DNA from: Elusimicrobiaceae bacterium | Lineage (GTDB): Bacteria; Elusimicrobiota; Elusimicrobia; Elusimicrobiales; Elusimicrobiaceae | Assembly: GCA_017417005.1 (NCBI GenBank) | Contig: JAFQAA010000004.1 | Span: 1-33,646, forward strand | Direction: 5' to 3' | DNA: 33,646 nucleotides | In this document: piece after piece, positions 1-33,646 of the stretch | Numbering within the stretch: the first letter of the stretch is position 1 | Layout: each line of letters opens with the position of its first letter | Made by a program: the position numbers and the translations under genes | The notes under the pieces: model-generated | What the model was told of the DNA's origin: nothing | What the model saw: the letters and a program-made list of their open reading frames with translations, nothing else | The model's database searches: none

Positions 1-480
1 AAAGAAGAGGGAGTGCTTTCTAAAATAAAAGCAAACCTAGTTTCAAGGAAAAATCTTTATTTTTGGGCTAAAAAAATTAATCTTGGTAAGTATATGTTGC
101 TTGGCCAGGGGGAAATTGCCAGTGGCGGCAGAGAGCGTGCAAGCATTTTATCTAATGCTGTTGAAGCCCTGCTTGGTGCCATTTATCTTGATGGTGGCTT
201 TCAGGCGGTTTCTGATATTATAATTGCTTGGTTTAAAACACAAAAAATAGAAGTTGATTTGCAAGACTATAAAAGTGTTTTGCAAGAATATATGCAAAAA
301 TTAGGCAAGAGTGTGCCCGAATACGAAATAGTTGAAACTATTGGTCCGGAACACGATAAAATTTTTACTGCTGTTGTCTATGAACAAGGCAAGGAATTAG
401 GGCAGGGAAAAGGTCATAATAAAAAAGAAGCCCACCAAGCTGCGGCAAAAAATGCTCTTGCAAAAATAAACAAAAAATAA
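1..480 (+). CDS. rnc: Ribonuclease III, C-terminal part (5' end outside window)
   Basis: Double-strand-specific endoribonuclease that processes rRNA precursors and structured mRNAs in the cytoplasm. The reading frame is open from base 1, so the N-terminus, including the first signature motif (NERLEFLGD type), lies outside the window. Visible are the end of the RIII domain (REGVLSK-like entry, then LLGQGEIASGGRERASILSN and EALLGAIYLDGG) and a complete double-stranded RNA-binding domain over about the last 70 residues, ending in KKEAHQAAAKNAL. The GTG at base 13 is simply an internal Val codon. The second catalytic Asp (E. coli D114) is Asn here (codon 154-156), while the paired Glu (E117) is kept at 163-165. 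It is followed 24 nt later by an ankyrin gene. Identity is certain; full length is unknown. Confidence 0.95.
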   Translation, partial: KEEGVLSKIKANLVSRKNLYFWAKKINLGKYMLLGQGEIASGGRERASILSNAVEALLGAIYLDGGFQAVSDIIIAWFKTQKIEVDLQDYKSVLQEYMQKLGKSVPEYEIVETIGPEHDKIFTAVVYEQGKELGQGKGHNKKEAHQAAAKNALAKINKK

Positions 481-504
481 TATTAAGATTTTATAGGGGT
501 TTTT

Positions 505-1758
505 ATGAAAAAGATATCACTTTTCTTTTTGCTTGCCGTACCGATTATTTTTTTGTTGTGGCTTACCTTTCGCGGACCTGAAAAATCTACCAAACCCAGC
601 GATGCTGTTTTAGATAAAATAGCTTCTCAAAATCCAAAAGATATTGTTGATGAAATTGCCCAAGATATAGAAAATGGCGATTTGGAAAGTGCCTTATCTA
701 AAATGGTAGAAGAGCTAAAACACCCCGATATTCCAACTTCAAAAGGCCAACCTCTTATTGTTCTAGCGGCAGAAAAGAATAATTATGATTTGCTAGCTTA
801 TTTGGTTGATAACGGGGCTGATGTTAATGCCCTTGATATTTATACTGGCGAAACAGCTTTAATTAAAGCCGCAAGAAACGGCAATTTGGAAATGGTAATA
901 AAGTTGCTTGGCGCAAATGCCAATGTAAATGTTAAAAGCCAAAGGGGGATAAGTGCTTTAACTGAGGCTGCTAAAAACCAATATAGTCATATTACAGATT
1001 ATCTTCTTGCGCGCGGTGCTTTAGCCGGCGTTAGTGATGAAAATTTGCTTGCTTATGTTTTTGATAAAAATTATGTCGGTATGGAGGCTATGCTAAAAGG
1101 CGGGGCTAATGCCAATTTTGCCGATGTCAACGGCAATACGCCTTTAATTGTTGTGGCTTCCCAAGGGGATTTATCTGCTATGCAAAAATTGACGGCGTAT
1201 AAAGCCAATGTAAATGCCGCAAATAAATATGGTATGACCCCTCTTTTATATGCTATAAAGGGCAATCATAACGAAGCGGCGCGTGCTTTACTAAGTCGTA
1301 ATGATACTGATATAAACAAAGCTAATAATAATAATCAAACACCTTTATTTTATGCTGCTTATAACGGCAACACTACTATTGTGCAAGATTTGCTTGAACT
1401 TGGCGCCGATTATAAAAAAGCAGATAAAAACGGCAATACGCCTTTAATGGCAGCACAGAAAAGAGGTAAAACCCAAACCGCTACAGCAATAAGCAATTTT
1501 ATTGCATTTAAAAATATTCCAAGAGATAAACATGGTAATCAAATAATAAATAAGAAGGCACTTTCTTCCGTATCGGAAAAGACAATGGCGGCACAATCTG
1601 CGCAAGAAAAAGCCCAAAGAGAACAAGAGAAAATTATAAAACAAGCCCAAGCTGAACAGCAAAAGGCTTTAGCCCAGTCAAAAGCTAGGCAAGAACAAAT
1701 GCAAAAAGCTTTAGCTTTCGGTTCTACTCAGCAAGGGCAAAAGGCCGAACAAAAATAA
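505..1758 (+). CDS. Membrane-anchored ankyrin-repeat protein
   Basis: The 417-aa product has one N-terminal hydrophobic helix (about residues 5-22, ISLFFLLAVPIIFLLWLTF) with no clear signal peptidase site, suggesting a signal anchor that displays the rest outside the inner membrane. From about residue 85 to 335 it consists of ankyrin repeats with typical G-TPL-AA--G helix-turn motifs (TGETALIKAARNG, NGNTPLIVVASQGD, YGMTPLLYAIKGNH, NNQTPLFYAAYNGN, NGNTPLMAAQKRGK). The last 70 residues are rich in Gln, Ala and Lys and probably form a coiled coil. Ankyrin repeats bind other proteins; the partner cannot be told from sequence. A G-rich ribosome site (TAGGGG) precedes the ATG. The gene lies between rnc and trxA, neither of which explains its function. 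An exact 20-nt DNA repeat inside it hints at repeat duplication. Confidence 0.85.
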   Translation: MKKISLFFLLAVPIIFLLWLTFRGPEKSTKPSDAVLDKIASQNPKDIVDEIAQDIENGDLESALSKMVEELKHPDIPTSKGQPLIVLAAEKNNYDLLAYLVDNGADVNALDIYTGETALIKAARNGNLEMVIKLLGANANVNVKSQRGISALTEAAKNQYSHITDYLLARGALAGVSDENLLAYVFDKNYVGMEAMLKGGANANFADVNGNTPLIVVASQGDLSAMQKLTAYKANVNAANKYGMTPLLYAIKGNHNEAARALLSRNDTDINKANNNNQTPLFYAAYNGNTTIVQDLLELGADYKKADKNGNTPLMAAQKRGKTQTATAISNFIAFKNIPRDKHGNQIINKKALSSVSEKTMAAQSAQEKAQREQEKIIKQAQAEQQKALAQSKARQEQMQKALAFGSTQQGQKAEQK

Positions 1759-1774
1759 AATTTTTAAAGGGATA

Positions 1775-1803
1775 TTGACTTTTGTTTCTTAATCATATAT
1801 CCT
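1775..1803 (+). promoter_or_regulatory. Putative sigma-70-type promoter for trxA
   Basis: TTGACT (1775-1780) and TATCCT (1798-1803) are separated by 17 bases in the gap between the ankyrin gene and trxA. A transcript starting near 1810 would carry the strong AAGGGGG ribosome site at 1824-1830. The -35 matches consensus at 5 of 6 positions, the -10 at 4 of 6. Predicted by eye only. Confidence 0.5.
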
Positions 1804-1836
1804 TTAATTTAGAGGTATTAAATAAGGGGGACTTAT

Positions 1837-2157
1837 ATGAGCGAAATACATCTTAATGATGAAAACTTTGCAAAAGAAGTTCTTGAATATAAAGGCGTAG
1901 CTTTGGTAGATTTTTGGGCCCCTTGGTGCGGCCCTTGCAGAATGCTCGGCCCGGTTATAGAAGAACTGGCACAAGAATATGAAGGCAAAGCAAAAATCTG
2001 CAAAATTAATACAGATGATGCCCCGGAAAAAAGCGTTCAATATAAAATCGCTTCTATTCCGACATTGATGCTCTTTAAAGATGGCCAAATGGTTAAACAA
2101 ATGGTTGGCCTTCAAAGTAAAGAAGAATTAAAAAAGCAAATTGACGCATTGTTGTAG
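1837..2157 (+). CDS. trxA: Thioredoxin
   Basis: Small cytoplasmic dithiol-disulfide oxidoreductase that reduces protein disulfides using electrons from thioredoxin reductase. The 106-aa length is normal for TrxA. The active site WCGPC lies at about residues 30-34 (FWAPWCGPCRM), followed by the conserved KINTDDAP strand, the cis-Pro loop SIPTLMLFKDG and a final helix. There is no signal peptide, so it is cytosolic rather than a DsbA or TlpA type. A strong Shine-Dalgarno (AAGGGGG) sits 6 bases before the ATG, and the gene has its own likely promoter. A 13-bp stem hairpin follows the stop codon, suggesting a single-gene transcript. Confidence 0.97.
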   Translation: MSEIHLNDENFAKEVLEYKGVALVDFWAPWCGPCRMLGPVIEELAQEYEGKAKICKINTDDAPEKSVQYKIASIPTLMLFKDGQMVKQMVGLQSKEELKKQIDALL

Positions 2158-2187
2158 AAAATAGTTTTAGCAGTATTTCTTATCTTA

Positions 2188-2226
2188 GCTGTTTTGCCCG
2201 TATTTTGAAAGTGCGGGCAAAGCAGC
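2188..2226 (+). terminator. Long hairpin after trxA, without U-tract
   Basis: GCTGTTTTGCCCG (2188-2200) pairs with CGGGCAAAGCAGC (2214-2226), 13 pairs with one G-U, around a loop of about 13 bases. No T-run follows on either strand, so it is not a textbook intrinsic terminator. It could act with Rho, protect the trxA 3' end, or be a control element upstream of polA. Confidence 0.45.
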
Positions 2227-2290
2227 AAAAATCCAAATAAAATTAGAGGTTGTTATATTTCTTTCTTACGCCTAAGTTGTTTTTTCCTTT

Positions 2291-4918
2291 ATGCAAAATT
2301 CACAAAAATTATATTTAGTTGACGCCCACGGGTTTTTGCACCGCAATTACCACGCTTTACCAAAACTGGCTACATCAAAAGGTAAAGAGGTGGGTGCTTT
2401 ATATGGTTTTTTAAATTGGATTTTAAAATTTAATAAGGAAATTAAACCGGAGTATATTGCTTTTTGTTTTGATTCTAAAGGCCCGACAAACCGCCATAAA
2501 ATTTACCCGGCCTATAAGGCAAACAGACCGCCTACTGATGAAGCCTTAGTCCAGCAACTTAAAATTGCGCGTGATTTGGTTAGTGCACTTGGCTTTAAAG
2601 TTTGCGCTTTACAAGGAGCCGAGGCCGATGATATTTTAGCAACTTTAGCTACTTCTGCTGAAAAGCAAGGCGCACAGGCAATTATAATAACTTCCGATAA
2701 AGATATTTTGCAAATAGCGGATAATAATATAAAAATTTGGAGCGGCAATTTAAAAGAAGAACCCAAAGATTCTTCTGCCTGCAAGGCCAAGTTTGGGGTA
2801 GATTGCAAATATATTGCAGATTATTTGTCTATCGTTGGGGATTCTTCTGATAATGTGCCGGGTGTTAGTGGGCTTGGTCCAAAAGCAGCGGTGGAACTTA
2901 TCACAAAATTCGGCCATTTGGAAGATATTTTAGATGCTGCTAAAAATAAAAACCTTGAGATCAAAGAAACTATGGCACGCAAATTACTTGCCGGCGAGCA
3001 AGAGGCCCTGCTTTCCAAAAAACTAATTGTTTTAGATAAGTCTTTACCTCTTGAAACTGCTTTAGAAAACTATAAAAAGCAAAAGCCTGATTTGGAAAAA
3101 TTAGAATTTTTCGTTGGAGAATTTGAATTTAGAAATTTGGCAGCTTTTTTAGAAGAACTTAAAAACACGCCCCAAAAGCCCGAACCAAAAACCCTTGCCC
3201 AGCAAGGCGATTTATTTGATATGGCTTATTTTGAAGAACCAAAAGAACAAATAAAAACTTATACCTTAAAAGAAGTCTTAAACAAAATTAAAAACCAAAC
3301 AGAATTTATAATTTACGCGCAGGAGGATTTGCTTTTACTGGCTAAAGATGAAACTTTTTACTCAATTTGTGAAATTGAGACCATTTCGCCCGAAGAAAAA
3401 GCCACCTTGCAAGCCTTAGTTTTAGATGACAATATTTTAAAAATAGGACACGATTTAAAATATACTTTTAGACTGCTTGAACTTGAAGCGCAAAATAAAT
3501 TTTTAAATTGTTTTGATACTTCGCTTGCAAAATATTGTCTTGATCCTTCCGGCGAGTTTAGTTTAATGGGTATTTTAAGCGTGCACTTAAATTTATTTAT
3601 TAACCCCCAGGCTGAGCCTAAAGAACAACTTGCTTTTTACGCCAAACATTTTTTAAATTTAAAAGCCAAATTGGAACAAGAGCTAAAAGCGCAAAACCAA
3701 TATAAAGTTTTTAAAGAGATGGAAACCCCTTTAATGAGCGTTCTTTTATCTATGGAATTAAACGGCATAATGGTGGATAGAGCCTGGCTTAAAACTTTGG
3801 AAATTTTGCTTTCAAAGGAAATGCAGGCCGCCCAAAAAGAAGTAGATGCTCTTGCCGCAAGACCTGTTAATATAAACTCGCCAAAGCAACTGGGCGTTTT
3901 GCTTTTTGAAGAATTAAAATTGCCCTATCTTAGAAAGACAAAAACAGGCTATTCAACGGATGAAGAAGTTTTAACTTCGCTTGTTAAGGTGCATCCTATT
4001 GCAAAGCAAATTTTGGCTTACCGCGAAAGTGCTAAACTAAAAAGCACTTATGTTGAAGCCTTGCTTGATTTATCTTCCGAAGATACCCACAGAGTTTATA
4101 CAAATTTTAACCAAACGGGCACTTTAACAGGGCGTCTTTCAAGTTTTAGCCCCAATTTGCAAAATATTCCAATAAGAACGGAAAAAGGCCGCCTTATCCG
4201 CCAAGCCTTTATTGCAGAAGAAGGCAAAACTCTCTTATCTTTAGATTATTCCCAAATAGATTTGCGCGTTCTTGCTCATGAATCAGGCGATGAAACTTTA
4301 ATAAACGCTTTTAAACATACCCAGGATATCCATTTGCAAACCGCTAGCGAAATTTTTAATAAAAAACCTGATTTAATAACAAAAGAGGAACGCTCCGCCG
4401 CCAAGGCAATTAATTTTGGCATAGTTTACGGGCAAGGGCCTATGGCACTTGCGGAAAGTTTGGGTATTAGTGTCGCTAAGGCAAAAGAATATATAGATAA
4501 TTATTTTGCAAGATATGATACTTTAAAAGAGTGGATAAATAAAACTGCTGCCAAAGCGCGCCAAGAGGGTTATGTAAAAACTTTTATGGGGCATATCCGC
4601 TACCTGCCGGAATTTGAGGCCTCTTCAACAAGACTTACAAGTTTTGCAAACCGCGCCGCTGTTAATACTATTGTGCAGGGGGGCTCTTCTGATATTATTA
4701 AACAGGCTATGCTTGATATTTATAAAACTTTGCCAAAAGAAGTTAAAATTTTACTTCAGATACACGACGAACTCGTTTTTGAAGTGCCAAATGAAAAATT
4801 AAAAGAAATTGCCGCCTTTGTCAAAGATAAAATGGAGCAGGCCGTTATCTTAAAAGTGCCTTTGGTTGCAAAAGCCAAGGCAGGTAAAAACTTAAATGAA
4901 ATGGGGGCTGTTCTGTGA
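2291..4918 (+). CDS. polA: DNA polymerase I (5' nuclease plus polymerase, inactive proofreading domain)
   Basis: Fills gaps and removes RNA primers in replication and repair. The 875-aa protein has an intact N-terminal 5' nuclease (about residues 1-290: LVDAHGFLHRNYHALP, CFDSKG, GAEADDILATLA, TSDKDILQI and the H3TH around NVPGVSGLGPK). A 3'-5' exonuclease-fold middle domain follows, lacking its catalytic acids: the DxE position reads Y342-A-Q344, exo II reads GHDLKYT and exo III reads YAKHFLN. The polymerase domain keeps motif A DYSQIDLR (D652), motif B with RSAAKAINFGIVYG and motif C IHDELVF (H825-D826-E827). The steric-gate Glu of motif A is Asp (D657). An in-frame stop lies just upstream, at 2273, so this ATG is the first usable start; no clear Shine-Dalgarno precedes it. 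It overlaps coaE by 4 nt. Confidence 0.97.
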   Translation: MQNSQKLYLVDAHGFLHRNYHALPKLATSKGKEVGALYGFLNWILKFNKEIKPEYIAFCFDSKGPTNRHKIYPAYKANRPPTDEALVQQLKIARDLVSALGFKVCALQGAEADDILATLATSAEKQGAQAIIITSDKDILQIADNNIKIWSGNLKEEPKDSSACKAKFGVDCKYIADYLSIVGDSSDNVPGVSGLGPKAAVELITKFGHLEDILDAAKNKNLEIKETMARKLLAGEQEALLSKKLIVLDKSLPLETALENYKKQKPDLEKLEFFVGEFEFRNLAAFLEELKNTPQKPEPKTLAQQGDLFDMAYFEEPKEQIKTYTLKEVLNKIKNQTEFIIYAQEDLLLLAKDETFYSICEIETISPEEKATLQALVLDDNILKIGHDLKYTFRLLELEAQNKFLNCFDTSLAKYCLDPSGEFSLMGILSVHLNLFINPQAEPKEQLAFYAKHFLNLKAKLEQELKAQNQYKVFKEMETPLMSVLLSMELNGIMVDRAWLKTLEILLSKEMQAAQKEVDALAARPVNINSPKQLGVLLFEELKLPYLRKTKTGYSTDEEVLTSLVKVHPIAKQILAYRESAKLKSTYVEALLDLSSEDTHRVYTNFNQTGTLTGRLSSFSPNLQNIPIRTEKGRLIRQAFIAEEGKTLLSLDYSQIDLRVLAHESGDETLINAFKHTQDIHLQTASEIFNKKPDLITKEERSAAKAINFGIVYGQGPMALAESLGISVAKAKEYIDNYFARYDTLKEWINKTAAKARQEGYVKTFMGHIRYLPEFEASSTRLTSFANRAAVNTIVQGGSSDIIKQAMLDIYKTLPKEVKILLQIHDELVFEVPNEKLKEIAAFVKDKMEQAVILKVPLVAKAKAGKNLNEMGAVL

Positions 4919-5487
4919 ATTTTAAAAAAGAAGGCGCTTTAGTTATCGGTCTTAGCGGGGCTGTTGCAAGTGGCAAAAGCACGGCTCTTGAAACATTTAA
5001 AAAACTTGGTGCGGAAGTTATTTGTAGCGATATTTTGGCCGCCCAAAATTTTGCTTTGCTTAAAGATAAAATAGAGGCCTATTTTAACACCACGGATAAA
5101 GCGCAAATTGCCGGTAAAATTTTTAAAAACGCGCAAGATAAAAAATGGCTTGAAAAACTCTTGCACCCCTTGGTGTTAAAAGAGGCGCAAGCAAAAATCA
5201 GGCAAAGCACAAAAAAGATAATTGTTTTTGATATACCTTTGCTTTTTGAATGTGGCCTTGAAGAAAGTTTTGATTTTACCCTTTGTCTTTATACAGATTT
5301 TAATATCCGTCTAAAAAGAGCAGTTGCGCGCAAAATGACAAAAGAAGATTTTTTAAACAGAGATAAAGCCCAGCTTCCCTTGGAAGAAAAAGCCCAAAGA
5401 GCAAATTTGGTAATTTTTAATAATTCAAATAGAAAAGATTTAGAAGAAAAAATAGAAAAACTATTTTTAATTTTAAATAATAAATAA
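4915..5487 (+). CDS. coaE: Dephospho-CoA kinase
   Basis: Catalyses the last step of coenzyme A synthesis, ATP-dependent phosphorylation of the 3' hydroxyl of dephospho-CoA. The 190-aa P-loop protein shows Walker [10 protein letters not shown] near residues 15-23, a retained Asp after the first strand (ICSD, replacing the usual DAD), [12 protein letters not shown], the [10 protein letters not shown] strand and the [15 protein letters not shown] lid segment. The region after SDILAAQ is shorter than in E. coli. The start is GTG, overlapping the polA stop as GTGA, with a GGGGG ribosome site inside the end of polA, so translation is coupled to polA. Pairing of polA and coaE is common in bacteria. 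Confidence 0.93.
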
Positions 5488-5497
5488 GAGGAAAATT

Positions 5498-6985
5498 ATG
5501 GACAACAAAGAAGTAAAAGAAGCAAAAGCTGTAAAAACAAATGTAGCAACCCGCAGAAAATATACCCCGCGCACCCCGCGCACGCAAACAACAAATAATA
5601 CTCAAAATATAAATCAAAACACGCCAGCCACTAGTGGCATAGCAAATAACCAAACGCAAAATAATAATCAAAATAATTTTGCCAGACCCCAGCAGGCACC
5701 TTCTATGAAGGCAAACGGGGCAAAAACTTTGGATGCCCTTGCTTTATCTAAATTAAGTGTAGCCGAACTTACAAAACTTGCCTTAAATTATAATGTGCAA
5801 GATATTTCCGGTTTAAGAAAGCAGGAACTTATCGGCAAAATTGTTGAGGTTCAGGCAAAACAAAACGGCTCTGTTTACGGCGGCGGTGTTTTGGAAATTT
5901 TACCTGACGGCTTTGGCTTTTTACGCTCGGAAGAAAACAACTACCTTGCCGGCGCACAGGATATTTATGTTTCGCCTTCCCAAATTAAAAGATTTGGCCT
6001 TAGAAAAGGCGATAATATTGAAGGCCTTATCCGCCCGCCAAAAGATAATGAAAGATTTTTTGCTATGCTCCAAGTGCAAAAAGTTAATAATGTGGAAGCA
6101 GAAAAAATCTATAACAGACCTTTATTTGAAAACTTAACTCCTCTTCACCCAAATAACCGCTTTGTTTTGGAAGTTAATAAAAACGACCTTACCCAAAGAG
6201 TTATTGATTTAATGGCCCCTATCGGCAAAGGCCAGCGCGCCTTAATTGTGGCGGCCCCTAAAACAGGTAAAACCGTTATGATGCAGGCTTTGGCCAATTC
6301 CTTAACCACAAATCACAAAGATATTGAACTTTTAGTTTTGTTAATTGACGAAAGACCCGAAGAAGTTACCGATATGCGCCGCAATATTAAAGGCGAAGTT
6401 ATTGCTTCCACCTTTGATGAACCGGCCGAACGCCATGTGCAAGTAGCTGAAATGGTGCTTGAAAAAGCAAAACGCGGTGTAGAACACGGCAAAGATGTTG
6501 TTATTTTGCTTGACTCTATTACCCGCCTTGCAAGAGCTTATAATACCGTTATGCCGGCATCCGGTCGCGTTTTAACAGGCGGGCTTGAGGCTACTTCCCT
6601 TCAAAGACCGAAAAGATTTTTCGGTGCAGCCAGAAATATTGAAGAAGGCGGTTCTCTAACAATTATTGCTACTGCCCTAGTAGAAACCGGAAGCAGAATG
6701 GACGATATTATTTTTGAAGAATTTAAAGGCACCGGCAACAGCGAAATTTACCTTGATAGAAAACTTAGCGATAGAAGAATCTTCCCTGCTATTGATATAA
6801 ATAGAACTTCTACCCGTAAAGAAGATTTGCTTTTGACCGAAGATGAGCTTAATAAAGCCTGGATTTTACGCAAAATCTTAGCACCTTTAAGCTCCGTTGA
6901 TGCGATGACACTTTTGCTTGAAAAGTTATCGGCAACAAAGTCTAATAAAGACTTTCTTAAACAAATGGAAGCAAATCATTTCTAA
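5498..6985 (+). CDS. rho: Transcription termination factor Rho with Asn/Gln-rich N-terminal extension
   Basis: Hexameric RNA-dependent ATPase helicase that ends transcription of untranslated RNA. The 495-aa protein is longer than the roughly 420-aa E. coli form because of an N-terminal tail (about residues 1-72) rich in Asn, Gln, Thr and Lys and surely disordered. After it come the Rho N-terminal helical domain ([15 protein letters not shown]), the cold-shock-like RNA-binding domain ([23 protein letters not shown]) and the RecA-like motor: Walker A APKTGKT (253-259), [12 protein letters not shown], Walker B region [16 protein letters not shown] and [17 protein letters not shown]. The bicyclomycin-contacting loop looks standard. 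GAGG lies before the ATG, 10 nt after coaE. A strong intrinsic terminator follows directly. Confidence 0.97.
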
Positions 6986-7005
6986 CTAAATTTTAGCTTA
7001 GAGAT

Positions 7006-7042
7006 AAAAACCTTTCCTTGATAATACAAGGAAAGGTTTTTT
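7006..7042 (+). terminator. Intrinsic terminator after rho
   Basis: A perfect 15-bp inverted repeat, AAAAACCTTTCCTTG (7006-7020) and its complement (7027-7041), with a 6-base loop and a T-run in the 3' arm. It sits 21 nt after the rho stop and separates rho from the lol operon. The A-tract upstream would also allow termination on the opposite strand. Confidence 0.9.
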
Positions 7043-7069
7043 ACTATGGCTATATAGCCCCTTTTTTTA

Positions 7070-7083
7070 TACAATATGTATAT
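7070..7083 (+). promoter_or_regulatory. Putative -10 element immediately upstream of lolC/E
   Basis: TACAAT at 7070-7075 (5 of 6 match to TATAAT) ends 8 bases before the ATG at 7084. No Shine-Dalgarno lies between them. A standard start point would fall about 2 bases before the ATG, giving an effectively leaderless mRNA. No good -35 is visible; a 12-bp palindrome (7048-7059) occupies that area. Confidence 0.4.
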
Positions 7084-8289
7084 ATGAAGTTTGAAAGTTT
7101 TGTTGCAAAACGCTACCTACTTTCGCAAAGCAAGGGTGTGTTTTCTTTAATTACAACAATTATAGGCATTTTGGGTGTATGTGTTGGGGTTGCCGCTTTA
7201 ATAACAACCCTTGCTGTAATGAGCGGTTTTCAAAACGATATTAAAAACAAAGTTATCGGTGCGCAGGCTCATATTATGGTTATGGGTATGATGCCGGAAG
7301 GTCGCTATCAGAAAGTTCAAACTATAATAGAAAATATTAAAGGCGTAAAAGCAAGTGCACCAAATATTTACGGACAGGCAATTTTAAATTATCAAGGCCA
7401 AAACCAAGGCATTGTTTTACGCGGGCTAGACCCGGTGCAAGAAGCAAAAACAAGCAATTTAATTTCTTCCTTAACGGAAGGCTCTTTTACTATTGAAAAA
7501 GAAAATGTTTCGCCCGTTGTTTTAGGGCGCGAACTGGCCTATAATATGGGCGTTGATATAGGCGATGAGGTTGTGCTTGTTTCGCCGGCAACTATTGCCG
7601 GGGCTTTACCTAAAATGAAAAAATTTATTGTTAGCGGGCTACTTAAAACCGGTTATTATGAATTTGATAATACTATTGCTTATACCGATTTAAAAAGCGC
7701 TTCTGATTTTTTGGGCTTAAACGGAGGAATAACAACCCTTAGCGTTAAACTTGATAATCTTGAGCGCGCCCAAACCTTAGCCTTTGAAATTGACGAGGCA
7801 ACAAAACAAAATTATTCCGTTAAAACCTTTATGCAATTAAACAGCAATTTATATGCTGCTTTGAAACTTGAAAAAGTTATGATGTTTATTATTTTATCTT
7901 TAATTATTTTGGTTGCTTCTTTAAACATAACTTCTAATTTGATTTTGTTTGGGACGGAAAAATTAAGAGATATCGGTATTATGCGCGCTATGGGGGCAAG
8001 CCCTGCACAAATTAGAAAAATTTTTATGCTTGAGGGCTTTTTTATTGCAAGCGCGGGTATTTTATCGGGCCTTGTTCTTGCTTGCCTTTTATGTTGGGCT
8101 ATTGCCACTTTTGATATTGTTAAATTGCCGGCAGATATTTATTATTTAACAAAAGTACCGGTTAAAATGGAATTTTTGGATATTTTAAGCGTGGTTTTTG
8201 GCAGTTATTTATTATGTTTTATTTCTGCTTTATACCCCGCTTATAAAGCTTCAAAAGTTAATGCGGTGGATGCTATACGCTATGGATAA
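7084..8289 (+). CDS. LolC/LolE-family lipoprotein-releasing transporter permease
   Basis: Inner-membrane permease that, with LolD, extracts lipoproteins from the inner membrane for transfer to the periplasmic chaperone. The 401-aa product begins MKFESFVAKRYLLSQSKG, the standard family opening; longer frames would start inside the rho terminator and are rejected. The first membrane helix is at about residues 20-48 (FSLITTIIGILGVCVGVAALI), a large periplasmic domain follows to about 260, and three helices of the FtsX fold close the protein, with the family coupling segment LRDIGIMRAMGASPAQIRKIF between the second and third helices. Only one permease gene is present, so the complex is probably a homodimer or LolF type rather than separate LolC plus LolE. 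It overlaps lolD by 8 nt. No ribosome site is visible. Confidence 0.92.
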   Translation: MKFESFVAKRYLLSQSKGVFSLITTIIGILGVCVGVAALITTLAVMSGFQNDIKNKVIGAQAHIMVMGMMPEGRYQKVQTIIENIKGVKASAPNIYGQAILNYQGQNQGIVLRGLDPVQEAKTSNLISSLTEGSFTIEKENVSPVVLGRELAYNMGVDIGDEVVLVSPATIAGALPKMKKFIVSGLLKTGYYEFDNTIAYTDLKSASDFLGLNGGITTLSVKLDNLERAQTLAFEIDEATKQNYSVKTFMQLNSNLYAALKLEKVMMFIILSLIILVASLNITSNLILFGTEKLRDIGIMRAMGASPAQIRKIFMLEGFFIASAGILSGLVLACLLCWAIATFDIVKLPADIYYLTKVPVKMEFLDILSVVFGSYLLCFISALYPAYKASKVNAVDAIRYG

Positions 8290-8953
8290 AGTATTGCTTG
8301 AACTAAAAGACCTTACAAAAGTTTACAGGGAAGGCCCTTGTGAAAATAAAGTGCTGGATAAAGTTAATTTAAAAATAGCACCGGGTACTTTTAATGTCTT
8401 TATCGGGCCAAGCGGCTCTGGCAAAAGCACCCTTTTAAACTTAATTGCTATGCTAGACAGCGCAACGGAAGGCGAAATTTTATTTGAAGGTAAAAATATT
8501 TTAAACTTATCAGAAAAAAAGAAAGCAAAACTGCGTTTAAATAAAATAGGTTTTGTCTTTCAATTTGACGGACTTTTGCCGGAGTTTAGCGTGCTTGAAA
8601 ATGTTAATATGCCCGCTTTAATAAAAGGCAAAAATTCAAAAGCAAGGGCTTTAACTTTGCTTAAAAACTTAAATATTGATACTTTGGCCACTAAATTGCC
8701 ACCTTCTTTAAGTGGGGGGGAAAAACAAAGGGCCGCTATTGCGCGCGCTTTAATAAATGAACCGCTTTTACTCTTGGCTGATGAACCGACCGGCAACCTT
8801 GACAGCGCAAGAAAAGAACAGATTTTTAAAGATTTTGCAGCTCTTGCAAAACAGGGTATTGCTATTTTAATGGTAACCCACGATATTCACGCAGAGCTTT
8901 ATGCAGATAAGTGTTATAAAATAGAGAACGGAAAAATAGTTTTAAAAAAATAA
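8282..8953 (+). CDS. lolD: Lipoprotein-releasing system ATP-binding protein LolD
   Basis: ATPase subunit that powers lipoprotein release by the LolC/E permease encoded just upstream. The 223-aa protein has Walker A GPSGSGKST, a Q-loop in the LolD-typical context FQFDGLLPEFSVLENV, the ABC signature LSGGEKQRAAIARAL, Walker B LLLLADEPTGNLD and the H-loop VTHD. The chosen ATG (8282) gives the normal N-terminus MDKVLLELKDLTKVY; the frame is open further upstream but that part lies inside lolC/E. The 8-nt overlap with the permease points to translational coupling. The related MacB ATPases are very similar, but the LPEFS motif and neighbouring permease favour LolD. Confidence 0.93.
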   Translation: MDKVLLELKDLTKVYREGPCENKVLDKVNLKIAPGTFNVFIGPSGSGKSTLLNLIAMLDSATEGEILFEGKNILNLSEKKKAKLRLNKIGFVFQFDGLLPEFSVLENVNMPALIKGKNSKARALTLLKNLNIDTLATKLPPSLSGGEKQRAAIARALINEPLLLLADEPTGNLDSARKEQIFKDFAALAKQGIAILMVTHDIHAELYADKCYKIENGKIVLKK

Positions 8954-8964
8954 GGAGATTAAAT

Positions 8965-10614
8965 ATGCAAATAAATTTTAATAACAAAGCACAAGAGCTT
9001 GTTAAAACAGGGCTTAAAGAACTTGCCTCAAAAGATTTTGTGGCAGGCCTTTATGCTCACAAAGCAACCCTTTGGAAAAGCGAAGAAGAACACACAAAAA
9101 TTATTAATAACTCTCTTGGTTGGACGGAAGTTTACAACTGGACCCTTGACCATTTAAACGAAGTTAAAGATTTTGCCACTTCAGTCAAAGATACTTATAA
9201 AAATGTTGTTTTAATGGGTATGGGCGGAAGCAGCCTTGCACCGGAAGTTTTGCGCGTTTTGTTTGGCAAGAAAGAAGGCTGGCCGACATTGATTGTTTTA
9301 GATAGTACAAATCCTGATTGGGTTTTTAAAGTGCGCAAGCAAATTGATCCGGCAAAAACTTTATTTATTTTTGCAAGTAAATCAGGGGGCACGGTGGAGC
9401 CTTCTTCCCAGTTTGCTTATTTTTACGGCGAAGTTTGCGCCGCCAAGGTTGCAAACCCAGGAGATAATTTTATTGCTATTACTGACCCGGGAACAGGCCT
9501 AGAGGCTTTAGCAAGAGAAAAGAAATTTAGAAAAATCTTCTTAAATAAAGCAGATATCGGTGGCCGGTTTTCTGCCTTATCTTTTTTTGGCATGGTGCCG
9601 GCTGCTTTAAGCGGTATTGATATTGAACCTATTTTAAAAAGTGCAAAAGCTTTTGGCGACAGCGTTAAAAATGGCACAAACAAGGCCCCTCTTGAACTTG
9701 GCTCTTTAATGGGTGAAGGCTTTTTAAATAAAAAAGATAAACTGACCCTTTTAATGCCACGCAAAATTGATACTTTTGGTCTTTGGATAGAACAACTGGT
9801 TGCAGAATCTACCGGCAAAGAAAATTGCGGCGTTGTGCCTGTGGCAGGGGAAGCCTTGCATAAAGATTTTGCCTACCAGCAAGATAGAATTTTTGTGCAT
9901 ATCAATTTTAACTCCGAGGATAATTTAAAACTTAAAGAAGTTTGCCTAGGCCTAGAAAATAACCATCCTGTTTGCCAAGTTGAAATGGCCGATTTAAACG
10001 CTATTGGCGAACAATTCTTACTTTGGGAAATTGCAACGGCTTCTTGCGGAGCAATTATGAAGATTAATCCCTTTGACCAACCAAATGTGCAAGCAGCTAA
10101 AACTTTGGCAAAAGGTATCTTGGAAGAATTATCCAAAGGAAATAAAGACCCGCAGGCAGAAGCCCCGCTTTTGCTTAGCGAAAATCTTCAAGGCAAAATA
10201 ACTTTAGATACTCTTGGCAAAAATATTTTAAACTTAGTTAAACCGGGCGATTATATTGCTTTGCTTGCCTACTTAAACGAAACTAAGGAAGTTGACGCCA
10301 CTTTAAAAGATATCAGGGAAAAACTTTTAACTTCTTCTAAGGCTGCTGTTTTGTTTGGCTATGGACCCAGATATTTACACTCCACAGGCCAACTTCATAA
10401 AGGCGACGGCGGAAAGGGTATTTTTGTAATTTTAAGTGCCCAGCCCGAAGAGGAAGTTTCTATTCCACAGCAGCCTTATACTTTTGGCGATTTAGTTAGC
10501 GCGCAAGCCTTGGCAGATTTTAAAGCTCTTACCCAAAAAGGCAGAAGAGTTATAAAAATACACTTGAAAAAACCTGTTTTAGAAGCTCTTATTAAATTAA
10601 ACAACTTATTCTAA
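8965..10614 (+). CDS. pgi: Glucose-6-phosphate isomerase (Tal-Pgi-type, stand-alone)
   Basis: Interconverts glucose-6-phosphate and fructose-6-phosphate in glycolysis and gluconeogenesis. The 549-aa protein has the two SIS sugar-phosphate folds: VVLMGMGGSSLAPEVLR, SKSGGTVEPSSQ and ITDPGTGLEALA in the first, then GGRFSALSFFGMVPAAL, the active-site region LWIEQLVAESTGKENCGVVPV, EALHKDFAYQQD and a C-terminal GYGPRYLHSTGQLHKGDGG. That C-terminus and the overall length resemble the isomerase half of bifunctional transaldolase-Pgi proteins, but no transaldolase domain is attached. AAGGAG lies 8 bases before the ATG, and the gap to lolD is only 11 nt, so it is probably cotranscribed with the lol genes despite unrelated function. 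Confidence 0.92.
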   Translation: MQINFNNKAQELVKTGLKELASKDFVAGLYAHKATLWKSEEEHTKIINNSLGWTEVYNWTLDHLNEVKDFATSVKDTYKNVVLMGMGGSSLAPEVLRVLFGKKEGWPTLIVLDSTNPDWVFKVRKQIDPAKTLFIFASKSGGTVEPSSQFAYFYGEVCAAKVANPGDNFIAITDPGTGLEALAREKKFRKIFLNKADIGGRFSALSFFGMVPAALSGIDIEPILKSAKAFGDSVKNGTNKAPLELGSLMGEGFLNKKDKLTLLMPRKIDTFGLWIEQLVAESTGKENCGVVPVAGEALHKDFAYQQDRIFVHINFNSEDNLKLKEVCLGLENNHPVCQVEMADLNAIGEQFLLWEIATASCGAIMKINPFDQPNVQAAKTLAKGILEELSKGNKDPQAEAPLLLSENLQGKITLDTLGKNILNLVKPGDYIALLAYLNETKEVDATLKDIREKLLTSSKAAVLFGYGPRYLHSTGQLHKGDGGKGIFVILSAQPEEEVSIPQQPYTFGDLVSAQALADFKALTQKGRRVIKIHLKKPVLEALIKLNNLF

Positions 10615-10638
10615 AAGGTTTTTTAGAGGGGAGAAAAA

Positions 10639-11046
10639 ATGACAAAAACCAAAACAAAAAAAACATTTAAAGATACACTTAGAAAAGTAGTATCTTCCAC
10701 GAGAAGAACAGCCGTAAGCAAAACAAAAACAAATAAAACAACAACGGCGGCTTCTTCCAGCCAAAAAGCAATACCTTTGGCAAAGGATCTTTATATAGAT
10801 TATCCCAAAAATAATGAAAAAGTTTATTGCGGACACTATTGCTTTAGACTTGGCAGCCCAAGCAATATTTCTTGGCTTAAAATATCCATCAACGGCGGGG
10901 CCTGGCAAGATTGCAGATTTGCTAACGGCTATTGGTGGTTTGATTGGTGGAACTTTACTACCGGTAATTTCTATGCAGAAGCTTATGGCTGCGTAAATGG
11001 CAAAGAAGTTAAAACAGCAAAGCGCAAATTTAAAGTTGTTATCTAA
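10639..11046 (+). CDS. Unknown protein: basic Lys/Thr tail plus aromatic, Ig-like domain
   Basis: I do not recognise this 135-aa protein. Residues 1-48 are a low-complexity basic tail of Lys, Thr, Arg, Ser and Ala that resembles bacterial histone H1-like tails. Residues 50-135 look like one compact beta domain: DLYIDYPKNNEKVYCGHYCF, then ISWLKISINGGAW, a strongly aromatic segment NGYWWFDWWNFTTGNFYAEAYG and a final strand AKRKFKVVI. The strand spacing resembles an Ig-like or carbohydrate-binding module; the four Cys could pair or bind metal. There is no signal peptide. A very good ribosome site (GAGGGGAG) precedes the ATG, and the stop codon abuts the miaB ATG, so it belongs to the pgi-miaB transcript. 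Its real-gene status is well supported by the ribosome site and spacing; its function is not. Confidence 0.8.
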   Translation: MTKTKTKKTFKDTLRKVVSSTRRTAVSKTKTNKTTTAASSSQKAIPLAKDLYIDYPKNNEKVYCGHYCFRLGSPSNISWLKISINGGAWQDCRFANGYWWFDWWNFTTGNFYAEAYGCVNGKEVKTAKRKFKVVI

Positions 11047-12273
11047 ATGAAAAAAGTTTACTTGCAAACCTTTGGCTGTCAAATGAACGAGGCCGACTCC
11101 CAGGAAATGATGCTGACCTTGGCGGCCAAAGGTTGCACGCAAACGGATATTTTAGAAGAAGCCGATATTGTGCTCGTTAACACTTGCACTATCCGCGAGC
11201 ACGCCGAACACAAGGCTTTATCTTATCTTGGGCGTCTTGCAAAATGGAAGGCAAAGAAGGATGATAGAAAAATAATTTTTGCCGGTTGTGCAGCCCAACG
11301 CTTGGGGCAAAAAATAAAAAAGAAATTTCCCCATACCGATATTATAAATGGCGCAAAAAATATTGATAATTTTGCAAGCGTTATAGAAAGCCAAAATCTC
11401 TTTGATTTTGAGGATAAAACTAACCCTACCCTTGAAAATAAAAGCCCCATTGCTTTAGTTAATATTATGCGCGGGTGCAGTTGCAAATGTTCTTATTGTA
11501 TTGTGCCTTATGTCAGGGGGGAAGCTTACTCCTTAGACCCCAAAAATATTCTTGCGCAAGTTCAAAGTGCGCTTGAAAAAGGGGCCAGTGAAATTGTTTT
11601 GCTTGGCCAAACGGTTAATGCTTATAGTTATAAAGGCTTTAGTTTTTCAAAATTACTTAGGGAAATTTGCGCTTTTGATAAACTGGCGCGCCTTCGCTAT
11701 TTAAGCCCGCACCCGATGTTTATAAACGAGGAATTTTTAAATACTTTAAAAGATTGTCCTAAAATTGCGCGCCATATTCATTTGCCTATTCAAAGTGGGT
11801 CCACCAGAATCCTTGCCGATATGAAACGCAATTATACGCGCGAAGAACTTTTGGCCAAACTTAAAGCGTTAAGGGAAATTGGCATTGAAGTTAGCACGGA
11901 TATTATTGTAGGCTATCCCAAAGAAACAGAAAAAGATTTTGAAGATACTTTAACTTTGTGCCAAAAAGCCCAGTTTAGCGCGGCTTATTGTTTTAAATTT
12001 TCGCCAAGAAAAGGCACGCCGGCTGCTCTTTTAAAAGAACTGGATCAAGAAATACTGGAAAAAAGACTTGATATTTTGTTAAATGAAATAAAGAAGTCTA
12101 GTAAGGCTGCTTACGCGCGCCAGGCAGGCACCACCCAGCAAGTGCTTTTTGAAAAACCGACAAATGGGCGGACTTCCAACAATTTTTGGGTAAGAACTAA
12201 AAAGAAATACCCCGTTGGCGCTGTTGTGGACTTGCAAATTAAAGAAAGTAAAGATACAATTTTACTAGCATAA
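11047..12273 (+). CDS. miaB: tRNA-2-methylthio-N6-dimethylallyladenosine synthase
   Basis: Radical SAM methylthiotransferase that converts i6A37 to ms2i6A37 in tRNAs reading U-starting codons. The 408-aa protein has the three N-terminal cluster cysteines (FGCQMNEADS, NTCTIREHAEH, FAGCAAQ), the radical SAM motif MRGCSCKCSYCIVPYVRGE with an extra Cys between the first two ligands, downstream LPIQSGSTRIL and DIIVGYPKETEKDF, and a short C-terminal TRAM domain (GRTSNNFWVRT). The MiaB-specific YVRGE and AEHK contexts argue against RimO and MtaB. The ATG directly follows the stop of the upstream gene with no ribosome site, suggesting reinitiation. MiaA, which makes its substrate, is encoded two genes downstream. 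Confidence 0.94.
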   Translation: MKKVYLQTFGCQMNEADSQEMMLTLAAKGCTQTDILEEADIVLVNTCTIREHAEHKALSYLGRLAKWKAKKDDRKIIFAGCAAQRLGQKIKKKFPHTDIINGAKNIDNFASVIESQNLFDFEDKTNPTLENKSPIALVNIMRGCSCKCSYCIVPYVRGEAYSLDPKNILAQVQSALEKGASEIVLLGQTVNAYSYKGFSFSKLLREICAFDKLARLRYLSPHPMFINEEFLNTLKDCPKIARHIHLPIQSGSTRILADMKRNYTREELLAKLKALREIGIEVSTDIIVGYPKETEKDFEDTLTLCQKAQFSAAYCFKFSPRKGTPAALLKELDQEILEKRLDILLNEIKKSSKAAYARQAGTTQQVLFEKPTNGRTSNNFWVRTKKKYPVGAVVDLQIKESKDTILLA

Positions 12274-12285
12274 AGAGGTATAGTT

Positions 12286-12747
12286 ATGGATAAAAGTTTT
12301 AAAGAAAGAAGAAGACACCCCAGAGTGCCTGTTATAAGTAATATCGTTGAACCAATAGACCTTGCTTTTAAAGATGAAAAAACCGGTGTGGAACACGAGG
12401 CTGCCGCTGTTTTGGCAGATTTATCTGCCTCCGGTATGAGGATAGTTTCCTTTTTAAAAGCACCCGTTGCTACTAGTATGAAAATTAAAATGGAACTGCC
12501 CTTTGTAGGCAAGTTTGAAGTGGAAGCAAAAACAGCTTGGGTGCGCCAAAAAGGGCCCATTTATACTATTGGTATAGAATTTGTAAAAATAAGTTCCGCA
12601 GTGGTGCAAAAAATTACAACCTTGGCAAATGACTTTGTTGATTGTAATACAAGAATTTTGCTTAAACTGCCGGAAGTTTGCGTGCCTAATTGCAAGTGTA
12701 ATGCCATTTGCAATAAGATACAAAAAGATACAACTTTATTTAAGTAA
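12286..12747 (+). CDS. PilZ-domain protein with C-terminal cysteine cluster
   Basis: PilZ domains bind cyclic di-GMP and control motility, surface or enzyme functions. The 153-aa protein shows both signature motifs: RRRHPR (RxxxR form) at about residues 8-13 and DLSASGMRI (D/NxSxxG form) near residue 45, followed by strands such as KMELPFVGKFEVEAKTAWV and YTIGIEFVKIS. After the domain lies a tail with Cys at 119, 132, 136, 138 and 142 (CVPNCKCNAIC), which could bind a metal or a cluster. AGAGG precedes the ATG. It lies between miaB and miaA, 12 nt and 2 nt from its neighbours, which looks like operon convenience rather than a role in tRNA modification. PilZ assignment is firm; c-di-GMP binding and targets are inferred. 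Confidence 0.88.
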   Translation: MDKSFKERRRHPRVPVISNIVEPIDLAFKDEKTGVEHEAAAVLADLSASGMRIVSFLKAPVATSMKIKMELPFVGKFEVEAKTAWVRQKGPIYTIGIEFVKISSAVVQKITTLANDFVDCNTRILLKLPEVCVPNCKCNAICNKIQKDTTLFK

Positions 12748-12749
12748 AA

Positions 12750-13679
12750 ATGCTTCCCCGTCCCTTTATTATAGCAGGGCCCACAGCAAGCGGCAAGACC
12801 GATCTTGCTTTGGCTTTAGCTAAACAACTGGACGGGGAAATTATTTCCGCTGATTCCCGCCAAATTTATAAAGGGTTAAATAATGGCACAGCCTGCCCAA
12901 AAGGCATTTGGAAAAATAATAATTTTTATGTTGAAGGCATAAAATATCACTTGGCAGATTTTTTGCCTATTGATAAGAAATTTGATGTTTCTTTGTTTTG
13001 TAAGGCAGTAGGAAAAATTGAAGAAACTTCTAAAAAACCTTTAATTTTTGCCGGCGGAACAGGGTTATATTTGCAAACTTATTTTTGCGGTATGGATAAA
13101 CTGCCAAAAGCAGATGAAACTTTAAGAAAAAGCCTTGCAAAAAAAACCAAAGCCGAACTTTACGCAGAACTAGAAAAACTTGACCCTAAGAGTGCCAAAA
13201 CTATTCCCCAGGGTAATATTCACAGAGTTATTCGCGCGCTAGAAATAACAATTTTAACAGGCAAACAAGCCAGCACTTTAAGAAAACAAACTTCCGCGCC
13301 GCAAATACCTGCCTCGCGCGCGCTTTTTTTATATATAAACTGGGACAGGGAACTTTTAAATAAACGCATAATTAAACGCACCAATTTAATTTTTGAACCT
13401 ATGATAGAAGAAGCGCGCCAAGCTTTAAAAAACTTTGGCTTAGGTGCGGCCGGTTTAAACACTCTTGGATACACGCAGGCAATAGAAGTTTTGCAAGGGA
13501 AATTGACAAAGAAAGAAGCCCTTGAAAAAATTATTATTTTAACTCGCCAATATGCAAAACGCCAAAGAACTTGGTTTAGAAGATATAAAAATATAATTTC
13601 GCTTGATATAAATAAAGAAAGCGATTTTGATATCCCGGCCTTGTGTCAAAAAATAATTGATTTATCTAAAGTTATTTAA
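12750..13679 (+). CDS. miaA: tRNA dimethylallyltransferase
   Basis: Transfers a dimethylallyl group from DMAPP to A37 of tRNA, the substrate for MiaB encoded upstream. The 309-aa protein has the P-loop GPTASGKTDLALAL, ISADSRQIYKGLNNGTACPKG with the conserved DSRQ, GGTGLYLQTYFCGMD, the IHRVIRALEI segment, NTLGYTQAIEVLQGKLTK and the tail RQYAKRQRTWFRR that contacts tRNA. Its isoprenoid donor comes from the MEP pathway, two genes of which (dxr and ispG) are also in this window. There is no clear ribosome site, 2 nt after the PilZ gene, so translation is probably coupled. The 3' end overlaps the convergent protease gene by 8 nt. Confidence 0.95.
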   Translation: MLPRPFIIAGPTASGKTDLALALAKQLDGEIISADSRQIYKGLNNGTACPKGIWKNNNFYVEGIKYHLADFLPIDKKFDVSLFCKAVGKIEETSKKPLIFAGGTGLYLQTYFCGMDKLPKADETLRKSLAKKTKAELYAELEKLDPKSAKTIPQGNIHRVIRALEITILTGKQASTLRKQTSAPQIPASRALFLYINWDRELLNKRIIKRTNLIFEPMIEEARQALKNFGLGAAGLNTLGYTQAIEVLQGKLTKKEALEKIIILTRQYAKRQRTWFRRYKNIISLDINKESDFDIPALCQKIIDLSKVI

Positions 13680-14607
13680 GGATATTATATTTAATATCGC
13701 CAACTTTACTTTGTATAAATTCCAAAGTGCTTTTATCTAAGGCGGCAAACTGGGCCAGTTGGGTTTTGGCAACTTCTTTTACTCTGCCATCTTTAGATAT
13801 GCTTTTTAAGGAATTATCAGATATAGTTGAAGTAATACCTGCAAGTTCGCCTTTAGAAGTCATAAGGCCACTGCCAGAAATACCTTGCCTAATGCCGAAA
13901 TTTTCCAAAACAAAAGTTTTTGTTTGGGGGTAATAAATTGCTTTATTGTTGCTTCTTAAAACTTTTCTTTCGTCTTTAAAACTTGATAGGACAGAAAACT
14001 TGCGAGCATAAACAGGGCCTTGTTTTCTATAAGCACCCATAATAAGTAAAGTCGGCGTATTATAACTGCTTAAAGCCCTCTTATAACTTTTATAACTTTT
14101 TAGGCGTTTCATAAATTCTTGTTGGGTTATGCCACGCGAAGTTGAAGGATCTTTATAAACAAATTTTGAAGTTGTAGGCTTAAAGTGAATTAAAGCAATA
14201 TCATAAGTTGACATATTTTTATTAATATCTCTGAGCGGATGAATAAAAACTTGTGGCGCTTTTGGATAACTTTGGCTAATAATATCCATTTCATAATTTT
14301 TGCCTACTACTAAACGGGTTTGAAAGTTGCACCCCTTTTGGCAAACTTCTTCAATGCAGTGCGCTGCTGTTATAAACCAACTTTTGCTAAGGCGCACAGC
14401 CTGGCATTTTGTTGCGGTAAAACTAATTTTTGTTCCGGGTTTAATTTGCATAAGAGGGGCAAAGTTGATTTCAAAAGTGTTAGAAAAATCATCCGTAGTG
14501 GCGTAAGTGTTTATTTCCGGCTCTCCCGAGGAAATAATACTTACATTTTGGCAAAAGCCTATGTTAAGAAAAAAAGTAAAAATAGCAAGTAAACAAAATC
14601 TTTTCAT
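13672..14607 (-). CDS. Secreted trypsin-like (S1 family) serine protease
   Basis: The 311-aa product has an N-terminal signal peptide (MKRFCLLAIFTFFLNIGFCQ) and a chymotrypsin-fold domain with a full catalytic triad: H83 in ITAAHC, D136 in TYDIALIHF and S244 in GISGSGLM. Cys68 and Cys84 flank the His as in classical S1 proteases, and Cys89 and Cys93 lie nearby. No PDZ domain follows, so it is not a DegP type; closer analogues are secreted V8- or trypsin-like bacterial proteases. It probably acts in the periplasm or outside the cell. A TTG five codons upstream is in frame, but the ATG at 14607 gives a normal signal peptide. No ribosome site precedes it; a TATCAT hexamer ends 6 nt before the ATG. 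Transcribed against its neighbours, it looks like an independent accessory gene. Confidence 0.85.
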   Translation of the reverse strand: MKRFCLLAIFTFFLNIGFCQNVSIISSGEPEINTYATTDDFSNTFEINFAPLMQIKPGTKISFTATKCQAVRLSKSWFITAAHCIEEVCQKGCNFQTRLVVGKNYEMDIISQSYPKAPQVFIHPLRDINKNMSTYDIALIHFKPTTSKFVYKDPSTSRGITQQEFMKRLKSYKSYKRALSSYNTPTLLIMGAYRKQGPVYARKFSVLSSFKDERKVLRSNNKAIYYPQTKTFVLENFGIRQGISGSGLMTSKGELAGITSTISDNSLKSISKDGRVKEVAKTQLAQFAALDKSTLEFIQSKVGDIKYNILK

Positions 14608-14613
14608 ATCAAT

Positions 14614-14619
14614 ATGATA
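14614..14619 (-). promoter_or_regulatory. Putative -10 element for the protease gene (leaderless)
   Basis: On the minus strand TATCAT (14619 down to 14614) ends exactly 6 bases before the ATG at 14607, placing a standard start point on the A of the start codon. No Shine-Dalgarno is present. No -35 is obvious. Confidence 0.4.
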
Positions 14620-14672
14620 CAAAAAATTAAAATCTTAATATACTCTTTGTTCTTTTAATATAAAAGTTTTTA

Positions 14673-14678
14673 TATAAT
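14673..14678 (+). promoter_or_regulatory. Putative -10 element for cdsA operon (leaderless)
   Basis: A perfect TATAAT (14673-14678) ends 6 bases before the cdsA ATG at 14685, so transcription would start on the start codon. The 77-bp gap holds this and the divergent protease promoter; it is extremely AT-rich, so chance matches are possible. No ribosome site is seen before cdsA. Confidence 0.5.
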
Positions 14679-14684
14679 ATTATT

Positions 14685-15497
14685 ATGTTATTACCTAGAA
14701 TTTTAACCGCACTAGTGGGTTTGCCCATAGTGATTGCCGCTATTTATTTTGGCGGTATTTTCTTTATGGTTTTTGTATTTGCCATAATAATGGCCTGCTT
14801 ATATGAGTATGGCCTTGTTTTATTAAAAGCCAAAAAACCTGTTAGCAGAACAGGCTTAATTGTTTTTGGTGTTTTAATGACTATTGCTGCAATGGCTGGA
14901 CGCTTGCCTGATATGGTTGATTTGCCAAGCAATATTAGCGGGTTTTTTATTGCGCTTACTTTAGCGGGTCTTTTCTTATTTGAAATGTTTAGAAAAGCCC
15001 CTTCCTTTGAGCGTGTTGCCAATACCTTTTTAGGCGTAATGCTTATACCTTGGTGTTTAGCCCATTTGGTAAATATCCGTATGATTGAACCTTACGGCGA
15101 ATATTTTACTTATATAGTTTTCTTTGCCGTTTGGGCTAATGATAGCGCAGCTTACGCTATTGGCTGCTGGCTTGGAAAGCACCGCTTAAAAGAAGTTGTA
15201 AGCCCTAAAAAAAGTTGGGAAGGTGCAATAGCCGGTTTTGTTGTTGCTATTGCTATAACAATGTTGCTTTGGGATATGTTTTACCCCAATATAACTTGGC
15301 AACAGGCTTTTGCTTTGGGTGCTTGCCTTTCTGTTCTTGCCCAAGTTTCCGATCTTGCGGAATCTTTATTTAAAAGAAATGCCGGGGTTAAAGATTCCTC
15401 CGGTATATTGCCCGGGCATGGTGGCGTTTTAGATAGATTTGATGCTTTCCTTTTAAGTGCGCCGGTAATTTATTATTTAGTTTTATTTATGATCTAA
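14685..15497 (+). CDS. cdsA: Phosphatidate cytidylyltransferase (CDP-diglyceride synthase)
   Basis: Integral inner-membrane enzyme that makes CDP-diacylglycerol from phosphatidate and CTP, the branch point for all phospholipids. The 270-aa protein has several hydrophobic helices and the complete C-terminal family signature: SPKKSWEGAIAGF, then SDLAESLFKRNAGVKDSSG and LPGHGGVLDRFDAFL, holding the metal-binding acids. It begins MLLPRILTALVGLPIVIAAIYFGG, a normal N-terminal helix. It opens a five-gene run cdsA-dxr-rseP-ispG-proS; cdsA-dxr-rseP order is widely conserved, although uppS, frr and pyrH, often just upstream, are absent here. The stop codon abuts the dxr ATG. Confidence 0.95.
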   Translation: MLLPRILTALVGLPIVIAAIYFGGIFFMVFVFAIIMACLYEYGLVLLKAKKPVSRTGLIVFGVLMTIAAMAGRLPDMVDLPSNISGFFIALTLAGLFLFEMFRKAPSFERVANTFLGVMLIPWCLAHLVNIRMIEPYGEYFTYIVFFAVWANDSAAYAIGCWLGKHRLKEVVSPKKSWEGAIAGFVVAIAITMLLWDMFYPNITWQQAFALGACLSVLAQVSDLAESLFKRNAGVKDSSGILPGHGGVLDRFDAFLLSAPVIYYLVLFMI

Positions 15498-16670
15498 ATG
15501 AAAAATATTGTAATTCTTGGTTCAACGGGTTCAATAGGAGTAAGCGCTTTAGATGTTATTAAAACGCTTGGCCCTGATTATAAGGTTTTGGCAATTTCTG
15601 CCGGAAGAAACGGAGATTTGTTTTTAAAACAAGTTTTAGAATTTAAGCCAAAATATGCCGTTATTACCAGCCAAGAAGGTTATGATACTATAAAAAATCT
15701 AATACCTGCCGGGGTCAAATTACTAGCCCCGGCACAAGAAAGTTTGCAGGAAATTGCTTCTTTAAAAGAAGCTGATTTAATTATAAACGGCCTTGTGGGT
15801 GCAGCCGGGTTTAAACCTTTAATGAGCGCAATTAAAGCCGGCAAAGTTATTGCTCTAGCAAATAAAGAGCCTATTGTTATGGCAGGCTCTGTTATTATGC
15901 AAGAGTGCCAAAAATACGGCGCCACAATTGTGCCGGTTGATTCTGAGCCTTCGGCCGTTTTTCAATCGCTTGAAAATTGCGATATTCACACTTACCGCGC
16001 GGCAGCAAAAAATATTAAAAAAGTTTTACTAACAGCTTCCGGCGGGCCTTTTTTAAAGTATCAGGGTAATTTAGAGGAAGTTTCACCAAAACAGGCCCTT
16101 GCGCACCCAAGGTGGAAGATGGGTAAAAAAATTACCATTGATAGCGCAACTTTAATGAATAAAGGTTTTGAAACTATTGAAATTATGCACCTTTTTAATT
16201 TACCGCTTGAAAAAGTTAAAATTGTGGTGCATCCGCAATCAATAGTGCATTCCGCTGTGGAATATGAAGACGGCGCAATAGTGGCAGAACTTTCTAACCC
16301 GGATATGAGGCTGCCTATACAATACGCTATAACCTATCCCAAAAGATATCCTTGCCCAGTTAAGTCTTTAAGTCTTTTAGATATGGCGCGTCTTGATTTT
16401 ATGGAGCCTGATTTTTCCGCCTTTCCTTGCCTTAGTTTAGCCCAGCACGCCGCAAAAAAAGGCGGCAGTTTTGGCGCGGTTTTAAACGGCGCAGATGAAG
16501 TTTGCGTTGAAGCCTTTTTAAAAGAAAAAATTAAATTTACCGATATTGCCAAAATTATTGATAGGGTTTTTGAAGCGCACGCGCCTTCTTATAAAGCCCA
16601 AATAACCCTTGAAGAAGCCCTTTCTTTTGACGCTTGGGCACGCCAAAAAGCAAAAGAATTTATAAAATAA
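15498..16670 (+). CDS. dxr: 1-deoxy-D-xylulose 5-phosphate reductoisomerase
   Basis: Second enzyme of the MEP isoprenoid pathway, converting DXP to MEP with NADPH and a divalent metal; the fosmidomycin target. The 390-aa protein has the nucleotide-binding GSTGSIGVSALDVI at the N-terminus, metal ligands D148 and E150 in VPVDSE, ASGGPF, HPRWKMGKKITIDSATLMNK, and VVHPQSIVHSAVEYEDGA. Two positions differ from the usual family sequence: the residue after SE is Pro (P151) where nearly all homologues have His, and NKEPIVMAG replaces NKE(S/T/A)LVMAG. Other active-site residues look intact. It directly abuts cdsA (TAA then ATG) without its own ribosome site and feeds the same pathway as ispG two genes later. 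Confidence 0.96.
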   Translation: MKNIVILGSTGSIGVSALDVIKTLGPDYKVLAISAGRNGDLFLKQVLEFKPKYAVITSQEGYDTIKNLIPAGVKLLAPAQESLQEIASLKEADLIINGLVGAAGFKPLMSAIKAGKVIALANKEPIVMAGSVIMQECQKYGATIVPVDSEPSAVFQSLENCDIHTYRAAAKNIKKVLLTASGGPFLKYQGNLEEVSPKQALAHPRWKMGKKITIDSATLMNKGFETIEIMHLFNLPLEKVKIVVHPQSIVHSAVEYEDGAIVAELSNPDMRLPIQYAITYPKRYPCPVKSLSLLDMARLDFMEPDFSAFPCLSLAQHAAKKGGSFGAVLNGADEVCVEAFLKEKIKFTDIAKIIDRVFEAHAPSYKAQITLEEALSFDAWARQKAKEFIK

Positions 16671-16708
16671 CTAGTAAAATAGAGCCGTAAATTTCTTTAC
16701 TCCTAATA

Positions 16709-16728
16709 TGATAAAATATAAATATAAT
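16709..16728 (+). promoter_or_regulatory. Putative promoter for rseP-ispG-proS
   Basis: TGATAAAAT (16709-16717) is an extended -10-like element inside the 75-bp gap after dxr; a second TATAAT follows at 16723-16728. The first resembles the elements before rimP and mnmE. A good ribosome site (AGGGAGA) lies close to the rseP ATG, so this transcript, unlike cdsA, would have a leader. Confidence 0.4.
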
Positions 16729-16745
16729 CATTTAGGGAGATTTTT

Positions 16746-17930
16746 ATGATTTCATCATTATCACAATTTTTAATTGATAAACTTGTTTGGCTTTTTAGCT
16801 GGCACACTTTAGTTTCCGCTTTGGGTATTATTTTTGCCTTAGGCTTAGTGGTTATTATCCATGAACTTGGACACTTTTTGGCTTGCCGTTTGCTTGATAT
16901 AAGAGTGGAAGAATTTTCTATCGGTTTTGGTAAACTTTTAAAAAAATGGGGCAAAGGGGAAACCCAGTATAGTTTAAGGGCTATTCCTTTGGGCGGTTAT
17001 GTTAAACCCGCCGGCGAATATTATGCCCGTGAAGCCGAAATTAAAGATCCCCGCGAATTTGCCGCAAAACCCTGGTATGCAAGAGCTTTTATGGTTTTTG
17101 CCGGTGCCGGTATGAATTATGTTCTAGCGTTTGTAATTTTCTTTTTTGTAATAATTTCTATGGGTATCCCACAAAGCAACCCAACTAAAATACCGGCAGT
17201 TATAGGGGAGGTTTTGGAAAACTCGCCCGCACAGGAATATGGTTTAAAACAAGGTGATAAAATTTTAGCCATAAATCAAAATCAAGTGGAAAATTGGAAA
17301 GAACTTGTTAAAGAAATTGCCGCAACACCTGAGGGCAAGGCCGTTCTTGTTAAATACGAACAAGAAGGCCAAGTTTTTACCAAGGAAATACCCGTAGGTA
17401 AAGATAAAAAACTCGGTTTTGCCGTTGAACCTGTATATGAACAGACCGGCCCTTTTAAAGCAATAAAAGTGGCAGGATATCAGTGTTATTATTGGACTGC
17501 ATTATCTTTAACAACTATTGCAGATAAACTTTGGCACCACCAAGCACCTGATATGGCAGGGCCAATTGGTATTTTTGAAATTGTTGGCAAAGGCGTTCAT
17601 AGCGGGTGGGAAGATTACTTCTTTTTAATCGGTCTTATTTCAGTTGCTATTGGTATGTTTAACCTTTTTCCTATACCCATACTTGACGGCGGGCATATTG
17701 TGTTTTTTATTATAGAAGGTATCCGCGGTAAAAGGGTTAAAGAAAGCACCCTTGCTAAAGCAAGTTCCGTTGGGGCAATTTTCCTTTTATCTTTAGTTTT
17801 ATACGCAACTTATAGCGATATTATGCGTATTAAAAATAGAAGCATAAAACCTAAAACACAAATAGAACAAACAGAGCAAATTTCACCGGAACAGGAGATC
17901 TCTTTAAATGAAGCAGACGCGTCAAATTAA
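16746..17930 (+). CDS. rseP: Site-2 intramembrane metalloprotease RseP
   Basis: Zinc protease of the inner membrane that cleaves transmembrane segments, classically anti-sigma factors and signal-peptide remnants. The 394-aa protein has the HELGH active-site motif at about residues 39-43 in the first conserved helix (VVIIHELGHFLACRLL), a single PDZ domain (about residues 155-230, GEVLENSPAQEYGLKQGDKILAIN region) and the second motif NLFPIPILDGGH carrying the third zinc ligand. E. coli RseP has two PDZ domains; one is common elsewhere. The C-terminal tail is Glu/Gln-rich. AGGGAGA precedes the ATG. It overlaps ispG by 23 nt, so the two are translated together. No partner anti-sigma gene is visible in the window. 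Confidence 0.94.
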   Translation: MISSLSQFLIDKLVWLFSWHTLVSALGIIFALGLVVIIHELGHFLACRLLDIRVEEFSIGFGKLLKKWGKGETQYSLRAIPLGGYVKPAGEYYAREAEIKDPREFAAKPWYARAFMVFAGAGMNYVLAFVIFFFVIISMGIPQSNPTKIPAVIGEVLENSPAQEYGLKQGDKILAINQNQVENWKELVKEIAATPEGKAVLVKYEQEGQVFTKEIPVGKDKKLGFAVEPVYEQTGPFKAIKVAGYQCYYWTALSLTTIADKLWHHQAPDMAGPIGIFEIVGKGVHSGWEDYFFLIGLISVAIGMFNLFPIPILDGGHIVFFIIEGIRGKRVKESTLAKASSVGAIFLLSLVLYATYSDIMRIKNRSIKPKTQIEQTEQISPEQEISLNEADASN

Positions 17931-18984
17931 AGTTGGGCCCTATACGCTTGGCAGCGGTAATTTGGTGCGCGTTCAGGCAATGTGCAACACCAAAACCGCT
18001 GATACCCAGGCAACAATTAAACAAATTTTATCGCTTGAAAATTGCGGATGCGAAATTAACCGCGTGGCCGTGCCGGATATGGAGGCCGCTAAAGCCCTTG
18101 GCACAATTATAAAATCAATTCACACGCCCTTGGTTGCTGATATTCATTTTGATTATAAACTTGCGCTTGAAGCTGTTAAACAAGGTATTTCAAAGGTGCG
18201 CATTAACCCAGGCAATATCGGCGATAAAGCAAAAGTGCAGGAAGTTGTTAAAGCCTGCGCGGATAAAAATATACCTATAAGGATCGGCGTAAATGCGGGC
18301 AGTATTAAAGAGTTAAAAAAGTTCCAAGGCAAGCCAAACTGGTCAAATGAAAAATGGGCCGAAGTTATGGTTGGCGAGGCCTTAGAACAGGCCGAAGTTT
18401 TAGAGAAGTTAAATTTTAAAAATTATTTAGTTTCTCTTAAATCTGATAATGTGGCAAGAACAATTTTGGCAGCAAAACTTTTGGCTGAAAAAACCGATAT
18501 TCCCCAACATATTGGCTTAACTGAGGCAGGCAGTTTTATGGCAGGCCTTGTTAAATCTTCAATAGCAATGAGCGAACTTTTAAGAGAGGGTATCGGCGCT
18601 ACAATTAGAATATCTTTGACGGAAGACCCCAAAATGCAAGTGCGCGCCGCTTATGAAATTTTAAAAGCTTTAAAACTTAGAGAGTTTGGGCCTGAAATAA
18701 TTTCCTGCCCCACTTGCGGCAGAACGCAAGTTGATATTGCAGGCGCGGTTAAAGAACTTGAAGAAACAATTTACTCGGATAAAGAGTTAATAAAACTTTC
18801 CACCGGCAAAAAAATTGCCGTTATGGGTTGCATTGTTAACGGACCTGGAGAGGCAAGAGATGCCGATTTTGGTATTGCCGGCGGAATTAACGAAGGCCTT
18901 TGGTTTGAAAAAGGCGAAGTTAAAAACAAAATACCGCGCCAAGACTGGATAAAAAAATTTATAGATAAAATAAAGGAAAAATAA
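17908..18984 (+). CDS. ispG: 4-hydroxy-3-methylbut-2-enyl diphosphate synthase
   Basis: Iron-sulfur enzyme that converts MEcPP to HMBPP, the penultimate MEP-pathway step. The 358-aa length is normal for the bacterial form. The TIM-barrel part includes VRVQAMCNTKTADTQATIKQ, VADIHFDYKLAL, KVRINPGNIG and IRIGVNAGS. The C-terminal domain carries the three cluster cysteines in CPTCGRTQVD and MGCIVNGPGEARDADFG, the latter with the catalytic Glu. It begins inside the last codons of rseP with AGGAG ahead of its ATG. With dxr in the same run, this places two MEP enzymes in one operon-like group; the others are not in the window. Confidence 0.96.
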   Translation: MKQTRQIKVGPYTLGSGNLVRVQAMCNTKTADTQATIKQILSLENCGCEINRVAVPDMEAAKALGTIIKSIHTPLVADIHFDYKLALEAVKQGISKVRINPGNIGDKAKVQEVVKACADKNIPIRIGVNAGSIKELKKFQGKPNWSNEKWAEVMVGEALEQAEVLEKLNFKNYLVSLKSDNVARTILAAKLLAEKTDIPQHIGLTEAGSFMAGLVKSSIAMSELLREGIGATIRISLTEDPKMQVRAAYEILKALKLREFGPEIISCPTCGRTQVDIAGAVKELEETIYSDKELIKLSTGKKIAVMGCIVNGPGEARDADFGIAGGINEGLWFEKGEVKNKIPRQDWIKKFIDKIKEK

Positions 18985-18985
18985 A

Positions 18986-20677
18986 ATGAAATTAACAGAA
19001 TATTATTTACCAACTTTAAAAGAAGCCCCTAAAGATGCAGATATTGTTTCTGCTAAACTTATGATCCGCGCAGGGCTTATACGCAAGACGGCAAGCGGTA
19101 TTTATGAGTGGTTGCCGCTTGGTATGAAAATCTTAAAGAAAATTGAAAATATTATCCGCGAAGAATTTAATAAAGAAGGCGCGCTTGAAGTGTGGTTGCC
19201 GATAGTCCAACCGGCGGAACTTTGGCAAAAAAGCGGCAGGTGGGATTTTTACGGAAGAGAATTACTCCGTATTAAAGATAGAAAAAAAGCAGATTTTTGT
19301 ATTGCCCCAACGGCTGAAGAAGTTATTACGGATTTAGTTAAAAAAGATGTTTCTTCTTATAAACAACTGCCTGTTTGCTTGTATCAGTTTGGCACGAAAT
19401 TTAGAGATGAAATTCGCCCGCGCTTTGGCGTTATGCGCGCAAGAGAGTTTTATATGGCAGATGCTTATTCTTTTGCTTCAACTGAAGAGCAGGCAAATAC
19501 CTGGTATCAAAAAATGAAAGATTCTTATATCAGAATTTTTGAAAGGTGCGGTTTGAAATTTAGACCTGTGGAAGCAGATACCGGCACAATCGGCGGTAAT
19601 TTTTCCCATGAGTTTATGGTGCTTGCTGATACCGGCGAAGATGAAATTTCCGTCTGCCCTTGCGGTTATAGCGCAAATACGGAAAAGACCGAAATTGCTA
19701 TTCCCGAACAAAAAACAGGCGAGTTTTTAGAATTAAAAGAAGTTTCTACCCCAAACAAAAAAACTATAAAAGAAGTTTCCGATTTCTTAAAAATTGCACC
19801 TGAAAACTTTATTAAACTGCTTGTTTATAAAGCAGACGGCGCGCCTGTTATTGTTTTAATGCGCGGCGAAGATGAGTTAAACGAAATTAAACTTAGAAAA
19901 TTCTTAAATGCCCGTGAAGTTTGCCAAGCAACTGAGGAAGAATACACCCAAATAACCTCTAGCCCGGTTGGCTTTGCAGGTCCTGTTTCCTTAAAAAATA
20001 AAGGGCTAAAAATTATTGCCGATAATTATGTTAAAACAATTTTAAACGGCGTTTGTGGTGCAAGCAAACAAGATACCCATTTAGTAAATGTTAATCTTGA
20101 ACGCGACTATAAAGTTGAAACTTTTGCTGATTTAAAACTTGCTTCCCTTGGCGACAGATGCCCAAAATGCAACCAAGAGTTTACTTTTAAACGCGGTATT
20201 GAAGTTGGCCATATTTTTAAACTTGGCACAAAATATTCTAGCGCAATGAAAGCAGAGTTTTTAGACGAAAACCAAAAAGCAAAACCTATGATTATGGGTT
20301 GCTACGGCATTGGCGTAAGCCGTGTTTTAGCTGCTGCTATTGAGCAAAACCACGACGACTTTGGCCCTATTTGGACGCGCGCCCTTAGTCCCTTTGATAT
20401 TGAATTAATTAGTTTAGATTCTGAGGGCGAAGTTAAACAAAAAGCAGACGCGCTTTACGCTAACTTACAAGCCAAAGGTTTTGATGTTTTATATGATGAT
20501 AGAAACGAACGCCCGGGCATTAAATTTAAAGATGCCGATTTAGTTGGCGTGCCGCACCGCTTAATTGTGGGTAAAAAACTTTTGCCCGAAGGTAAAATTG
20601 AATATAAAAACAGAGCCACCGGCCAAAGTGAAGTTTGGACGCTTGCCGAACTGGAAGAAAAACTAAAAAACATTTAG
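18986..20677 (+). CDS. proS: Prolyl-tRNA synthetase (bacterial type with editing domain)
   Basis: Class II synthetase that charges tRNA-Pro. The 563-aa protein has the standard N-terminus (MKLTEYYLPTLKEAPKDADI and RAGLIRKTASGIYEWLPLG), motif 2 KFRDEIRPRFGVMRAREFYM, the inserted editing domain (about residues 225-405) that removes alanine from tRNA-Pro, motif 3 MGCYGIGVSRVLAAAIEQ, and the C-terminal anticodon-binding domain (DVLYDDRNERPGIKFKDADL). A small ribosome site (AAGGA) sits inside the end of ispG; the intergenic gap is one base. It ends the cdsA-proS run and is closed by a bidirectional terminator. Confidence 0.97.
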   Translation: MKLTEYYLPTLKEAPKDADIVSAKLMIRAGLIRKTASGIYEWLPLGMKILKKIENIIREEFNKEGALEVWLPIVQPAELWQKSGRWDFYGRELLRIKDRKKADFCIAPTAEEVITDLVKKDVSSYKQLPVCLYQFGTKFRDEIRPRFGVMRAREFYMADAYSFASTEEQANTWYQKMKDSYIRIFERCGLKFRPVEADTGTIGGNFSHEFMVLADTGEDEISVCPCGYSANTEKTEIAIPEQKTGEFLELKEVSTPNKKTIKEVSDFLKIAPENFIKLLVYKADGAPVIVLMRGEDELNEIKLRKFLNAREVCQATEEEYTQITSSPVGFAGPVSLKNKGLKIIADNYVKTILNGVCGASKQDTHLVNVNLERDYKVETFADLKLASLGDRCPKCNQEFTFKRGIEVGHIFKLGTKYSSAMKAEFLDENQKAKPMIMGCYGIGVSRVLAAAIEQNHDDFGPIWTRALSPFDIELISLDSEGEVKQKADALYANLQAKGFDVLYDDRNERPGIKFKDADLVGVPHRLIVGKKLLPEGKIEYKNRATGQSEVWTLAELEEKLKNI

Positions 20678-20698
20678 TTTTTATAAACATAATAAATA

Positions 20699-20731
20699 AA
20701 AAATCCCCGATATTTTATATCGGGGATTTTT
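20699..20731 (+). terminator. Bidirectional intrinsic terminator between proS and ankyrin gene
   Basis: A 15-bp perfect inverted repeat with ATCCCCGATAT as core (20699-20713 and 20717-20731), a 3-base loop and A/T tracts on both sides. It can end transcription of proS from the left and of the convergent ankyrin gene from the right. Confidence 0.92.
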
Positions 20732-20749
20732 AAAACAATATTTTATAAC

Positions 20750-21415
20750 TTATTTTTTGGGAAATACGATATTTTTTGCCGCACTAACATCATCGCACTG
20801 AACATCTAAATATCTGGGTCTGCCTTCTTCGTTCGGAGTAAGTAAATCTTTCAAAGTTCTGCCGTGGGATTTAACATCTTTTTGAGCGCCATTGTTTACT
20901 AAGATTTTTATAATCTCAAGGTTGCATTCACTGAGGACAGCATAAATTAAGGCATTTTCGCCGTCTTTATCTTTTGCTGCGGCATTGGCATGCAGGGCAA
21001 TCATTTTGCTTACTATTTTGGGCAAATTAGTTGCCGAGGCATACATTAGAGGAGTTGTATTATAAAGAGTATTTTTTGCGTTAATATCTGCTCCTCTGGC
21101 TACAAGTCTTTCTATAACCTGCTCATTTCTGGCATAATGTAAAGCAGTATTTCCTAAGGAATCTGTTGCTTTTACATTAACTTTGGGATTTTTTAATAAT
21201 TCTAAAGCAACCTTTACATTATTATTTTTGACAGCAATAATAAGGGGACTTTCTTTGTTATCATTTAGAGCGGATGCTTCCTCTTTAGCTTGGTTCAAAG
21301 AAGCGTTGATATTGGCTTTGATTTCATCACTGGCTAATTTTTGCTGGGAAGCTGCATAAACAGATTGCGCGCCGACAAATAAAGTAAGCATAAGTAAGGT
21401 TAAAGTTTTTTTCAT
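20750..21415 (-). CDS. Secreted ankyrin-repeat protein
   Basis: The 221-aa product has a clear type I signal peptide (MKKTLTLLMLTLFVGAQSVYA, cut before ASQQ) and about four ankyrin repeats over residues 50-195 (ESPLIIAVKNNNVKVALELL, LGNTALHYARNEQ, NTTPLMYASATNLPKIV, GENALIYAVLSECNLEII). It is probably periplasmic or secreted and binds another protein; the target is unknown. It differs from the other ankyrin protein here (505-1758), which has a membrane anchor and coiled-coil tail. AGGAG lies before the ATG. It stands alone on the minus strand between two conserved plus-strand operons and diverges from rimP, sharing their regulatory gap. Confidence 0.87.
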   Translation of the reverse strand: MKKTLTLLMLTLFVGAQSVYAASQQKLASDEIKANINASLNQAKEEASALNDNKESPLIIAVKNNNVKVALELLKNPKVNVKATDSLGNTALHYARNEQVIERLVARGADINAKNTLYNTTPLMYASATNLPKIVSKMIALHANAAAKDKDGENALIYAVLSECNLEIIKILVNNGAQKDVKSHGRTLKDLLTPNEEGRPRYLDVQCDDVSAAKNIVFPKK

Positions 21416-21450
21416 TTATGTTTCTCCTTTAATATAATCTACTTAAGTAT

Positions 21451-21479
21451 AGTTTATACTATATTTACGATTTATGCAA
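21451..21479 (-). promoter_or_regulatory. Putative promoter of the secreted ankyrin gene
   Basis: On the minus strand TTGCAT (21479-21474) and TAAACT (21456-21451) are separated by 17 bases. Start would fall near 21444, leaving a short leader with AGGAG. An inverted repeat AGTATA-gtt-TATACT (21446-21460) overlaps the -10, a possible operator. Confidence 0.45.
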
Positions 21480-21485
21480 GATGCT

Positions 21486-21511
21486 TTAGGCCTATTTTTA
21501 GGTGGGCCTAA
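21486..21511. repeat. TAGGCC-type inverted repeat cluster in the divergent gap
   Basis: TTAGGCC (21486-21492) and GGCCTAA (21505-21511) form a 7-bp inverted repeat; TAGGCCTA at 21487-21494 is itself a palindrome and GGGCCTA recurs at 21504-21510 and 21512-21518. It lies between the divergent promoters of the ankyrin gene and rimP. Function is unknown; a regulator-binding site is possible. Confidence 0.5.
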
Positions 21512-21530
21512 GGGCCTAGTATAATTGAAC

Positions 21531-21560
21531 TTGCGTTTGGGTTTACTTATATGTTATAAT
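21531..21560 (+). promoter_or_regulatory. Strong promoter of the rimP-nusA-infB operon
   Basis: TTGCGT (21531-21536), 18-base spacer, perfect TATAAT (21555-21560) preceded by TG one base upstream, an extended -10 element. Start would be near 21567, giving a leader of about 60 nt occupied mostly by the hairpin at 21582-21605. Confidence 0.7.
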
Positions 21561-21581
21561 AAAAGCATCTTAATTAATATT

Positions 21582-21613
21582 AAGCGACTTGGAAACAAGT
21601 CGCTTTTGTTTTG
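21582..21613 (+). terminator. Leader hairpin with GAAA tetraloop and T-run (probable attenuator)
   Basis: AAGCGACTTG (21582-21591) and CAAGTCGCTT (21596-21605) form a perfect 10-bp stem closed by a GAAA (GNRA-type) tetraloop, followed by TTTTGTTTT. It lies downstream of the operon promoter and about 20 nt before the rimP ATG, so it sits in the leader RNA. It has the form of an intrinsic terminator and could provide attenuation, possibly by NusA itself as known for the B. subtilis nusA operon. The regulator is inference. Confidence 0.75.
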
Positions 21614-21626
21614 AAGGTGGTGTTTT

Positions 21627-22082
21627 ATGAACAAAAATCAAATGGAAGAAGTCGTCGCAGTTGCTCTTGAAAAACAGGGCTATGAACTTGTGGATTTGAT
21701 TATTCAGGCCCATGGCTCCAAGAAATTACTTCAGTTCTTTGTTGATAAAGAGGGCGGCGTAAATCTTGGCGATTGCGAAACTTTGACAGATAAAATTGAT
21801 TCCATTATTACTATGGAAAATTTGCTTGACGGGGGATATATTTTGGAAGTTTCTTCTCCGGGTATTAAGCGCGTTCTAAAGAAACCAGCCCATTTTAAAA
21901 AGTTTATTGGCGAAAGAGCAAGAATTTTTACCAAACAACCTATTGAAAATAGAGCCACTTTTACCGGCCTTATTGAAGAAGCCGATGATAATAAAATCGT
22001 GCTTTTTGACGGCACAACCAAATTTAACTTCAAATATGAAGATATTAAAAAAGCAAATCTTGACCCTGTGGTTGAGTTTTAA
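21627..22082 (+). CDS. rimP: Ribosome maturation factor RimP
   Basis: Cytoplasmic factor needed for assembly of the 30S subunit. The 151-aa protein has the alpha/beta N-terminal domain (MEEVVAVALEKQGYELVDL, LLQFFVDKEGGVNLGDCETL, YILEVSSPGIKRVLKKPAHF) and the C-terminal SH3-like barrel (FTGLIEEADDNKIVLFDG). The SSPG(I/L)xRxL motif is characteristic. GAAGGTGG lies before the ATG. It opens the classic rimP-nusA-infB operon, 15 nt before nusA. Confidence 0.95.
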   Translation: MNKNQMEEVVAVALEKQGYELVDLIIQAHGSKKLLQFFVDKEGGVNLGDCETLTDKIDSIITMENLLDGGYILEVSSPGIKRVLKKPAHFKKFIGERARIFTKQPIENRATFTGLIEEADDNKIVLFDGTTKFNFKYEDIKKANLDPVVEF

Positions 22083-22097
22083 GGAGAACTAAATTAT

Positions 22098-23465
22098 ATG
22101 CAAAATAAAGACTTAATTTTTGCCCTTGAAAGTTTAGAAAGGGAAAAGAATATCACAAGGGAAGATACCCTAAAAACTATTGAAGATGCCCTCGTTTCCG
22201 CTTTGAGAAAGAATTTAGGCAGAAATGCCCTTCTTTCCGCTCATGTGGATTTGGAGGCCGGCTCTATTGAGGCTTACCAAACTTTAGCTGTTGTGGAAGA
22301 AGTTTCCAACCCGGAAGTTGAAATTTCTTTAGAAGAAGCAAAACTTATTGATCCAAAAGCCAAAATCGGTAAGGATGTTATAAAGACTTTGGAAGTAAGC
22401 GATTTTTCAAGAATTGCCGCCCAAATTGCAAAACAAGTTCTTATTCAAAAAATACGCGGTATTGAAAGGGATAACCTTTATAAAGAATTTAAACCTAGAG
22501 AAGGCGAAATTGTAACAGGCCTTGTGCGCAGGTTTTCCGATAGGGATATAATTGTTGATTTAGGTAAAACAGAAGCCATATTTCCCTATTGCGAACAAAT
22601 CAGAAAAGAACACTTTACCCATGGTAGCAGAATTAAGGCCGTTATTGAGAAGGTTTTATGTCCTGCAGATTTGCCAACTATCAAAAATGACTCCGTTTTA
22701 AACCGCTATAAATCTGCCGCTTTAAAATTGGATAAAGGACAAAGAGGGCCTTACATTATACTTTCAAGAACTTCGCCTACCTTCTTAAAAGAACTTATGA
22801 AAGTTGAAATACCTGAGTTAAGCGATAATATTATTGAAATTAAAGGCATTTACAGAGATCCTGGATTTAGAGCAAAAGTTATTGTAAAAAGCAATGATAA
22901 CAATGTTGACCCTATTGGCACTTGTGTCGGTATGAGAGGCATTAGAATTAGAGCAGTAACAGGCGAACTTGCCGGTGAAAAAATTGACCTTATTAATTAC
23001 AGCGATGATGTTTCCACAACTATTATGAATGCTTTATCTCCTGCTAAGGTTTTATCTGTTCGCATAGTTGATGTTCAGGCCAAAAAGGCTTTAGTTATCG
23101 TTCCTGATGACCAGCTTGCAATTGCCATAGGCAGAGATTGGCAAAATGTTAATCTCGCTTCTAAAGTAAGTGGCTGGGAAATTGAAGTAAAGAGTGAAAG
23201 CCAAAAGAATCAAGAAGGTGCAGAGGCCGCCGCTCTTGTTAAAAATGCTTTAGCGGATGTTCCAGGGATTGGACCAAAACTTGCGGAAGTTTTAACAAAA
23301 GCAGGTTTTGATTCTGTTGAGAAAATTGCTAAATTAAATCCGGAACATTTGGCAACTTTACAGGGCGTTGGCGAAAAAACCGCCCAAAAAATCATAGACG
23401 GCGCTAAACAATATTTAGAGTCCAATGCGGAGGCAGAAAATGACAATAACCAAGAAAACAAGTAA
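22098..23465 (+). CDS. nusA: Transcription elongation/termination factor NusA
   Basis: Binds RNA polymerase and nascent RNA to control pausing, termination and antitermination. The 455-aa protein has the N-terminal polymerase-binding domain (1-130), an S1 domain (about 132-225), KH1 with the GMRG loop (VGMRGIRIRAVTGEL), KH2, and one C-terminal helix-hairpin-helix acidic repeat (about 385-440, VPGIGPKLAEVLTKAGF and LQGVGEKTAQKI). Two oddities: about 25 extra residues (188-213) between two S1 strands where most NusA have a short turn, and a KH2 loop G345-R-D-W348 in place of the usual GxxG (IGRDWQNVNLASK). AAGGAG precedes the ATG. It overlaps infB by 26 nt. Confidence 0.95.
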   Translation: MQNKDLIFALESLEREKNITREDTLKTIEDALVSALRKNLGRNALLSAHVDLEAGSIEAYQTLAVVEEVSNPEVEISLEEAKLIDPKAKIGKDVIKTLEVSDFSRIAAQIAKQVLIQKIRGIERDNLYKEFKPREGEIVTGLVRRFSDRDIIVDLGKTEAIFPYCEQIRKEHFTHGSRIKAVIEKVLCPADLPTIKNDSVLNRYKSAALKLDKGQRGPYIILSRTSPTFLKELMKVEIPELSDNIIEIKGIYRDPGFRAKVIVKSNDNNVDPIGTCVGMRGIRIRAVTGELAGEKIDLINYSDDVSTTIMNALSPAKVLSVRIVDVQAKKALVIVPDDQLAIAIGRDWQNVNLASKVSGWEIEVKSESQKNQEGAEAAALVKNALADVPGIGPKLAEVLTKAGFDSVEKIAKLNPEHLATLQGVGEKTAQKIIDGAKQYLESNAEAENDNNQENK

Positions 23466-25644
23466 GGATCAGGAAGAGCCTAAAAAGAAAACTGCTACCC
23501 GTAAAACAACGGCTAAAAAAACAACAACGGCAAAAAAAACTACCGCTAAAAAACCGGCAGCAAAAAAAACTACAACTAAAAAAGTAGTTAAGAAGGTTGC
23601 CGCTAAAACAATTAAGGAAGAAGAAGCTAAACAGGAAGTAAAAGAAGTTAGAACTCAAGAACAGAGAAAAACGGCGGGACATACGGAATTTAAGGCGCCA
23701 ATTAAAACAGAACCTGTTAATATTGCGCCTAAAGAGCAGGAAAATAAACTAGAACCCCAAGTTGCCCCTATTGAAAATAAGGCGCTAAATAATCAAGTTC
23801 AAAGACACAATATTCCTGCTAAAGAAGAACTCAAAAAACCGGAAGTTAAGGCAGAGCAAAAAGTAGCCCCGCAACCAGCCCAGCCCCAGCAAAAAGTTAT
23901 TAAAATTCTCGGTCAGCCGACAATTAAAGAACTTGCCGAGAAAATGGATATCAAAATAAATGACTTTATTAAAAAACTTATGGGTATGGGTATTTTTGCT
24001 ACTATTAACCAGCGCCTTGAAACGGATATGATTGAACTTGTAGCTGCCGAGTGCGGTTTTAAAACCGAAATGATTAGCGAATTTGCCCACGAGGAACTTG
24101 TTAGCCAAGTGCAAGAAGAAGATGACCCTAAAGATTTGGTTCCAAGAGCACCGGTCGTTACCATTATGGGACATGTGGACCACGGCAAGACAAGTTTGCT
24201 TGACGCAATAAGACACTCTAATGTTGTGGCGGGTGAATTTGGCGCAATTACCCAGCATATTGGTGCTTACAGAGTAAAAACGCCAAAAGGTTATATATCT
24301 TTCTTAGATACTCCTGGACACGAAGCGTTTACCGCTATGCGTGCGCGCGGTGCACAAGCTACCGATATTGTAGTATTAGTTGTTTCTGCAACAGATGGCA
24401 TTATGCCGCAGACTATTGAGGCTATGAACCACGCAAAAAGCGCAGGAGCGCCTATTATTGTAGCGGTAAATAAAATTGATTTGCCAGGGGCAAACCCTGA
24501 TAAAATTAAACAAGATCTTGCTTCCCGCGGACTTGTGCCTGAAGAGTGGCAGGGCGATACAATATTTGTTGAAATTTCCGCCAAAAAAAGAATCAATATT
24601 GATAAACTTTTGGAAATGATTGCCTTGCAGGCCGAAATGATGGAACTTAAAGCAAATCCAAACAGAAGTGGCGTTGGCGTTATTTTGGAAAGTAAACGCG
24701 ATAATAAACGCGGGGTTGTGGCAACGGTTTTGGTGCAAAAAGGCACAATCCATGTTGGAGATCCGTTTATTGTAGGCACGACTTACGGCAAAATAAGAGC
24801 TTTAATTGACGAGCACGGCAAACGCTTACCTTCAATTGGGCCTTCCGTGCCGGCCGAAATTTTGGGTATTAATGGTGAGCCTCCTTCTGTCGGTGATACT
24901 TTAGTTATTGCTTCAAGCGAAAAAGAGGCCAAACATATTGCCGAAAAAAGAAAACTTGCCCATAAGGAAGAAAGAATTGCCCACCAAAAGCATGTTTCTC
25001 TTACCAATATTAAGAGCGATAAAGTAAAAGAACTTGCTATTATTCTTAAAGCAGATGTGCAAGGTTCTATTGAAGCAATTAAAGATGCTATTTTAAGAAC
25101 TCCGACAGAAGAAGTAGAAGTGAAAATTATCCACTCTGCTGCCGGTAATGTTAACGAGTCGGATTTGCTGCTTGCAAAAGCTAGCAATGCCGTTATAATT
25201 GCGTTTAATGTTGATACGGATGAATCTACTAAAGAAGAAGCCCAAAGAGAAGGCATTGAAATACGCACTTATAATATCATCTTTGAACTTTTAGAAGATC
25301 TTCGCGCTGCAATGGAAGGTTTGCTTGAACCCGATATTGTAGAAGAAGTGGTCGGTAAGGCAATAGTTCGCCAAGTCTTTGACCTTAGCAGCGGTTTTGT
25401 TGCCGGGTGCTATGTGGAAGAAGGTAAACTTGTGCGCAACTACGAGGTTCGCATTTTACGCGCCGGAGAGATACTTTATAAAGGTAAAATTTCCGGTTTA
25501 AAGCGTTTTAAAGATGATGTAAAAGAAGTTGAAAAAGGTTATGAATGCGGCGTTTTGGTAGAAGGTTTTAAAAAGACCCAACCTGGCGATGTGGTAGAGT
25601 GTTTCCAAAAAAAGACTATCACCCGCAGAATAGCCAAAATTTAA
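23440..25644 (+). CDS. infB: Translation initiation factor IF-2
   Basis: GTPase that brings initiator tRNA to the 30S subunit and promotes subunit joining. The ATG at 23440 is chosen because GGAGG lies 7 bases before it, inside the end of nusA; another ATG at 23425 would place that site inside the gene. The 734-aa protein starts with a Lys/Thr/Ala-rich tail (about 1-50, with KKTTAKK repeats), then the IF2 N-domain (TIKELAEKMDIKINDFIKKL), the G domain with GHVDHGKTSLLDAIR (G244), DTPGHEAF and NKIDLPGANPD, and the C-terminal barrels ending in the fMet-tRNA-binding domain. The usual followers rbfA and truB are absent; a terminator follows instead. Confidence 0.97.
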   Translation: MTITKKTSKDQEEPKKKTATRKTTAKKTTTAKKTTAKKPAAKKTTTKKVVKKVAAKTIKEEEAKQEVKEVRTQEQRKTAGHTEFKAPIKTEPVNIAPKEQENKLEPQVAPIENKALNNQVQRHNIPAKEELKKPEVKAEQKVAPQPAQPQQKVIKILGQPTIKELAEKMDIKINDFIKKLMGMGIFATINQRLETDMIELVAAECGFKTEMISEFAHEELVSQVQEEDDPKDLVPRAPVVTIMGHVDHGKTSLLDAIRHSNVVAGEFGAITQHIGAYRVKTPKGYISFLDTPGHEAFTAMRARGAQATDIVVLVVSATDGIMPQTIEAMNHAKSAGAPIIVAVNKIDLPGANPDKIKQDLASRGLVPEEWQGDTIFVEISAKKRINIDKLLEMIALQAEMMELKANPNRSGVGVILESKRDNKRGVVATVLVQKGTIHVGDPFIVGTTYGKIRALIDEHGKRLPSIGPSVPAEILGINGEPPSVGDTLVIASSEKEAKHIAEKRKLAHKEERIAHQKHVSLTNIKSDKVKELAIILKADVQGSIEAIKDAILRTPTEEVEVKIIHSAAGNVNESDLLLAKASNAVIIAFNVDTDESTKEEAQREGIEIRTYNIIFELLEDLRAAMEGLLEPDIVEEVVGKAIVRQVFDLSSGFVAGCYVEEGKLVRNYEVRILRAGEILYKGKISGLKRFKDDVKEVEKGYECGVLVEGFKKTQPGDVVECFQKKTITRRIAKI

Positions 25645-25656
25645 ACTTGAAAAGTA

Positions 25657-25692
25657 AAAAAATACCCCTCTAAATTTAGAGGGGTATTTTTT
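25657..25692. terminator. Bidirectional terminator between infB and SEC-C gene
   Basis: A perfect 36-base palindrome (25657-25692), arms reading through ATACCCCTCTAAA, with A-tract and T-tract at its ends. It serves infB from the left and the convergent minus-strand cluster from the right; the hairpin loop will use the central AT bases. Confidence 0.92.
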
Positions 25693-25701
25693 ATGAAACA
25701 T

Positions 25702-26085
25702 TTATTTGTTTGCGCCGCAACATTTTTTATATTTTTTTCCACTTCCGCAGGGGCAGGGGTCATTTCTGCCGGGTTCTTTTTCTTTAACAATAGGTTCAAT
25801 TTTACCTTGCTGTTGTTCTTGTTTAAGTTCTTTTTCGTGATCTTTGACCCATTTTTTCATAGCACGGGGGGAGTTTAAATCAACCCCGTCGGCTTTCATT
25901 CTTTTTGCTATGGAAATTAGTTTTTCTTTAATAGCCGGGTCTTTTTCAATTTGTTTTTTGATAAAGGCAGGCAAAGAATCCATTTCCTTTTCTATTTTTT
26001 CTTCAATAGATAATTTGGCGGTTTCCTTTTTTTCCGTTTCTGTTTGTTTATTTTTCTTTTTTCCAAATAAAAATTCTAAAACCAT
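25702..26085 (-). CDS. SEC-C zinc-motif protein
   Basis: A 127-aa, highly charged protein of unknown function. The last 20 residues are a classic SEC-C motif ([19 protein letters not shown]), the zinc-binding module seen at the end of SecA and in many small proteins; in SecA it contacts SecB and ribosomes. The rest is Lys/Glu-rich helix (residues 10-45 and 85-105) around a compact helical part ([38 protein letters not shown]). It starts 3 nt after the upstream ATPase stop, with GGAGA as ribosome site, so it is the last gene of a minus-strand run. A link to protein export or ribosomes is only suggested by the motif. Confidence 0.85.
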
Positions 26086-26088
26086 AAG

Positions 26089-26661
26089 TTAAATTTCTCC
26101 GTTAATAATCTGTCTGATAGTTTTGCGCACTATTAATGCTTTTTTAACATAGTCATTGCTTTCCGGTATAACTATGTGGCGCGGGTGGCCCTGCCAGAGT
26201 TTTAAAATATCTTCATCAACCTGTAAAGCTCTTTCCAAAGTTTCAGTGCGAACACTGGTATTTTGGTAAAACTTTGCTTCTTTTGGCGGGGACATATGAA
26301 TAACAGCGTAATAGCGTTCATATTCCGCACCAATAGAGGTGTTAAAGGTTTTAAAAAAATCTTCTTGCCCGTAAGGCCAATATACAGCGCCGTCAAGCGA
26401 GCCTCTATCACAAAGAACGATTTTAGCTGTTGGGTTAATTTCCTCTGCTAGAGCCTCCAGTTCCTTTGTAGTAAAATAGATAATTCTTTGCGCGTGGTAA
26501 GTGTGTCTTGCGCTATTATCGTTGCGCGGGAATCCGCCGCCGTAAACTAAAGTTGCGGCTTCCTTTGCAAGTTCAATATCTGTGCCATATTCTTCTTTCA
26601 ATATGGAAAGAGCCGTTGTTTTGCCACTGGCCGGCCCACCTGTAAGAACAATTTTTTTCAT
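26089..26661 (-). CDS. P-loop ATPase/kinase-like protein (AAA_28 type)
   Basis: A 190-aa P-loop NTPase with Walker A GGPASGKTT at residues 8-16. The following GTDIELAKEAATLVYGGGFP, the segment ARHTYHAQRIIYFTTKELE, the Walker-B-like IVLCDRGSLDGAVYWP and the Arg-containing lid (NTSVRTETLERALQVDEDIL) fit the AAA_28 / NadR-kinase-like family, which includes nucleoside and nicotinamide riboside kinases and many uncharacterised ATPases. The substrate cannot be read from sequence. AAGGA precedes the ATG, inside the end of the M23 peptidase gene, 3 nt apart, so the two are coupled. Family placement is good, function open. Confidence 0.82.
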   Translation of the reverse strand: MKKIVLTGGPASGKTTALSILKEEYGTDIELAKEAATLVYGGGFPRNDNSARHTYHAQRIIYFTTKELEALAEEINPTAKIVLCDRGSLDGAVYWPYGQEDFFKTFNTSIGAEYERYYAVIHMSPPKEAKFYQNTSVRTETLERALQVDEDILKLWQGHPRHIVIPESNDYVKKALIVRKTIRQIINGEI

Positions 26662-26664
26662 AAT

Positions 26665-27870
26665 TTATTCCTTATTTAATATTTTAAAATACTCATCTTT
26701 TATTTTATTAAATTCTTCGCGTTGTGTTGGGGCAATTTCGCGCACGGCGGAACTTCTGTTTTTATTATTAAGGAAGTCCAAATATTTATTTCCTTGCCTT
26801 AAACGGAAATCCAAATGTGGTCCTGTGGATAAACCCGTAGAACCGACATAAGCGATAGTTTGCCCTTGTCTTATACGCGCACCCTTATGGGTGTTTTTGG
26901 CAAAACTTTTTAAATGCCCATAGCAACTTACATAGTTGTTAGGGTGGGAAATTTCTATATAATTGCCAAAACCGCCTTTCTTACCTTGAAAGATAACAAC
27001 GCCGTCTGCCACGCTTTCAACCGGTGTACCGACAGGGGCGGCGTAATCTATGCCAAGGTGGGGGCGTCTTATTCTTAAAATCGGGTGCATACGCCCATAA
27101 CTAAAACGGGAGGTTATTCTGACCCCTCTAAAACTAATAGGTGATTTTAAGAACATTTTTTTGCTGAATTTGCCGTTTTCGTCGTAAAACTCATCTTCAA
27201 ATCTAAAAGCATAAGTTTTGCCAACGGCCAACCCATCGTAATAGGCAGCAAGGATGGTTTCATTTAAAGTTTGTCCGTCAATGGTGTAATCTTCCTGCCA
27301 ATAACAAGCAAATTTATCGCCGGCCCTGGTATCGCTGTTAAAATCTACCGACCAGGAAAAAACATCCGTAAAATCAACTATAAAACCGGGCTTTAAACCA
27401 GCTTCTTGCATAGAGGCAAAAAGAGAACTTGTTATTTTACCTTTCGCAAAGCGAGTGCGCGTTTGGACGCTTATATCACTTATACCTGCTACAAGGTCCT
27501 GTCCTTCTTTTGCTACATAATAACGGGAAAAATCTTTTGTTATAACAAGCATTTTAAAATTGTCTTGCTCATCTAAAGTAAGCAGGTATTTATCGCGCGG
27601 GGCAAGGCGGCGCATATTTAAAACGCTGTCTAGTTTTTTTATAATGGCACCGGTTTCCTCTTTTGATAAGCCTGCTTCTTGCAGAGGAATGCTGATATGT
27701 TGTTTAAGGTTGCCGGTATATTTTTTAAAGTAAACTTCTTGCGATTGGTTATACTCGTGGATTTTTGCCGTTTTCCTTTGAATATAAAAAAACATAGATA
27801 AAACTATAAGAAGGCAAAGCGGTAAATAAATTGCTAAGCGCAGCAAAATTTGTTTTAGTATGCTTTTCAT
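26665..27870 (-). CDS. Membrane-anchored M23 (LytM-type) peptidoglycan peptidase
   Basis: Zinc endopeptidase of the cell envelope, likely cutting peptide cross-links in peptidoglycan. The 401-aa protein has one N-terminal membrane helix (about residues 8-29), an intermediate domain resembling the Csd3/MepM second domain (YYDGLAVGKTYAFRFEDEFYDENG context, FLKSPISFRGVRITSRFSYG), and the M23 domain with zinc ligands in RPHLGIDYAAPVGTPV (HxxxD). The second motif reads GPHLDFRL: the usual HxH is HxD, so the third zinc ligand would be Asp; this occurs in some M23 subfamilies and does not prove inactivity. It is the first of three tightly spaced minus-strand genes, after a hairpin that separates it from ptb. 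Confidence 0.9.
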   Translation of the reverse strand: MKSILKQILLRLAIYLPLCLLIVLSMFFYIQRKTAKIHEYNQSQEVYFKKYTGNLKQHISIPLQEAGLSKEETGAIIKKLDSVLNMRRLAPRDKYLLTLDEQDNFKMLVITKDFSRYYVAKEGQDLVAGISDISVQTRTRFAKGKITSSLFASMQEAGLKPGFIVDFTDVFSWSVDFNSDTRAGDKFACYWQEDYTIDGQTLNETILAAYYDGLAVGKTYAFRFEDEFYDENGKFSKKMFLKSPISFRGVRITSRFSYGRMHPILRIRRPHLGIDYAAPVGTPVESVADGVVIFQGKKGGFGNYIEISHPNNYVSCYGHLKSFAKNTHKGARIRQGQTIAYVGSTGLSTGPHLDFRLRQGNKYLDFLNNKNRSSAVREIAPTQREEFNKIKDEYFKILNKE

Positions 27871-27886
27871 AAAAATACACCAAAAT

Positions 27887-27910
27887 TAAGGGGTGTTAAT
27901 ACACCCCTTA
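27887..27910 (-). terminator. Hairpin between ptb and the M23 peptidase gene
   Basis: TAAGGGGTGT (27887-27896) and ACACCCCTTA (27901-27910) form a 10-bp perfect stem with a TAAT loop. On the minus strand it follows the ptb stop by 5 nt and is followed by a weak T-run (ATTTTGG), so it probably ends or reduces ptb transcription ahead of the peptidase gene. Confidence 0.7.
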
Positions 27911-27915
27911 TAATA

Positions 27916-28827
27916 TTATTTCTTTAAATAAGATGCTAAGGCAATGGCATTAAACTTAAAGTCTGGAGCATCGGCTCTAGACGGGAGTAAAACAGGTATA
28001 TTGGGGCCTGCCAAGATTGCAGCACCTTTAACTCCGGCACCGAAGAAAGCAATACTCTTATAAACGGGGTTTCCGGCATCAAGATCAGGAAGAACGATTA
28101 AGTCAACATCACCGGGTACTTGTTTATTTGTAATACCTTTTTCCAAAGCTTTTTCTTTAGAGAAGGTTATATAAATATCATAAGGGCCTTCAACGATACA
28201 ATTTGGAATTTCGCCTTTTTGGTTCATTTCCACTAAGGCCTGGGCATCTAAAGTGGAGGGAATTTTCTCATTAACTTTTTCCACCGGGCAAACTATTGCC
28301 ACTTTAGGTTTTTCAATACCGAGTCTTCTTAAAATTGAAACGGCATTATTAATAATTTTTGCTTTTTGTTCAAGAGTGGGGTTAATAACAACGGCAGAAT
28401 CGGTTACGGCAAACATTTTGTGATAGTTATCTGTTTTAAAAAGTACAAAGTGGGTTAAAAGAGCACCTTGCGGAACAAAGCCGAGTTCCTTATTTAAAAT
28501 AGCTTTCATATAATATTTTGTATCAACTAAACCTTTAACAAGAAAGTCGCCTTCGCTGTCGTAAATTTTCTTTGCGGCAATATTGCACATAGTTGGAACA
28601 TCGGTACATTCAACAAATTCAAATTTATCTTCTTTTAAGCCGATTTCTTTCATTAAATTTTTAACTTCGCCAACAGGCCCTATTAAAATACCTTTTGTGA
28701 TAAGACCCTTATCATCGGCCATTTTAATAGCGCTTAGGGCTTCTTTATTATTTGCACCTGGCACAACAACTCTGTTTGTTTTGCCTTTAACTAAATCAAT
28801 AAGTTCATTAAAGTTTTTGAATTTCAT
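27916..28827 (-). CDS. ptb: Phosphate butyryl/acetyltransferase family enzyme
   Basis: Transfers an acyl group between CoA and phosphate (acyl-CoA plus phosphate to acyl phosphate plus CoA); with an acyl kinase this yields ATP in fermentation. The 303-aa length and the sequence (VVVPGANNKEALSAIKMADD, GILIGPVGE, ALLTHFVLFKT, VTDSAVVINPTLEQKAKIINNA, VAIVCPVEKVNEKIPSTLDA, LDAGNPVYKSIAFFGAG) fit the PTA_PTB family, closer to Ptb than to long Pta. Exact chain length is not decided by sequence, and no butyrate kinase gene is adjacent. AAGGAGA gives a strong ribosome site. The gene stands between two hairpins, so it is probably a single transcription unit. Confidence 0.85.
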   Translation of the reverse strand: MKFKNFNELIDLVKGKTNRVVVPGANNKEALSAIKMADDKGLITKGILIGPVGEVKNLMKEIGLKEDKFEFVECTDVPTMCNIAAKKIYDSEGDFLVKGLVDTKYYMKAILNKELGFVPQGALLTHFVLFKTDNYHKMFAVTDSAVVINPTLEQKAKIINNAVSILRRLGIEKPKVAIVCPVEKVNEKIPSTLDAQALVEMNQKGEIPNCIVEGPYDIYITFSKEKALEKGITNKQVPGDVDLIVLPDLDAGNPVYKSIAFFGAGVKGAAILAGPNIPVLLPSRADAPDFKFNAIALASYLKK

Positions 28828-28856
28828 TTTTATCTCCTTTATATAACTAAAAATAT

Positions 28857-28884
28857 TTGCCTTTAAAAATTAAATTTTAGGCAA
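28857..28884 (-). terminator. Possible terminator after recO
   Basis: On the minus strand TTGCCT (28884-28879) pairs with AGGCAA (28862-28857); part of the 16-base AT-rich loop can extend the stem with a bulge, and TATTTTTAG follows. It lies in the 91-nt gap between recO and ptb. The stem is short, so this is tentative. Confidence 0.45.
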
Positions 28885-28918
28885 TTAAATATTTGGGTAT
28901 ATATTTATTTTAACATAT

Positions 28919-29614
28919 TTAGGAGAACACAGGTTCTAAAGTAAATTCCTTTAGGTCTTCTTGTATTTGGGAAGCAGTGGCAAGTTCCAGTTGCTTAATT
29001 GTGTGTAAAGGATAAGTTAAATAGCGGTTTAAAAATCTTTGGCAGACATAACGGGTTTTGTTTAAGTCCAAAACATTAATATCATTTAAAAAGGCTAGGT
29101 TATCAAAAGGTAAAGTATGGATGTTATCCCAAAGTTCCTCGTTTATTTCTAAAACGGGTTTATCTTTTAGGCCAAAACCGCTTTCTTGCATCAAACGCAA
29201 AAGAAAAGCCGGCGCAATTATTTGATTTACGGGGTAGTTTTCCAAAGTATGCATAGCGTTTTGTAAAAGGTCAAATTTTGTTGGGTTTGGGTTTGCAAGA
29301 GGAGTTAGGCGGTAAAATAGTTCACAAAAATAAGAGGCCATTTCCATCTTTTTTATATCTTGGCGGATATTGGGGTAAATATTTTTAAGTTTACCGCCTG
29401 TAATACAGCCGATAGTGGCATTTCTTCTTATATAGATACGCGCACAAGAAGAGGCAAAAGGCTCACTTATGGCTTTTAGTTTGGAATCAGTTCTGTTTAC
29501 GCCGGGCAAACGCAAGGCCATACGGCCGTGATTTAAGGTATAAACGCAAATCATTCTATCGCGTTCCCTAAAGTTTTGGCGCAGTAAAACTATAATATCA
29601 TCTGTAAATTCCAT
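28919..29614 (-). CDS. recO: DNA repair protein RecO
   Basis: Mediator that loads RecA on SSB-coated DNA in RecFOR repair. The 231-aa protein has the N-terminal OB fold (MEFTDDIIVLLRQNFRERDRM, VYTLNHGRMALRLPGVNRTDSKL, ISEPFASSCARIYIRR) and the helical C-terminal part (MASYFCELFYRLTP, LLRLMQESGFGLKDKPVLEI). The four-Cys zinc knuckle found in many RecO proteins is missing: there is no CxxC pair. No ribosome site precedes the ATG; a TATTAT hexamer lies 7 nt upstream. It diverges from rpmH across an 89-bp gap and may be cotranscribed with ptb, although a hairpin separates them. Confidence 0.88.
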   Translation of the reverse strand: MEFTDDIIVLLRQNFRERDRMICVYTLNHGRMALRLPGVNRTDSKLKAISEPFASSCARIYIRRNATIGCITGGKLKNIYPNIRQDIKKMEMASYFCELFYRLTPLANPNPTKFDLLQNAMHTLENYPVNQIIAPAFLLRLMQESGFGLKDKPVLEINEELWDNIHTLPFDNLAFLNDINVLDLNKTRYVCQRFLNRYLTYPLHTIKQLELATASQIQEDLKEFTLEPVFS

Positions 29615-29621
29615 TAAAAAT

Positions 29622-29627
29622 ATAATA
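29622..29627 (-). promoter_or_regulatory. Putative -10 element for recO (near-leaderless)
   Basis: TATTAT on the minus strand (29627 down to 29622) ends 7 bases before the recO ATG at 29614. No Shine-Dalgarno lies between. The surrounding sequence is almost pure A/T, so the match is weak evidence on its own. Confidence 0.35.
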
Positions 29628-29665
29628 CAATATTAAAGAGTAAAAATGAAAGAAGTTTTAAAATT

Positions 29666-29694
29666 TTGCTCAAATTTCAAAAATATAATATAAT
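29666..29694 (+). promoter_or_regulatory. Putative promoter of the rpmH operon
   Basis: TTGCTC (29666-29671), 17-base spacer, perfect TATAAT (29689-29694), 9 bases before the rpmH ATG. A second TATAAT overlaps at 29684-29689. No ribosome site precedes rpmH, so its mRNA would be leaderless or have a leader of a few bases. Confidence 0.5.
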
Positions 29695-29703
29695 ATATAC
29701 ACT

Positions 29704-29841
29704 ATGTTACCTACATATAGACCAAATAAAAAGAAAAGAGCTAAAACCATTGGGTTTAGAGCTAAAATGTCCACCACGGGTGGCAGAAAAGTTCTTAGCG
29801 CAAGAAGAGCAAAAGGACGCAAAGAACTTATTCGCAAATAA
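29704..29841 (+). CDS. rpmH: Large ribosomal subunit protein bL34
   Basis: A 45-aa, very basic ribosomal protein of the 50S subunit. It begins [20 protein letters not shown] and ends in [17 protein letters not shown], with the family core [22 protein letters not shown]. Its length is normal. It is followed by rnpA, yidD, yidC, jag and mnmE, the order widely conserved in bacteria. No Shine-Dalgarno precedes the ATG. The reading frame of rnpA is also open across the whole of rpmH in another phase. Confidence 0.95.
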
Positions 29842-29866
29842 AAGCACTTTTAGTGCCGGAAGAATT

Positions 29867-30265
29867 GTGAAGAAATCGGGCCTTGCCAAAAACGATAGGA
29901 TCTACCTTAACAATGACTTTAAAGATATTTTAGAGCATGGCATTAAGGTTTACGGAAAAGGACTTGTTTTGTGGTGTAGGCTCTATCCGCATGGGAGGGA
30001 GGAAGGTGTTAAACCACGCCCTTCCCAGCAAGCGCGGATTGGTGTGATAGTTTCAAAAAAATTAGGAAATGCGGTGCAGCGCAACCGCTGCAAACGGCTT
30101 TTGAAAGAGGCCTTTCGCATTAACAGACATTTATTAAAAGATAGCGCCGATTGTATTTTTTGCCCAAAGGATATTGAAGTCTTTAAAGATTATTCCACGG
30201 CAGGCGCGGCTTTTTTAGATTTAGTTAAAAAAGCTAAAATTTTAAAGGAAAGCAAGGACCTTTAG
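29867..30265 (+). CDS. rnpA: Ribonuclease P protein component
   Basis: Protein subunit of RNase P, which trims the 5' ends of tRNA precursors with the catalytic RNA. The GTG at 29867, with GGAAG 5 bases upstream and 25 nt after rpmH, gives 132 aa beginning [18 protein letters not shown], in line with the usual family start. Conserved features are the DF..IL..G helix, a strand VLWCRLYP and the RNA-binding signature [28 protein letters not shown]. The open frame continues upstream through rpmH with further GTG (29780) and TTG (29750) codons, so an N-terminally extended form as in Thermus cannot be ruled out, but the short form is more likely. Confidence 0.9.
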
Positions 30266-30305
30266 TTTAATTTTCCCTTACCTTCTTTCCTTAAAAGATT
30301 TTATA

Positions 30306-30521
30306 ATGAAGAAATTGTTTCTTTTTTGTTTGAGGACACTTATAAAAATTGTTCGTCCTTTACTAGGGCCTAGGGGTGTGTGCCGTTTTTATCCGACTTG
30401 CTCGGCCTATGCCTTGGAAGCAATTGAAAAATATGGTATTTTTAAAGGTTCTTATTTGGCTTTAAAGCGTTTGGCCAAGTGTCATCCGTTTAATAAAGGC
30501 GGATATGATCCTGTGCCGTAG
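30306..30521 (+). CDS. yidD: Membrane protein insertion efficiency factor YidD
   Basis: Small membrane-associated protein that assists YidC-dependent insertion. The 71-aa product has the family core: an N-terminal amphipathic segment ([19 protein letters not shown]), [19 protein letters not shown] and [13 protein letters not shown] with the conserved cysteines. It lies between rnpA and yidC as in most bacteria. The ribosome site is weak. The last 45 nt before yidC carry a hairpin that includes the yidC ribosome site. Confidence 0.95.
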
Positions 30522-30538
30522 TTCTGTTATGCAAAAGG

Positions 30539-30561
30539 CCTCTGATTGCCAACATTAGAGG
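30539..30561 (+). promoter_or_regulatory. Hairpin that includes the yidC ribosome site
   Basis: CCTCTGAT (30539-30546) and ATTAGAGG (30554-30561) form an 8-bp stem with one G-U pair and a 7-base loop. The 3' arm holds AGAGG, the only Shine-Dalgarno for yidC (ATG at 30567), followed by TTTTT. A 9-codon open frame (ATG 30529 to TAG 30556-30558) runs through the 5' arm and loop. The structure could act as a translation switch or a weak terminator. Confidence 0.5.
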
Positions 30562-30566
30562 TTTTT

Positions 30567-32204
30567 ATGGATAATAAAAATAGCGATTTTTTTAAAGTCT
30601 TAATTTGGACTTTGCTTATTTATATCGGTTTTACGATGCTTTTTCCTGCTAAAAAAGCCCCAAAAGAGCAAACCCAAACATCCCAAACCCAAGAAGAACA
30701 GGCCGTTAATACTGAAAAAGTTAATATTAATGAAGCCATAATCAAAGAAGCTTCCCCCGAGGCAAAAGAAATTAAAGAAGATGAAATAAAGGAATATGCC
30801 CTTAATTTGGAAGATGCCGAAGTTATTTTTACCACAAAAGGTGCGGCAATAAAAGATTATATTTATAAGGATATTATTGCCCCAGTAAATTTGACCCCGT
30901 ATCAGGGCGAAGGCTATTTTGCTACTTTGCCAGGGATAAATTTTGAACTTGCCTCTAAAAGCGATAACTCAATTTCTTTTAAAGCAGAGCTGGCAAAAGG
31001 CCTGGAAATTTATAAAACTTACGAATTTGGCAAGGTTGGTTCTTTAAATAAACTTTCCTTAAAACTGGTAAATAACACAGATAAGGCTTTAGATATTTCC
31101 AATTTAGCAGTTAATCTTGGTCCCGGTTTAAACACTGTTAAAAGTGAAAGAGGCGATAACCCTTCTTTGTGGCGCGCTTTCTGTGCTGTTAAACCGGAAA
31201 ACAGAAAACCTGTTTTAGAAAAACTTACCTCAAAAATGATGACTAATACCAGTAAATTAGAAGATGCTTGTTCTAATTGGTATTGGAGCGGTATTGATAA
31301 CCGCTACTTTTTGGTTGCCTTTATTCCGCAAAACTTCAAAGGCAGCGCAACAGATTTGCATTACTCAAGTAAATTCGTATATCAAAAAGATTCCTTTTTT
31401 GGTCTTTTTGGCAAAAAAGATATTGACGGACCTAAACTTGATATCAGCCTTAAAGGGCTTATTGGGGCAAAAGAAGAAGTTGTTTATGATTCTGCTTTTT
31501 ACTTTGGGCCTAAAGATATTAAAGTGCTTAAAGCTTTGCCTTATGATTTAAGCCGCTCGGTTGAAATAGGCTTTTTTAACAGGTTTGGCCAATATGCTCT
31601 TGATTTGCTTGAGTGGCTTTACGGCATAACCCACAATTATGGTTGGGCTATTGTTCTTATGACCTTTATTGTGCAACTTGTTTTATTCCCGCTTACTTAT
31701 AAACAATTAAAGGCTTCCGCCGTTATGCAAAAAATCCAACCGGAGATGAAGCGCATTCAAGATAAATATGGCAAAACTGACCCTATGGCCGCCCAGCGCG
31801 AAATGATGGCCCTTTATAAAAAATACGGCGCCAATCCTTTAAGCGGGTGCTTGCCTTTGTTAATTCAGTTTCCAATATTTATTGCTTTGTTTAATGCCCT
31901 TAGAACCTCTTGGTGTTTGCACGGGGCTCCCTTTATTTTATGGATAAAAGATTTATCCGCAAAGGACCCTTACTATGTTTTGCCCATTGCTATGGGTGTG
32001 ATGATGTTTATTCAGCAAAAAATGACTATGCCTGATATGGGCAAAGATAACCCCAATGCCGCAATGTTTAAGTGGATGCCTATTTTTATGACGCTTCTGT
32101 TCTTAAACTTCCCTTCGGGGTTGACTTTATACTGGTTTATTAGTAATTGTATAAGTCTTTGTATAAATGTAGTTTTAAAAAGAAAATTGGCAAAAGCCGC
32201 TTAG
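30567..32204 (+). CDS. yidC: Membrane protein insertase YidC
   Basis: Inserts and folds proteins in the inner membrane, alone or with SecYEG. The ATG at 30567 with AGAGG upstream is the proper start, giving 545 aa; the in-frame TTG at 30546 lacks a ribosome site. There is an N-terminal membrane helix (FFKVLIWTLLIYIGFTMLF), a charged linker, a large periplasmic domain (about 70-340) as in Gram-negative YidC, and the conserved five-helix core (GQYALDLLEWLYGITHNYGWAI, LVLFPLTYKQLKASAVMQKI, GANPLSGCLPLLIQFPIFIALF, FPSGLTLYWFISNCISL). The helix residue that is nearly always Arg (E. coli R366) is Gln here (Q370, codon 31674-31676). Confidence 0.96.
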   Translation: MDNKNSDFFKVLIWTLLIYIGFTMLFPAKKAPKEQTQTSQTQEEQAVNTEKVNINEAIIKEASPEAKEIKEDEIKEYALNLEDAEVIFTTKGAAIKDYIYKDIIAPVNLTPYQGEGYFATLPGINFELASKSDNSISFKAELAKGLEIYKTYEFGKVGSLNKLSLKLVNNTDKALDISNLAVNLGPGLNTVKSERGDNPSLWRAFCAVKPENRKPVLEKLTSKMMTNTSKLEDACSNWYWSGIDNRYFLVAFIPQNFKGSATDLHYSSKFVYQKDSFFGLFGKKDIDGPKLDISLKGLIGAKEEVVYDSAFYFGPKDIKVLKALPYDLSRSVEIGFFNRFGQYALDLLEWLYGITHNYGWAIVLMTFIVQLVLFPLTYKQLKASAVMQKIQPEMKRIQDKYGKTDPMAAQREMMALYKKYGANPLSGCLPLLIQFPIFIALFNALRTSWCLHGAPFILWIKDLSAKDPYYVLPIAMGVMMFIQQKMTMPDMGKDNPNAAMFKWMPIFMTLLFLNFPSGLTLYWFISNCISLCINVVLKRKLAKAA

Positions 32205-32215
32205 GAGATTTTATT

Positions 32216-33346
32216 ATGGCAAGAAGAGAAATTACCGCAGAAGGAAGAGATGTTGGAGAAGCAATAACAAAAGGTTTGCACCAGCTTGGCAGAAGACGCG
32301 ATCAAGTTGAGGTATCCGTAGTGCAGGAAGAAAAACCCGGTTTCTTAGGCATTGGTTCAAAACCTGCTATTGTTAAAATAATTGAAAAAAAATGGGATTC
32401 GGAAAACTCTACCCCTATGAAGCCCCGCACCTTAAAGAAAAATAATTTTAAAGCTACAAAAGGTAAAAAGAAAGTTGTTTGCAAACCTGCCCGCTTAACA
32501 AAAGCACCAAAAGAGCCCAAGGAAAACGAGCCGCAAAAATTGCCTTCTTTGGAAATTCAAAATGCTGTTATACCGGAAAATCTTAAAGAACCTATGAGCG
32601 TTGCGAAAGAAAGTTTAATTAAGATTATTGAAGGTATTGGCGCAAAAACGGAAAATGTTAATGTTTGGTGGGATCAAAAACAAGAAAGAATGCTTATTAC
32701 TTTTGATTGCGATAGCCCTGCTCTTATTATCGGTAAAGAAGGGCATACTTTAGAGGCAATACAATATGTTATTACTCTTATGGTAAGCCGTTATTTTGAT
32801 AATCCTATTTCCGTTATTTGCGATACTCAAAACTATTGGCGCAAACTTGAAGATAAAGTTAATGACGAAATTGAAAGAGCCGTCAAAATGTTAATGAGAA
32901 CCAAAAAAACTTATCGCTTCCGCCCGATGTCCGCCCAGAGAAGAAGATATATCCACCGCTATTTAGTAGATAGAACAGATATTTCTACCGCTTCCGAAGG
33001 CGAAGGTAAATGGCGTAAAGTTGTTTTAAGATTACAAACAACCCAAACAATGCCGGCTGATAATAATACCCCTGTAGTTAATACTAACCCTCAGGAAAGT
33101 ATTACAAGCCAAATTAACCAAGCGGTTTCTTACGGGCAAGATACCCAAGAAGCTTTAAGAAAAATGCAGGAAGAACAAGCAAAAGCCGCTATGGCAGCAG
33201 AAGAAGCCAGCGAGGCTGTTTCCGTTCAAACAGAAGTTTCCGCTTCAAATGAACCGGCCCCGGTTGCTACTGGCGAAGTTGCCCCGGTGCAAGAAGCTCC
33301 GGTTCAAGAGGCCACCACAGCGGATACAATAACCGAACAAAAATAA
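32216..33346 (+). CDS. jag: Jag/KhpB-family RNA-binding protein
   Basis: RNA-binding protein usually encoded next to yidC; KhpB with KhpA binds many transcripts and affects cell elongation. The start at 32216 has AGGAG upstream and gives 376 aa beginning MARREITAEGRDVGEAITKG. Domains: Jag-N (1-55, with EKPGFLGIGSKPA), a basic Lys/Pro linker (60-115), a KH domain with GKEG loop (173-176) and an R3H domain (R243-x3-H247 in RRRYIHRY). The last 90 residues are a low-complexity Ala/Glu/Pro/Thr/Gln tail not needed in the usual family. It ends the operon, with a terminator 22 nt later. Confidence 0.93.
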   Translation: MARREITAEGRDVGEAITKGLHQLGRRRDQVEVSVVQEEKPGFLGIGSKPAIVKIIEKKWDSENSTPMKPRTLKKNNFKATKGKKKVVCKPARLTKAPKEPKENEPQKLPSLEIQNAVIPENLKEPMSVAKESLIKIIEGIGAKTENVNVWWDQKQERMLITFDCDSPALIIGKEGHTLEAIQYVITLMVSRYFDNPISVICDTQNYWRKLEDKVNDEIERAVKMLMRTKKTYRFRPMSAQRRRYIHRYLVDRTDISTASEGEGKWRKVVLRLQTTQTMPADNNTPVVNTNPQESITSQINQAVSYGQDTQEALRKMQEEQAKAAMAAEEASEAVSVQTEVSASNEPAPVATGEVAPVQEAPVQEATTADTITEQK

Positions 33347-33367
33347 ATATTATTGATTTTTGTTTTT

Positions 33368-33397
33368 AAACCCCTGCTTTTAGAGCGGGGGTTTTTT
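33368..33397 (+). terminator. Intrinsic terminator after jag
   Basis: AAACCCCTGC (33368-33377) pairs with GCGGGGGTTT (33385-33394), 10 bp with one G-U, 7-base loop, then a T-run to 33397. It closes the rpmH-jag operon and separates it from mnmE. Confidence 0.9.
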
Positions 33398-33431
33398 ATG
33401 CCTTTCTTATATAAAATCTTCTTTCATTAAA

Positions 33432-33440
33432 TGCTAAAAT
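33432..33440 (+). promoter_or_regulatory. Putative extended -10 promoter for mnmE (leaderless)
   Basis: TGCTAAAAT (33432-33440) is an extended -10 element; it ends exactly 6 bases before the ATG at 33447, so the mRNA would start at the start codon. No Shine-Dalgarno is present. It resembles TGATAAAAT before rseP and TGTTATAAT before rimP. Confidence 0.5.
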
Positions 33441-33446
33441 ATATAT

Positions 33447-33646
33447 ATGCTATTAAATGATACCATTGCGGCTTTTGCAACCTCCTCAGCCAGTGGGGCG
33501 GTGGCTGTTTTGCGTTTAAGTGGGGAAAAATCCCTTGAAATCTTAAAGGCTTTAACGCGCAAAGAAACTTTTGAACCAAGAAAAGCAACTTTAGTTAATA
33601 TTTATGACGAGGGCGAAATTCTTGATAAGGCCCTTGCCCTTTATTT
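33447..33646 (+). CDS. mnmE: tRNA modification GTPase MnmE (5' part; runs off the window)
   Basis: GTPase that with MnmG makes the 5-carboxymethylaminomethyl group on U34 of certain tRNAs. Only the first 66 codons are present. The N-terminus MLLNDTIAAFATSSASGAVA followed by VLRLSG matches the family start (NDTIAAIATPxGxGAIxxIRxSG), though with Ser where Pro is common. This is the formyl-THF-binding N-domain; the helical and G domains lie beyond the window. The frame is open to the last base. It has its own leaderless-type promoter after the jag terminator. Confidence 0.9.
   Translation, partial: MLLNDTIAAFATSSASGAVAVLRLSGEKSLEILKALTRKETFEPRKATLVNIYDEGEILDKALALY

Follow-up and report, generated by a model that had tools for sequence, protein, structure and literature searches.

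The rimP-nusA-infB operon of an Elusimicrobiaceae bacterium is preceded by a hairpin and T tract which, with a probability of roughly two in three, form a promoter-proximal attenuator whose read-through is set by NusA, the second product of the operon. The hairpin was analysed in the window (the whole stretch of DNA, 33,646 nucleotides long) and upstream of rimP in three families of related genomes, and is a real, conserved and probably functional element.

The rimP-nusA-infB leader in the window

Read from the sequence, the locus at 21531-21626 comprises an extended -10 promoter and a leader some 60 nt long, in which a hairpin and TTTTGTTTT precede the rimP ribosome site. An earlier sequence-only reading had described the same extended -10, the perfect 10-bp stem with GAAA loop and the T-rich run just before the ribosome site, all of which are borne out, and its leader length of about 60 nt agrees with a start site inferred 7 nt past the -10. 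The features are as follows.

21531..21536, + strand: -35-like TTGCGT, weak (sequence reading)
21552..21560, + strand: extended -10, TG-T-TATAAT (sequence reading)
21567..21626, + strand: predicted 5' leader, about 60 nt (start site placed 7 nt past the -10)
21582..21605, + strand: predicted terminator hairpin, perfect 10-bp stem with GAAA loop (sequence, fold, covariation and covariance model R1, see below)
21604..21612, + strand: T tract TTTTGTTTT, interrupted by one G; its first two T are paired within the stem (sequence)
21614..21620, + strand: Shine-Dalgarno-like AAGGTGG (sequence reading)
21627..22082, + strand: rimP (ribosome maturation factor), which opens the operon; PF02576 and PF17384 above cut-off, ATG at 21627
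22098..23465, + strand: nusA, candidate trans-acting regulator; PF08529 and PF13184 above cut-off, C-terminal HhH domain
23425..25644, + strand: infB (IF-2); PF11987, PF00009 and PF04760 above cut-off, true start perhaps a few codons downstream
25657..25692, + strand: terminator downstream of infB that closes the operon, with a C-rich 5' arm, serving as control (terminator scan)

The stem consists of the 5' arm AAGCGACTTG (21582-21591) and the 3' arm CAAGTCGCTT (21596-21605), which enclose the loop (21592-21595), and 8 nt separate it from AAGGTGG. In the genus of the window the -35 is weak, matching 3-5 of 6 positions, and TTGACA is perfect in many leaders of a related genus. A pattern scan covering 81 non-identical leaders of the window's family (f1) scored the TG-extended -10 in 71. 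NusG is also encoded in the genome. The named relatives identified from NusA are Elusimicrobiota, many of them, judging by titles, Elusimicrobiaceae of animal guts. Imperfect inverted repeats around AGGCCTATTTTTAGGTGGGCCTAAGGGCCTAG are located at 21487-21521, between the rimP promoter and a divergent ankyrin-repeat gene; genome G006 carries a diverged version of these repeats, which are perhaps a candidate operator.

Folding of the leader was better than that of dinucleotide shuffles by 4 sd (z -4.03), with 2 of 200 shuffles equally good, and when the 60-nt leader was shuffled by mononucleotides 20,000 times, a perfect stem of at least 10 bp arose in 8 shuffles. Five other places in the window also carry such perfect stems, mostly near gene ends, and terminator-like sites between 15000 and 30000 are twofold commoner than in shuffles (34 versus 17.1). 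The window is AT-rich and stems of this type are fairly common in it, so the decisive criterion is conservation, and it is by being conserved with compensatory change that the hairpin stands above chance. A GC-containing stem followed immediately by a T tract is the anatomy of an intrinsic terminator. Folded so as to avoid the stem, 21567-21613 reaches at best -4.5 kcal/mol, far weaker than the -15.7 kcal/mol with it, and no competing antiterminator was found in the window.

Two perfect stems elsewhere in the window lie at gene ends. One, perfect over up to 15 bp, is located at 7006-7041 just past the end (6985) of a gene read from its ORF as rho-like, and is probably the 3' terminator of that gene. 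Another perfect 10-bp stem, at 20658-20682, overlaps the 3' end of a proS-like ORF, just before a terminator at 20699-20731.

Conservation and covariation of the hairpin

The region upstream of rimP was compared among relatives of f1 and of two other families, f2 and f10. Many of these leaders show, past the promoter, a hairpin whose stem reads GCGACUUG or GCGGCUUG. Model R1 was built from 57 distinct f1 segments including the window's own, so that the score of the window (50.7 bits) is high by construction. Ninety f1 genomes were examined, 11 of which, mostly incomplete assemblies, gave no rimP hit. Just upstream of rimP and on the same strand, R1 matched in at least 77 of the 79 genomes with rimP, at a median distance, among the matches listed, of 29 nt from the rimP protein match. 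The remaining two, from other genera, carry the hairpin according to a second model, R2, built without them; by both models combined, the hairpin is therefore present upstream of rimP in 79 of 79.

Thirty loci were inspected from each of the other families (out of 50 f2 and 53 f10 genomes with rimP), and in each family the hairpin was present in 29, the sole miss being cut off by a contig end. By pattern, 28 of the 30 f2 loci match GGUGGCUG...CAGCCGC or close variants followed by 7-8 T, and in one further f2 locus (L154, genome G246) the hairpin lies further upstream. Stems resembling GGYGRC...GYCRCC with a T tract were matched in 27 of the 30 f10 loci; L188, itself part of the model, and L205 also carry the hairpin. 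These patterns were written after the sequences had been read, so the counts confirm position and anatomy and are not a discovery. Loss of the hairpin was considered for G015 (L011) and G246 and rejected in both, as an insertion separates the hairpin from rimP, in G015 by 257 nt. The G015 insertion, about 200 nt long and rich in inverted repeats, has a comparable counterpart in L154.

Depending on the family, the stem reads GCGRCUUG, GGUGGC or GGCGGC. The loop is unconserved, its length varying between about 3 and 8 nt and its sequence taking many forms; the 'GNRA' character on which the sequence-only reading had put weight is thus incidental.

The f1 alignment contains 57 of the 58 distinct segments, the remaining one being a truncated row. 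Its structure comprises 13 pairs, of which the ten inner ones are standard throughout; 9 of the 13 have changed on both sides. None of 500 shuffles reached the observed value in any of five measures, although kinship among the sequences inflates such covariation counts. A three-family alignment of 44 of 63 segments has 9 pairs, 7 with changes on both sides, and is 97.2% paired, a percentage raised by the omission of 10 of 18 f2 and 9 of 29 f10 segments, which included rows with bulged or irregular stems. When the pairing was slid as a control, the paired fraction dropped to 33-51% (f1) and 22-65% (three families). The check that the earlier reading had itself proposed, conservation of the stem in relatives, hence came out in its favour, the stem being kept and covarying in f1, f2 and f10.

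A fixed place between promoter and rimP

A search of the window's own genome for the exact motif gave a single occurrence. The second place matched there by R1 is weak, with an E value of 0.017 versus 1.6e-10. Model R2 is unspecific, several genomes giving other matches at a similar score, so uniqueness within the genome is taken from the pattern search and R1. A -10 was scored in 134 of 136 leaders, and in these it was located 9-38 nt upstream of the core stem (14-31 nt in f1, 9-11 nt in f2 and 12-38 nt in f10). The hairpin keeps this place near the operon's own promoter although the upstream genes change.

This position bears on the idea that the hairpin terminates the upstream gene, or insulates the operon against read-through. 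A same-strand upstream gene is present in 26 of 53 judgeable f1 loci; in the other 27, including the window with its ankyrin-repeat gene, the upstream gene is divergent, and the hairpin cannot be its terminator. Considering also that proS has its own terminator at 20699-20731 and that the promoter of the operon itself precedes the hairpin, we regard this idea as practically untenable.

A translational operator, in which RimP, IF-2 or a ribosomal protein would bind the stem and block the ribosome site, accords with the conserved stem sequence and with a ribosome site as close as that of the window. The distance from stem to rimP is, however, variable, reaching the 257 nt of G015 and some 300 nt in G246. 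Pairing of the leader 5' end with the ribosome site, which would sequester the latter, was seen in the fold of the window, yet it was hardly above the control in 69 leaders (1.19 versus 0.89 with shuffled 5' ends), the window itself lying below it, and this candidate was rejected. A protein-bound translational operator is accordingly most improbable.

The stem of f2 begins at about +3 to +5, assuming a start 7 nt past the -10, and the predicted terminated RNA, little over 30 nt, consists of stem, loop and T tract. In the f2 loci L153-L182, promoter and terminator (TTGCTAATAT...GGTGGCTGAAGTTCAGCCGCTTTTTTTT) are nearly invariant and form a very short predicted attenuator.

The T tract and the stem sequence

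At least 4 T are found within 8 nt past the core in 136 of 136 scored leaders. The tract is interrupted in 17 of 81 f1 and 20 of 27 f10 leaders and in none of 28 from f2. It is poor in part of f1: in 34 of 81 leaders the 8 nt past the core contain no more than 4 T (e.g. GCTCTTTCC), and termination in these leaders may be weak. A hairpin that shields the 5' end of the mRNA against decay without terminating would suit f2 and part of f1, where the stem begins very close to the predicted 5' end, but protection needs no T tract, and a T tract stands directly past the stem in every scored leader; such a stabiliser is highly unlikely.

The leader hairpin was also compared with the hairpins that follow infB. 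Such hairpins were found at 46 of 61 infB ends (9 of 70 sources contained no infB end), and the comparison covers the 31 of 69 loci in which a simple scanner found both hairpins. The 3' hairpins have CCCC in the 5' arm in 28 of the 31, with a drifting sequence, and mostly combine a C-rich 5' arm with a G-rich 3' arm (CCCC...GGGG), a polarity opposite to that of the leader hairpin; in the 5' arm of the f1 leaders, G outnumbers C in 21 of 31 and is never outnumbered by it. In sequence, the leader stem varies less than the operon's 3' terminators, and in 23 of 31 genomes it is the weaker of the two hairpins. Being unlike the 3' terminators in kind, the leader stem is not the standard terminator of this genome.

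These data also speak to a fixed, unregulated attenuator, which would provide constant low read-through without sensing any factor. No sensor region exists, and the uninterrupted T tracts of f2 (28 of 28) can work free of factors. Such an attenuator needs no particular stem sequence, however, and yet the leader stem is the more uniform one; moreover, excerpts of PMC12288461, PMC2965389 and PMC4448216 report NusA feedback on this operon in other phyla. We therefore consider a fixed attenuator unlikely.

Alternatively, the hairpin might terminate at normal temperature and be melted in the cold by a CspA-family RNA chaperone. Antitermination by the CspA family acts on the nusA-infB operon of E. 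coli, and the genome analysed here carries a single gene with a cold-shock domain. A title in the reference list of PMC6511841 concerns antitermination by this family. On the other side, a GC-rich 10-bp stem is hard to melt, cold-shock control does not predict conservation of the stem sequence, and many of the relatives come, by their titles, from warm guts. This type of control is very unlikely.

Proposed attenuation through polymerase-bound NusA

The stem of f2, located 9-11 nt past the -10, leaves no room for an antiterminator, a leader peptide, a riboswitch or a Rho site. The statement of the sequence-only reading that no competing antiterminator is obvious thus holds for f2 as well as for the window, with its far weaker alternative fold. 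Since no sensor RNA fits, regulation would have to act on the terminator via the polymerase. The obvious factor is NusA, because it is encoded in the operon itself and because portions of PMC12288461 and PMC4448216 provide precedents from B. subtilis and S. agalactiae. The evidence thus favours attenuation through polymerase-bound factors, NusA first, and the interpretation offered by the sequence-only reading is supported.

In the proposed mechanism, RNA polymerase leaving the extended -10 promoter would make the hairpin within the first 40-50 nt, and part of the transcripts would end in the T tract ahead of rimP. The terminated fraction would be set by NusA, perhaps with NusG, bound to the polymerase at the RNA exit channel, where NusA would aid the hairpin and the interrupted T tract in terminating. 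Abundant NusA would lower expression of the operon, and when NusA is scarce the polymerase would pass.

According to a passage of PMC8060035, NusA/NusG-dependent terminators of B. subtilis have a distal T-tract interruption and/or a weak hairpin. In their interruption, the T tract of the window and most f10 tracts resemble NusA/NusG-dependent terminators, and TTGTTT in the window fits the NusG pause motif TTNTTT given in the same passage. The uninterrupted tracts in 28 of 28 f2 leaders predict a strong terminator that may work without NusA. Considering these f2 tracts together with the many poor tracts of f1, NusA dependence may vary between the families.

Comparison with known nusA-operon leaders

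Naville and Gautheret (2010, PMC2965389) found no predicted attenuator more widespread than the rimP-leader; they described its stem as conserved and lacking an antiterminator, and considered NusA its likely regulator. The element reported here resembles it in occupying the 5' leader of the same rimP-nusA-infB operon, in being a short predicted terminator with a G-leading 5' arm (GGYGGC in f2 and f10), a C-rich 3' arm and a T tract, and in having no antiterminator or larger conserved element. It differs in the signature GGGc...gCCC, since GGGC occurs in 0 of 31 f1 leader 5' arms; one f10 row (L212) of the 63 segments read has GGGC in the 5' arm. With the Rfam family RF01770 ('rimP', 102 positions), the gathering score of 47 bits was reached in none of 149 Elusimicrobiota genomes and, among 14 controls, only in E. 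coli. Sub-threshold matches to RF01770 were discarded; among those listed, none lay at a known rimP place, all being elsewhere in the genomes. Owing to the differing signature and the lack of an RF01770 match, the element was not filed in the rimP-leader family. The string 'Elusimicrob' is absent from the main text of PMC2965389, and a limited open-licence search of titles and the starts of abstracts yielded no paper recognised as describing the element in this phylum. Found across the phylum, the element is a variant in sequence of an attenuator type that is already known, ordinary in principle and new in lineage and sequence.

According to an excerpt of PMC12288461, B. subtilis NusA controls its own synthesis by stimulating termination in the leader of its operon; this precedent, invoked by the sequence-only reading, is in print. 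Feedback was demonstrated there, whereas in Elusimicrobiota we infer it, and the B. subtilis nusA leader is 180 nt long, by the figure in a passage of PMC2965389, compared with about 60 nt or less here. In S. agalactiae, a passage of PMC4448216 places termination upstream of the rimP-nusA operon, 31 nt past the start site, at a predicted intrinsic terminator. This leader shares the extreme shortness of f2, but belongs to a different phylum, and its termination was seen by RNA-seq while that of the present element is predicted. The E. coli metY-rimP-nusA-infB operon likewise has a short hairpin with a T tract, CTGGGCTTTAGGCCCTTTTTTT, directly before rimP, and this site is the only R2 match in the E. 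coli locus, at a non-significant 10.8 bits (E 6.2). The E. coli leader differs in also containing the tRNA gene metY, a second terminator and RNase III sites.

Implications

The role of NusA at terminators is not known to be strongly sequence-specific, so that this role leaves the conserved stem sequence unexplained. We tentatively suggest, as a possibility that is itself doubtful, that the stem is also a sequence-specific recognition site, a G-leading helix GYGRC...GYCGC read by the S1-KH surface of NusA or by RimP as the RNA emerges, the letters changing lineage by lineage with the reader. If so, the 'word' at this position would differ between phyla, being GGGc in Firmicutes and Gammaproteobacteria and GYGRC in Elusimicrobiota. 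Attenuation of rimP-nusA-infB would, by the reading preferred here, extend to a deep and hardly studied phylum, with direct evidence from covariation. Natural leaders in which the terminator is nearly the whole nascent RNA would offer a clean setting in which to study how polymerase-bound NusA might sense its own level without a sensor RNA.
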